Shown here piece by piece: positions 1 to 50,524 of a DNA stretch of 50,524 bases. The notes beneath the pieces are model-generated. The model did not search any database, was not told the DNA's origin, and was given only the letters and a program-made list of their open reading frames with translations. Source of the stretch: Gammaproteobacteria bacterium (GTDB taxonomy: Bacteria > Pseudomonadota > Gammaproteobacteria > Thiotrichales > Thiotrichaceae); assembly GCA_018822845.1 (NCBI GenBank), contig JAHJJD010000099.1:1-50524 (forward strand). The letters are read 5' to 3'. The first letter of the stretch is position 1. Every line of letters starts with the position of its first letter. The position numbers were made by a program, and so were the translations under genes.

Positions 1-111
1 CATAAAACAGAATTGCGGGATTATATCAGAAGATACGAGCTTGTGCGCACTGTTGGAATGGATGTTGCGGAAAAGAAAAAGGGCATCATCCTGACGCCCG
101 TTCCTGAATAG
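1..111 (+). CDS. 3' end of an unidentified gene (partial)
   Basis: Frame 1 is open from the first base to a TAG at 109-111, giving the last 36 residues of a protein rich in charged residues and ending in LTPVPE. No family is recognisable from so short a tail. The frame could be open by chance, but there is no other candidate here and it is followed by about 250 bases of AT-rich non-coding DNA, as expected after a gene end. Confidence 0.4.
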   Translation, partial: HKTELRDYIRRYELVRTVGMDVAEKKKGIILTPVPE

Positions 112-297
112 TGAGGGATGTATTTTTTATTGATTTACTAGTTATGTGTGTAGTGTAGATAAGAATATTAGCATGTTCTTATTTTGATTGATAGCGGCAT
201 TACCGATTTGTAATGAAATTTTTCCTGCATCTACAGAAAGTTAGCGCCTGCAAATCCCGACACACGAATTGATCTTCCTTTCACAGGATTTCTTTGC

Positions 298-343
298 TAT
301 ACCTCTCATGGGATTTCAATGCTCATTATTGGAAATTCCAATA
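298..343 (+). promoter_or_regulatory. Putative promoter and 17-bp palindromic operator before the SCP2-like gene
   Basis: A perfect palindrome TATTGGAAATTCCAATA lies at 327-343, just upstream of the ribosome binding site of the gene starting at 364. An extended -10-like element (TGCTATACC, 296-303) precedes it by about 25 bases, so the palindrome would fall at or just after the transcription start, a usual place for a repressor site. The symmetry is seen directly; the regulator is unknown and promoter function is inferred. The remainder of 112-363 is AT-rich with nothing else recognisable. Confidence 0.4.
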
Positions 344-363
344 TAACACTTGAGGAGGTGTAT

Positions 364-897
364 ATGCTTAAAAAATTATCATTCGGGATCGCTTGTCTGT
401 TGGCAGTTTCAAGCCCGGCGCAGGCTGGTGAGTTCATGGACGCTGCATGGGCAAAACAGGCTTGCGCTGCCTGGAATGCTGATACCACATTAACTGGCGG
501 CCTGATGGATACTGATGGGTATTCATGGGCGAAAAATGATGGTGGCCGTGGTTACAAACTGATCCAGATGTACCGCACTACTTGCGGCGAGAGCGGTAAG
601 GTTCAACTGAATATCGTAGTTCAGGGTGACAAGGCCATCTGCGACTTTGGTGGCGCTCCTGATGGCAAAGCCATGGATTTCGGAGTCGATTACCTGATGC
701 ATGCCAAGGACGAAGACTGGGCATGCATGGGCGAAGGCAAGTTTGGCTGCGGTGCCATGGGCGCGATGATGTCAGGCAAACTCAATTTCAAAGGCCCCAA
801 GATGGAAGCCATGAAAGTGATGTCGCCATTTGAAAGCTTCCTTAAACTGACCGGCAAAGTACCCGGCACCAAAACCGAGTGCAAAGCAGCCAACTGA
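364..897 (+). CDS. Exported SCP2-like (sterol-carrier-type) protein
   Basis: A 177-residue protein starts at ATG 364, preceded by a strong ribosome binding site (GAGGAGG, 352-358). An upstream in-frame ATG at 319 has no such site. Residues 1-20 form a signal peptide (basic MLKK, hydrophobic core, cleavage near AQAG), so the protein is probably periplasmic. The second half, with the GKLNFKGPKMEAM segment followed by the SPFESFLKL segment, resembles the end of SCP2 sterol-carrier domains, which bind lipids in a hydrophobic tunnel. Several cysteines are present, which could form disulfides in the periplasm. The ligand is unknown. The SCP2 assignment rests on pattern recall only. The gene stands alone between a palindromic operator-like site and a strong terminator. 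Confidence 0.6.
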   Translation: MLKKLSFGIACLLAVSSPAQAGEFMDAAWAKQACAAWNADTTLTGGLMDTDGYSWAKNDGGRGYKLIQMYRTTCGESGKVQLNIVVQGDKAICDFGGAPDGKAMDFGVDYLMHAKDEDWACMGEGKFGCGAMGAMMSGKLNFKGPKMEAMKVMSPFESFLKLTGKVPGTKTECKAAN

Positions 898-924
898 TTT
901 CCAGTCGGTTTGCCTGTAAAACGC

Positions 925-958
925 AGCCCGATGGCTATGCCGGTCATCGGGCTTTTTA
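925..958 (+). terminator. Rho-independent terminator after the SCP2-like gene
   Basis: Perfect 9-bp stem AGCCCGATG (925-933) / CATCGGGCT (945-953) with an 11-base loop, followed by a T-rich tract (TTTTATT). Confidence 0.85.
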
Positions 959-1042
959 TTTGCCTGGTGAAACCAACCCTTGATTGCAGTTTAAGGTAGC
1001 GTGACGTGCTATATTTGCCAGCGTTATTACAGGAACAAGCAC

Positions 1043-2422
1043 ATGTCAGAGAAGATTTCGCCAACCAGCACCTCCCGTTTTGCCAGCAGGCTGGCACAAT
1101 CACTGAGCATCCGCACACTCGTTGTCATGTTGCTGGGGCTATTGGTGTTGATTCCGTTGTTTCTGGTGGAAGACGTCATACAGGAACGTGGCCAGTATCA
1201 CCGTAATGTGCTGGATGAGGTTGCATCCACCTGGGGGGGGCAGCAAACCCTGATTGGGCCGTTGCTGGTCGTGCCGTATGTAGAACATTTCACCAGCGTG
1301 GACACTGTAACCGACCCCAATGGTGAAAGCCGGGTGGTGAGCAAGGATATCTACAACGACCGGACTGCCATCCTGCTGCCGAAGGAACTGGAAATCCGTT
1401 CCGATCTCAAGGAAGAACAACGGCAGCGCGGCATCTACAATGCCCTGGTTTATACCGCCAGCCTCAGCCTGACCGGACAATTCGACCATACCCCGCTGCT
1501 CCAGTCCAGTGAGGGTGAGCGGCGCATATCATGGGACAAAGCTTACGTCATGGTTGGCATCAGTGATACCAAGGCGATTGATGTCGCCTCCAGCTTGTTT
1601 TGGGGTGATGAGCGCATCAATCTGGAGCCAGGAACCCGCATGACAGAACTGCTGCCCGGTGGCTTCCATGCGCCATTACCTGCTGATGCTGACGGTAACA
1701 CCAGCCACCAATTCAAACTGACCATGAGCCTGCGTGGCAGCGACCAACTGCTGTTCGCGCCACTGGGTGAAACCACCAAAATACGTATGACTTCCAGCTG
1801 GACGCACCCCAGTTTCAAGGGAAGCCTGTTGCCGGAAAAGCGTGAAATCTCCGAACAGGGTTTCAATGCCGAGTGGAATATCCCCCATCTGGTAAGAAAC
1901 TATCCGCAATATTGGGAAGTGACGGATAAGCAAACCTACCCATTACAGGATTTCGTCGTGGGAGCAAGCTTGTATGAACCTGTTTCGCTGTATACCAAAG
2001 TCATACGCGCGGTGAAATACGGTGCCTTGCTGTTTGTGGGGCTGACCTTTCTGGTACTTCTGGCATTTGAAATCAGTCTCAAGCGGCGCTTCCATGTCCT
2101 GCAATACCTGATTGTTGGCGCAGCCCTGAGCCTGTTTTTCCTGATTCTGCTGGCGCTGGCGGAACAGATTGGCTTCCTGTATGCCTATCTGGCTGCCGCT
2201 AGTGCAACCATTTTACTCATCACGTTATACATGAAGGCGATCCTGCGGGATAAGCGGCGCACTGGCCTTGTATTCCTGCTTCTGGCGGCCTTGTACAGCG
2301 TACTCTACCTGATATTACAGATGGAAGATTACGCGCTGCTGGCTGGCGTTGTCTTGCTGGTGGTGGCAACAGGCGGAATGATGTATGTCACCCGCCATCT
2401 GCAACAGGCCGATCAGGTTTAA
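1043..2422 (+). CDS. creD: Inner membrane protein CreD
   Basis: CreD is an inner-membrane protein of about 450 residues, in E. coli part of the CreBC regulon and linked to envelope integrity; its biochemical activity is not established. This protein has 459 residues from ATG 1043, with AGGA at 1031-1034 as the ribosome binding site. An N-terminal membrane anchor (about residues 22-42) leads to a large periplasmic domain (about 50-320). A block of about five or six hydrophobic segments fills the C-terminal 130 residues. This layout and the early VEDVIQERGQYHRNVLDEV-type segment are typical of CreD. No creBC genes are adjacent. The stop overlaps the convergent rhlB stop by four bases in a shared TTAA. 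Confidence 0.85.
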   Translation: MSEKISPTSTSRFASRLAQSLSIRTLVVMLLGLLVLIPLFLVEDVIQERGQYHRNVLDEVASTWGGQQTLIGPLLVVPYVEHFTSVDTVTDPNGESRVVSKDIYNDRTAILLPKELEIRSDLKEEQRQRGIYNALVYTASLSLTGQFDHTPLLQSSEGERRISWDKAYVMVGISDTKAIDVASSLFWGDERINLEPGTRMTELLPGGFHAPLPADADGNTSHQFKLTMSLRGSDQLLFAPLGETTKIRMTSSWTHPSFKGSLLPEKREISEQGFNAEWNIPHLVRNYPQYWEVTDKQTYPLQDFVVGASLYEPVSLYTKVIRAVKYGALLFVGLTFLVLLAFEISLKRRFHVLQYLIVGAALSLFFLILLALAEQIGFLYAYLAAASATILLITLYMKAILRDKRRTGLVFLLLAALYSVLYLILQMEDYALLAGVVLLVVATGGMMYVTRHLQQADQV

Positions 2423-3837
2423 TCTGCTGAAGGCGCAGGCTGGGTGGAGTGGCCGGAATCCTGCCGTGGGCCACGCCTGCGTCTGCGCCGGTTTTGCTGC
2501 CCGCCATCACCCGTGGATTCTGAAGCCTGATGATTCGTAGCAGCACTTTCCTGCGCAGCCGGTTTGCCACCCCTGTCACCATGCCGGGATGATGGACGCC
2601 TGCCACCACCACCATCACGTGGATGCCCTGCCCGTTCACGCTGAATACGCTGAGGGCGGCGCAAATCATGGGCCAGCAAGTCACCACTAATCTTTTCCAC
2701 CGGAATTGGCTTGCCAGTGTATTCCTCGATCTCAGGCAGATAGAAAGCGGTGTCTTCACAAGCAAAACTATGCGCTTCGCCGGAAGCCCCTGCCCGCGCA
2801 GTACGCCCGATACGGTGTACGTAATCTTCCGCCATTTGCGGCAGGTCGAAATTGAATACGTGGCTTACATCAGGGATGTGCAAACCACGCGCGGCAACGT
2901 CAGTAGCAATCAAAACCTTGAAATCACCCGCCTCGAAAGCTTGCAGCAAACGTTCACGCTTGCTCTGGCGCACGTCGCCTGAAATCAGGTCGGAACTGAT
3001 GCCATTGCCTCGCAGGTAATCATCGATCTTTTCGGCAATGTGCTTGGTATTGACGAATACAATCGCCCGGAACGGTTCCAGCTTGCGCATCAGGCCAATC
3101 AAGAGCGGAATCTTTTCTTCGTTGGCAGGGAAGTAAACATGCTCGGCGATGTTGTCCGCCCGCACCGATTCGGCTTCGATCTTCACCTGCTGCGGATTGT
3201 TCATGTGCTCGTAGGCAAGTTCCAGCACCCGCTGTGACAGGGTGGCGGAAAACAGCATGTTCAGGCGTTGGGTCGGGGGCGGCAGTTTACGCATCAGGAA
3301 ACGCACATCCTGGATGAAGCCCATGTCGAACATGCGGTCAGCTTCATCCAGCACCATCGCCTGGGCATATTTCAGGGTGAAAACGTGCTGTTTCCAGTAA
3401 TCGATTACCCGGCCTGGCGTGCCAATCAGTACATCAACCGGCTCCTCGAACTGGCGACGCTGCTTGTCATAGCCTGCTCCACCATAAACCAGCACGGAAC
3501 GCAGGCCAGTATGCTTCCCTAGTTCCTCGGCATCGCGGGCGATCTGGATGGCCAGCTCACGAGTAGGCGCGAGAATAATGCAGCGGACAGTGCCACCTTC
3601 AGAATTCGGTAACGGGTTCTTCAGCAAATGTTGAAAAACAGCAACCAGAAATGCGCCCGTCTTGCCTGTGCCTGTCTGCGCCTGTCCGGCGATATCCTTG
3701 CCTGCCAGCGATAGCGGCAAAGTCTCCGCCTGGATGCGCGAGCAAAACTCAAAACCAGTTTCCCGGATGGAAGCCAGCAAGCTCTCATCCAGCGGGAATT
3801 CATCGAAACGTGTTTGACTTAAGTAGAAATTTTCCAT
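2419..3837 (-). CDS. rhlB: DEAD-box ATP-dependent RNA helicase RhlB
   Basis: RhlB unwinds structured RNA for the degradosome, passing it to PNPase next to RNase E. The 472-residue protein has the Q motif region (residues 28-42), Walker A AQTGTGKT (53-60), PTRELA, the DEAD box in VLDEADRMFDMGF, SAT, and the C-terminal helicase motif HRIGRTARAG. It follows E. coli RhlB closely, for example the NMLFSATLSQRV and NEEKIPLL regions. The C-terminal tail (from about residue 395) is low-complexity and rich in Arg/Gly, as in RhlB tails that bind RNA or RNase E. The gene is monocistronic and divergent from pckA. Other DEAD-box proteins (RhlE, SrmB) fit less well. Confidence 0.9.
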   Translation of the reverse strand: MENFYLSQTRFDEFPLDESLLASIRETGFEFCSRIQAETLPLSLAGKDIAGQAQTGTGKTGAFLVAVFQHLLKNPLPNSEGGTVRCIILAPTRELAIQIARDAEELGKHTGLRSVLVYGGAGYDKQRRQFEEPVDVLIGTPGRVIDYWKQHVFTLKYAQAMVLDEADRMFDMGFIQDVRFLMRKLPPPTQRLNMLFSATLSQRVLELAYEHMNNPQQVKIEAESVRADNIAEHVYFPANEEKIPLLIGLMRKLEPFRAIVFVNTKHIAEKIDDYLRGNGISSDLISGDVRQSKRERLLQAFEAGDFKVLIATDVAARGLHIPDVSHVFNFDLPQMAEDYVHRIGRTARAGASGEAHSFACEDTAFYLPEIEEYTGKPIPVEKISGDLLAHDLRRPQRIQRERAGHPRDGGGGRRPSSRHGDRGGKPAAQESAATNHQASESTGDGGQQNRRRRRRGPRQDSGHSTQPAPSAD

Positions 3838-3928
3838 TGGAGGAGAATATCACACTGATTCGTCCCGACGTGACAAAAACTAAAGCAATTTCTGCGCATT
3901 TTTGCTCCCCAGCACATTATGACGGAAG

Positions 3929-4012
3929 ATTGTCGACATGAATTAATCCTTCTGTCGACAATTTCACGCTTATCCAACAAAAATCAACGTAAATATATTC
4001 TAAAAGTCGACA
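3929..4012. promoter_or_regulatory. Three TGTCGACA-type sites in the rhlB/pckA intergenic region
   Basis: Two 10-bp arms form a perfect inverted repeat, ATTGTCGACA (3929-3938) and TGTCGACAAT (3953-3962), separated by 14 bases. Each arm contains the palindrome TGTCGACA. A third partial copy (GTCGACA, 4006-4012) lies about 50 bases further on and about 80 bases before the pckA start. Repeated palindromes at near-helical spacing suggest a cooperative operator. The repeats are seen directly; the regulator and which gene is controlled are unknown, although the sites lie closer to pckA. Confidence 0.5.
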
Positions 4013-4090
4013 CATTGGCTTATCATTTTCCGCCTTCTTGTAATTTTATATAGTAATTGTTGACATCATAAGCGCTACCGGAGGCGACAC

Positions 4091-5704
4091 ATGAATACAA
4101 CTGCAAAGCTGGCAGACTACCTTGCTGGTACCCTGGGTCTCCAGAATCTGAAAAATATCTACTGGAACCAATCATCTCCTGTCCTGTACGAGCAGGCTCT
4201 CAACCGCAGCGAAGGCAAAATCAGTGAAGATGGTGTATTCGTCGCTTATACCGGTACGTTCACTGGCCGCGCACCCAACGACAAATTTATCGTGGATGAA
4301 CCTGACTCCCGCGACAAGGTCTGGTGGGGAAAGGTCAACAAGGGCATTACCGAGGAGCAGTTTGAACGGGTTTTGTCAGATGCATGCCAATTCCTCAGCG
4401 GTCAGGAAGTTTTTGTGCAGGATTTGCTGGCTGGCGCAAGTGAAGACGAAGAACTGCCGGTTCGGATCATTACCCAGTACGCATGGCACGCATTATTTGC
4501 CCGCAATATGTTTATCCGTCCTGAAGACCTGAACCGGACGCTGGCGATGGATGCACCCGATTTTACCGTCATCCATGTACCTGACATGCAGGCAGACCCT
4601 GAGATCCATGGCACCCATTCCGGCGCATTCGTACTGCTCAACCTGTCACGCGGCCTGGTACTGATCGGTGGCACCCATTACGCTGGTGAAATCAAGAAAT
4701 CCATCTTCTCGGTACTCAACTATCTGTTGCCACAGCGCGGCATCATGTCCATGCACGCATCCGCCAATGTTGGCAAGGACGGCGATGTCGCAATCCTGTT
4801 CGGCCTTTCCGGTACCGGCAAAACCACCCTTTCCGCTGACCCGAACCGGGCGCTGATCGGCGATGACGAACACGGCTGGAGCGATAATGGCGTATTCAAT
4901 CTGGAAGGCGGTTGTTACGCAAAAGTCATCAACCTGTCTCCGGAACAGGAGCCGCTGATCTATAAGACCACCCAAACCTTCGGTACCGTGCTGGAAAACG
5001 TGGTAATGAACCAGGAAAGCCGCAAGCTGAATCTGGATGACAACAGCATTACCGAAAACACCCGCGCCAGTTACCCGATTACCCAGATTCCGGGGGCATT
5101 GTATCCGGGCAAGGCAGGCCACCCGAAACACATCATCATGCTGACCTGCGATGCTTTCGGTGTTCTACCCCCCATTTCCAAACTGACAACCGAACAGGCG
5201 ATGTATCATTTCATCTCCGGCTATACCGCCAAGGTTGCTGGTACTGAAAAAGGCGTTACCGAGCCAACGGCAACCTTCAGCACCTGCTTTGGTGCACCGT
5301 TCATGGCCCTGCACCCATCAGTTTACGCCGACCTGCTGGGTAACAAGATCAATGAGCATGGCGTTTCCTGCTGGCTGGTCAATACTGGCTGGACGGGTGG
5401 TGGCTACGGCGTAGGCAAACGCATGAACATCCACCATACCCGCAGCATGGTCAATGCAGCGCTGAATGGCGAGTTGGATAATGTGGAAACATGTATTGAC
5501 CCGGTATTTGGTCTGAACATCCCTGTTTCATGCCCAGGCGTACCTGCCGGTGTGCTTGATCCATCTTCAACATGGTCAGACAAGTCGGCCTATCTCGATA
5601 AAGCTGGTCAATTGGCATTGGCTTTCCACAAGAATTTTGCCCAGTATAGTGAAGGTGTTTCAGACACTATCCGCCTGGCAGCACCCCTGGCAGGCCGCAC
5701 TTAA
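4091..5704 (+). CDS. pckA: Phosphoenolpyruvate carboxykinase (ATP)
   Basis: This enzyme converts oxaloacetate and ATP to phosphoenolpyruvate, CO2 and ADP in gluconeogenesis. In an autotroph it links the TCA pool to sugar synthesis. The length (537 residues) is standard for the ATP-dependent type. The kinase loop GLSGTGKTTLSADP lies near residues 237-250, followed by the metal/ATP segment GDDEHGWS and later the NTGWTGGGYG region. The start is preceded by GGAGGCGAC. It stands as a single gene with its own terminator and carries unusual palindromic sites in its upstream region. Confidence 0.97.
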   Translation: MNTTAKLADYLAGTLGLQNLKNIYWNQSSPVLYEQALNRSEGKISEDGVFVAYTGTFTGRAPNDKFIVDEPDSRDKVWWGKVNKGITEEQFERVLSDACQFLSGQEVFVQDLLAGASEDEELPVRIITQYAWHALFARNMFIRPEDLNRTLAMDAPDFTVIHVPDMQADPEIHGTHSGAFVLLNLSRGLVLIGGTHYAGEIKKSIFSVLNYLLPQRGIMSMHASANVGKDGDVAILFGLSGTGKTTLSADPNRALIGDDEHGWSDNGVFNLEGGCYAKVINLSPEQEPLIYKTTQTFGTVLENVVMNQESRKLNLDDNSITENTRASYPITQIPGALYPGKAGHPKHIIMLTCDAFGVLPPISKLTTEQAMYHFISGYTAKVAGTEKGVTEPTATFSTCFGAPFMALHPSVYADLLGNKINEHGVSCWLVNTGWTGGGYGVGKRMNIHHTRSMVNAALNGELDNVETCIDPVFGLNIPVSCPGVPAGVLDPSSTWSDKSAYLDKAGQLALAFHKNFAQYSEGVSDTIRLAAPLAGRT

Positions 5705-5733
5705 AACTTACACTACTGGTTTTTGATAGCTTT

Positions 5734-5760
5734 AGCCGCGCCAATCAGCGCGGCTTTTTT
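5734..5760 (+). terminator. Rho-independent terminator of pckA
   Basis: Stem AGCCGCGC (5734-5741) / GCGCGGCT (5748-5755), 6-base loop, followed directly by a run of six T on this line. The next 230 bases before the small exported-protein gene are AT-rich and show no gene. Confidence 0.92.
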
Positions 5761-5992
5761 ATATACGAATAAAATAAAATTTACAATAAGCTTCCCTCAC
5801 TCACACAGATGAACGCTTCCTGCGCCGGGATAACAAAAATTAATTATTGAATTTTTCTATAAATGTGGATTTTTGACGTTTTTTAAGCAAACTTAATCTA
5901 TACTGAATTAAGCGCAGGTTAAGCTGAAGGTTAGGTGTCAGCGGTGAAGGTTTTAACTGGCGTGATAGGTCAAAACACAGGGAGGTTTTATT

Positions 5993-6328
5993 ATGTTCAT
6001 CAAATCAATTGGCAAGCTTGTCATGGTTTCTGCTCTTGTCGCAGGTTTTCTTGCAAGTTCTGCAATGGCAATGGGAAACGAGGGAAGTTCCAGTGTTAAT
6101 CTGGTTGCAACGCTACGGAATGGCCCTGCGATGCGCCCGGTCGACTGGAAAATCTTCCGGGTTGACAACAACAGTATTGTTACAAGCACCCGGAGCCACT
6201 CCTTGAGCCTGCCGCTCAGGCCTGGCACTTACAAGGCTGTAGCAAAACTGAATGATGTAACACGGAACAGGACATTCACTATCAACAGTAGTGGGCAGGT
6301 AAACGTTGTCATAGCCATGGACAACTGA
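5993..6328 (+). CDS. Small exported protein of unknown function
   Basis: A 111-residue protein with a good ribosome binding site (GGGAGG, 5980-5985) and a clear signal peptide (residues 1-26, hydrophobic stretch ending SSAMA). The mature part of about 85 residues alternates polar and hydrophobic residues. A central SLPLRPGTYKAVAKL segment looks like the edge of a small beta-sandwich, as in PEGA or carboxypeptidase-regulatory-like domains. No catalytic motif or cysteine pair is seen. It sits alone between the pckA terminator and a scarred tRNA-flanking region. Calling it a periplasmic beta-sandwich protein is inference. Confidence 0.65.
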   Translation: MFIKSIGKLVMVSALVAGFLASSAMAMGNEGSSSVNLVATLRNGPAMRPVDWKIFRVDNNSIVTSTRSHSLSLPLRPGTYKAVAKLNDVTRNRTFTINSSGQVNVVIAMDN

Positions 6329-6356
6329 TTTTTTGCATTTATCATTGCCAAACGAA

Positions 6357-6382
6357 AAAGCCCGGTTTTATGGCCGGGCTTT
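6357..6382. terminator. Bidirectional hairpin terminator
   Basis: Perfect 9-bp stem AAAGCCCGG (6357-6365) / CCGGGCTTT (6374-6382). On the minus strand it is followed by a T-run (A-run at 6355-6359), so it ends transcription of the integrase remnant best. It also lies 29 bases after the stop of the small exported-protein gene on the plus strand. Confidence 0.75.
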
Positions 6383-6387
6383 CTGGT

Positions 6388-6597
6388 GGCAATGGGTCGC
6401 TTGCCAATGTAGGGGAAGACATCGCGTTCCATGTAGCTGGTGGTGCTGGTCTGGTGGGTTGGTGATTTGTGGGCAAGGTGCCTGATAAACCATTCCCGCG
6501 CGATGGCTTCAAAGGTGTTTTCCTCGGCATTGGCGGCCTTTACCTTGGTATCGGTCAGCTTGCGGGTGATGGGGCGTAGTGTGGGCTGGTGTAGCAT
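6388..6597 (-). pseudogene. Remnant of a P4-type tyrosine-recombinase integrase
   Basis: Minus-strand codons from ATG 6597 give LTDTKVKAA near residues 14-22, the typical start of the arm-binding domain of P4-type integrases. This is followed at once by NTFEAIAREW and a segment ending IGKRPIA (residues 27-70), which in intact integrases lies roughly 80-90 residues later at the start of the core-binding domain. So there is an in-frame internal deletion, and the protein then breaks off: the whole catalytic domain (R-H-R-Y) is missing. The frame stays open for 52 more codons of unrelated sequence to 6229. It lies on the 3' side of tRNA-Ser, the usual place for such an integrase. It cannot be an active recombinase. 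Confidence 0.75.
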
Positions 6598-6599
6598 TG

Positions 6600-6633
6600 T
6601 TTGTATCTCCTTGGCAGCGTGTAGAGATACAAA
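6600..6633 (-). promoter_or_regulatory. Inverted repeat covering the ribosome binding site of the integrase remnant
   Basis: Perfect 10-bp arms TTTGTATCTC (6600-6609) and GAGATACAAA (6624-6633), 14 bases apart. On the minus strand the second-transcribed arm contains the ribosome binding site AAGGAG three bases before the remnant's ATG, and a TATAGT element overlaps the upstream arm. It could act as an operator for autoregulation or as an RNA hairpin that hides the ribosome binding site. Confidence 0.5.
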
Positions 6634-6689
6634 CTATAAAACATACATTTTCGCGGGATGCCATGACACAGCATGAGAAGCCATGAAAC

Positions 6690-6727
6690 AAAAAGCCCTT
6701 ACAGATTGCGGCCTGTAAGGGCTTTTT
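6690..6727. terminator. Strong bidirectional terminator downstream of tRNA-Ser
   Basis: Perfect 15-bp stem (6690-6704 / 6713-6727), loop ATTGCGGC; the core is GCCCTTACAG / CTGTAAGGGC with A5 and T5 ends, so it works on both strands. For the minus-strand tRNA-Ser it is the natural transcription end, 33 bases past the CCA. Confidence 0.9.
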
Positions 6728-6759
6728 GGGGCTTCATGACACGTCATAAAACAATATGA

Positions 6760-6847
6760 TGGCGGAGAGCGAGGGATTCGAACCCCCGGAAGGTTACCCT
6801 TCAACGGTTTTCAAGACCGCCGCTTTCGACCACTCAGCCAGCTCTCC
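6760..6847 (-). tRNA. tRNA-Ser(UGA)
   Basis: The minus strand folds as a class II tRNA of 88 bases: acceptor GGAGAGC (6841-6847) pairs with GCTCTCC, then discriminator G and an encoded CCA (6760-6762). The anticodon loop CTTGAAA gives anticodon UGA. A long variable arm is present, and the T-arm contains GGTTCGAATCC. An integrase remnant on its 3' side suggests it once served as an attachment site. Confidence 0.97.
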
Positions 6848-6985
6848 GAAGGAGGCATAGAGTAATCAAAAGGCGGGGCAATTTCCAGTTTTTTTTCAGG
6901 TTTCGACAGGGTTTTGTATCTGTCAGACGACTAACGGCTGTGATAGAATCCGCGCTTTGCAGCTGCCCGAATGAGACAGGATTAA

Positions 6986-8029
6986 ATGAATCCAGGTAAA
7001 CCCTCTCTGACCTATCGCGATGCCGGTGTCGATATTGACGCAGGCAACAGTCTGGTTGAGCGTATCAAACCCCATGCCCAACGCACCAAACGCCCCGAAA
7101 TGCTGGGTGGATTGGGAGGTTTTGGCGCACTTATGTCGATTCCATCCAGCTACAAGCAGCCAATTCTCGTCTCAGGCACGGACGGGGTTGGCACCAAGCT
7201 GAAACTGGCGTTGGATACCGGCATTTACGACACCATCGGCATTGATCTGGTCGCCATGTGCGTGAATGACATCGTTGTCAGCGGTGCTGAGCCACTTTTC
7301 TTCCTCGACTATTACGCAACCGGCAAGCTGGATGTTGATGTGGCCGAAAAAGTCATCAGCGGCATTGCTGAAGGCTGCGTACAGGCAGGCGCTTGTCTTT
7401 CCGGTGGCGAAACGGCAGAAATGCCCGGCATGTATCACGGCAACGACTTTGATCTGGCCGGTTTCTGCGTCGGCGTGGTCGAGCGCGACAAGATTCTGGA
7501 TCATTCCCGTGTACATCGTAATGACGTACTGATTGGGTTGGCATCCAGCGGCCCGCATTCCAATGGCTATTCCCTGATCCGTAAAATCCTGAGTGTCAGC
7601 GGCGAGTCACTGGATGCCCCTTTCGGCGAATCCACGCTCGGCGAAACCTTGATGAAACCCACCCGCATTTACGTCAAGACCATCCTTAACCTGTTGCGCC
7701 ATCATGACCTGCATGCCATTGCGCATATCACGGGTGGCGGCATTACCGAAAACCTGCCGCGCGTCCTGCCTCCCCGCACCAAAGCCAAAATCAACCTTGG
7801 CAGTTGGGAACGCCCTGAGATATTCAACTGGATGCAGGAACAAGGTGGCGTCACTGATGATGAAATGCTGCGCACTTTCAACTGTGGCATTGGCATGATA
7901 CTGGCCATACCTGCGGAACAGGCAGAAGATGTCATTACCACATGCAGGCTGGAAAATATCCAGGCATGGCAAATTGGCGTAATGGATGTTTCTGAAGCGG
8001 ATGCCCCTTTTGTCCAGTATGTCGACTGA
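6986..8029 (+). CDS. purM: Phosphoribosylformylglycinamidine cyclo-ligase (AIR synthetase)
   Basis: PurM closes the imidazole ring in purine synthesis, turning FGAM and ATP into AIR. The 347-residue protein has the family's start ([15 protein letters not shown]), GGFGALM, the [13 protein letters not shown] segment near residues 60-73, the [11 protein letters not shown] region, and [13 protein letters not shown] in the C-terminal domain. A weak ribosome binding site (ACAGGA, 6974-6979) precedes ATG 6986. purN begins inside its last codons, so the two are translated together. It lies just downstream of, and divergent from, tRNA-Ser. Confidence 0.97.
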
Positions 8030-8684
8030 TAACGATACAGCGCTACCAAAGCTGGTAGTGCTGATTTCCGGTAGCGGCAGCAATCTGCAATCCATCATTA
8101 ATGCAGTAAAGGCTGGCGGCATAAAAGCCCGCATTGCGGCTGTCATCAGCAACCGCCCGGATGCCTATGGCTTGCAACGGGCTGCCGATGCAGGCATCCA
8201 CGCCGAAGTCCTTGACCACACTGGTTTTGACAGCAGGGCAGCGTTCGATCAGGCGCTTCAGCAACGGATCGATAGTTTCAACCCTGGACTGGTGGTACTG
8301 GCGGGTTTCATGCGTATTCTCACCCCTGCTTTCGTGCGCCATTACCAAGGGCGGATGCTAAACATCCACCCCTCCCTGCTTCCCCTGTACAAAGGCATCC
8401 ACACTCATCGTCGGGTGCTGGAAGATGGCGGCAACGAACACGGCGTCAGCGTCCATTTCGTTACGCCTGAACTGGATGGCGGCCCTGTCGTGATGCAGGC
8501 CAAAATACCGGTATTGCCGAGTGATACGGAGGAAGCGCTGGCCAAACGTGTTCAGGTGCAGGAACACATCATTTACCCGCATGTCGTGAAATGGTTTGTG
8601 GAAGGCCGTCTGAAACTGGAAGATGGCAAGGCGTTGCTTGACGGAGCGGTAATGAACCGCCCCGCCATGCATATTGCAGAGTAA
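8019..8684 (+). CDS. purN: Phosphoribosylglycinamide formyltransferase
   Basis: PurN transfers a formyl group from 10-formyl-tetrahydrofolate to GAR in purine synthesis. The 221-residue protein has the conserved start [16 protein letters not shown], the folate-binding [10 protein letters not shown] with a following NIHPSLLP (catalytic Asn and His), and the HGVSVHFV and DGGPV segments. The chosen start, ATG 8019, overlaps purM by 11 bases and adds about ten residues before the usual N-terminus. An in-frame ATG at 7986 lies deeper inside purM and is less likely. It forms a purMN operon. Confidence 0.95.
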
Positions 8685-8685
8685 A

Positions 8686-8997
8686 TCAGCCGAAGTGGCA
8701 AACGTAGTGCAGATCCTCCAGCGTTTCGATATCGAAGGAAGAATTGCCAGCCACGTCGAATGACTGACCACCGGCATATTCCATCCACTCATCACTTCCC
8801 GCCATACGCACACGGCAACGACCTTGCAGCAACTCCATGATTTCCGGCGCACCAGTATTGAATGTCAGTGAAGAAGGTAAAATAACGCCCACGCTTTTAC
8901 GTTCACCGTCAGCCAGCGTCACCGTATGACTGATGCATTTACCACCGAAATAAACATTTGCAGTCTTGTTGACGCTGACATTCTCAAACTGACTCAT
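8686..8997 (-). CDS. ppnP: Pyrimidine/purine nucleoside phosphorylase PpnP (DUF1255)
   Basis: PpnP is a small cupin-fold enzyme that cleaves purine and pyrimidine nucleosides with phosphate. The 103-residue protein carries the family pattern: [18 protein letters not shown] near the start, SHTV, the [20 protein letters not shown] core, and [16 protein letters not shown]. It is the last gene of the long minus-strand run, 9 bases after pmbA and two bases from the convergent purN stop. Its nucleoside-salvage role is not obviously related to pmbA, so the grouping may be positional only. Confidence 0.93.
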
Positions 8998-9006
8998 AAA
9001 ACTCCT

Positions 9007-10350
9007 TTACTGACCTGCAATGGTCATCTTGTTGATCAAAATAGAACCGGTGCGAATACTACCACGCTCATCCACATCATCTGCAATACCGACGATGCCC
9101 TGATACATGTCTCTCAGGTTGCCCGCAATGGTCACTTCTTCTACTGGGTGCGTAATCATGCCATTTTCAACCCAATAGCCACTTGCACCACGCGAATAGT
9201 CGCCGGTAATGCTATTGATGCCGTGCCCAATCAGTTCGGTCACCATCAGGCCGGTTCCCATCTGCTGAATCAGATCCACGAAACTTACACCGGTATCCGC
9301 CAACAACAGGTTGCTGGAACCACTGGCATTACCGGTAGTTGGCATCCCCAGCTTGCGGGCGCTGTAACTGCCAAGGAAGTACCCCTGGATGACACCCTCT
9401 TTCACAATATCGCGCACTTGTGTTGCAACCCCTTCGCTGTCATAGGAACGGCTTCCCAGCCCCTGACGGATATAAGGGTCTTCACGCAGGTGTACAAATT
9501 CCGGGAACACTTTCTGCCCAATAGAATCCAGCAGGAAGCTGGCCTTGCGATATTGTGCACTGCCGCTGATGGCCCCAACCAGATGCCCGACCAAGCCGCG
9601 CGCCAACTGCGGCACGAACAGCACAGGTGCTTCACGGGTGGAAAGTGAACGCGCATTCAGACGGCGAACAGCACGCTGGGCGGCTTCCGCACCAACGGTA
9701 TCGGCAGATTCCAGATGCCCCGGTACCCGCGATACGGTGTACCAGTAATCCCGCTGCATGGAATCGCCTTCCTGAGCAACTACTGCGCAGCTAAGCGAAT
9801 GACGGGTGGAATGGCGGATTCCCATGAAATCGTGGGAATTGGCGTAAAGGCTCAAGCCCGCATGGCTGTCAACGCCAGCACCTTCACTGTTGGTAATGCG
9901 GCTATCATGCTCACGGGCGACGCTTTCAGCCTGCAAGGCCATTTCAATCGCCATTTCGGCATCCAGCTCCCAGGGATGATATAAATCCAGCTTGGGGAAT
10001 TCGGTCGCCATACGTTCCGGGTCAGCCAGCCCATTGAATTCGTCTTCCGAGGTGTAGCGGGCAATACGGCAGGCAGCATCCAGAGTATCTTCCAGCGCCT
10101 GACTGGAGAAATCACCGGTAGAGGCAAAACCCTTGCGATGGCCGAAGTAAACAGTCAGGTTGATACCCTGATCACGGTGGTATTGCAGTTTATCCACCGT
10201 ACCCATGCGAACTTCGACCGACAGGCCAGTGCTTTTATCGATGTCAACTTCAGCGGCTGTCGCGCCTCTGGCTTTGGCAGCCTCCAACATTCTTTCGGCC
10301 ATTGCCTGGAATTCGGTGGCAATGTCAAAACGTTTTTCCAGTTCAATCAT
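9007..10350 (-). CDS. pmbA: Metalloprotease-family subunit PmbA/TldE
   Basis: PmbA (TldE) pairs with TldD to form a heterodimeric zinc protease that trims unfolded peptides and matures modified peptides such as microcin B17. The 447-residue length fits. TldE subunits lack the metal motif held by TldD but form the substrate cleft, and no HExxxH is visible here. Recognisable stretches are FGHRKGFASTGDFSS near residues 72-86 and the C-terminal region GDYSRGASGYWVENG with VEEVTIAGNL. It lies ten bases downstream of tldD on the same strand, so the pair is probably made together, which is not so in E. coli, where the two genes are unlinked. Confidence 0.93.
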   Translation of the reverse strand: MIELEKRFDIATEFQAMAERMLEAAKARGATAAEVDIDKSTGLSVEVRMGTVDKLQYHRDQGINLTVYFGHRKGFASTGDFSSQALEDTLDAACRIARYTSEDEFNGLADPERMATEFPKLDLYHPWELDAEMAIEMALQAESVAREHDSRITNSEGAGVDSHAGLSLYANSHDFMGIRHSTRHSLSCAVVAQEGDSMQRDYWYTVSRVPGHLESADTVGAEAAQRAVRRLNARSLSTREAPVLFVPQLARGLVGHLVGAISGSAQYRKASFLLDSIGQKVFPEFVHLREDPYIRQGLGSRSYDSEGVATQVRDIVKEGVIQGYFLGSYSARKLGMPTTGNASGSSNLLLADTGVSFVDLIQQMGTGLMVTELIGHGINSITGDYSRGASGYWVENGMITHPVEEVTIAGNLRDMYQGIVGIADDVDERGSIRTGSILINKMTIAGQ

Positions 10351-10360
10351 TGTTCTGTCC

Positions 10361-11809
10361 TTATGCTGTCGCAGTTCCGCCCACGGTCAGGCCATCTATC
10401 CGCAGGGTCGGCTGGCCGACGCCTACCGGCACGCTTTGCCCGTCCTTGCCGCATACGCCGATACCGGTATCCAGTTGCAGGTCATTGCCGATCATGCTGA
10501 CACGGGTCAATACATCCGGGCCATTACCAATCAGGGTGGCATTCTTGATGGGCCTGCCCAACTTGCCATTTTCGATCATGTAGGCTTCAGAGGCAGAGAA
10601 AACAAACTTGCCAGAGGTAATGTCTACCTGGCCACCCGAAAAGTTGGCGGCGTAAATCCCCTTGTCGACGGAAGCGATGATTTCTTCCGCTGCATGCCCG
10701 CCCGCGCGCATGTAGGTATTGGTCATGCGCGGCATTGGCAGATGCGCATAGGACTGGCGGCGTCCGTTACCGGTAGAGTTCGTTCCCATCAGGGCGGCAT
10801 TCTGTCGGTCAAACATGTAGCCTTTGAGGATACCGTCTTCAATCAGGGTGGTGCACTGGGTTTCTGTGCCTTCATCATCCACGCTCAGGGAGCCACGGCG
10901 CATTTCCAGTGTGCCATCATCCACCACGGTAATGCCTTTGGCAGCGACCTGCTCGCCAATACGCCCGGCAAAGGCCGAGGTGCCCTTGCGGTTGAAATCG
11001 CCTTCCAGACCATGGCCAATCGCTTCATGCAGCAGCACGCCCGGCCAGCCGTTACCCAGCACAACAGTCATGCTGCCAGCAGGCGCAGCAGACGCATCCA
11101 GATTGATCAGTGCCTTGCGTACTGCGTCTTCTGCGTATTCCCTGGCTTTGTCGCCATTGAGGAAAAAGTCGAGGTTGAAGCGCCCACCGCCACCTGCTGT
11201 GGCGCTTTCGGTTTCCCCCTTGCGCTGCACAATAACGGATACGTTGGCTCGCACCAGAGGGCGCACATCCGCAGTCATGCGGCCACTTTCATCCATAATC
11301 AGGATGATTTCGTGTACGGCCACCATACTGGCCATGACCTGCTGTACATACGGGCTGGTAGCACGCGCAATGCTGTCGATCTGTTGCAGGAAACCGATTT
11401 TGTCGGTTTCGCTGAGGGAATCAAGCGGGTCGTCCATTCCGTACAAATGGCGGGAAGGTGCAGTCACTTTCCAGGCATTGACGGAACCACTCTGCCCGGC
11501 GCGGCTGATGGCACTGGCGGCCTTGGCGGATTCCAGCAGGGCTGGCAGGCTGATTTCACCGCTGTAGGCGAAACCGGTTTGCTCACCACAAACGGAACGT
11601 ACACCGACGCCCTGCTCGATACTGTAACTGCCACTTTTGATAATGCCTTCTTCCAGCCCCCAGGATTCATAGCGGGCAGACTGGAAATACAGGTCAGCCA
11701 ATGTTGTATCCTTGTTCAACAGGTGGCTGAACACCTGTTCCATATTGTGTTCGGTCAGACCCGCCGGGGCGAAAAATGCCTCGCGGGCGAAGTCGATTGC
11801 CTGTTTCAT
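10361..11809 (-). CDS. tldD: Metalloprotease TldD
   Basis: TldD is the zinc-bearing subunit of the TldD/TldE protease. The 482-residue protein contains HEAIGHGLEGDF, whose HExxxH is at residues 261-266, followed by the SVDDEGT stretch and the GRRQSYAHLPMPRMTNTY segment that are conserved in the family. The neighbours fit: pmbA follows at once, and the nit-yhdP-rng genes precede it as in many gammaproteobacteria. Confidence 0.95.
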   Translation of the reverse strand: MKQAIDFAREAFFAPAGLTEHNMEQVFSHLLNKDTTLADLYFQSARYESWGLEEGIIKSGSYSIEQGVGVRSVCGEQTGFAYSGEISLPALLESAKAASAISRAGQSGSVNAWKVTAPSRHLYGMDDPLDSLSETDKIGFLQQIDSIARATSPYVQQVMASMVAVHEIILIMDESGRMTADVRPLVRANVSVIVQRKGETESATAGGGGRFNLDFFLNGDKAREYAEDAVRKALINLDASAAPAGSMTVVLGNGWPGVLLHEAIGHGLEGDFNRKGTSAFAGRIGEQVAAKGITVVDDGTLEMRRGSLSVDDEGTETQCTTLIEDGILKGYMFDRQNAALMGTNSTGNGRRQSYAHLPMPRMTNTYMRAGGHAAEEIIASVDKGIYAANFSGGQVDITSGKFVFSASEAYMIENGKLGRPIKNATLIGNGPDVLTRVSMIGNDLQLDTGIGVCGKDGQSVPVGVGQPTLRIDGLTVGGTATA

Positions 11810-11847
11810 GTTCTTCCTTAAATGGTAACGATCATTCTCTCAATTCA

Positions 11848-12669
11848 TCAATGTATGCTTTCAGTGCACCGATGTGAAAGAACCGGGAAGGTTTTACGGG
11901 TTTTTTCCAATGATGCCAAATCTATTTCAGCAACCACTATGCCAGTGCCGCGCTCCTGCACGCCGCGCACGCGCCCCCAGTAATCAACAATCATGCTGTG
12001 GCCGTAGGTTGTTCTGCCGTTCACATGGTAACCACCCTGCCCAGGCGCAATAACATAACACAGGTTCTCGATGGCGCGGGCGCGCAGAAGCGTTTCCCAA
12101 TGGGCTTTACCGGTTAATTCGGTAAAGGCTGACGGAACCAGCAAAACCTGCGCACCCTGGGCTGACAGACGGCGGTAAAGCTCGGGGAAACGCAAGTCAT
12201 AACAAACCGACATACCCAGCTTGCCAAAGGGGCTGTCGACGACGACAGGTGATTGCCCCGGAAAGGTTGTATCGCTTTCGGTATAGACTTCCTGATTTTC
12301 GCCCAACATGACATCAAACAGGTGAATCTTGTCGTAACGGGCAACGATTTCGCCTTTCTCATTGTACAAAATGGAAGCAGCATAGACACGTTCCGGGTCT
12401 TCTGAGCGGACAGGGATGGTTCCCGCCACAATCCATACGCCATATTTTTTGGCCTGCTGGCTGATGAATGTTTGAATGGGGCCATTGCCATATTCTTCAG
12501 CAGCTTTCACCCGGTCGGTTTCATGTACGCCCATAATGGCAAAGGTTTCCGGCAAAACCACCAGTTTGGCTCCGCGCCCAGCTGCTTCTTTAATCAAACG
12601 CCCGGCTTCCATCAGGTTGGCTTGAACCTGTGGGCCAGATGCCATCTGGATTGCCGCCATCAATGTCAT
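11848..12669 (-). CDS. Carbon-nitrogen hydrolase (Nit-type, probable deaminated glutathione amidase)
   Basis: A 273-residue member of the nitrilase superfamily. The catalytic Glu-Lys-Cys triad is visible as E41 (LPETF), K114 (YDKIHLFD) and C156 (VCYDLRFPELYR). The DKIHLFD and DLRFPELYR forms are typical of Nit1/Nit2 enzymes, which hydrolyse deaminated glutathione, a side-product of transaminases. It is cytoplasmic, with no signal peptide. It lies between yhdP and tldD, a common position in gammaproteobacteria. The exact substrate cannot be decided from sequence alone; omega-amidase activity is the main alternative. Confidence 0.88.
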   Translation of the reverse strand: MTLMAAIQMASGPQVQANLMEAGRLIKEAAGRGAKLVVLPETFAIMGVHETDRVKAAEEYGNGPIQTFISQQAKKYGVWIVAGTIPVRSEDPERVYAASILYNEKGEIVARYDKIHLFDVMLGENQEVYTESDTTFPGQSPVVVDSPFGKLGMSVCYDLRFPELYRRLSAQGAQVLLVPSAFTELTGKAHWETLLRARAIENLCYVIAPGQGGYHVNGRTTYGHSMIVDYWGRVRGVQERGTGIVVAEIDLASLEKTRKTFPVLSHRCTESIH

Positions 12670-12741
12670 GCAAATCTCCCCGTTCTCTACTCTAAAAAAT
12701 GTACGTTGTCATTGTGTGTTCAACGCAACAAAACATCAATA

Positions 12742-15700
12742 TCAGTCTTTCCTGACTGAGGTGTTTATTTCAGCAATATCCGGCTTGCTCCATGAACCCG
12801 TCACGTGGTAACGGAATCCCCCGGAAGTTTTCAGTTTGTCTTCTACTGATTTTTCCGTAACCGAATTAAACAACAACATGGCAGCTCCACCACCGAGTCC
12901 ACCAACAGCTACGCCTACCAATGGCAGTGCCGATTTCAGGTTGGGTATTACCGTAACGGTCTGATCGTGCATTTTGCGTACAAGGTCGGTGCTGCCCTGA
13001 ATGCCTGCCACCATGATTGCAGCCTTGACGATGGTATCATCGGTTCTCAATATGCCACGATCAAGCCTGAATGTGCCGCTGATTTCATCAAATGCAACGC
13101 CCTTGCCGGTCATGTCGCGAAAATCCATCGACAAGCGGCCAGGCAGGCGTTGCAAATCCAGTAAGCCCAGCAAACGCCCCAAACCTAGCTCCACTTCGCT
13201 TAGGCTGCCCTTACCCAGCCTTGCCTGCACTTCGCCATTCAGATTGGGCAGTGAGAAACTGAATGGCGCTCCTGCCCAGTTGAGGCTGGCTGTGGCGGTA
13301 AGCTCACCACCTTGCAGTCCCGATTCGCTACCCTGTTCCGCCAGCAGTTTGCCGGGGGCTGAAATGTGTGCGCTGGCCAGCAACTCGGTATGTGAATTGC
13401 CATTATCATCTTCATACCAGCGCCCTTGGTTGGCAGAGAACGCCAGTAATGGATTGCGGATTTCCAGCGTTTCGATCTGCAAATCATTCCGCGCCTTGTT
13501 CATGCTGAGGGTCAATTGCTGAATGGGGAAATCCCCCTTTCTGCAATCCCGACAGGTAAACCGCATGGAGGGAAAGTCTTTGGGTGACAGGTTGCCAGCT
13601 TTCCCTTTGCCCGGCGTTTCCTGACTCAACCGATCGAGATCGATACCACTCAAATCAATATTGACACGCCCTGTACTGGCGGCTTTGACAGGCAAGTGCA
13701 GATTGGCCTGAGCCTTTTCTGCACGGACATGTGCCTGAATAATATCGCCTCCCTCAGCAGTCAATGTGGCTTTGCCCAATGACTGCTCACCCAGTTTCAG
13801 ATTAGCGATACTGACATCCACCTTGACGGGCAGTGGGTCGGAAGCTTCCTGTGTGGATGCGCCGCCAGCAGCACTAAACCCCTGCAAGGCCAGCAAGTCA
13901 ATATCAGCAATTTTTCCTCCAAGCTGGATACCAGTCGCGGGTAAAACCGGCTCTCCCTCCCCCAGACTGATGCCCACCGCTGCCTGCTGCTTACCCTTGT
14001 GAGGAAGGCGTGCCTTTACACCCAGCAGCTTGCCCATGCTGGCGTTGATATCCCAGGATTTGGCGGAATCAAACGGCAACTCCACTTCCACCATCAAATC
14101 ACGCCTGTCGCCAGCTGCTTTTGCCAGCGGTGGTGGCAAATGAATCGCGACACCCTGCAAACGGCTTTTTGCCTGAATTTTCAGGGTGGATGGCGTGCCA
14201 GTTTCCTTTGTGGCGAAAGAAGGTAGCTCCAGCCTGGTTTCAATATCTGCCTTGCCTTGCAGGTAGGCATTCAGGAACTGCATTGTCTCTGGCAGGAAAG
14301 CTGCGGGATCGTTCTGCTGTTGCAAATTGACGCTAATCAGGTTTTTACCTCGGTCAGTTGCAGCAGTAATTGTAACCGGTTGTTGGCGGTATTCCCCGCT
14401 GGCCTTGGGCGCGCTCACACCATACTGGTCAAAATGGACTGCACCATTGAGTTTGCTGAATACCTGATTGTATTCCGGGACAGCAAAGCGGCCATCATGC
14501 AGCGTAACCACTCCGTCAACCTCAACACCTTCCCTCTCCAGTATTTCCTGGGTCAGCGGCACATCCATTTTCAGGTCCAGTTCGGACATACCGGAAAACT
14601 CAGCCACTTGCATGAAATCACGCATGTTCTTGCCCAACGGCGAATCCCGCAGGTAATCCATGTGCGCTTGCAGATCGCCTTGTGTATCCAGCTCCAGTTG
14701 CAGGCGGGCGTTTTTCAGCATGTTGGGAATATCGACAGTGCCGCCTTTGACCGCCAGTTGCATGATACGCGCGTTCCTGACCTTGGCGCTCATGCCTTCG
14801 TTGTGGAAACGCAGCTCACCGCTGACATCTTCGGCCTGTGGCCAGTCAGGCAGATAGGCAAGTGTGCCCCGTTCCACGTCAAAACGGATATCGAACGCGC
14901 CAGCAGAATGCTTGAAAGGGTAATCGGCAGGATCCCCCCTGAAACTAAACTCGCCACGCGGTACGTAGCCTGCAATGATCGCCGTTTTTAACCACTTTTC
15001 TGTATTGTCATCGACAATGGAGGGAATGTATTCACGGACATTGTTGACCACTTTCCGGGTGGCGAATTGCATGTTGAAGCCCAGGTCGGGCGGTTTACCG
15101 AGCAGCATGTCCAGCTTGCCCGAACCTTCCGCTTTCAGATCGGGATTTTGCAGTTGCAGATGGGTAATTTGCCAACGCCAACCATCATCTTGCACTGTCC
15201 ATTGCAGGTCTGAAGTCAGGTGGTCAATCAGCAAGGTTTTTTCAAACCATTGCGGATAGTCGAGCTTGCTATCGTCGATGCTAACCTCAACCTTGCCACC
15301 ATCGTTATCGGCAGTAAAGGCCGCATTGACGCCGCTCAGTGCCGGTATATCGCTATTGCCCTGCCAGCCCAGATGGGTGATTTCACCCTCGCCACTGATG
15401 TGTAACGGTTTGCCGGGTGTTGCGGTGATATTGGCATCTAGCGCCAGTGAACCAGCATTGACACCATATTGCTGGAGTTGCGGGGAAGGTAATGCAGCCA
15501 GATTGAAAATCCGGGTGCGGGTGTGCAGCTTGCCACCCCACTCGGCCTCGCCATCAGACAGTTCAGTACGCCGCATAACGGCATCCACTGCCAGCGTCTC
15601 GCCAATGGTTGGGGGGAATAGCGCGTCAGCCTGCAAGGTGATTTCATTTGGCAGAATTTCCCCCATAAACTGGAGGTCACTGAGTGTCAGTGTGCGTCCG

Positions 15701-16230
15701 TTAGTGTTATCCATCCAGTGGACGTAGCCACCATTGATGCTGATACGGATGGGCGCTTTACGCTCAATATTCAACGCAGTATTTTTCTGCCCCGGCAAAG
15801 GGAAAGTCAGGCCGCGCACTTTCGGCAACTCATCAGGTTGCTGGCTCAGGACGAACTCAACCCCTTCCAACTGGATCTCTGCCGGTTGCAATCGCAGGGT
15901 ACGCAAGCTTTCCCGCCAGTCCAGTGTCAAGGCAAGTTGCTGGATATGGATGGGGGCATACTCGTCCGGCTCGGTCAGTTGCAGGTTTTCAATGATCCAG
16001 CGCGGCTCCTCGCTGTCACGATCAACCCGAATCTGCCCGATGCTGACCTGATTGCCCACAAAGTCGGACAGTTCCTTTTCCAGCACGCCCTTGTAATCAT
16101 CAACCATCGGCAGCCAGTAATGCGCCAGCCCCACCAGCGCAACCAGAAATATGGCAAGATGGAAGAAGAATGTCAGCAGCAGGTAGGTCAGACGTACAAC
16201 GAAACCACCCTGCCCGCTATAAAAGTACAA
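12742..16230 (-). CDS. yhdP: AsmA-like lipid-transport protein YhdP
   Basis: YhdP belongs to the AsmA-like group with TamB and YdbH, which are anchored in the inner membrane, span the periplasm and help carry phospholipids to the outer membrane. The protein has 1162 residues, close to the E. coli protein of 1266. It has one N-terminal membrane segment (about residues 12-35) and a long beta-rich periplasmic region with no enzyme motifs. The C-terminal region GRLLGLLDLQRLPGRLSMDF is typical of the family's AsmA-like end. Its start overlaps the end of rng by 14 bases; a GTG at 16200 or 16197 is a possible later start. Placement between rng and nit/tldD matches other gammaproteobacteria. Confidence 0.9.
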   Translation of the reverse strand: MYFYSGQGGFVVRLTYLLLTFFFHLAIFLVALVGLAHYWLPMVDDYKGVLEKELSDFVGNQVSIGQIRVDRDSEEPRWIIENLQLTEPDEYAPIHIQQLALTLDWRESLRTLRLQPAEIQLEGVEFVLSQQPDELPKVRGLTFPLPGQKNTALNIERKAPIRISINGGYVHWMDNTNGRTLTLSDLQFMGEILPNEITLQADALFPPTIGETLAVDAVMRRTELSDGEAEWGGKLHTRTRIFNLAALPSPQLQQYGVNAGSLALDANITATPGKPLHISGEGEITHLGWQGNSDIPALSGVNAAFTADNDGGKVEVSIDDSKLDYPQWFEKTLLIDHLTSDLQWTVQDDGWRWQITHLQLQNPDLKAEGSGKLDMLLGKPPDLGFNMQFATRKVVNNVREYIPSIVDDNTEKWLKTAIIAGYVPRGEFSFRGDPADYPFKHSAGAFDIRFDVERGTLAYLPDWPQAEDVSGELRFHNEGMSAKVRNARIMQLAVKGGTVDIPNMLKNARLQLELDTQGDLQAHMDYLRDSPLGKNMRDFMQVAEFSGMSELDLKMDVPLTQEILEREGVEVDGVVTLHDGRFAVPEYNQVFSKLNGAVHFDQYGVSAPKASGEYRQQPVTITAATDRGKNLISVNLQQQNDPAAFLPETMQFLNAYLQGKADIETRLELPSFATKETGTPSTLKIQAKSRLQGVAIHLPPPLAKAAGDRRDLMVEVELPFDSAKSWDINASMGKLLGVKARLPHKGKQQAAVGISLGEGEPVLPATGIQLGGKIADIDLLALQGFSAAGGASTQEASDPLPVKVDVSIANLKLGEQSLGKATLTAEGGDIIQAHVRAEKAQANLHLPVKAASTGRVNIDLSGIDLDRLSQETPGKGKAGNLSPKDFPSMRFTCRDCRKGDFPIQQLTLSMNKARNDLQIETLEIRNPLLAFSANQGRWYEDDNGNSHTELLASAHISAPGKLLAEQGSESGLQGGELTATASLNWAGAPFSFSLPNLNGEVQARLGKGSLSEVELGLGRLLGLLDLQRLPGRLSMDFRDMTGKGVAFDEISGTFRLDRGILRTDDTIVKAAIMVAGIQGSTDLVRKMHDQTVTVIPNLKSALPLVGVAVGGLGGGAAMLLFNSVTEKSVEDKLKTSGGFRYHVTGSWSKPDIAEINTSVRKD

Positions 16231-17695
16231 CGTCGAAATGCTCCTGGGTGTAAAGTGCTTCTACCTGTAGCCGGATAGGGATTCCTACGAATTGTTGTAA
16301 TTCGGCCAGGCTGTCTGATTCTTCATCAAGCAATAAGTCCACCACCTCCTGCGAAGCCAGCACCAGCAATTCCTTGGCATCAAACTGGCGGACTGCCCGC
16401 AGGATTTCGCGGAAAACTTCATAACACACTGTTTCCGCCGACTTCACGAAGCCGTTGCCGCTACAGCAGGAACATGGCTCACACAGCACATGTTCCAGGC
16501 TCTCGCGGGTGCGTTTGCGGGTCATTTCCACCAGCCCCAGCGGAGAAACATCGCAAACATAGGTTTTGGCGTAATCGCGTTCGAGAGATTTTTCCAGCAA
16601 TTTCAGAACCTGCTGCCGATGGTCGTGTTGCAGCATGTCGATGAAATCGATGATGATAATTCCCCCCAGATTGCGCAGGCGCAACTGGCGGGCGATGGTT
16701 TGGGAGGCTTCCAGATTGGTGCGGAAAATGGTTTCTTCCAGATTACGGTTGCCAACAAACCCACCGGTATTCACATCGATGGTGGTCATCGCTTCGGTCT
16801 GGTCGATGATCAGGTAACCACCGGATTTGAGTGGAACCTTGCGTTGCAGAGCCTTCTGGATTTCCTCTTCAACGCCGTGCAAATCAAAAATCGGACGCTC
16901 GCCGGGGTAATGATCAATCACATTGGCAAGATCGGGAATGTATTTCTGGCTAAATTCAATGACCCTGCTGGCAGTCTCACGGGAGTCGATCTGTACTTTG
17001 GCAATTTTCTCGCCCACCATGTCGCGCAGCACCCGCAACACCAGTGGCAGATCGGAATACACCAGCGTCGGGGCCGGAGATTCAGCCTCGGTTTTTGCAA
17101 TGTTTTCCCATAGTTTACGCAGAAACTTCATGTCACGGCGCAATTCATCCTCACTGATGCCATCCGCTGCCGTGCGCACGATGTAGCCGTAATCATCACC
17201 GAACTCCGTGCGTAACTGGTCAATCAGGTTGCGCAAGCGTTCGCGTTCCGCTGCCTCCTCAATCTTGCCGGAAATGCCAACATTGTTGTTGTCGGGCATC
17301 AACACCAGAAAACGCGAAGGAATCGTGACATGCGTGGTCAGACGCGCGCCCTTGGTGCCGAGTGGATCCTTGATGACCTGCACCAGCAGCTTTTTACCTT
17401 CATACAGCAGTTCGCTGATTTGCACCGTTGGGCGCGGAATGGTGTGATCATGGAATTCTTCAAGCGAAGGATGCGTCAGGTCGGAAGCGTGCAAAAAGGC
17501 GGATTTTTCCAGCCCAATGTCGATAAAGGCGGCTTCCATGCCGGGCAGAACGCGACAGACCTTGCCTTTGTAAATATTGCCGACAATACCCTTGCGTGAA
17601 GTCCGCTCAATCAGCACTTCCTGCAAACAGCCATTTTCCAGCAAGGCGACCCGCGATTCCTGCGGGGTTACGTTGATTAACAGTTCTGCGCTCAT
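16217..17695 (-). CDS. rng: Ribonuclease G
   Basis: RNase G processes the 5' end of 16S rRNA and degrades some mRNAs. The length (492 residues) fits RNase G and excludes the much longer RNase E. It begins with ELLINVTPQESRVALLENG, carries the S1 domain around residues 38-110 (GNIYKGKVCRVLPGMEAAF), and the catalytic DNase I-like region with TIDVNTGGFVG and IIIDFID, whose aspartates bind the metal. The zinc-link is visible as CEPCSCC near residue 405. It is followed by yhdP with overlapping ends and preceded by maf, the usual order. Confidence 0.96.
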   Translation of the reverse strand: MSAELLINVTPQESRVALLENGCLQEVLIERTSRKGIVGNIYKGKVCRVLPGMEAAFIDIGLEKSAFLHASDLTHPSLEEFHDHTIPRPTVQISELLYEGKKLLVQVIKDPLGTKGARLTTHVTIPSRFLVLMPDNNNVGISGKIEEAAERERLRNLIDQLRTEFGDDYGYIVRTAADGISEDELRRDMKFLRKLWENIAKTEAESPAPTLVYSDLPLVLRVLRDMVGEKIAKVQIDSRETASRVIEFSQKYIPDLANVIDHYPGERPIFDLHGVEEEIQKALQRKVPLKSGGYLIIDQTEAMTTIDVNTGGFVGNRNLEETIFRTNLEASQTIARQLRLRNLGGIIIIDFIDMLQHDHRQQVLKLLEKSLERDYAKTYVCDVSPLGLVEMTRKRTRESLEHVLCEPCSCCSGNGFVKSAETVCYEVFREILRAVRQFDAKELLVLASQEVVDLLLDEESDSLAELQQFVGIPIRLQVEALYTQEHFDVVLL

Positions 17696-17726
17696 GAATC
17701 CGCCTTTGGTGTGTTATTTTTGGGTT

Positions 17727-18317
17727 TTACAAAATCCCAATGCCCGCTTTTGCCAGCAGTTGTGCTGTTTCATACAAGGCCAAACCCATCACACCTGAGT
17801 ATGACCCTTCCAGCCGCTCGATGAAAATTGCGCCGACACCCTGAATGGCGTAAGCACCAGCTTTGTCCCGTGGCTCCCCTGTTTCCCAGTATGCCAGAAT
17901 TTCAGCATCCGGAACTGAACGGAACTTAACCAGACTACGGTTAACAGTGACCGTTGATCCAGTTGCTGTAGTCAAAGCGACAGCGGTAAGAATTTCGTGC
18001 TGACGCCCGGACATTTTACGCAGCATTTGCTGCGCATGGGCGAAATCAACCGGTTTCACCAGCAGTTCGCCATCCAGAACCCCCAAAGTATCCGAACCGA
18101 GTACCGGCAAAGCTGTTTCACCGGTTTCTGCGCGCCGCTTCCAGACTGCTTCCGCCTTCATGATTGCAAGCCGTTTAACCAGCGTTTCGGGCAATTCGCC
18201 CGGTAACGGCGTCTCGTCCACATCGGCAGTTTGCACCAGAAAACGGATGCCAATCTGTTCCAGCAATTCACGGCGGCGCGGTGAGGCAGACGCCAGAATA
18301 ATCTGTGGTTCTTGCAT
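17727..18317 (-). CDS. maf: Maf family nucleoside triphosphate pyrophosphatase (dTTP/UTP type)
   Basis: Maf proteins hydrolyse non-canonical or selected nucleotides to monophosphates. The 196-residue protein has the family start IILASASPRRRELLEQIG, the ADVDETP segment, LGSDTLGVLDG with the metal-binding Asp, and the DKAGAYAIQGVGA signature with SYSGVMGLALYET. These match the YhdE (dTTP/UTP) subgroup rather than YceF, and its position next to rng agrees. Its stop is 32 bases before rng, and its start abuts rlmH without a gap. Confidence 0.93.
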   Translation of the reverse strand: MQEPQIILASASPRRRELLEQIGIRFLVQTADVDETPLPGELPETLVKRLAIMKAEAVWKRRAETGETALPVLGSDTLGVLDGELLVKPVDFAHAQQMLRKMSGRQHEILTAVALTTATGSTVTVNRSLVKFRSVPDAEILAYWETGEPRDKAGAYAIQGVGAIFIERLEGSYSGVMGLALYETAQLLAKAGIGIL

Positions 18318-18791
18318 TTAGTCCCCGCGATGGTAGGGATGGTTCGTCAAAATGCTCCATGCGCGGAACAATTGTTCAGCCACCACGATACGTACCAGTG
18401 GATGCGGAAAGGTCAATGGTGACAGCGACCAGCTTTGCTCGGCGCGTTGCAGGCAAGCCTGTGACAAGCCTTCCGGACCACCAACCAGCAGGCTGACATC
18501 GCGGCCCGACATCATCCAGCTATCCAGCTGCTGGGCGAGCTGTTCGGTTGACCACAGTTTGCCTTTAACATCCAGGGTAATGACCAGACTACCGTCGGGA
18601 ATGGCTGCCAGCAGCTTTTCACCCTCCGTTTGGCGTATGCGTTGCAGATCGCTGTTTTTAGTGCGTTTTTCCGCTGAAATTTCGCGGATCAGCAACTGGC
18701 ATTGTGGTGGCATCCGGCTGGCATATTCGTCAGTACCGGTGTTGACCCACCCCGGCATTTTCGTGCCGATAGCCAGCAGGTGGATACGCAC
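18318..18791 (-). CDS. rlmH: 23S rRNA (pseudouridine-1915-N3)-methyltransferase RlmH
   Basis: RlmH is a SPOUT-class methyltransferase that methylates pseudouridine 1915 of 23S rRNA on the assembled ribosome. The 157-residue protein carries the [10 protein letters not shown] loop and the C-terminal knot sequence [18 protein letters not shown] followed by HPYHR, which bind S-adenosylmethionine. It is directly followed by maf and preceded by rsfS with no gap, a compact ribosome-related cluster. Confidence 0.97.
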
Positions 18792-19148
18792 TCAGGCCGT
18801 CCCGGCGCGTACTTGCGGGATGGCTTCGCCCGCTTCCCACAGTTTTTCGAGATTGTAGAAATCACGGGTGGTTTGCAGCATGACGTGCAAAATAACGTCG
18901 TTCAGGTCGACCAGCACCCATTCGCCGTCGCGTTCACCTTCAACCCCGAGAGGTGGGTTATTGGCATCCTTGGCTGCCAGTGCAACGGTTTGGGCGAGGG
19001 ATTTGACGTGACGGGTAGAGTTGCCAGTGGCGATGATGAGCATGTCAGTGATGGAAGATTTGCCACGAACATCGATGCATTTGATGTCGTAACCTTTCAT
19101 GTCTTCCAGTTTTTCAATGACTAATTGCTGAAGTTTTTCAAGTTCCAT
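18792..19148 (-). CDS. rsfS: Ribosomal silencing factor RsfS
   Basis: RsfS binds protein uL14 on the 50S subunit and blocks subunit joining when nutrients are short. The protein of 118 residues starts at ATG 19148, which overlaps the nadD stop as TAATG and so implies translational coupling; an in-frame ATG 12 bases upstream is less likely. Typical stretches are the [13 protein letters not shown] region and [19 protein letters not shown]. The nadD-rsfS-rlmH order is conserved in many bacteria. Confidence 0.95.
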
Positions 19149-19771
19149 TAAGTTCCACAATATAGTTGATGTCTTTGAATATAGCCGAGAACTGCGTCCG
19201 GTAACAAATATCGGGGATTTTTGCCTGTTTTCAAGCGGGTACGCAAGTTTGTAGCAGAAATATCCAATGCGGTGACAGCCAGCGAATAAATCCGCCCTGC
19301 CGGGGTGGTGCGCAAATCGTCCGGGTTTTCGCTCAGGAAAGGCATGTGCCAGCCCTCGGGAGGCAGACTATACCCCGGACGGTGGACGACGACCAGATGC
19401 GCGAGTTGCAAAATGTCCTGCCAGCGATGCCAGGTCTGGAAATGCTGGAAGGCGTCGAAACCGAGAGTAAAGAGGAGTGGGCGCTCATTGCCTGTTTCAG
19501 CGCGGAAGGATTCGAGGGTATCGAAACTCCAGGAATAGCCGTCACGGCGCAGCTCACGGTCATCGGCGTGCAGGCAAGGTTCGCTGGCAATGGCAACTTG
19601 CAGCATGGCGAGACGGTGTTCCGGGCTGGCGTGCGGTTGTGGACGGTGCGGCGGAACCTTGCCGGGGATCAGGCGCATGTCGCTAATACCGAAATGTTCC
19701 GCAACTTCCAGCGCGGTGCGCAGGTGGCCGTAGTGGATCGGATCAAAGGTGCCACCAAGGATGCCGATCAT
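19148..19771 (-). CDS. nadD: Nicotinate-nucleotide adenylyltransferase
   Basis: NadD joins ATP and nicotinate mononucleotide to form deamido-NAD. The nucleotidyltransferase motif [12 protein letters not shown] appears right at the start, and the [10 protein letters not shown] segment near the C-terminus is the second family signature (ISSTxIR type). The start is placed at ATG 19771 because homologues begin with [11 protein letters not shown]. An in-frame ATG at 19810 has a slightly better ribosome binding site but would add 13 residues encoded entirely by a palindromic repeat. Which start is used cannot be decided by eye. Product length from 19771 is 207 residues. Confidence 0.93.
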
Positions 19772-19871
19772 GTCTGAACCGGGATTTGTCGGATTAACCT
19801 GATTAACCATGATTCGGAGTGCCCTCTTTAATCATGCCAATCACATTAATCCTGTAAATCGCGGTTCAGAC
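19772..19871. repeat. About 100-bp palindromic intergenic repeat between proA and nadD
   Basis: The segment 19772-19797 (starting GTCTGAACC) is nearly the reverse complement of 19846-19871 (ending GGTTCAGAC), with 23 of 26 positions matching. The similarity continues inwards through GATTAAC-type blocks, so the whole is a long imperfect hairpin with arms of about 44 bases. It supplies the proA stop codon at one end and touches the nadD start at the other. It looks like a non-coding mobile repeat (MITE- or REP-like) and may also act as a terminator. Confidence 0.7.
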
Positions 19872-21122
19872 ACGGATATGCCCATCACCCAGCACGATGA
19901 ACTTCTGTGTTGTCAGCCCTTCCAGCCCAACCGGCCCACGTGCGTGAATCTTGTCGGTACTGATACCGATTTCCGCACCGAAGCCGTACTCGAAACCATC
20001 AGCAAAGCGGGTGGATGCATTTACCATCACCGAGCTGGAATCCACTTCCCGCAGGAAAGCGCGCGCCCGTGTGTAGTTCTCGGTAATGATGGCATCGGTA
20101 TGATGTGAACCGTAGGTATTGATGTGCGTAATCGCGGTTTCCATATCCGCCACAATGCGGATGGAAAGGATCGGCGCAAGGTATTCAGTTGACCAGTCTT
20201 CCTCGGTGGCTGGTACGCAAGCAGGCAAGATTTCGCGGGTCTTGTCGCAGCCGCGCAGTTCCACACCCTTGGCAGTGTATTCTTCGGCCAGCGGCGGCAG
20301 CACTTCGGCAGCGATACTTTCCGCTACCAGCAAGGTTTCCATCGCGTTACACACGCCGTAACGGTGGGTTTTGGCGTTGACCGCCACCTTGATCGCCTTG
20401 CCGATATCGGCCTGACCATCGATGTAGACGTGGCAGATGCCATCCAGATGCTTGATGACCGGGATGCGCGATTCGGCGCTGACCCGCTCGATCAGCCCTT
20501 TGCCACCGCGCGGAACGATCACGTCGACGTATTGTGACATGCGTAGGAGCTCACCCACCGCAGCCCGGTCAGTGGTTTCCACCACCTGTACGCAAGCTGC
20601 CGGTAAACCTGCCGCTTCCAGCCCTTCCCTTACACAAGCTGCAATTGCCTGATTGGAGTGGATGGCTTCGGAACCGCCGCGCAGTATGGTTGCGTTGCCC
20701 GATTTCAGGCACAGCGCAGCAGCATCGACTGTCACATTCGGGCGGGATTCGTAAATGATGCCGACCACGCCGAGCGGCACGCGCATGCGCCCGACCTGAA
20801 TGCCGGATGGACGATAATTGAGGTCGGTAATCGTGCCTATCGGGTCAGTCAGTGTGGCAACCTGACGCACGCCTTCGGCCATGCCTGTAATGGTTTTGTC
20901 GCTCAGGGTCAGGCGGTCGAGCATGGCTTCATCCAAACCCTTTGCGCGACCTGCCTCCAGATCCTTGGCGTTTTCGCCCTTGAGCCAGTCGGCACGTTCC
21001 AACAACACCTCGGCAATTTTCAGCAATGCAGTGTTCTTGGTGCTAGTCTCTGTATTGGCAAGAATCTGGGCGGCCTGCTTCGCCTGCTGGCCAATTCCCT
21101 GCATATAGTTGGTAACGTCCAA
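19866..21122 (-). CDS. proA: Glutamate-5-semialdehyde dehydrogenase (gamma-glutamyl phosphate reductase)
   Basis: ProA reduces gamma-glutamyl phosphate with NADPH to glutamate semialdehyde in proline synthesis. The 418-residue protein has the family signatures [27 protein letters not shown] (given here as [15 protein letters not shown] and its continuation), VPRGGKGLI, and the catalytic Cys in [11 protein letters not shown]. Its last codons and stop lie within the palindromic repeat before nadD. proB is not adjacent. It is the first gene of the minus-strand run and divergent from the DUF1820 gene. Confidence 0.96.
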
Positions 21123-21227
21123 AACAGTTTCCTCAATATCACGTTAGCCGCCCATAATACCACGGGAAGTGACTTGTTCTGCTTTTTCTGTTACAACTAC
21201 GCCATTTTTTCGAGAGGCCAGAAGACC

Positions 21228-21563
21228 TTGAACAGTGACCGCCTTTACCGCATTTCATTCGTCAATCAGGACAAGATCTATGAAATCTTTGCCCGGCAGG
21301 TGTATGAATCGGATTTGTACGGTTTCGTAGTCGTGGAAGAAATCGTTTTCGGCACCCAGAGCACGGTGGTCATCGATCCGGGTGAGGAGCGGCTGAAAAC
21401 AGAGTTTGATGCAGTCAAACGCAGTTTCATCCCCATCCACTCAGTTATCCGCATTGATGAAGTCGAAAAACCGGGTGTGAGCAAGATTCACGCGATGGAT
21501 GGCTCTGTTTCCAGCAATGTCAGCCCGTTTTCACGCCCTGCCGGTAACAAGAAAAAAGATTAA
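21228..21563 (+). CDS. DUF1820 family protein, TTG start
   Basis: A 111-residue protein of the DUF1820 family, small conserved proteins of gammaproteobacteria with no known function. Family features are RISFVNQDKIYEIFARQV, YGFVVVEEIVFG, the DPGEERLKTEFDAVKR segment and HSVIRIDEVEK. No ATG or GTG lies in frame near the conserved N-terminus. The first sensible start is TTG 21228, seven residues before the conserved RISFVNQ, with only a weak GAGAGG at 21212-21217 upstream. The long open frame reaching back to 20658 runs over proA on the other strand and is not coding. The last bases adjoin a broken gene on the opposite strand. Confidence 0.8.
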   Translation: MNSDRLYRISFVNQDKIYEIFARQVYESDLYGFVVVEEIVFGTQSTVVIDPGEERLKTEFDAVKRSFIPIHSVIRIDEVEKPGVSKIHAMDGSVSSNVSPFSRPAGNKKKD

Positions 21564-21863
21564 ACCACCCGGTTGATCAGCTTGGCCGGGGCGTTCGGCT
21601 ATCAAAACCCGCATCCCCAATGCCTGTGCTGACTTTTCAACCTCCCGTCCCAGCACTCCATGTCCTATAATCGCAAGCGTGCTGCCCAGGATTTGTGGCA
21701 TGGCGTAGTCGAGCAAACAAAAATGCGGGCTGCGCTGCCACTCCCCCTGTCGCAAGGCGTCCCGCCAGGCGGGCAGTTTCACTTGAGCAGCGAGGGAACG
21801 AAGCAGTGGACGACCCAGCACTACTTTGTTGCTGGTAACGATACTGGCCTTGCCAATATGAGG
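21564..21863 (-). pseudogene. hprA: Remnant of hydroxypyruvate/glycerate dehydrogenase (hprA)
   Basis: The minus strand encodes a degraded D-2-hydroxyacid dehydrogenase. IVTSNKVVLGRPLLRSL resembles HprA residues near 45-60. It then jumps to LPAWRDALRQGEWQRSPHF and CLLDYAMPQILGSTLAIIG with HGVLGREVEKSAQALGMRV and LIAERPG, which belong to the NAD-binding domain. About 50-60 residues between these blocks are missing, the N-terminus is not recognisable, and everything after the first part of the Rossmann fold (including the catalytic Arg, Glu and His) is gone. Intact HprA has about 320 residues; only about 100 remain. The frame is nevertheless open. No activity is expected. Confidence 0.8.
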
Positions 21864-21990
21864 TCGAGAAATACTGCTTCGAACATGATATTTTCCCAAA
21901 AAATCAGTGGCAGGCTGCGAAGTACCAAGGTGCTTTCTGACAAGTCTGTTATTATAACTGGATGTGTATCGTAGTGTCTGGAATTGCCGG

Positions 21991-23262
21991 ATGAGGCGAA
22001 AACTGGTGCGTTTCATACAGACAACATTAGTGCTGGCTGCGGTTTTATTCGGCTATAGTGTCGTTACAGACAGCGCCTTCGACCGCTGGAAAAGCCAGTT
22101 TCGGGATATTGCCGTGGCGCAGGGCGTTCGCGCGAAAACCGTGGACATCGCCCTGCGTGGTTTGCTGCCTGACAACAAGGTGCTGGAGTTGGACGCCCGC
22201 CAGCCTGAATTCACCAAAACCGTATGGGAATACCTGGAAACAGCCGCTTCTGAAGAACGGGTTGCAACCGGGCGTGCACGCCTGCGTGTGTATGCCCCGC
22301 TACTGGAACGCCTGCATCAGCAATATGGGGTGCAACCTGAATACCTGCTGGCCATCTGGGGTATGGAAAGCGACTTCGGGCGCAATACCGGTGGGCGCAG
22401 CATCGTCCGTTCACTGGCAACACTGGCTTACGCGGGCATGGAAGATCGTCGTGATTTCTGGCGGCAACAGTTGCTGGCTGCCCTGCGGATTCTGGACAAG
22501 GGCGACATTTCCATGGTGTACCTGCGTGGTTCCTGGGCGGGTGCAATTGGTCATACGCAATTCATTCCCACCACCTTTGAACAATTTGCCGTCGATTATG
22601 ATGGTGATGGCAAGCGCGATCTGGTCAACAGCGTGCCTGATGCACTGGCCTCCACTGCCAATTACCTTGCCCAATCCGGTTGGGAAAGCGGCAAGCCCTG
22701 GGGGGAGGAAGTCCGGCTGCCAAGCCATTTCGACTGGGGAAAGGCTGATCCGGATTTCTGGCTGCCAGCCGATGTCTGGGCGCTGGAAAACTGCATGATG
22801 CGGGCTGATGGCCAGATGCTTGAAAGCAATGATGCCGGATTTGTATTCCTGCCCGCCGGGTATCGTGGACCTGCATTCCTGGCTTACCGGAATTTCAAGG
22901 TCATCCTGAAATACAATAACGCGCAAAGTTACGCACTGGCAATTGGCCATCTGGGGGATCGTATCCGGGGTGAAGCGACCTTGGTAGCGACCTGGCCCCA
23001 TGATGAAAAGCCGCTGAGTAATGCGCAAAAAGCTGAATTACAGCAATTACTTACAAGTGCCGGTTACAGTACGGATGGGGTCGATGGCAAGCTCGGCCCG
23101 AATAGCCGCGCAGCCTTGCGCCGCTGGCAAATGGATTCAGGTTTCCCGGCAGATGGTTACGCCACACTGGAGCATCTGGAATTCCTGCGGCGGGAGGTAA
23201 AGGTAAATACAACGGTGCCCCCATCATCCAGAACCCCGGCCCCACAAGGGGAACGGGGTTAA
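21991..23262 (+). CDS. Lytic murein transglycosylase, MltB type with peptidoglycan-binding domain
   Basis: This enzyme cuts the glycan chain of peptidoglycan between MurNAc and GlcNAc, leaving a 1,6-anhydro end. The 423-residue protein begins with a membrane anchor or signal (residues 8-25), then a SLT2/MltB domain with the catalytic Glu in WGMESDFGRNTGG (E126) and GAIGHTQFIPTTF. A C-terminal PG_binding_1 domain (about residues 335-395) contains DGVDGKLGPNSRAALRRWQ. No lipobox cysteine is obvious after the hydrophobic segment, so it is more likely a periplasmic or membrane-anchored form than a classic lipoprotein. The tail is proline-rich and encoded by a REP-like hairpin. Confidence 0.92.
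   Translation: MRRKLVRFIQTTLVLAAVLFGYSVVTDSAFDRWKSQFRDIAVAQGVRAKTVDIALRGLLPDNKVLELDARQPEFTKTVWEYLETAASEERVATGRARLRVYAPLLERLHQQYGVQPEYLLAIWGMESDFGRNTGGRSIVRSLATLAYAGMEDRRDFWRQQLLAALRILDKGDISMVYLRGSWAGAIGHTQFIPTTFEQFAVDYDGDGKRDLVNSVPDALASTANYLAQSGWESGKPWGEEVRLPSHFDWGKADPDFWLPADVWALENCMMRADGQMLESNDAGFVFLPAGYRGPAFLAYRNFKVILKYNNAQSYALAIGHLGDRIRGEATLVATWPHDEKPLSNAQKAELQQLLTSAGYSTDGVDGKLGPNSRAALRRWQMDSGFPADGYATLEHLEFLRREVKVNTTVPPSSRTPAPQGERG
23232..23260. repeat. GC-rich hairpin at the transglycosylase gene end (possible REP-like copy)
   Basis: AACCCCG (23232-23238) pairs with CGGGGTT (23254-23260), with inner CCCC/GGGG around ACAA. It covers the last codons and the first base of the stop. Its CCCC-ACAA-GGGG centre resembles the centre of the repeat at 40999-41035. 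Relation to that repeat is uncertain. Confidence 0.4.
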
Positions 23263-23272
23263 AGAGCAAGGT

Positions 23273-24457
23273 TTATTCCCCGCCAAACACGGATTTCGCC
23301 GCGGCTACCGCCACGCCGGAATTGATCGGCGCACGCATGTCGGACAGCACTGCATCCAGCGCCCCCAGACAGTTCAGCACGTTTTTCTGGTTGCTGGCGA
23401 AACCCATCAGGCCGATGCGCCAGATTTTCCCGGCTAACGCCCCCAAACCTGCACCAATTTCAAGACTGTAACGGTTGAGCAGTTCTGCACGGACAGCAGC
23501 TTCATCCACACCTTCAGGTACAGTGACGGAATTCAGCTGTGGCAGGCGATAGTTTTCTGCCACCACGAACTGCAAGCCCATCGCTTCGATACCGGCTTTC
23601 AGCGCCTGGTGGTTGCGGGCATGGCGAGCCCAGGCATTTTCCAGCCCTTCTTCCTGCAACATCACCAGTGATTCGTGGAAAGCATACAGGGTGTTGATCG
23701 GTGCGGTGTGGTGATAAGCGCGTTTGGCTCCGCCACCCCAGTAGCCCATGACCAGATTCATATCCATGAACCAGCTTTGTACCTTGGTGTTACGGCTCTT
23801 GATGCGTTCGACAGCACGCTCACCAAAACTGACCGGGGCAACACCGGGCACGCAGGAAAGGCATTTCTGGGTGCCTGAATAAATGGCGTCGATTCCCCAT
23901 TCATCAACTTTCAGCGGGGTGCCGCCCAGTGAAGTCACGGCATCCACAATGGTCAGGCAATCGTGGTCGTGTGCCAGCTTGACCAAGGTTTGCGCATCAG
24001 ATTGTGCGCCGGTAGAGGTTTCCGCATGAACGAAAGCGACCAGTTTTGCATCGGGGTGGGTAATCAGGGCGTCTTCCAGCTTGTTGGGGTCAACCGGCTT
24101 GCCCCAGTCGTCCATCACCATGATGGGAGTTGCGCCACAACGCTCGACGTTTTCTTTCATACGCCCGCCAAACACACCATTCTGGCAGACGATTACCTTG
24201 TCACCCGGCTCGACCAGATTGACGAAACAGGTTTCCATGCCCGCAGAACCGGGGGCGGAAACCGGCATGGTCAGTTCGTTTTTGGTCTGGAAAGCGTATT
24301 GCAGCATCCCTTTGACTTCATCCATCATGCCAACGAAGGCAGGGTCGAGATGACCAATGGTCGGACGCGCCATGGCTTCGAGAATGCGCGGACTGACATC
24401 GGAGGGGCCTGGCCCCATCAAGGTGCGGATGGGGGGATGAAAGGTTTTTATGGTCAT
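23273..24457 (-). CDS. Class V aminotransferase, probable serine-glyoxylate aminotransferase
   Basis: A PLP enzyme of 394 residues that most probably transfers an amino group to glyoxylate from serine or alanine, making glycine and hydroxypyruvate or pyruvate. The start GPGPSDVSPRILEAM and APGSAGMET are typical of the SGAT/AGAT group, and the PLP lysine is K198 in SGTQKCLSC. The start at 24457 is chosen because MTIKTFHPP fits the family better than the ORF start ten codons upstream. In a RuBisCO-bearing cell this enzyme fits the phosphoglycolate salvage route. The enzyme that would use its hydroxypyruvate, HprA, survives nearby only as a remnant. The exact amino donor is not resolved. Confidence 0.88.
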   Translation of the reverse strand: MTIKTFHPPIRTLMGPGPSDVSPRILEAMARPTIGHLDPAFVGMMDEVKGMLQYAFQTKNELTMPVSAPGSAGMETCFVNLVEPGDKVIVCQNGVFGGRMKENVERCGATPIMVMDDWGKPVDPNKLEDALITHPDAKLVAFVHAETSTGAQSDAQTLVKLAHDHDCLTIVDAVTSLGGTPLKVDEWGIDAIYSGTQKCLSCVPGVAPVSFGERAVERIKSRNTKVQSWFMDMNLVMGYWGGGAKRAYHHTAPINTLYAFHESLVMLQEEGLENAWARHARNHQALKAGIEAMGLQFVVAENYRLPQLNSVTVPEGVDEAAVRAELLNRYSLEIGAGLGALAGKIWRIGLMGFASNQKNVLNCLGALDAVLSDMRAPINSGVAVAAAKSVFGGE

Positions 24458-24591
24458 GCGGTTCAATTCTCTATTGTGATGGAGCAAAGCGCGATAATAC
24501 TATGGAAATTGACAGTCTGAAAACCCCACCATTCCGATCAGGAATAAGCCTGCTAGCGTTTGCTATGAGGGCTTGCATGACTCCCGGATTT

Positions 24592-25770
24592 TCAGGCGCA
24601 CAGGTGTTGTACCAGCCTTACCCAGTAGCTTGCCCCCAACGGCAGTATCCTGTCGTTGAAATCGTAATGTGGATTGTGTAGCGGATGACTTTCATCCGCA
24701 TCCCCGTTCCCAATCCAGATATAAGCCCCTGGGCGCTGCTGGAGCATGTAGGCAAAATCTTCTGCCCCCATGCTTGGCGGTGGGTTCCACTCTACACAGG
24801 CTTCACCGACCAGTTCCATGGTTACCTGATAACAGGTCTGTGCATTCGCCGGACGGTTGATGGTGGCCGGATAACCAGGGGTAAATTTCACCCCGGCGGT
24901 AGCGCCATAGGCTTGCGCGGTGTGTTCCACCAGGATTTGCAGGCGCTGCTTGATCAGGCTGCGTTGCGCCTCATTCAGGGTGCGGATGGTGCCGTGCAAC
25001 GTTACCGTTTCCGGTATTACGTTGTAGGCACTACCACCGACCATGCGGGTGATGCTGATGACGCCGCTGTCTACCGGGCGCAGGTTGCGGGCAATGATGC
25101 TTTGCGTCCCGCTGATGATGTGCCCGGCCACCAGTACCGGGTCGGTCAGGGTATCGGGCATCGCCGCGTGACCGCCCTTCCCGGTGATTTCGATATCGAA
25201 GGAATCGGTGGAGGCCATCACCGCGCCGGGGTGTACCGCGAAATGCCCCGCCGGAATACCCGGCCAGTTGTGCATGCCGTAGACTTCCTCAATCGGGAAG
25301 CGGGTAAACAGGCCATCGTCGATCATGCGCTTGGCACCTGCCCACATTTCTTCGGCTGGCTGGAAGATGAAATAGACTGCACCGGCAAAGTCCGGGTTTG
25401 CTGCCAGCGCTGCCGCCGCGCCCAGCAGCATGGTGGTATGGCCGTCATGGCCACAGCCGTGCATTTTGCCGTGGTGGCAGGATGCGTGGTCGAACGTGTT
25501 CAGTTCGGTCAGTGGCAGTGCATCCATATCCGCGCGCAGAGCGATGTGCTTGCCGCCGGGTTGCTTGCCTTGCAGGACGCCAACCACACCGGTTCCACCT
25601 ATTTCCGTATGTACATCCAGCCCAAACTGGCGCAATTGTTCAGCCACAAACTCGCTGGTGCGGAATTCTTCGTAGGCTGTTTCGGGGTGCTTGTGGATGT
25701 CGCGCCGCCATTGCTGCATCTGCTGGTGCAATTCGGCGTCGGTGGCAACGGGTGTGAGTCTGGCGGTCAT
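24592..25770 (-). CDS. M20 family amidohydrolase (hippurate hydrolase-like)
   Basis: A 392-residue metallo-amidohydrolase of the M20D group, which removes acyl groups from N-acyl amino acids. Visible metal and catalytic elements are ADMDALPL, GCGHDGHTTMLLGAA (with the paired histidines), QPAEE, and the dimerisation-domain segment GKGGHAAMP, followed by PSMGAEDFAYM near the C-terminus. The start at 25770 is chosen because M-TARLTPV begins the normal domain; codons upstream are atypical. Natural substrate is unknown; indole-acetyl amino acids, hippurate and N-acetyl amino acids are all handled by relatives. No obvious operon partner. Confidence 0.9.
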   Translation of the reverse strand: MTARLTPVATDAELHQQMQQWRRDIHKHPETAYEEFRTSEFVAEQLRQFGLDVHTEIGGTGVVGVLQGKQPGGKHIALRADMDALPLTELNTFDHASCHHGKMHGCGHDGHTTMLLGAAAALAANPDFAGAVYFIFQPAEEMWAGAKRMIDDGLFTRFPIEEVYGMHNWPGIPAGHFAVHPGAVMASTDSFDIEITGKGGHAAMPDTLTDPVLVAGHIISGTQSIIARNLRPVDSGVISITRMVGGSAYNVIPETVTLHGTIRTLNEAQRSLIKQRLQILVEHTAQAYGATAGVKFTPGYPATINRPANAQTCYQVTMELVGEACVEWNPPPSMGAEDFAYMLQQRPGAYIWIGNGDADESHPLHNPHYDFNDRILPLGASYWVRLVQHLCA

Positions 25771-25881
25771 GGCGCTAGCCTTATGTTTGTTGATGATATG
25801 CAGAAGAATAGCACTCCAGCGTGCTGTCCAGCGCATACGGCTTGTGGAAATAGCGATGTACCCAATCGGCGGGCATCTGAT

Positions 25882-26556
25882 TTACTGTTCAAACACCAGA
25901 TTTTGCGGATCGGCTCCCAGTTCCTTGAGGGCACCGGTAAGCGCATCCATGAAACCCGGTGGGCCACAGACATAAAATGGAACACTGAAATCGCTGATTT
26001 TTTCGCCGAGAAAATCCTTGTCGATCAGACGGCTTTCATAGCCAGCGACTGTTTCATCCGTGCAGGTCAGAATGCAGTCCTTACCGAGATAATGCCGCAA
26101 TTCCTTCTCATAAATGATATCGGCAGGCGTCTTGTTGGAAAAGATCAGATGATTCTTACCGCCGTCGGCAGAAGAACGGTATTGGGCACGCAAAATAGCA
26201 ATGAATGGCGTAATGCCCGCCCCTCCGGCAAGGAACACTCCTGGCCCCTGATAATTGATGGTACCGAACGGTTCGGAAATCAGCAATTCACTGCCCGCTG
26301 GCAGCCCATGCAGTTTTTTGGTAACGCCATCGTGATCCACATAGCGTTTGATGGTGAACTCCAGCACCTTGTCGTCCACGAAATTGGTGGGGGTGAAGGG
26401 GCGGCTTTCATCACGCCAGTCCGGCTGATTGATGGTCAACTCCACCCCCTGCCCCGGCTCAAAGGTAAAACCGGGCGGTTTGCTGAAAACAAAACGTTTC
26501 ACATCATGGGTCACAAACTCGCTCATCAGCAGGGTTATTTTGTGTTGTTCACTCAT
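25882..26556 (-). CDS. FAD/NAD(P)-binding oxidoreductase (ferredoxin-NADP reductase-like)
   Basis: A 224-residue flavin reductase with the two-domain ferredoxin-reductase fold and no iron-sulfur domain. The FAD-binding segment is SRPFTPTNF (RxFT type, about residues 51-59). The nucleotide-binding loop is GGAGITPFIAILR (about 111-123), and CGPPGFMDAL near the C-terminus is the usual NAD(P)H contact. It resembles the reductase part of flavohaemoglobins and phenol hydroxylases, so it probably passes electrons from NAD(P)H to a small partner protein. Its start overlaps the stop of the upstream small gene by four bases, so that gene is the best partner candidate. Confidence 0.85.
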   Translation of the reverse strand: MSEQHKITLLMSEFVTHDVKRFVFSKPPGFTFEPGQGVELTINQPDWRDESRPFTPTNFVDDKVLEFTIKRYVDHDGVTKKLHGLPAGSELLISEPFGTINYQGPGVFLAGGAGITPFIAILRAQYRSSADGGKNHLIFSNKTPADIIYEKELRHYLGKDCILTCTDETVAGYESRLIDKDFLGEKISDFSVPFYVCGPPGFMDALTGALKELGADPQNLVFEQ

Positions 26557-26792
26557 AACGGACTCCCTTGATTTTCAAATAGGTCGCCAGGCAAACAGAA
26601 TACATCATCACGCTCGCTTACCGTCCGCTGCTGGTACAGATGATCTGCAAGCCTGTGAATGTTCACCTGGGTTGCGTCGCTGTGCGTAATGACCCCATAA
26701 CCTTTTGCCCAGTGGGAAAAATCGCCGCTCCCTGCACGATAACCAGCCGCAAGCGTTTGCACATCCTGTGTTTGCCCTTGGTAATCTGTCAT
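26553..26792 (-). CDS. Small protein of unknown function coupled to the flavin reductase
   Basis: A 79-residue reading frame from ATG 26792, preceded by a modest AGGAACAGGG ribosome binding region. An in-frame ATG at 26816 has no clear site. I do not recognise a family. The sequence is hydrophilic, with a FSHWAKGYGVI stretch and one cysteine, and shows no membrane segment. Its stop overlaps the start of the flavin reductase as ATGA, which argues that it is translated and functionally linked. It could be an electron-transfer partner or regulator, but nothing in the sequence shows a cofactor site. Confidence 0.55.
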   Translation of the reverse strand: MTDYQGQTQDVQTLAAGYRAGSGDFSHWAKGYGVITHSDATQVNIHRLADHLYQQRTVSERDDVFCLPGDLFENQGSPL

Positions 26793-26885
26793 GATCCCTG
26801 TTCCTGGCAACCTCAACTTTACCCATGATCCAGAGATGGTGGCGGCGAGACATTGAAATTCTTTAATGCCTCACGGCTAAGAAAA

Positions 26886-26945
26886 CTACTTCGACAGGCT
26901 TGCAAACAGCTATGGCAAACGATCCACATGACCAATAATTCCGTA
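26886..26945 (-). pseudogene. Degenerate duplicate of the cbbO 3' end
   Basis: Twenty minus-strand codons read HVDRLP, then a stop, then LFASLSK and a stop. The true CbbO C-terminus reads HVDRLPEQLP followed by VLFASLTK. At DNA level, CGATCCACATGA is shared exactly, and ACTTCG and GCAAACA on the other side also match, with a 12-15 base gap between. This is a decayed copy of the end of cbbO (or of a close CbbO/NorD relative), on the same strand, about 600 bases from the intact end at 27488. The rest of 26817-27034 shows no gene. Confidence 0.7.
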
Positions 26946-27034
26946 TCATCATACCCGGCCTGACAGAATACAAACATTCTCAAAACCTGTAGCAACATTT
27001 AAACTACGTAAATTGTTTCTGAGGTATACGTTTT

Positions 27035-27481
27035 ATGAGTCAAGCGAACACCGCTGGTGACACCATTACCGCGACGGTCGAGTTTTCTTTCCGGGGTGAG
27101 CATCACAAGCTGGTCGCGCCGATAGCGGTTGCGTATCTGACAGAGCTACTGGAAAGCGGCAATGAAGGTGCAGTCCATCGCTTGATTGCCAGTAAAAGCG
27201 GGCTGGACACTTACTCCTACGCCTACGAAGCCATGGAAATGCAGCCGATCCACTTCTCTGACCCCCAAGGCTTGATCGGTAATTTTATCGAGGATGGTGA
27301 ACTGGATGTGCAGGCTTACCTGCAAGCCTGGCAGGAAACATTATCCGCGCTGGAAAAGGATGATGCGTTACTGGCGGAAATTGCCCGCAAACACCTGCAA
27401 ATCGGGAATCTGGCCGAACATCCTGAACTGCGGAGTGCTCTCAAGGCTGCCTATCAGGCAGGCAAGGCAAGCCGGAATTAA
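27035..27481 (+). CDS. Protein of unknown function (148 aa)
   Basis: A 148-residue cytoplasmic protein I cannot assign. GAGG at 27021-27024 serves as ribosome binding site. The first half looks beta-rich (ITATVEFSFRGEHHKLVAPI), the second is mainly alpha-helical and acidic (EIARKHLQIGNLAEHPELRSALKAAY). There is no cysteine, signal peptide or membrane segment. It points toward cbbO with only six bases between the two stops, and it lies between the intact cbbO end and a decayed copy of that end. This suggests that it arrived in, or was shifted by, a rearrangement. A link to RuBisCO is only positional. Confidence 0.7.
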   Translation: MSQANTAGDTITATVEFSFRGEHHKLVAPIAVAYLTELLESGNEGAVHRLIASKSGLDTYSYAYEAMEMQPIHFSDPQGLIGNFIEDGELDVQAYLQAWQETLSALEKDDALLAEIARKHLQIGNLAEHPELRSALKAAYQAGKASRN

Positions 27482-27489
27482 TCCGGCTT
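27469..27489. terminator. Shared hairpin over the convergent gene ends
   Basis: Perfect 8-bp stem AAGCCGGA (27469-27476) / TCCGGCTT (27482-27489), loop ATTAA, covering the stops of the 148-aa gene and of cbbO. There is no clear T-run, so termination is likely weak or Rho-assisted; mRNA end protection is another option. Confidence 0.5.
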
Positions 27490-29827
27490 ACTTCGTTAAA
27501 CTCGCAAACAACACTGGCAACTGCTCCGGCAACCGATCCACATGATCAATGACCGTGTAGTTGTTCTGCCCGAAAATCCGCTTCACATAATCATCCGCGT
27601 GCGGGTCGAGTGTCAGGCAATACGTCTGCACGCCTTGCGTATACAACTCCTCCACCGCCTTCTTGGTGTCGAAGCGCAGGTGCTGCGGATCACGCTCGTC
27701 AATGTCGGCAGGTTCGCCATCCGTCACCAGCAGGATCAGCTTGCGGCGTTCAGGTTGCTTGTGCAAATGATGGGCAGCATGACGCAAAGCCGCACCCATC
27801 CGGGTAGAAAGCCCGCCCTTCATCCCCGCCAGCCGCGAACGTGCTTCATCATCGAAGTGCTGGTTGAAATCCTTCAGGCGGTAATACTGCACATCATGAC
27901 GCCCGTCGGAAGCGAAACCGTGAATCGCGTAAGGGTCGCCGATGCCCTCAATCGCCGTCGCCACCAGCGTGGAGGCTTCACGGGTCAGTTGCAGCACACT
28001 CTTGTCGGAACCCTTCATCGGCTCATTGGTGGACTCGGATAAATCCAGCAGCACCACCACCGCCAGATCGCGGCTTTTCAGCACATTACGCATGGTGATG
28101 CGCGGATTCGGCTGCTCACCCATACGGATGGAAATCATCGCATCGACCGCCGCATTGATGTCGACTTCATCACCGTCTTCCAGCCCGCGCTGGCGCTGTA
28201 CGCCCTCCGGGGTCAGCAGGTCGATGATCTGCTTGATGCGGTGCGCGACCGGGCGGTAGGCGTCAACGATGGCGCGGATGTCATCCGGGTCGCCCTTTTT
28301 CTGCCGACGCTCATACACCGTCACCCAATCCGGGCGATGCAACTGAATGTGGTAATCCCACTCGTGGTAGTGGAACGGCTCGGAAACCGGCTCCTTGCCC
28401 CACATGTCGTTGAAACTGGCGGTGTTTTCCAGATCGTCCTCGTAGGGGTACATCTCGGTGGCACACGTCCAGATTTCCTGCGCGTCATCGCCTGCCAGTT
28501 CGCAATCAACCTCATTGGCCATTTCGATCACGCTGACCTGCTTGCGCACCTGCCGCTGGCTGGCCGGAACGTACTCGAAACCGACATCCCAGCTCAGTTC
28601 CTCGAATTCCCACACGAAGCGGTTATCGTCGCGGTACGGGATACGGATACGCTCCAGAATGCGTAAACTTGGCACTTCGCGGCGAGTTGAGAACAGGTTG
28701 AACAGCTCCATCCCCAGCAGCCAGGAGAAATGCGGATCGTCCTGCCGCCCGGCGATATTGGCGTGGAAACTGTCGGCGAAACGGTTGATTTGCACATCAT
28801 CGGCCCGCACGGAGGCATCCAGCAGCATCAGCGCCACATGCTCCAGCACTTTCATGGTCGGGTGTTCGACATTGCCTTCGTAGTCAACGGTCAGCAGGCG
28901 CGTCCACAAGGTTTTCAGGCCGGGGAAAGCCTGCACTGCCTTGTATTCCACCCGCGCATCTTCCATAAAGCCGATGAAAAACATCTGTGCCGGGCTGAGC
29001 TGCTCCGCAGAAATCGCTGCATTCGTATACATCAGGTGCGAAGCCATGTGCGCGGCAGTAGCGCGATACAATTCCAGCCCCGGAATATCGCCGATGTCAT
29101 CGACCGCATCCGGCATGTGGAAAATGCGGTGTTCGATGTACGGGCGAAAATCGGTGTAATCCGCCCCCGTCGGGCGCAGGAAGAAATCGCGCGCCCACAA
29201 TGCCCGCAGATAGAAGTTCAGTTTGCGCTGGGTCTTGACGAACAACACCCCACGGCGTTCTTTCTGCAAGGTAGCGCGGCTATCCGCCGATTCCAGATCG
29301 AAATACTTGGTCAGGTTATTGAAATCACGCCGATAGGCTTGCGCCCCAAAATTGGCCCAGCGCCGCAAACCACTCAGGGTGAGTTTGGAAAGCAATTCAT
29401 CCATGTGGTTCAGCATCGGGCGCAAGCCGCGTGCCGCTGTCGAGGAAAACTGGTGAATAAACGTCAGGTAGCCACGCACCAGTTCCGCATCGCCAAGGTG
29501 GCGGGAGGCAGTAGGCAGGCTGGCGAGCATCAGGGTAATGACTTCGCCCGACACCATCGACGACAGTTTCATCGCGGACGTGACCACATCGGGGATAATG
29601 TCTTCGCCGCATTCTTTGGCAACAGCGGGCATTTCCTGCAAGTAGGTGATGATCAGCTCTTTACCGCGCCCCAGCTTCTGGATGGCTTTGGCACCGTCCA
29701 GATAATCCTGCAATCCGGCAGGCGACATTACCCGTGTGGCTTCCTGATAGGAACCATCCAGTACGTCATGAACTTCTGGGGTCAGTTTTTCCAGAAACTC
29801 GCGGTATTCCTCAAGATGAATTGCCAT
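27488..29827 (-). CDS. cbbO: RuBisCO activation protein CbbO (VWA domain)
   Basis: CbbO is the adaptor of the CbbQ motor. It docks on RuBisCO and lets the AAA+ ring pull on the enzyme to release inhibitory sugar phosphates. The 779-residue protein has a long alpha-helical N-terminal part and a C-terminal von Willebrand A domain. That domain carries the metal site VVLLDLSESTN (DxSxS starting at D595), GLSTRMGAAL and LLVTDGEPADID. The same family includes NorD, but the neighbours cbbQ, cbbS and cbbL identify it as CbbO. It is the last gene of the cbb operon. A decayed copy of its tail lies about 600 bases downstream. Confidence 0.93.
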   Translation of the reverse strand: MAIHLEEYREFLEKLTPEVHDVLDGSYQEATRVMSPAGLQDYLDGAKAIQKLGRGKELIITYLQEMPAVAKECGEDIIPDVVTSAMKLSSMVSGEVITLMLASLPTASRHLGDAELVRGYLTFIHQFSSTAARGLRPMLNHMDELLSKLTLSGLRRWANFGAQAYRRDFNNLTKYFDLESADSRATLQKERRGVLFVKTQRKLNFYLRALWARDFFLRPTGADYTDFRPYIEHRIFHMPDAVDDIGDIPGLELYRATAAHMASHLMYTNAAISAEQLSPAQMFFIGFMEDARVEYKAVQAFPGLKTLWTRLLTVDYEGNVEHPTMKVLEHVALMLLDASVRADDVQINRFADSFHANIAGRQDDPHFSWLLGMELFNLFSTRREVPSLRILERIRIPYRDDNRFVWEFEELSWDVGFEYVPASQRQVRKQVSVIEMANEVDCELAGDDAQEIWTCATEMYPYEDDLENTASFNDMWGKEPVSEPFHYHEWDYHIQLHRPDWVTVYERRQKKGDPDDIRAIVDAYRPVAHRIKQIIDLLTPEGVQRQRGLEDGDEVDINAAVDAMISIRMGEQPNPRITMRNVLKSRDLAVVVLLDLSESTNEPMKGSDKSVLQLTREASTLVATAIEGIGDPYAIHGFASDGRHDVQYYRLKDFNQHFDDEARSRLAGMKGGLSTRMGAALRHAAHHLHKQPERRKLILLVTDGEPADIDERDPQHLRFDTKKAVEELYTQGVQTYCLTLDPHADDYVKRIFGQNNYTVIDHVDRLPEQLPVLFASLTK

Positions 29828-29854
29828 AGTTGCTACCTGTTTCCGAAATTACCC

Positions 29855-30667
29855 TCACCCGAAGAACGTCTGCACCGCCGCATTCAGCGTATCCCGCATA
29901 TCCGGGTCGTCGGTCAACGGTGTCACCATCGTCATGGTGCAAGCAGCGTGGGGCGCAATGCCCTTGCCGATCAATTGCCCTGCGTACACCAGCAAACGGG
30001 TGGAAATGCCTTCATCCAGACCATGCCCTTTGAGGTTACGCGCCCGATGCGCAATCTGTACCAGCTTGGCAGCCGTCTTTTCATCCACGCCGGATTCTTT
30101 GGCGACAATCGCCACTTCAATCGCTTCACGCGGATAGTCAAAATCCAGTGCGCCGAAACGTTGCTTGGTGGATTGTTTCAAATCCTTCATCAGGCTCTGG
30201 TAACCGGGGTTGTAAGAAATCACCAACTGGAAATCGGGGTGCGCTTCGATCAGCTCGCCTTTTTTGTCCAGCGGTAAACTACGGCGGTGGTCGGTCAAGG
30301 GGTGGATAACGACGGTGGTATCTTGGCGTGCTTCGACCACTTCATCCAGATAGCAAATGGCACCGATGCGAGCAGCGGTTGCCAGCGGCCCGTCTTGCCA
30401 TTTTGTGCCATCCTTGTCGAGCAGGAAACGCCCCACGAGGTCAGAAGCGGTCATGTCTTCGTTACACGCCACCGTGATCAGTGGGCGCTTTAACCGCCAT
30501 GCCATGTGTTCGACGAAACGGGATTTGCCGCAACCGGTCGGGCCTTTGAGCATCATCGGCATCCGTGCGCTGTACGCGGCTTCGTAGAGCGCGATTTCGT
30601 CGCCAACCGCTTCGTAATAGGGTTCGTGTTTAACGATGTATTGGTTTGGGTCAACGGATGCAGACAT
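29855..30667 (-). CDS. cbbQ: RuBisCO activase CbbQ (MoxR-type AAA+ ATPase)
   Basis: CbbQ forms hexameric AAA+ rings that, with CbbO, restore inhibited form I RuBisCO. The 270-residue protein has Walker A GPTGCGKS (42-49), Walker B within [10 protein letters not shown] (about residues 112-121), the sensor-1 Asn in [13 protein letters not shown], and an arginine-rich lid. Length and the [13 protein letters not shown] region match CbbQ/NorQ. Position between cbbS and cbbO decides for CbbQ. The 27-base gap to cbbO suggests a common transcript. Confidence 0.95.
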
Positions 30668-30697
30668 GGCTAATCCTCTTGCAAATCGGTGAAGTTT

Positions 30698-31012
30698 TTA
30701 ATCTTCGTAGTCGGTTTCGTGTTCGCCCGACCAGCCTGCCGCGCGTGCCTGGGCAATCGCGGCATCGTGAATGTGTTGGTGGCGTGCTGCCAACTCAGGG
30801 GGAAGGCGGCTGACCAGACAGCCGTATTTGTCCCACTCGGCATTGACCTTTTGTAGCAAGGCGTCAATCCCGGCCAGGTTCCAGTTTTGACAGGTTTCAG
30901 TTTCGGGGATCAGACCAAAGACCCACGCATCGCGGATAATCTTGCCGATAGTGGTCATGCCACCGTTGATGTCGTTGTCGATGCCGATGTAGCGGTCGGG
31001 TTTTTTGTTCAT
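30698..31012 (-). CDS. Unrecognised protein encoded between cbbS and cbbQ
   Basis: A 104-residue protein starting at ATG 31012 with an excellent ribosome binding site (AAGGAG, nine bases upstream); the frame extends further upstream to 31045, but that ATG lies next to the repeat and lacks a site. It is soluble and mixed alpha/beta, with RYIGIDNDINGGMTTIGKI near the start, a LIPETETCQNWNLAGIDAL stretch in the middle and an acidic end (HETDYED). I do not recognise a characterised family. It lies in the cbbLS-QO operon 30 bases before cbbQ, so a role in RuBisCO assembly or activation is a fair inference, not a demonstrated one. Confidence 0.75.
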   Translation of the reverse strand: MNKKPDRYIGIDNDINGGMTTIGKIIRDAWVFGLIPETETCQNWNLAGIDALLQKVNAEWDKYGCLVSRLPPELAARHQHIHDAAIAQARAAGWSGEHETDYED

Positions 31013-31036
31013 GAAACAGTACTCCTTGTGGAAGAA

Positions 31037-31137
31037 ACCCCTCACCCCCCAGCCCCCTCTCCCTCAAGGGGCGAGGGGGAGCAAGAAAGAGGGTTTAGCC
31101 CCTCTCCCCTTGAGGGAGAAGGGGTGGGGTGAGGGGT
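31037..31137. repeat. Double REP-like palindromic repeat between cbbS and the next gene
   Basis: A 101-bp element flanked by a perfect inverted repeat ACCCCTCACCCC (31037-31048) / GGGGTGAGGGGT (31126-31137). It contains two inner GC-rich hairpins made of CCCTCTCCC and CTTGAGGG-type blocks. The same CCCTCACCCC-CCCCTCTCCC pattern occurs once more at 40999-41035. It begins three bases after the cbbS stop, so it could stabilise the cbbLS part of the mRNA against 3' decay or attenuate transcription of the downstream genes. Confidence 0.75.
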
Positions 31138-31140
31138 AAT

Positions 31141-31497
31141 TTAAACCGTCTTGCCGCGATAAATAACCATCGAAGCACCGGCACACTGTGCGTAGTTATC
31201 CAGACCCAGCAAACGCACGTGGTTGTTCGGATGTGCTGCATGGCAGTTTTCGAGTTCAGCCAGGATGTTGTCGACGTTGGTTTCACCGAACATCGGCAGT
31301 TTCCACATATACCAGTAGCTGCCGGAAGCATTTTCTGGCTCCGTGTGTTCGATAGACGGATTCCAGCCCTTGTTAACGATGTACTGGATCTGCTTGCGCG
31401 TTTGTTCCGCATCCATCGCTGGCAAATAAGAGAAAGTTTCAAACTTGCGGCTGTCAGCATTGCTCAAGCTTGATTTGTAGTCTTGCATATCACTCAT
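31141..31497 (-). CDS. cbbS: RuBisCO small subunit (form IA)
   Basis: The small subunit caps the L8S8 enzyme. The 118-residue length fits bacterial form IA. Typical features are [19 protein letters not shown] near the start, [22 protein letters not shown](KLP) around residues 44-67 with the aromatic YWYMWKLP core, and the C-terminal LGLDNYAQ and SMVIYRG. It follows cbbL by 33 bases. It is encoded with cbbQ/cbbO rather than carboxysome shell genes, so it belongs to the non-carboxysomal IAq type by context. Confidence 0.97.
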
Positions 31498-31530
31498 GTG
31501 ATCTACTCCTGAATAATTTTAAAGAATCAA

Positions 31531-32952
31531 TTACTTGTGCGAAACGTCAAGTTTATCCACGGTGTCGAACTCGAACTTGATTTCTTTCCAGGTTTCCATG
31601 GCGATTTTCAGTTCAGGGCTGGACTTCGCGGCGTTGATAAGGATGTCCTTACCTTCTTTCTCGATTTCACGCCCGCAGTTACGCGCTTCGACGCAAGCCT
31701 CAACTGCGACGCGGTTGGCTGCTGCGCCCGCAGCATTGCCCCACGGGTGACCCAGTGTGCCGCCGCCGAATTGCAGGACGGAATCATCACCGAAGATGTT
31801 GACCAGCGCAGGCATGTGCCAGACGTGGATACCACCGGAAGCCACCGGCAATACGCCCGGCATGGAACCCCAGTCCTGATCGAAGAAGATACCCCGTGAA
31901 CGGTCTTCCTTGATGAAGCTGTCGCGCATGATGTCGATCCACCCCAGGGTCGCGTCGCGGTCGCCTTCCAGCTTGCCCACCACCGTACCGGAGTGCAGGT
32001 GGTCACCGCCGGACAGACGCAAAATCTTGGTCAGCACCCGGAAGTGGATACCGTGGTGTGGGTTGCGGTCGAGTACCGCGTGCATCGCACGGTGAATGTG
32101 CAGCAACATGCCATTGTTTTGGCACCATTGCGCCAACTGGGTGTTCGCCGCCCAACCGCCAGTGATGTAGTCGTGCATGATGATCGGCGCACCGATTTCT
32201 TTCGCATATTCTGCACGGCGCATCATTTCGTCAGCAGTTGGTGCAGTAACGTTCAGGTAGTGACCTTTGCGTTCGCCGGTTTCGGCTTCGGCTTTGTGGA
32301 TAGCTTCCATTACGAAGTCGAAACGGTGTCTCCAACGCATGAACGGCTGGCTGTTGACGTTTTCGTCGTCCTTGGTGAAATCCAGACCGCCGCGCAGACC
32401 TTCGTAGCAGGCACGCCCGTAGTTTTTCGCTGAAAGACCCAGTTTCGGCTTGATGGTGCAACCCAGCAGCGGACGACCGTACTTGTTGAGGATGTCGCGT
32501 TCCACCTGAATACCTTGTGGCGGGCCGTTGCAAGTCATGACGTAAGCAATCGGGAAGCGGATATCTTCCAGACGCAGTGCACGCAATGCCTTGAAGCCGA
32601 ATACGTTACCGACCAGCGAGGTCATGACGTTAACGACGGAACCTTCTTCAAACAGGTCAATCGGGTAAGCCACGAAAGCGTAGAAGCAGGTGTCATCGCC
32701 CGGTACGTCTTCAATCGCGTAAGCGCGGCCTTTGTAATAGTCCAAGTCGGTCAGCAGGTCAGTCCAAACGGTCGTCCAGGTGCCGGTGGACGATTCTGCG
32801 GCTACTGCTGCGGCGACTTCTTCACGCGGTACGCCTGGCTGCGGGGTAACTTTGAAGCAAGCCAGAATATCCGTATCTTTCGGGGTATAATCCGGCATCC
32901 AGTAGGTTTCGCGGTATTCCTTAACGCCCGCACTGTAGTTTTTAACTGCCAT
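31531..32952 (-). CDS. cbbL: RuBisCO large subunit (form IA)
   Basis: The catalytic subunit of ribulose-1,5-bisphosphate carboxylase fixes CO2 in the Calvin cycle. The 473-residue protein contains all key motifs: TIKPKLGLS (first catalytic Lys), [17 protein letters not shown] (the Lys carbamylated for activation, with the metal-binding Asp and Glu), HIHRAMHA, the flexible loop-6 VVGKLEGD, and GGIHVWHMP. The start [17 protein letters not shown] is the form I type. A good GGAGG precedes the start. The divergent cbbR and an inverted repeat between them point to LysR-type control. Confidence 0.99.
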
Positions 32953-33039
32953 GAAGTTCCTCCAACGAGGTTAATTGAAAGGTTGTTTTTTCACCAACCA
33001 TGAAAGTTGATGAATTTAGTATGGCAAAGAGTAAGTATA

Positions 33040-33052
33040 ATTGAAACTCAAT
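33040..33052. promoter_or_regulatory. Putative CbbR operator in the cbbL/cbbR intergenic region
   Basis: A 13-bp inverted repeat ATTGA-AAC-TCAAT lies midway between the divergent cbbL and cbbR starts, the usual place of a LysR-type recall site that serves both genes. The symmetry is seen directly; binding by CbbR is inferred. The flanks are AT-rich as in a promoter region. Confidence 0.5.
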
Positions 33053-33099
33053 AGTTGCCCGGTTAAAAATAAGAAAACCTGATGTTTAGAGGAGCCACA

Positions 33100-34014
33100 A
33101 TGCACCTGTCACTACGCCAGATACGAATATTTGAAGCCGTCGCCCAGTACGAGAGTTACACGCGCGCGGCAGAAAAACTGCACATGACCCAACCAGCAGT
33201 ATCCATGCAAATCAAACAGATGGAAGAAGACAGCGGACTTGCGTTGTTCGAGCGTCAGGGCAAGCGCATGTGTCTGACCAAAACCGGGCAGGACTTGCAG
33301 CACCACGCCAGTCAGGTATTACAGGCATACAATGACCTGCTGGTAGCAATGGAGGAAAGCAAAGGAATCAGGGGTGGACATCTGGTAGTGTCGGTCGCAA
33401 CGACAGCAAATTATTTCGTCACGCAGTTATTGGCAGAATTTTCACGCAAGTACACGGGCATCAACGTCACACTGGACGTCACCAACCGCCATACCTTGCT
33501 CGATCAGCTCGAAAATCATGAGCCGGATATGGTCATCATGGGTGAGCCTCCCAAAGGCTACAACCTGCAATCAGAACGCCTGATGGAAAACCCGCTGGTT
33601 GTGATTGCCGCCCTCAACCACCCTTTCGCTCAGCAACAAAAAAAGCTGACACTGGATGAAGTGCTGACAGAACGTTTCATTATCCGCGAGAAAGGCTCCG
33701 GTACCCGTAGTGCCATTGAACGCCATATCCAGAAATTCAGGAAAACCTGTAGCTCCACGCTGGAAATGCGCAGCAATGAAACCATCAAACATGCGGTGGA
33801 AGCGGGGCTGGGGCTGGGGATCGTTTCCCTGCACACCATCCAGCCAGAGCTTGATAGCGGGCGGCTGACCTTATTGAATGTGGAACATTTCCCGATCCGC
33901 CGTCACTGGCACATTGTCATGCGCAAGGGTAAACGCCTGTCACCCATCGCCAATGAATTCAAACGGTTCGTCATGGCCGAAGCCCCTGGGTTCGTCCAGA
34001 AAAAAGCTGATTAA
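33100..34014 (+). CDS. cbbR: LysR-type transcriptional regulator CbbR
   Basis: CbbR activates Calvin-cycle operons in response to metabolites such as RuBP or NADPH. The 304-residue protein starts at ATG 33100 with AGAGGAG eight bases upstream. It has the LysR winged-helix motif (SLRQIRIFEAVAQYESYTRAAEKL, residues about 3-26, with MTQPAVSMQIKQ after it) and the periplasmic-binding-like effector domain from about residue 90. Divergent placement next to cbbL is the strongest reason for the CbbR name. Confidence 0.95.
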   Translation: MHLSLRQIRIFEAVAQYESYTRAAEKLHMTQPAVSMQIKQMEEDSGLALFERQGKRMCLTKTGQDLQHHASQVLQAYNDLLVAMEESKGIRGGHLVVSVATTANYFVTQLLAEFSRKYTGINVTLDVTNRHTLLDQLENHEPDMVIMGEPPKGYNLQSERLMENPLVVIAALNHPFAQQQKKLTLDEVLTERFIIREKGSGTRSAIERHIQKFRKTCSSTLEMRSNETIKHAVEAGLGLGIVSLHTIQPELDSGRLTLLNVEHFPIRRHWHIVMRKGKRLSPIANEFKRFVMAEAPGFVQKKAD

Positions 34015-34019
34015 CGGGG

Positions 34020-34035
34020 TACTACTTCCGTGGTA
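34020..34035. promoter_or_regulatory. Candidate NarL 7-2-7 site upstream of mog
   Basis: TACTACT-TC-CGTGGTA: the first heptamer fits the NarL consensus TACYNMT fully, and the second, read on the other strand as TACCACG, fits six of seven. It lies 83 bases before the mog start and just past the cbbR stop. A separate 16-bp palindrome (ACTATT-GCAA-AATAGT, 34090-34105) lies 12 bases before the mog ATG. Confidence 0.55.
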
Positions 34036-34117
34036 GGGCCAGCTACTGCAACAGTGCAATTGTCCTTTCGCATCAAACTGCTACACTCAACTATTGCAAA
34101 ATAGTCATGTGGTAATC

Positions 34118-34651
34118 ATGGAAACAATCAAAATCGGCATCATTACTGCTTCTGACCGCGCGAGCGCTGGCATTTACGAAGACATTTCCGGCAAGGCCAT
34201 ACTGGAAACCTTGCAGGCTTACCTGCTTTCAACATTTGAAGCTGTGTATCGTTGCATTCCGGATAATCAGGGTGACATTGAAAATGCCCTGGTTGACCTG
34301 GCTGACCAGCAAGGTTGTTGCCTGATTGTAACAACTGGCGGTACGGGCCCGGCGAAGCGCGACGTAACGCCCGAGGCAACCGAACAAGTATGTGAAAAGA
34401 TGATGCCTGGCTTTGGTGAGCTGATGCGTCAGGTCAGTCTGAAGTATGTACCAACTGCCATACTTTCACGGCAAACAGCAGGTATTCGCGGGAAATCACT
34501 GATTCTGAACCTGCCAGGGAAACCCTCCTCAATCCGGGAATGCCTGGATGCTGTGTTTCCGGCCATCCCCTATTGCATTGACCTGCTGGAAGGGCCTTAT
34601 CTGGAATGCAACGAGCAAGTCATCAAGGCTTTCCGTCCAGCACAACGCTGA
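34118..34651 (+). CDS. mog: Molybdopterin adenylyltransferase Mog
   Basis: Mog adenylates molybdopterin before MoeA inserts molybdenum. The 177-residue protein follows E. coli Mog closely: IGIITASDRASAGIYED at the start, TTGGTGPAKRDVTPEAT in the active site, MPGFGELMRQVSLKYVPTAILSRQ, and the ILNLPGKPSSIRECL loop, with PYCIDLLEGPYLE at the end. It is somewhat shorter at the C-terminus. It supplies cofactor for NarG encoded downstream. The CBS-domain gene follows after 17 bases, so they may share a transcript. Confidence 0.95.
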   Translation: METIKIGIITASDRASAGIYEDISGKAILETLQAYLLSTFEAVYRCIPDNQGDIENALVDLADQQGCCLIVTTGGTGPAKRDVTPEATEQVCEKMMPGFGELMRQVSLKYVPTAILSRQTAGIRGKSLILNLPGKPSSIRECLDAVFPAIPYCIDLLEGPYLECNEQVIKAFRPAQR

Positions 34652-34668
34652 AATCACAGGGGTCAGCC

Positions 34669-35280
34669 ATGGCACTCGAAAAACAGGACTTTCTGGCCGC
34701 GCTGAAAGACTATAGCGAAGAGCCAAACATCCTCCCTGACGAGTTATGGTGGCTGTATCAGTCAGCCCTCAGACATGCTGCCATCCGCGAAAAATCGGCT
34801 CACCTGCTGTCAGAGCTGATGACAAGCCCGGTGATGACAGTCCAGCCGGATGACTTGCTGGATGATGTCTCGCGCCGGATGCTGGAAAAGCGGGTCAGCG
34901 GTTTCCCCGTCGTGAAAAACGGCAAGCTGTTTGGCATTGTGACAGAAGGCGACCTGCTGAGCGCCATGGGAGTGCCCACCCGCAGTCCACAAACCTCACG
35001 TATGCAAAAAGTCATGGATGCCTGGCGACGGCCTGACGCCCATATAAGGGGTAACGCGAGCAAAGTCAGCGATGTCATGACCCGCTCGGTCATTGTGGCA
35101 GAACCGGAGGATACCCTCGAACACGGGCTGAAACTGATGGGGCAACATCAGGTAACGCGGCTGGTGATTACCAACAGGCAGAATCAGGTAACAGGCATTG
35201 TCACCCGCACCGATATTTTACGGTTTACTTGTGCTGCTCCACATACCACACCGCTGCCTCCACCCGCGAACGCAGGTTGA
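34669..35280 (+). CDS. CBS-domain protein of unknown function
   Basis: A 203-residue protein with two CBS motifs (about residues 46-105 and 133-190), recognisable from ELMTSPVMTVQPDD and GFPVVKNGKLFGIVTEGDLL, and from DVMTRSVIVAEPEDTLEHGL and RLVITNRQNQVTGIVTRTDIL. CBS pairs bind adenine nucleotides and act as energy sensors. The N-terminal 45 residues (WWLYQSALRHAA) are unassigned and there is no fused enzyme or DNA-binding domain. ATG 34669 follows a GGGG-containing stretch. It sits between mog and narL. Its last 56 bases overlap the convergent narL 3' end, so the two mRNAs are complementary there. Confidence 0.88.
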   Translation: MALEKQDFLAALKDYSEEPNILPDELWWLYQSALRHAAIREKSAHLLSELMTSPVMTVQPDDLLDDVSRRMLEKRVSGFPVVKNGKLFGIVTEGDLLSAMGVPTRSPQTSRMQKVMDAWRRPDAHIRGNASKVSDVMTRSVIVAEPEDTLEHGLKLMGQHQVTRLVITNRQNQVTGIVTRTDILRFTCAAPHTTPLPPPANAG

Positions 35281-35875
35281 GCTTGCGTAGCAGGTGCTTG
35301 ACGTGCACCTTCACCGTACCTTCGGCAATGCCCAACTCCCGCGCCACCAGTTTGTTGCTTTTGCCTGCCGCCACCAGTTCGAGAATACGCTGTTCCTGAT
35401 CGGTCAAACCCGCTTCCGAGGCGCTTGTCGGGTGTGATGCCTCGTGACGCATGGTGTGGGCCAGCAGGCTGATCAAGCGCTCGGTCAGGGTAATACGGCC
35501 CGCCGCTGCTTCCGATAATTTGTTTACCAGATCTTCCGGCTCCATCTCCTTGAGCAGGTAGCCATCCGCGCCTGAGCGAAGCGCCGCCACCAAATCTTCC
35601 GCCTGGTCAGAAACCGTCAGCATCACCACCCGTGCATCGGAACCGGACGCCTTGACCACTTTCAGGACTTCAATGCCACTCATATCTTTCATGTTGAGAT
35701 CCAGCAGGATCATGTCCGGGTCAAGCTCCGCAGCCATCTCGATGCCCTGCTGGCCGGAGGATGCCTCACCGACGATGGTGAAGCCGGGGATCATGTTGAC
35801 CAGATAGCGCACCCCTTTGCGGAATAGCGGGTGGTCATCAACAATCAGCAGGCGTTGGGGTTCTTCATGCGGCAT
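35225..35875 (-). CDS. narL: Nitrate/nitrite response regulator NarL
   Basis: A 216-residue NarL/FixJ-type response regulator. The receiver domain has the acidic pair in IVDDHPLF, the phosphorylated Asp in ILLDLNMKDMSG (about residue 59) and the Lys in YLLKEMEPEDL. The C-terminal LuxR-type helix-turn-helix is LTDQEQRILELVAAGKSNK with ARELGIAEGTVKVHVKHLL. It overlaps the end of narX by 11 bases, forming a narXL unit. Its likely targets are the TACYNMT heptamers upstream of narK and mog. Confidence 0.95.
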   Translation of the reverse strand: MPHEEPQRLLIVDDHPLFRKGVRYLVNMIPGFTIVGEASSGQQGIEMAAELDPDMILLDLNMKDMSGIEVLKVVKASGSDARVVMLTVSDQAEDLVAALRSGADGYLLKEMEPEDLVNKLSEAAAGRITLTERLISLLAHTMRHEASHPTSASEAGLTDQEQRILELVAAGKSNKLVARELGIAEGTVKVHVKHLLRKLNLRSRVEAAVWYVEQHK

Positions 35876-37745
35876 GGGGGATCCTTGTTTCAGAGGGTTG
35901 AGGGGGCAGGCTCGGGGTGAAAGTCATCTGCACGCGGGTTCCGCCGCCCTCGCGGGGCAGGTGTTCAAGGCTGCCATGCAGGGCGCGCGACCGCTCGCTC
36001 ATGATGGCGATGCCGTAATGGTGCAAAGTGGCATTTTTCAGGATACCGACGCCATCATCGTCAATCAGCAGTTCGGCTGCCCCGTCTGCCCTGGCATGCA
36101 GCCTGACCCAGGCGCGGCTGGCGCGGGCGTGCTTGAGGACGTTTGACAAACCTTCGCGCGCGATTTGTAGCAGGTGGATTTCTTCATTGGGCGTCAGGCG
36201 GAGATTGTCAAGGCTGGCTTCCAGTTCAATGGGCAGTTTGCCGCGTTCGGCAAACTCGGCGGTGGTTTGTGCCAGCGCCATGCCGAAATCAGCATCTTCC
36301 ATCCGCAAGCGGAAAGTGGAAAGCAGTTCGCGTAATTGCTGGTAGGAACTGTTGAGGCCATCGCGCAGTTCTTCCAGTGCTTCCATGACTTCGGCCACAT
36401 CGTCCGGTTCCTGGATGGCGTTGCGCAGGCGGCTGACCTGGATTTTCATGTAGGCCAGGGACTGGGCCAGTGAATCATGCAACTCGCGGGCGATAACGGC
36501 GCGTTCTTCCAGCAGGGAAACGCGGCGGTGCTGCTCGATACGTTGTTCCGAGGCGATGGTCACGCCGATATGGTGTGACAGGGCTTCCAGCAATTGTACT
36601 TGCCAGGTTTCGGCCTGGGTATCCGGTGGCACATCAACCGCCAGCAGACCATAACGTTTTTCCGCATCAGCCAGTGGCAGGCGCAATACCTGCCGTCCGT
36701 TGGGCAGGCTATCCATGCGGATGGCGTAGGGGTTGTGGCATTCCGTACAGTTGCTGGCGTGCTGGCACAAGGGGCTGGCATTATTGGGGGCGGTGGTGGC
36801 GATGACCTTCCCGCGTGCTTCATTGTCCCCTTTAAGGCAAATCGTGCCAATGCCCAGGCCGAGGGTGGTTTCGGCGTCTTTCAACACGTTCTGGAACACC
36901 TCCCGGTCAGGTGAAATGCCATGCAGCCGGGTGATGGAGCGGTAAAGCAGGTCCAGTGAACGGTTGCTGCGGGTAAGTTCGGCGGTTTTCTGTTCAACAC
37001 GGGCTTCAAGGTCTCGGTACAGTTTGAACAGGTCTTCCGCCATCAGGTCAAAGGCGCGCCCCAATTGACCGATTTCATCTTCACCTGTCAACCCGGAACG
37101 TACCGTCAGCTTCCCCCGGCGAATCTCATCGGTCAGGCTTAACAGATCCTTGAGTGGGTTGACCAGAATACTGCTGATCAGGTAGATGGAAAGGATCACC
37201 ATGAGGATGGTGCCGATTACCGCGCCCCCCAGAATGACCCGCAGGACAAAGATTTTGGCTTCGGTGGCTTCTTCAATCTGTTTGACCAGATCGTTGATGT
37301 GGGCGACAAACAAGGGGATTTCCACCAGCAGTTCCCTCCCCGTTGCGGCGGTGGGGTTACCCAGCCGGGGCAATACCCGCCGTCGCCAGTCAGCTTCCAC
37401 CTGCCGGTAAACCCGCTTGAGGGGCGTGGTTTCATCTTCGGGCAATACTGACAGGATAGAGCCTGCCCGCAGGTCACGTTCGAACTGTGCAATCGCCAGT
37501 TGCAACTGCTCATGGCTTTCAGGCGTATCCGCCCGTATGTTCTGCTGATACAGGGAAGCCATCCTCCAGCTCTGCATCCTCAGGCTACCGGCCACGTTAA
37601 TGGCTTCACCATTACCCTGGGTGGTTTCCGCCACCATCCAGGAAACCGACATGCCGACGATCGCCAGCACCGTGATGGCGGCGATCATGCCGCCTAAACG
37701 CAACAACAGCGAGTTTTGCAGTTTTTCCCACAATAAACGCTTCAC
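35865..37745 (-). CDS. narX: Nitrate/nitrite sensor histidine kinase NarX
   Basis: NarX senses nitrate in the periplasm and phosphorylates NarL. The 626-residue protein starts with GTG at 37745. It has two membrane segments (about 13-38 and 165-190), with the nitrate-binding P-box GEAINVAGSLRMQSWRM at 46-62 (R56 is the expected ligand). A HAMP domain follows, then a GAF-like central module with a cysteine cluster (CQHASNCTECH). The HisKA_3 region holds ARELHDSLAQSLAYMK (H423), and the HATPase end has DDGVGI. It is divergent from narK, and together they flank the NarL-site region. Confidence 0.95.
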   Translation of the reverse strand: MKRLLWEKLQNSLLLRLGGMIAAITVLAIVGMSVSWMVAETTQGNGEAINVAGSLRMQSWRMASLYQQNIRADTPESHEQLQLAIAQFERDLRAGSILSVLPEDETTPLKRVYRQVEADWRRRVLPRLGNPTAATGRELLVEIPLFVAHINDLVKQIEEATEAKIFVLRVILGGAVIGTILMVILSIYLISSILVNPLKDLLSLTDEIRRGKLTVRSGLTGEDEIGQLGRAFDLMAEDLFKLYRDLEARVEQKTAELTRSNRSLDLLYRSITRLHGISPDREVFQNVLKDAETTLGLGIGTICLKGDNEARGKVIATTAPNNASPLCQHASNCTECHNPYAIRMDSLPNGRQVLRLPLADAEKRYGLLAVDVPPDTQAETWQVQLLEALSHHIGVTIASEQRIEQHRRVSLLEERAVIARELHDSLAQSLAYMKIQVSRLRNAIQEPDDVAEVMEALEELRDGLNSSYQQLRELLSTFRLRMEDADFGMALAQTTAEFAERGKLPIELEASLDNLRLTPNEEIHLLQIAREGLSNVLKHARASRAWVRLHARADGAAELLIDDDGVGILKNATLHHYGIAIMSERSRALHGSLEHLPREGGGTRVQMTFTPSLPPQPSETRIPHAA

Positions 37746-37858
37746 TTGCTTATACCCTCCACGGTAAACGGAAACAGCATGCTCCAGAATGCAGGCTCAT
37801 ATCATCATTATGCCATTCCGGATTATAGGGATACCCCAGTTCAGGGTGTTACAGGTTA

Positions 37859-37968
37859 ATAGGTATACCACCTCTCACTGCCCCATTCTGCCCCCACAAA
37901 ACAGTCACAAAATTAAAATCAGTAAAAACAATAAGATGGCAAATACTACTTGTACCACTAAAGTGGTA
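37859..37968. promoter_or_regulatory. Cluster of candidate NarL sites between narX and narK
   Basis: A perfect 7-2-7 site TACCACT-AA-AGTGGTA lies at 37953-37968, about 100 bases before the narK1 start. Another full heptamer, TACTACT, sits two bases upstream (37944-37950). A minus-strand heptamer TACCTAT lies at 37859-37865. All fit the known NarL/NarP consensus TACYNMT. No clear FNR box was found. The rest of the 322-base gap (37746-38067) is AT-rich promoter-like DNA. Confidence 0.75.
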
Positions 37969-38067
37969 TTTGTGCTGTTTCTCGGGCAATTCCACCCTAT
38001 GGAAACAAGGTCATTCAAGGCGTAAAACAAGCGGTGAAAACAAATCAGGGTTTCCCCGAGGTGAGTT

Positions 38068-39333
38068 ATGGCAACGCAACGTTACAAGGCATGGTCGGTC
38101 GTCATCATGAGCACACTGGCCTTCACGGTCTGCTTCATGATCTGGATGATGTTCGCCGTTATCGGCATCCCCATCAAGGAACTACTGGGTTTGAATGAAA
38201 CCCAGTTTGGCATTCTGGTCGCGACACCCGTCCTGACCGGCTCATTGACCCGCCTGCCACTCGGTATGTGGACGGACAAATTTGGTGGGCGTCTGGTGTT
38301 TTTTCTCCTGATGCTGTCCACTGTCATACCCATCTGGTTGATTTCCTATGCCACCGAGTTCTGGCAATTCCTGGTTATCGGTTTGTTCGTCGGGGTTGCC
38401 GGTGGTTCCTTCACGGTCGGGATTGCCTATTGCGCCCGCTGGTTCCCGAAAGAGCAACAAGGTACGGCAATGGGCATTTTTGGCGCAGGGAATACCGGTG
38501 CCGCTGTCACTAAACTGCTTGCCCCCATCATCGTGGTCGGCTATGGCTGGACGATGGTGCCAAAAGTCTATGCCGTCCTGATGCTGGTAACTGCCATCCT
38601 GTTCTGGTTTTTCACCTTCACTGATACAAACCACAAGGTTGGCAAGTCCGTCACCATCAGCGAGCAACTGGCGACCCTCAAGGATCCTAAAGTGTGGCGC
38701 TACAGCCAGTACTATTCCATCGTGTTTGGCGGTTATGTCGCGCTGGCGCTGTGGATGACCAAATATTATGTCAGTGAATACGGCTTTGACCTGAAGACAG
38801 CCGCTTTCCTGGCCGCCGCTTTCAGTATCCCCGGCGGGGTGTTGCGGGCTATTGGCGGCTGGTTCTCGGACAAGTTCGGCGCGCATACCATTACATGGTG
38901 GGTATTGTGGGTTTCATTGACCTGCCTGTTCATCCTTTCTTATCCGCAAAGTGACATCACCATCCAGACTGTCAATGGCCCGAACACCTTCCATGTCGGC
39001 CTTAGCCCAACCACCTTCACCATCCTGCTGTTCACGCTGGGGGTGGTGTTCGCCATCGGCAAGGCATCGGTCTTCAAGTACATCTCGGATGATTACCCAC
39101 ACAACATCGGTGTCGTTTCCGGGATTGTCGGGCTGGCTGGCGGGCTGGGCGGCTTCTTCATGCCGATCATGTTCGGTGCGCTGGTTGACCTGACCGGTGT
39201 CCGCTCCTCCGCCTTCATGCTGATGTTCGGCGTGGTGTGGGTGTCACTGATGTGGATGTACTTCGCTGAAGTGCGCCCGATGGACAAGGAACGTGAAGGC
39301 AAACGCCCCCAACTGGCTGATGTAATGGAGTAA
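38068..39333 (+). CDS. narK1: Nitrate transporter NarK1 (nitrate/proton symporter type)
   Basis: A major-facilitator nitrate transporter of 421 residues with about 12 membrane helices. NarK1-type proteins import nitrate with protons and start respiration before nitrite builds up. Typical segments are TRLPLGMWTDKFGGR (the MFS loop 2-3 motif), the nitrate signature GNTGAA VTKL region (IFGAGNTGAAVTK) and the second signature GLAGGLGGFFMPI. A GAGG site precedes the start. It is the first gene of the nar operon. Confidence 0.92.
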   Translation: MATQRYKAWSVVIMSTLAFTVCFMIWMMFAVIGIPIKELLGLNETQFGILVATPVLTGSLTRLPLGMWTDKFGGRLVFFLLMLSTVIPIWLISYATEFWQFLVIGLFVGVAGGSFTVGIAYCARWFPKEQQGTAMGIFGAGNTGAAVTKLLAPIIVVGYGWTMVPKVYAVLMLVTAILFWFFTFTDTNHKVGKSVTISEQLATLKDPKVWRYSQYYSIVFGGYVALALWMTKYYVSEYGFDLKTAAFLAAAFSIPGGVLRAIGGWFSDKFGAHTITWWVLWVSLTCLFILSYPQSDITIQTVNGPNTFHVGLSPTTFTILLFTLGVVFAIGKASVFKYISDDYPHNIGVVSGIVGLAGGLGGFFMPIMFGALVDLTGVRSSAFMLMFGVVWVSLMWMYFAEVRPMDKEREGKRPQLADVME

Positions 39334-39381
39334 CAACAATGGATCGCACGCTGTTAACCAATTTTCAACGAGGAGAGCAAC

Positions 39382-40989
39382 ATGGCTAATATTAAAACCT
39401 GGGACGTGGAAAACACCACGTTCTGGGAAACAACCGGCAAGTCGATTGCCAACCGCAACCTGTGGATTTCGATCCCTAGCCTGCTGATGGGCTTCGCCGT
39501 CTGGCTGATGTGGGGGATCATTACAGTACAGATGTCCAATCTGGGCTTTCCGTTCAAGGATGCGGAATTGTTCACGCTGACGGCGATTGCCGGTTTGGCA
39601 GGCGCGACCCTGCGGATTCCGGCCTCTTTCTTCATCCGTCTGGCGGGTGGGCGCAACACCATCTTCCTGACCACCGCGCTGCTGATGATCCCGGCGATTG
39701 GGACAGGGATTGCCTTGCAGAATAAGGAAACCCCGCTGCTGACTTTCCAGATTCTGGCGTTCCTGTCCGGGATTGGTGGCGGCAACTTTGCCTGTTCCAT
39801 GTCCAATATCAGCACCTTTTTCCCCAAGCGTTTGCAGGGTACGGCACTCGGTTTGAACGCAGGCTTGGGTAACTTTGGTGTGACCACCATGCAAATCCTC
39901 ATCCCGCTGGTGATGACCATGGGTGTGTTTGGTGCGCTGGGGGGTGACTCCATGCCACTGGTAAAAGATTCCGGCTGGATTCTAGGCAAGATTCTGGCAG
40001 GTACTGAAACCTGGGTTCAGAACGCGGGCTTTGTGTGGCTGGTGTTCCTGATCCCGCTGGCCTTCCTTGGTTTCTTCGGCATGAACAACCTGCTGCCGAT
40101 TTCCCCGGCTATTGGCGGCACGATTGCAGCCTTCATCAAAATTTTGTGGCTGTATGGCCTGGCGTTCCTCACCACGGCGATTGGCTTGTATTTGTACCTG
40201 CCTGCGCCAACGGGTTTGGGTTTGCTGAATATGTGGGTAGCCCTGCCGCTGATCATCGTGGCAACCCTGGGGATCATGAAAGTGACTGCCTTTGGCGAAA
40301 TGAAAGTAGGCATCAACAAGCAATTTGCCATTTTCAACAACAAGCACACCTGGTCCATGACCGTGCTGTATGTGCTGACCTTCGGTTCTTTCATCGGTTT
40401 TTCCATGGCACTGCCACTGGCTATCAAGGTCATTTTTGGCAATACCCATGTGTTTGATGCGGCAACACAGGCATGGGTACATACAAAAAACCCGAATGGG
40501 CCGTCAGCCCTGACCTATGCATGGATTGGCCCATTTGTAGGTGCGTTGATCCGCCCGGTCGGTGGCTGGATTTCTGACAAAGTGGGCGGTTCCATTGTGA
40601 CCCAGATCATTTCGGTGGTGATGGTGGCGGCTTCCGCCTATGCCGGTTACATCATGATGCAGGCTTACCAGTCCGCTACCCCGGAAGTGTTCTTCCAGCC
40701 ATTCCTGTGGACATTCGTGGTGCTGTTCGCGGCATCAGGTTTGGGTAATGGCTCCACCTTCCGCACTGTCGGGGTCATCTTCGACCGCCTGCAAGCCGGG
40801 CCGGTGCTGGGCTGGACTTCTGCTGTGGCTGCTTACGGTGCTTTCATCGCACCTGTAGTTATCGGGGCGCAAGTCAAGGCCGGGACACCTGAGAACGCAA
40901 TGTATGGCTTTGCGATTTTCTATGCACTATGCCTGATATTGAACTGGTGGTTCTACCTGCGTAGTGGCAGCGAGATCAAGAACCCGTAA
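39382..40989 (+). CDS. narK2: Nitrate/nitrite transporter NarK2 (antiporter type)
   Basis: A second, longer NarK of 535 residues, of the type that exchanges nitrate for nitrite. It has RIPASFFIRLAGGRN in loop 2-3, the signature GIGGGNFACSMSNISTFFP (about residues 131-149) and GNGSTFRTVGVIF as second signature. A stretch of extra sequence between helices 5 and 7 accounts for the added length. A separate narK1 followed by narK2 is common in denitrifiers, where some are fused into one protein; here they are separate with a 48-base gap. AGGAG before ATG 39382 gives a good start. Confidence 0.93.
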   Translation: MANIKTWDVENTTFWETTGKSIANRNLWISIPSLLMGFAVWLMWGIITVQMSNLGFPFKDAELFTLTAIAGLAGATLRIPASFFIRLAGGRNTIFLTTALLMIPAIGTGIALQNKETPLLTFQILAFLSGIGGGNFACSMSNISTFFPKRLQGTALGLNAGLGNFGVTTMQILIPLVMTMGVFGALGGDSMPLVKDSGWILGKILAGTETWVQNAGFVWLVFLIPLAFLGFFGMNNLLPISPAIGGTIAAFIKILWLYGLAFLTTAIGLYLYLPAPTGLGLLNMWVALPLIIVATLGIMKVTAFGEMKVGINKQFAIFNNKHTWSMTVLYVLTFGSFIGFSMALPLAIKVIFGNTHVFDAATQAWVHTKNPNGPSALTYAWIGPFVGALIRPVGGWISDKVGGSIVTQIISVVMVAASAYAGYIMMQAYQSATPEVFFQPFLWTFVVLFAASGLGNGSTFRTVGVIFDRLQAGPVLGWTSAVAAYGAFIAPVVIGAQVKAGTPENAMYGFAIFYALCLILNWWFYLRSGSEIKNP

Positions 40990-40998
40990 ACCGAAGAA

Positions 40999-41035
40999 CC
41001 CTCACCCCAACCCCTCTCCCACAAGGGCGAGGGGC
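40999..41035. repeat. REP-like palindromic repeat between narK2 and the dsrC-like gene
   Basis: A copy of CCCTCACCCC followed by CCCCTCTCCC, then ACAAGGGCGAGGGG, forming a GC-rich hairpin. It matches one unit of the double repeat at 31037-31137. It lies inside the nar operon just before the ribosome binding site AAGGAG of the next gene, so it may divide the operon mRNA into parts of different stability. Confidence 0.7.
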
Positions 41036-41053
41036 GAAGACAAGGAGATAAAC

Positions 41054-41446
41054 ATGGCAATTCAACAGTATGACGACAATCTGCAAACCAACCCTTACGC
41101 GATTTATACCCTGGCGTTGGAAGTGGATGGTAAAACCATCCTCACCGACCAGGAAGGTTACATCCAGAACATGGATGACTGGAGCGAAGGTTTCGTGGAA
41201 GCCCTCGCCGAACGTGAAGGCTTGGTGCTGACCGACGAGCATTGGGAAATCATCGAATTCCTGCGTAACTACCATCAGGAACACGGGGTGCAAGCGCCGG
41301 TGCGCGACATGCTCAAGCACTTCAGGAAAGCGTGGGGTGAAGAGTTCGCCACCAACCATTACTTACACGAAATATTCCCCAAGGGCGGCCCGCAAAAGCA
41401 GGGCAATCGCTTGGCGGGTATCCGTAGAACCAAAGGGGAGCATTGA
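41054..41446 (+). CDS. DsrC/TusE-family protein lacking both functional cysteines
   Basis: A 130-residue protein of the DsrC/TusE family, seen from LTDQEGYIQNMDDWSEGFVEALA, LTDEHWEIIEFLRNYH and the C-terminal arm HEIFPKGGPQKQGNRLAGI. DsrC proteins carry sulfur on a C-terminal Cys and a second Cys ten residues earlier; TusE keeps the C-terminal one. Here the arm ends RRTKGEH and the other position reads GNRLAG, so neither Cys exists, and the whole protein has none. It cannot act as a sulfur carrier. It resembles the cysteine-less group called RspA in the DsrC literature, as I recall it. Its place between narK2 and narG suggests a regulatory or assembly role in nitrate respiration. Confidence 0.88.
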   Translation: MAIQQYDDNLQTNPYAIYTLALEVDGKTILTDQEGYIQNMDDWSEGFVEALAEREGLVLTDEHWEIIEFLRNYHQEHGVQAPVRDMLKHFRKAWGEEFATNHYLHEIFPKGGPQKQGNRLAGIRRTKGEH

Positions 41447-41449
41447 TCC

Positions 41450-44400
41450 ATGAGCCATTTTTTAGACCGCTTGATGTATTTCACCCGCCCGAAGCAAAGC
41501 TTCTCCAACGGCCATGGGGTCATGACCATTGAAGACCGCAAATGGGAGGATTCTTACCGCCATCGCTGGCAGCATGACAAGGTGGTGCGTTCCACCCATG
41601 GCGTCAACTGTACTGGTGGTTGTTCCTGGAAGATTTTCGTCAAAAACGGGCTGGTTGCATTTGAAATGCAGCAAACCGACTACCCGCGTACCCGCGAAGA
41701 CCTGCCTAACCACGAACCACGCGGTTGCCAGCGCGGCGCATCATTCTCATGGTATTTGTATAGCCCTCACCGTATCAAATACCCGCTGATCCGGGGGCGC
41801 TTGCTTGACCTGTACCGCGCTGAACGCAGCAGCGGCAAAGACCCGGTGGAAGCGTGGGCAGCCATCCAGGCAGATGAAAGCAAACGCCAGAAATACGTGG
41901 CGGTGCGCGGTTTGGGCGGTTTCGTGCGGGCAACGTGGCAGGAAGTGACTGAAATCACCGCTGCCGCCAACGTCCACACCATCAAGAAATGGGGGCCAGA
42001 CCGGATATATGGCTTCTCCCCTATTCCCGCAATGTCGATGATTTCCTACGCCGCAGGCTCCCGGTATCTGTCCCTCATTGGTGGGGCCTGCGGTTCTTTC
42101 TATGACTGGTACTGCGACCTGCCAGCGGCTTCCCCACAGACCTGGGGCGAACAGACTGACGTGCCAGAATCAGCCGACTGGTACAACTCCACCTACATCA
42201 TCATTGCGGGTGCCAACCTGCCGATGACCCGTACCCCGGATGCCCACTTCGCCTTTGAAGTGCGCTACAAGGGCGCGAAAGTGGTATCAATGGCACCGGA
42301 TTACGCTGAGTACGTCAAAGCCGCCGATTTATGGATGCCAGTACGCCAAGGCACGGATGCCGCCGCGTTTCTGGCAATGGGTCATGTCGCGCTGAAAGAG
42401 TTCTACATCAACAGCCAGGATCCGTACTTCCAGGAATATGCCCGCACCTACACCGACCTGCCAATGCAGGTGATGCTGCGCCAGCATGACAAGAAAACCT
42501 TTGTCACTGACCGCCTGCTGCGTGCTTCCGACTTTGACGGTGCTTTGGGTGAAACCAATAACCCGGACTGGAAAACCATCGTTTATGACGAAAAAGGCGG
42601 TGCGTTTGTTGCCCCTAACGGTTCCATCGGTTTCCGCTGGGGTGAGGAAGGCAAGTGGAATCTGTTGCCGAAAAATGCCGCTGACCAAAGCGACATCCAG
42701 GCCGAACTGACCTGCATCGACAGCAAGGACGACATCGTTTCGGTAGGTTTCCCACACTTCAATCATGATGAAGCTGACCTGCTGTTCCGCAATGTGCCAG
42801 TACGCAAGGTGAAGCTGGCGAATGGTGAAACCGCGCTGGTGGCTTCGGTATTCGACCTGCAAATTGCCCAGTACGGCATTGACCGTGGCCTGGGGGGCGG
42901 CAATGTTGCCAAAGACTACAGTGATGCCAGTGTGGCTTACACCCCGGCATGGGCGGCAAAAGTGACTGGCGTGAAAGCGGCGGACATTGAGCGCACCGGG
43001 CGCGAGTTTGCCTACAATGCTTCCAAAACCAAGGGTAAATCCATGGTCATCATGGGCGCGGCAATCAACCACTGGTACCACAACGACCTTGCTTACCGTT
43101 CGATCATGAACCTGCTGCACATGTGCGGTTGCGTTGGGCAATCCGGCGGTGGTTGGGCGCATTACGTGGGTCAGGAAAAGCTGCGTCCGCAAGCAGGCTG
43201 GGCACCGATTGCCTTCGCACTGGACTGGCAGCGCCCGCCACGTCACATGAATTCCACCTCGTACTGGTATTTCCACACTGACCAATGGCGTTACGAAACC
43301 CTCGACGCTGACAGCCTGTTGACACCTGCCGGGAAAGCCAAGAACAAGGGCTACTCGCTGGCAGATTACAACGTGGCTGCCTCGCGTATGGGCTGGTTGC
43401 CCACCGCGCCGCACTGGAACATGAACCCGCTGGAGTTGGTGGCTGAGGCTGAAAAAGCCGGGGCAACCGATGAAGCCAGCATCGGCAAGCACATTGTCGG
43501 CAAGCTGCAAGACGGCTCGCTGGATGTAGCCTTCGCCGACGTGGACAACCCGGTCAACTGGCCGCGCAACCTGTTCGTATGGCGTGCGAACCTGATCGGT
43601 ACTTCCGCCAAAGGGCATGAATACTTCCTCAAGCACCTGCTGGGTGCGCAAAACGGCGTGCTGCAAGAAAGCGGTGCGGGGCGCGACAACAAGGAAGTGA
43701 AGTGGCACGAAGATGCACCCATCGGCAAACTCGATTTGATGGTGGACATCAACTTCCGCCTCAATTCTACAGGTGCTTACTCCGACATTATCCTACCGAC
43801 TGCGACGTGGTATGAGAAAAACGACCTCAACACCACCGATATGCACCCCTTCATCCACCCACTGGCAGAAGCGGTGTCTCCGGGTTGGGAATCACAGTCT
43901 GACTGGCAGATTTTCAAGTCCATCGCCAAGACTTTCTCGCCACTGGCAGAAAAGCACCTCGGTACCCGTAAGGACATCGTAGCCCTGCCAATGCAGCACG
44001 ATTCCGCGATGGAACTGGCGCAGCCGTTCGGGCAAGTGGTGGACTGGAAGCGTGATGGCGTTGCCCCGATTCCGGGCAAGACCATGCCAATCCTCAAGGT
44101 AGTCGAGCGTAACTTCGGTGACACTTACCGCAAGTACATCGCCCTAGGGCCGTTGATGGTCAAGCTCGGCAACAATATCAAGGGGGTGGACTGGAACACC
44201 GAAGCGGAATACGAAGAGCTGAAGAAATGCAACTACACGGTGAAAGAACCGGGTGTGTCCTTCGGAATGCCATCACTGGAAGAAGACATCTATGTGTGTG
44301 ACTCCGTGATGCGTATGGCACCGGAAACCAACGGTGAAGTGGCGCACAAAGCGTGGTCAGCGATGTCGAAAAAGACCGGCATTGACCACCACCACCTGTA

Positions 44401-45208
44401 CGCCGGGCGGCACGAGGACAAGATCACTTTCCGCGACATCGTGGCACAGCCGCGCAAGATCATCACCGCACCAACATGGTCGGGGATTGAGTCTGAAACC
44501 GTGTCCTATACCGCTGGCTACACCAATATCCACGAACACATCCCGTTCCGCACCCTGACCGGACGGGCACATTTCTACCAGGATCATGAGTGGATGCTGG
44601 ATTTCGGTGAAGGTTTCTGCACCTACAAGCCGATGGTGGATTTGGGTGAACTCAAAGGTTTGCCAGCCGCTGTCCTCAACAAGCCGCACCTGAGCCTGAA
44701 CTGGATTACCCCGCATTCCAAATGGGGCATCCATTCCAGCTACCAGGACAACCTGCGGATGCTGACCCTGTTCCGGGGCGGGCCTTACGTGTGGGTGGCG
44801 GAAGACGATGCCAAAACCATTGGGCTGGAAGACAACGACTGGGTGGAAGCGGTCAACCACAACGGTGCGACCGTGGCACGGGTGATTGTTTCACAGCGTA
44901 TCCCGCGCGGCATGGCGATGATGTACCACGCGCAGGAGAAGAACATCAACGTACCGGGTTCGCCGTCCACCGGGAAGCGTGGCGGTATCCTGAACTCCGT
45001 GACCCGCGTGCTGGTCAAGCCGACCAATATGATCGGCGGTTATGCACAGTTGGCGTACAGCTTCAACTATTACGGCACGGTCGGTTGCCAACGCGACACG
45101 ATGGTGGCCTTGCACAAGATCGCGGACAAGGATGTGGACTGGCTGGAACGCCCGCTCACCCCCGCCCGCGAAGCGCAACGCAACCCGAACGGCATCGGCC
45201 CCAAGTAA
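41450..45208 (+). CDS. narG: Respiratory nitrate reductase, alpha subunit
   Basis: NarG reduces nitrate to nitrite at a bis-MGD molybdenum site facing the cytoplasm. The 1252-residue length is standard. The FS0 cluster ligands appear as HGVNCTGGCSWK (His and two Cys) and GCQRG, and the molybdenum-ligand Asp region is NSTYIIIAGANLPMTRTPDAH. The N-terminal segment SHFLDRLMYFTRPKQSFSNGH has the cytoplasmic NarG form, without a twin-arginine signal. It begins three bases after the dsrC-like stop and is followed by narH. Together with NarH and NarI it couples quinol oxidation to proton motive force. Confidence 0.98.
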   Translation: MSHFLDRLMYFTRPKQSFSNGHGVMTIEDRKWEDSYRHRWQHDKVVRSTHGVNCTGGCSWKIFVKNGLVAFEMQQTDYPRTREDLPNHEPRGCQRGASFSWYLYSPHRIKYPLIRGRLLDLYRAERSSGKDPVEAWAAIQADESKRQKYVAVRGLGGFVRATWQEVTEITAAANVHTIKKWGPDRIYGFSPIPAMSMISYAAGSRYLSLIGGACGSFYDWYCDLPAASPQTWGEQTDVPESADWYNSTYIIIAGANLPMTRTPDAHFAFEVRYKGAKVVSMAPDYAEYVKAADLWMPVRQGTDAAAFLAMGHVALKEFYINSQDPYFQEYARTYTDLPMQVMLRQHDKKTFVTDRLLRASDFDGALGETNNPDWKTIVYDEKGGAFVAPNGSIGFRWGEEGKWNLLPKNAADQSDIQAELTCIDSKDDIVSVGFPHFNHDEADLLFRNVPVRKVKLANGETALVASVFDLQIAQYGIDRGLGGGNVAKDYSDASVAYTPAWAAKVTGVKAADIERTGREFAYNASKTKGKSMVIMGAAINHWYHNDLAYRSIMNLLHMCGCVGQSGGGWAHYVGQEKLRPQAGWAPIAFALDWQRPPRHMNSTSYWYFHTDQWRYETLDADSLLTPAGKAKNKGYSLADYNVAASRMGWLPTAPHWNMNPLELVAEAEKAGATDEASIGKHIVGKLQDGSLDVAFADVDNPVNWPRNLFVWRANLIGTSAKGHEYFLKHLLGAQNGVLQESGAGRDNKEVKWHEDAPIGKLDLMVDINFRLNSTGAYSDIILPTATWYEKNDLNTTDMHPFIHPLAEAVSPGWESQSDWQIFKSIAKTFSPLAEKHLGTRKDIVALPMQHDSAMELAQPFGQVVDWKRDGVAPIPGKTMPILKVVERNFGDTYRKYIALGPLMVKLGNNIKGVDWNTEAEYEELKKCNYTVKEPGVSFGMPSLEEDIYVCDSVMRMAPETNGEVAHKAWSAMSKKTGIDHHHLYAGRHEDKITFRDIVAQPRKIITAPTWSGIESETVSYTAGYTNIHEHIPFRTLTGRAHFYQDHEWMLDFGEGFCTYKPMVDLGELKGLPAAVLNKPHLSLNWITPHSKWGIHSSYQDNLRMLTLFRGGPYVWVAEDDAKTIGLEDNDWVEAVNHNGATVARVIVSQRIPRGMAMMYHAQEKNINVPGSPSTGKRGGILNSVTRVLVKPTNMIGGYAQLAYSFNYYGTVGCQRDTMVALHKIADKDVDWLERPLTPAREAQRNPNGIGPK

Positions 45209-45218
45209 GGAGATTTAC

Positions 45219-46769
45219 ATGAAAGTCAGAGCACAATTCGCATTCGTCTTCAACCTGGACAAGTGCATCGGTTGCCACACCTGTTCCGTCACCTGCAAGA
45301 ACGTGTGGACGAACCGCAAGGGCGTGGAATATGCGTGGTTCAACAACGTCGAGTCCAAACCGGGCATCGGCTACCCCAAGAACTGGGCAGACCAAAACCA
45401 GTGGAAAGGCGGCTGGGAACTCAACGGCGGCAAGCTGGAGCTGAAGTCCGGCGACCGCAAGTCCAAATTGCTGAACATTTTCGCCAACCCGGATATGCCG
45501 GAAATTGACGATTACTACGAGCCGTTCACCTACAACTACGCGCATTTGCAGAATGCGCCGTTGCTGGAAGCGACCCCGACTGCCCGCCCGCAATCGCAGA
45601 TTACGGGTGAGACGATGGAGAAAATCCACTGGGGGCCAAACTGGGAAGATGACCTTGCAGGCGAATTCAGCAAGCGCAGCAAAGACGTGGACATGGATGG
45701 CATCCAGAAAGAGATGTACAGCCAGTTCGAGAACACCTTCCACATGTACTTGCCGCGCATCTGCAACCACTGCCTGAACCCGGCGTGTGTGGCGGCTTGC
45801 CCATCCGGTTCGATCTACAAGCGCGAGGAAGATGGCATCGTATTGGTAGACCAAGACAAGTGCCGGGGCTGGCGGATGTGCATTTCCTCCTGCCCGTACA
45901 AAAAGGTGTTCTACAACTGGGAATCCGGCAAGGCGGAAAAGTGCATCGGCTGCTACCCACGGGTGGAATCCGGGATGCCGACCGTGTGTTCCGAATCCTG
46001 CGTCGGGCGCATCCGTTACAACGGCATCATGCTGTATGACGCAGACAAGATCGAAACGCTGGCAAGCACCCAGAACGAGCAGGACTTGTACGAAGCCCAG
46101 TGCAAGATTTTCCTCGACCCCAATGACCCCAAAGTGATCGAGGCAGCACGGGCGGAAGGCATCAACGAAGACTGGATCATTGCGGCGCAAAAATCACCCA
46201 TTTACAAGATGGCGATTGACTGGAAGATTGCGTTCCCGATGCACCCTGAATTCCGCACCCTGCCAATGGTGTGGTATGTGCCGCCACTCTCTCCAGTGCA
46301 ATCGCAGATTGACCAAGGCAATTTGCCGGTCGGCCCTGACGGTGCAATCCCGTTGGCGGGCACGATGCGTACCCCGATCCAGTACCTTGCCAACCTGCTG
46401 ACCGCAGGCAAGACCGCCCCGGTCGAAAGTGCCCTGAACCGCCTGATTGCGATGCGCAGTTACCAGCGTTCTGTGCATGTGGAAGGCGTGGCTGATACCC
46501 GCGCCCTCGACAAGGCAGGTATCACCGAAGACCAGGCCAAGGAAATGTACCGTTACCTGGCGATTGCCAACTACGAAGACCGTTTCGTCATCCCCACCGG
46601 GCATGAGGAAGTGCGGCTGGAAGACTTCTACGCCTTCCAGGGGCAGAACTGCTTCACCTTCGGCAACGACTCTTCCGCAGGCATTTCCCAGACTTCCCTG
46701 TTCCCGGAACGGCGCAAGGAAACGGTGGAAGTCTGCGTTATCCAACCTTTGTCCAAGTTGAAGCCATAG
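45219..46769 (+). CDS. narH: Respiratory nitrate reductase, beta (iron-sulfur) subunit
   Basis: NarH passes electrons through four iron-sulfur clusters from NarI to NarG. The 516-residue protein starts at ATG 45219 (AAGGAG upstream). The ligands are visible as CIGCHTCSVTCKNVW near residue 16, CNHCLNPACVAACPSG, CRGWRMCISSCPYKK (where Trp replaces one Cys, giving the 3Fe-4S cluster) and KCIGCYPRVESG with CSESCVGR. No signal peptide; it stays on the cytoplasmic face. Confidence 0.98.
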   Translation: MKVRAQFAFVFNLDKCIGCHTCSVTCKNVWTNRKGVEYAWFNNVESKPGIGYPKNWADQNQWKGGWELNGGKLELKSGDRKSKLLNIFANPDMPEIDDYYEPFTYNYAHLQNAPLLEATPTARPQSQITGETMEKIHWGPNWEDDLAGEFSKRSKDVDMDGIQKEMYSQFENTFHMYLPRICNHCLNPACVAACPSGSIYKREEDGIVLVDQDKCRGWRMCISSCPYKKVFYNWESGKAEKCIGCYPRVESGMPTVCSESCVGRIRYNGIMLYDADKIETLASTQNEQDLYEAQCKIFLDPNDPKVIEAARAEGINEDWIIAAQKSPIYKMAIDWKIAFPMHPEFRTLPMVWYVPPLSPVQSQIDQGNLPVGPDGAIPLAGTMRTPIQYLANLLTAGKTAPVESALNRLIAMRSYQRSVHVEGVADTRALDKAGITEDQAKEMYRYLAIANYEDRFVIPTGHEEVRLEDFYAFQGQNCFTFGNDSSAGISQTSLFPERRKETVEVCVIQPLSKLKP

Positions 46770-46779
46770 GAGGTACACC

Positions 46780-47298
46780 ATGTTTTACCGTTTACTCGCA
46801 AGGTTGCTGGATTACCCCACCGCTGAATTGCAGGCTGCTTTACCCGAAATCTGGGCGCAACTGGACAACTTGCCGGAAGGGGAACGCAAGGTGGTGGGCA
46901 ATTTCCTTGCCCACCTGCACTGGGAGGACATGACCGAATGGCAAGCGTTGTACGTGCGCACTTTCGACATGGTTCCTGACAATGCCCTGCACCTGACCCA
47001 TCACCTGTTTGGGGATGACAAGAACCGGGGGCCAGCGCTGATCGACCTGAGCGAATTCTACAAGGAATACGGTCTGGAACTGGCGGCGAACGATTCCAAC
47101 GAATTGCCGGACTTCCTGCCGCTGGTGCTGGAATTCGCCGACCAGTTGAGCCGGGTGGAGGCCAAGATGTTCCTGAGCCAATGGGCCAAGGTGTTCAGCC
47201 AGCTTGCCCTGAACCTGGAGAAGGTGGAAAGCCCCTACGCGCCGCTGATCCGCCTGATTGAACAACGCAGCCAGCTTGTCACTGCCAAAGCGGCCTGA
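46780..47298 (+). CDS. narJ: Nitrate reductase molybdenum-cofactor assembly chaperone NarJ
   Basis: NarJ binds the NarG N-terminus and holds the enzyme until cofactor and haem are in place. The 172-residue protein shows the family's YRLLARLLDYPTAELQAALPE start and the core LYVRTFDMVPDNALHLTHHL(FGDD) with RGPALIDL. It is shorter than E. coli NarJ (236 residues), missing mainly the C-terminal extension, a size found in other denitrifiers. AGGAGG precedes the start, ten bases after narH. Confidence 0.95.
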   Translation: MFYRLLARLLDYPTAELQAALPEIWAQLDNLPEGERKVVGNFLAHLHWEDMTEWQALYVRTFDMVPDNALHLTHHLFGDDKNRGPALIDLSEFYKEYGLELAANDSNELPDFLPLVLEFADQLSRVEAKMFLSQWAKVFSQLALNLEKVESPYAPLIRLIEQRSQLVTAKAA

Positions 47299-47313
47299 AA
47301 GGAGGAATGACCC

Positions 47314-48006
47314 ATGTTTGATTTACATACATTTGTGTACGGGGTGTTCCCCTACATCGCCACCATCGTGTTCCTGCTGGGAAGCTGGATACGGTTTGAC
47401 CATGAGCAATACACCTGGAAAAGTGATTCCAGCCAGTTGCTGTCCAAAAAGAATATGCGACTGATGAGCAACCTGTTCCACGTCGGTATTCTGGGGATTT
47501 TCTTCGGGCATGTGGCGGGGATGGTGATGCCGCATGGCTTGTGGGTCGGGTTGGGCATTTCTGACCTTGCGCACCAGTGGATTGCGATCCTGGCAGGTTT
47601 GGCGTTTGGTGGTGCAGTGGTTGCCGGTGGTGCCATGTTGTGGCATCGGCGCATGTTCAACCCGCGTGTCCGCGCTGCGAGCCGCTGGATGGACATCAAT
47701 ATCCTGGGTTGGCTGGTGATCACTGCCTGCTTTGGCTTGCTCACTGTCCCGTTTTCCATCGGTCATGCCGTGAAAGGTGACGTTAGCACCATGCTGCTGT
47801 TGGGTGAGTGGATCCGCAGCATATTGATCCTGCAACCGGAACCGGAACTGATCCGCAACGTGGACACGGTTTACAAGGTGCATGTGTTCTTCGGGATGTC
47901 AGTGTTCCTGTTCTTCCCGTTCACCCGGTTGGTTCACGTATGGAGTGCCCCCGTCCCATACCTGTTCCGTGCTTATCAGGTGGTGCGTACCAAACGTCAC
48001 CTGTGA
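47314..48006 (+). CDS. narI: Respiratory nitrate reductase, gamma (cytochrome b) subunit
   Basis: NarI anchors the complex and oxidises quinol at the periplasmic side through two b haems. The 230-residue protein has five membrane helices. Haem-ligand histidines are seen in NLFHVGILGIFFGHVAGMV (helix 2) and in VHVFFGMSVFLFFPFTRLVHVWS (helix 5; shown in part as HVFFGMSVF and FTRLVHVWS). AGGAGG precedes its start. It ends the nar structural operon, and a terminator follows about 70 bases later. Confidence 0.97.
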   Translation: MFDLHTFVYGVFPYIATIVFLLGSWIRFDHEQYTWKSDSSQLLSKKNMRLMSNLFHVGILGIFFGHVAGMVMPHGLWVGLGISDLAHQWIAILAGLAFGGAVVAGGAMLWHRRMFNPRVRAASRWMDINILGWLVITACFGLLTVPFSIGHAVKGDVSTMLLLGEWIRSILILQPEPELIRNVDTVYKVHVFFGMSVFLFFPFTRLVHVWSAPVPYLFRAYQVVRTKRHL

Positions 48007-48076
48007 GTAATTAAAAGAAAAGTCTGGTTAGAGACCCTCCGAAACTGACTGGATGTAAGCCGCTAGTCAGGGGTAT

Positions 48077-48103
48077 GGGCGGTAGCAATACCGCCCGTTT
48101 TTT
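48077..48103 (+). terminator. Rho-independent terminator between narI and moeA
   Basis: Stem GGGCGGTA (48077-48084) / TACCGCCC (48089-48096), loop GCAA, followed by G and six T. It should end most nar transcription; moeA starts only 14 bases later, so read-through or a promoter within 48007-48076 must serve moeA. Confidence 0.85.
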
Positions 48104-48116
48104 CAGGGAGAGAGAT

Positions 48117-49370
48117 ATGCATGCACTGAATACACACCCCCCCACCAAGACTGGGCCACACATGCTCAGTGTAGAGGAAGCGCAAGCCTGTATCCTGCAA
48201 GCCATATCGCCTGTCAGTACTCATGAACGTATCAGTTTGAGGCAAGGGCTGGGGCGTATCCTGGCAACGCCGGTCATGGCACGGCTGGATGTTCCCTCAC
48301 ACCGTAACTCTGCCATGGATGGTTATGCTTTCCGCCATATTGATACCGATATTCACAAGGCATTCCATGTGGCGGGTGTGTCAATGGCAGGGCATCCATT
48401 CTACGGCACGCTGGATATTGGCCAATGTGTCCGTATCATGACGGGTGCAGTGGTTCCTGCTGATGCCGATACCGTGGTGATGCAGGAGCATGTATCGCAG
48501 GAAGGGGACATCATTACCCTGCAATGGATTCCACCACCCGGTGCTAATGTCCGCCATCCGGGTGAAGACTTGTGTGCCGGGGATGTGGTTCTGCCTGCCG
48601 GACGCAAGCTGAATGCTGCTGACCTTGGGCTACTGGCGTCCCAGGGTATCAGCGAGGTCGATGTATTACGCCACCCACGTATTGCTTTCTTTTCCACCGG
48701 TGATGAACTCAAGGGCATCGGTGAATCCCTGCAACCGGGTGATGTATATGACAGTAACCGTTATACCTTGTTCGGGATGCTGGGCAAGCTGGATGTTGAC
48801 ATCCTGGATCTGGGAGTTATCCCTGACCGGCAGGAAGCGGTGGAACAGGCTTTTGTTCAGGCCAGCCAGCTTGCTGATGTGGTGATTACCAGTGGTGGTG
48901 CCTCCGTGGGGGATGCCGATTATGTGACGGATACCTTGCGCAAGACTGGTACGGTGGATTTCTGGAAAATTGCCGTCAAACCGGGCAAACCGCTGGCATT
49001 CGGCAAACTCAATGACCGCTGCCTGTTCTTTGGTTTGCCCGGTAATCCGGTATCGGTGATGGCAACCTTCCTGCTGTTTGCCCGTCCTGCCATCCTGAAG
49101 CTGCGCGGGGATGGAGTGACTAAACTCCCTGAATATCGGGCTATGTGCGATACGCCTTTGCAAAAAGCACCGGGCAGAAAGGATTACCAGCGAGGTGTTT
49201 GCCATCTGGATGAAGAAGGCCAATGGCATGTCCGCAGTACAGGGATGCAGGGTTCGCATATCCTGCGTTCCATGAGTGCGGCCAACTGTTTTATCGTTTT
49301 GCCGCTACTGGCAGGTGATGTAAAAGCGGGTGAAGCCGTCAATATCATTCCATTCCACGAATTGCTCTGA
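48117..49370 (+). CDS. moeA: Molybdopterin molybdenumtransferase MoeA
   Basis: MoeA inserts molybdate into adenylated molybdopterin, the step after Mog. The 417-residue protein starts at ATG 48117 after GGGAG. It contains PSHRNSAMDGYAF near residue 62, GAVVPADADTVVMQEH, the STGDEL segment, DSNRYTLFGML, the TSGGASVGDADYV motif and the LPGNPVSVMATFLLF segment of the MogA-like domain, followed by the small C-terminal domain. An in-frame upstream ATG at 48075 would start inside the terminator and is rejected. It is followed by moaA after 10 bases. Confidence 0.96.
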   Translation: MHALNTHPPTKTGPHMLSVEEAQACILQAISPVSTHERISLRQGLGRILATPVMARLDVPSHRNSAMDGYAFRHIDTDIHKAFHVAGVSMAGHPFYGTLDIGQCVRIMTGAVVPADADTVVMQEHVSQEGDIITLQWIPPPGANVRHPGEDLCAGDVVLPAGRKLNAADLGLLASQGISEVDVLRHPRIAFFSTGDELKGIGESLQPGDVYDSNRYTLFGMLGKLDVDILDLGVIPDRQEAVEQAFVQASQLADVVITSGGASVGDADYVTDTLRKTGTVDFWKIAVKPGKPLAFGKLNDRCLFFGLPGNPVSVMATFLLFARPAILKLRGDGVTKLPEYRAMCDTPLQKAPGRKDYQRGVCHLDEEGQWHVRSTGMQGSHILRSMSAANCFIVLPLLAGDVKAGEAVNIIPFHELL

Positions 49371-49380
49371 GGTTGTTGAT

Positions 49381-50367
49381 ATGGATAAAGGATTGGTTGA
49401 CCCTTTCGGGCGCACCATCAGTTATTTGCGGGTTTCCGTCACTGACCGTTGCGATTTGCGCTGCTTCTACTGTATGCCGGAAGCTTTCAACAACTACGAA
49501 GTCCCGGATAACTGGTTGACGTTTGCTGAAATCGAACGGGTGGTGAATGCCTTTTCTGCCCTGGGAGTCAGCCGGGTACGCTTGACGGGTGGGGAGCCAC
49601 TCGTGCGGCAAGGTGTGCCTGAATTGGCAGGGCGATTGTCTGCCATAGCAGGTATTAATGACCTGTCACTCAGTACCAATGCCAACCGTCTGGCACGGGA
49701 GGCGCAAGCGCTGAAACAGGCTGGTGTAAAACGCCTTAATGTCAGTCTGGATAGTCTGCAAGCCAAGCGTTTCCAGCTGATCAGCAAAGGCAAACTGGAA
49801 AAAGTCATGGCAGGATTGATGGCGGCCAGGGAGGCAGGCTTTCGGCCTATCAAGATCAATATGGTTGTCATGCAGGGGATCAACGATGATGAAGTGCTGG
49901 ATATGGTGGAATTTTGCCTGACCCACGGTTTTACCCTGCGTTTTATCGAAACCATGCCCGTAGGGCATACCGGGCGTAATGCCTGCGATTCCCACTATAT
50001 CAGCCTGCAAACCGTCAAGGCACAGCTGGCGGAACACTACAACCTGTTACCTTCCATTGTTGATGGCGGTGGCCCCGCGCAGTATTTCACTATTGGGGAC
50101 ACTGGCCTGAAAATCGGTTTCATCACGCCCATTTCCCAGCATTTTTGCGCCACTTGCAACCGGGTCAGGCTTGGCGTGGATGGGCGGCTCTACCTGTGCC
50201 TGGGGCATGAGAACAGTGTGGCGCTGCGCCCATTGCTACGCGCCGGTATCAGTGACGAAGCCCTGCAAATGACCCTGCGCAAGGCGCTGTGGCTCAAACC
50301 ACGGGAACACACCTTTAATGACTGTAATACACAGGTTTTGCGGTTCATGTCCATGACGGGAGGCTGA
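49381..50367 (+). CDS. moaA: GTP 3',8-cyclase MoaA
   Basis: MoaA is a radical-SAM enzyme that, with MoaC, turns GTP into cyclic pyranopterin phosphate, the first step of molybdenum-cofactor synthesis. The 328-residue protein starts at ATG 49381 after GAGG. The N-terminal cluster is CDLRCFYCMP (CxxxCxxC), SAM is held by LTGGEPLVR, and the second cluster is visible as CATCNRVRLGVDGRLYLCLG. The usual C-terminal GG is present (MTGG). moaC, moaD and moaE are not in the window. The stop is one base before the next start. Confidence 0.97.
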   Translation: MDKGLVDPFGRTISYLRVSVTDRCDLRCFYCMPEAFNNYEVPDNWLTFAEIERVVNAFSALGVSRVRLTGGEPLVRQGVPELAGRLSAIAGINDLSLSTNANRLAREAQALKQAGVKRLNVSLDSLQAKRFQLISKGKLEKVMAGLMAAREAGFRPIKINMVVMQGINDDEVLDMVEFCLTHGFTLRFIETMPVGHTGRNACDSHYISLQTVKAQLAEHYNLLPSIVDGGGPAQYFTIGDTGLKIGFITPISQHFCATCNRVRLGVDGRLYLCLGHENSVALRPLLRAGISDEALQMTLRKALWLKPREHTFNDCNTQVLRFMSMTGG

Positions 50368-50368
50368 A

Positions 50369-50524
50369 GTGCCAGACAAGTCTTTGCTCGAACTGATCTG
50401 CCCCGCAGGCAGCCTGCCCGCCCTCAAGGCTGCGGTAGACCACGGCGCGGACGGGGTTTACCTCGGCCTCAGGGACAACACCAACGCACGTAATTTCAGC
50501 GGCCTGAATTTCGACGCCAAGGCG
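50369..50524 (+). CDS. ubiU: Ubiquinone-synthesis protein UbiU, U32 peptidase family (5' part only)
   Basis: The frame opens with GTG at 50369, one base after the moaA stop, and runs off the window after 52 codons. The sequence LLELICPAGSLPALKAAV followed by GADGVYLGL and NTNARNFSGLNF matches the start of E. coli UbiU (YhbU) closely. UbiU, with UbiV and UbiT, carries out oxygen-independent hydroxylation in ubiquinone synthesis. Its place next to nitrate-respiration genes fits a need for quinone without oxygen. UbiV is the main alternative but its start differs. Confidence 0.85.
   Translation, partial: MPDKSLLELICPAGSLPALKAAVDHGADGVYLGLRDNTNARNFSGLNFDAKA

Follow-up and report, generated by a model that had tools for sequence, protein, structure and literature searches.

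A cysteine-less DsrC-like subfamily encoded mostly beside nitrate reduction genes and almost only in dsrA-positive bacteria

In sulfur oxidizers with a reverse Dsr pathway, DsrC carries two cysteines in its C-terminal arm, as in A. vinosum DsrC (PDB 1yx3), and TusE requires its last cysteine. A cysteine-independent class of the DsrC superfamily was reportedly named RspA in the 2014 review by Venceslau et al., and a DNA-binding or gene-regulatory role is said to have been proposed there. This review is cited in PMC7787665 and PMC5516251. Several expressed DsrC copies are described for Riftia and Thiodiazotropha symbionts in the accessible portions of PMC7787665 and PMC13137333, which do not set the cysteine-less type apart. 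Our literature search on DsrC, TusE and RspA together with nitrate reductase, which covered a limited set of texts in part, returned no cysteine-less DsrC in nar operons and no paper using RspA in the DsrC sense. Cysteine-less DsrC proteins as such are known; the nar-linked subfamily described here appears to be new, though the 2014 review may already include it.

The window, i.e., the whole stretch of 50,524 nucleotides analyzed in this work, stems from a gammaproteobacterium of the Thiotrichaceae. At 41054..41446 on the plus strand it encodes a protein of 130 residues that matches the DsrC/TusE family models, with a DsrC fold in the structure model and a PF04358 score of 112 bits. The original prediction of a cysteine-free DsrC-family protein between narK2 and narG was thus correct: the reading frame is intact and its product contains no cysteine at all. 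The TusE equivalog score remains at 85.1 bits, below the cut-off of 191, and the last, penultimate cysteine of TusE is replaced by glutamate. Within the C-terminal arm PKGGPQKQGNRLAGIRRTKGEH (codons 109–130, 41378..41443), the AAT codon at 41405..41407 places Asn118 at the DsrC CysB position, and the GAG codon at 41438..41440 places Glu129, the penultimate residue, where DsrC has its persulfide-carrying CysA. Since these residues replace both cysteines, the protein should neither carry a persulfide nor form the arm disulfide. The peptide QTNPYA (codons 11–16, 41084..41101) precedes the first strand. Compared with A. vinosum DsrC, the subfamily has an N-terminal extension and one extra glycine in FPKGGP, and its genes mostly lie beside nar or nas genes, not in the dsr locus.

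The window copy is encoded in a nar operon and not with dsrAB or dsrEFH. Its stop codon lies 3 bases 5′ of narG (41450..45208; TIGR01580, 1878.8 bits), and upstream stand narK1-type (38068..39333) and narK2-type (39382..40989) transporter genes, assigned by sequence resemblance and orthologs. By sequence resemblance, narG is followed by narH (45219..46769, start set at MKVRAQF), narJ (46780..47298) and narI (47314..48006), all on the plus strand, while a NarX-like sensor kinase gene (35865..37745, minus strand) is divergent from narK1. Presumably, the dsrC-like gene is co-transcribed with nitrate reductase on the nar mRNA, and the purine-rich stretch AAGGGGAG within its 3′ end (41433..41440) may serve as ribosome-binding site of narG. 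We found no signal for FNR-like sites in the window (26 matches at up to 2 mismatches, 22.7 expected), one promoter-like site at 37500–42000 where 3.3 were expected, and no inverted repeats of at least 10 within 40 bases at 36000–50524. Immediately 5′ of the dsrC-like gene lies a GC-rich hairpin CCCCTCTCCC..AGGGCGAGGGG (41004–41040) with a weak folding z of −1.9; similar translated stretches (LTPTPLPQGARG) sit ahead of the gene in several relatives, resembling a dispersed repeat.

Elsewhere, the source genome has a one-cysteine TusE-like gene as well as its canonical dsrC, which lies with dsrA on contig C121, away from the nar operon. The same contig carries a second, different cysteine-less DsrC with the tail SKQGLKVAGLPATNRKGGY (9406-9783 of locus L053), divergent from dsrA and neighbored by a Cas6 gene and a TauD-family gene.

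To what extent the window protein stands for a group of its own can be judged from a profile built from 11 members and searched in 370 genomes of the class, each at least 90% complete and the source genome counted among them. Twenty-four genomes, again including the source, score above 180 bits; the lowest of them reaches 182.4 bits and the next match 113.5, so there is no continuum between the subfamily and other DsrC proteins. In a sample of 299 genomes of the phylum, three exceed 190 bits (own included), all from the same class, with the next match at 122.7 bits. The arm is near-invariant and spaced as in DsrC: all 24 carriers have PQKQGNR[LVIF]AG----GE[HV] with no arm cysteine, while some contain internal cysteines.

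An additional scan of genome contigs chose candidates by QKQGNRLA or N[HR]Y[LM]H[EK][IL]FP, and 80 of 324 confirmed loci were kept, with tails read for 79 (L126 excepted). As these loci were selected by peptide, the scan cannot gauge arm constancy, whereas the profile searches can. One scan match, L097, is titled Rhodospirillales. Close members were absent from plasmids (15 matches, all below 60% identity, TusE where annotated) and phages (4 matches, below 60% identity), and none of 47 pattern matches in viral contigs was confirmed.

The replacement of both sulfur-carrying cysteines, proposed from the window protein, turned out to be fixed. Asparagine occupies the CysB position and glutamate the CysA position in 106 of 106 aligned rows; the rows were picked by QG[NH]R[LVFIM]AG, so the asparagine is partly conditioned (N or H) while the glutamate is not. 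Cysteine occurs outside the arm in 18 of the 106. A tree of 131 rows places the 106 on one side of a branch of length 1.4 with support 100/95, although few columns and the meeting of long branches leave placement within DsrC and inner order weak. The subfamily shares the arm residues K115, Q116, A121, G122 and G128 with 20 canonical DsrC rows; at 21 positions, 10 of which lie in the arm, the two groups are fixed for different residues.

Canonical DsrC is more acidic than the subfamily, whose tail is basic. This would be compatible with an RspA-like transcription regulator, a cysteine-independent DsrC fold that binds DNA and tunes nar, nas or dsr genes, a reading that we nevertheless consider unlikely. 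With RspA, described as a DsrC-superfamily protein without the conserved cysteines, the window protein shares the lack of arm cysteines, the DsrC fold and a dsrA-bearing host. RspA may match the nar-linked subfamily, the SKQGLKVAGLPATNRKGGY-tailed type, or both.

In the family, 63 genomes were searched and 17 homolog neighborhoods read. The order narK1, narK2, dsrC-like gene, narG of the window recurs at 13 loci in 12 genomes (11 of the genus and G040); in G058 the narK2 slot holds a transporter of only 31% identity. narG is over cut-off in 12 of the 16 genus genomes, own included, and all 12 have a cysteine-less dsrC-like gene directly 5′ of a narG. The expectation that the gene is kept next to nar genes hence held for every genus genome with narG over cut-off. 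Both arm cysteines were absent in every subfamily member read. Among the four narG-less genus genomes, three (G048, G050, G061) showed no subfamily member, and in the fourth (G055) a copy of 73% identity immediately precedes the gene of a NasA-like enzyme. Two genomes of other genera of the family, G038 and G043, have narG and lack the gene.

Additional copies occur: G058 has a second one after narI with a divergent 5′ end, and in G062 a further copy of 71% identity follows a nirB-nirD-molybdoenzyme cluster. G058 also has another narG (C38:6706-10401), with no cysteine-less DsrC neighbor among the matches listed. In two of the 12 narG-positive genus genomes, G052 and G053, a 31-residue in-frame deletion removes the middle of the protein and leaves both ends intact (L051:5034-5330 and L052:5018-5314).

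Codon comparison at ten orthologous loci gave dN/dS values of 0.016–0.091 for the dsrC-like gene; the protein is under strong purifying selection. This speaks against an ordinary TusE/DsrC sulfur carrier that was misread, or a decaying relic. Such a reading could draw on the clear DsrC/TusE family score and on the deletion in two genus genomes, but with both arm cysteines missing in every member read, and with a canonical DsrC and a one-cysteine TusE-like gene elsewhere in the same genome, it appears hardly credible.

Exchange of operon parts is indicated by synonymous divergence. The NarG behind the gene falls into two types, 96–97% or 57–59% identical to that of the window. At L036–L042, the dsrC-like gene shows dS values of only 0.25–0.39 against the window as opposed to 1.3–1.6 for narK1, and in six of these seven loci NarG is of the divergent type (58–59% identical). 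In L036, with the same NarG type as the window, dS of narG (0.49) and narH (0.37) is as low as that of the dsrC-like gene. The low dS together with the different NarG suggests that several species replaced the operon body downstream of the gene but kept the gene itself; alternatively, codon bias could account for the low dS. The pattern is intermediate at L043–L045, L051 and L052, and opposite at L046 (dsrC-like gene 1.27, narK1 0.75). G062 has two nar operons (L036 and L038), with NarG 97% and 58% identical to the window's, both led by nearly identical cysteine-less DsrC genes.

The contrast at L036–L042 could also mean that the linkage is selfish or accidental, with the gene hitch-hiking in nar operons as a recombination anchor. 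We regard this as very unlikely given the strong purifying selection on the protein and the reversed pattern at L046. Moreover, 13 changes of the nar label were counted on the tree, compared with 42 for shuffled labels, which implies that the nar linkage is largely kept within clades.

Beyond the genus, the gene contexts broaden. Assigned by tblastn and HMM matches, those of the 24 carriers are nar operons (9), assimilatory-type nas/nirB/kinase surroundings (7), transthyretin-like fusions (7) and one elsewhere. At 6 of the 80 scan loci the gene stands beside dsrN with dsrP upstream, once about 1.9 kb from dsrA; the position beside dsrN in a dsr operon is found in some betaproteobacteria, and G613 resembles this arrangement by eye. 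In the fusions, a transthyretin-like sandwich domain is joined to the cysteine-less DsrC domain (L050:4788-5426, L173:7830-8468 and others), and some of these genomes have a CBS-domain gene nearby. At L048:998-5104, L130, L132, L134 and L178, nirB precedes the genes of a NasA-like molybdoenzyme and of a fused FeS/DmsC-like membrane subunit, to our knowledge an unusual arrangement.

The N-terminal peptide varies with context. Ahead of the first strand, NPxA is found in 49 of the 55 rows from nar contexts and in 7 of 8 rows hand-grouped as isomerase-type, of which L100 and L104 are without a PpiC match. YxxM occurs in all 12 fusion rows and in 10 of 15 nas rows, the other five nas rows having NPxA. 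Neither motif was seen in the 7 dsr-operon rows or in the 19 readable of 21 canonical DsrC rows. The motifs, though, also track the tree.

On the genome level, 123 of the 370 class genomes and 23 of the 24 carriers have dsrA (TIGR02064) over cut-off (Fisher p 4e-11, a value that, like those below, takes genomes as independent and ignores shared ancestry); in the 24th carrier, G255, dsrA is represented by two pieces scoring 204 and 189 bits. For narG, 65 genomes and 11 carriers pass the cut-off (p 8e-4). Among narG-positive genomes, the subfamily is present in 11 of 29 with dsrA, G255 counted as dsrA-positive, and in 0 of 36 without (p 4e-5); among dsrA-positive genomes, it occurs in 11 of 29 with narG and in 13 of 95 without (p 0.007). 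dsrA was likewise over cut-off in all of 20 further genomes, of which 17 carry the gene and three, from the genus, do not. In a second sample of 50 genomes with tail-motif matches, it was over cut-off in 44 and present as pieces of 187–307 bits in 4; of the remaining two, one has a 77-bit piece at a contig end and the other, the MAG of L114, no dsrA at all.

As nearly all carriers are dsrA-positive, yet 100 of 123 dsrA-positive genomes lack the gene, dsrA is close to necessary and not sufficient. Nitrate reductase is neither: narG over cut-off is missing from 13 of the 24 carriers, and 54 of 65 narG-positive class genomes have no subfamily member. Of the features tested, dsrA alone unites carriers across all contexts. 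Hence, of the originally suggested link between sulfur oxidation and nitrate respiration, the genome-level connection is real, in that the gene is kept by nar genes and its carriers are almost only dsrA-positive. Its restriction to nitrate respiration did not hold, since the same subfamily occurs in nas/nirB clusters, dsr operons and transthyretin-like fusions, and narG occurs without it, also in G038 and G043.

This distribution bears on a role as nitrate reductase accessory factor, in which the protein would help to assemble bis-MGD molybdenum enzymes (NarG, NasA), assist with their cofactor or protect them where the cytoplasm is rich in sulfide. A Mo enzyme indeed lies near most nar and nas loci, neighbors in the 80 loci are on the same strand throughout (131 of 131 in nar, 13 of 13 in nas contexts), and 6 loci are classed by a PpiC-type isomerase. 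However, no nitrate reductase was seen beside dsr-operon copies and fusions, more than half of the carriers lack narG as given above, and narG does without the gene in 36 dsrA-negative genomes and in G038 and G043. Also, the protein is nearly constant even where the NarGH behind it is of the divergent type, 57–69% identical. An accessory role thus seems rather unlikely to us; as constant partner, the Dsr machinery is a better candidate than NarG.

We therefore tentatively favor a non-catalytic DsrC look-alike whose arm docks on a Dsr-system protein and tunes sulfur electron flow with nitrate reductase, a model that may well be wrong. It builds on the sequence and its modelled fold, the two cysteine replacements, the linkage within operons, the near-absence from genomes without dsrA and the purifying selection. 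It agrees with an arm that is constant across nar, nas, dsr and fusion contexts, all sharing dsrA, and with a gene that stays before narG of either type. The arm would enter the pocket that normally takes the DsrC arm, in DsrAB, DsrL, DsrMK or DsrEFH, and Glu129 might stand in for the negatively charged persulfide or sulfonate form of CysA. Docking would then adjust sulfur electron flow at times of nitrate reductase production, and the N-terminal peptide, which differs between contexts (NPxA with nar, YxxM with most nas genes and in fusions), may offer a context-specific second contact. Because arm and Dsr system are shared while operon and N-terminus vary, we infer that the arm meets a Dsr-system protein, the operon sets when, and the N-terminus perhaps sets where.

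According to PMC3397948, sulfur binds only to Cys111 in A. vinosum DsrC, so a protein without its equivalent should not carry sulfur. The same paper reports strongly lowered DsrEFH binding for Cys111Ser; DsrEFH may hence not accept a cysteine-less arm, which leaves DsrAB, DsrL and DsrMK. The pocket may even be a different one in view of the 21 positions fixed unlike canonical DsrC. The many dsrA-positive genomes without the gene, and the two carriers of the second sample with a 77-bit dsrA piece or none, weigh against the look-alike model. More doubtful is its extension to the whole subfamily, whose members would be dead DsrC mimics with glutamate for a charged CysA, produced alongside nitrate reductases, and would act as switch or adapter between Dsr and nitrate reduction, the second partner being selected by the N-terminal peptide or the fused domain.

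Nitrate reduction driven by sulfide plays an important part in sediments, vent symbioses and wastewater; we know of no account of how cells match cytoplasmic sulfur oxidation to nitrate reductase. For annotation, 'tusE/dsrC' genes in nar or nas clusters of such bacteria should not count as sulfur carriers. The glutamate in place of CysA offers a single-residue hypothesis, testable in cultured Thiothrix, Sedimenticola or Thiobacillus. With this subfamily, a small, conserved and deletable protein stands where sulfur oxidation and nitrate reduction meet, and its recurrent, fixed replacement in many sulfur oxidizers, mostly in nitrate reduction clusters, points to an unexplored sulfur–nitrate link.
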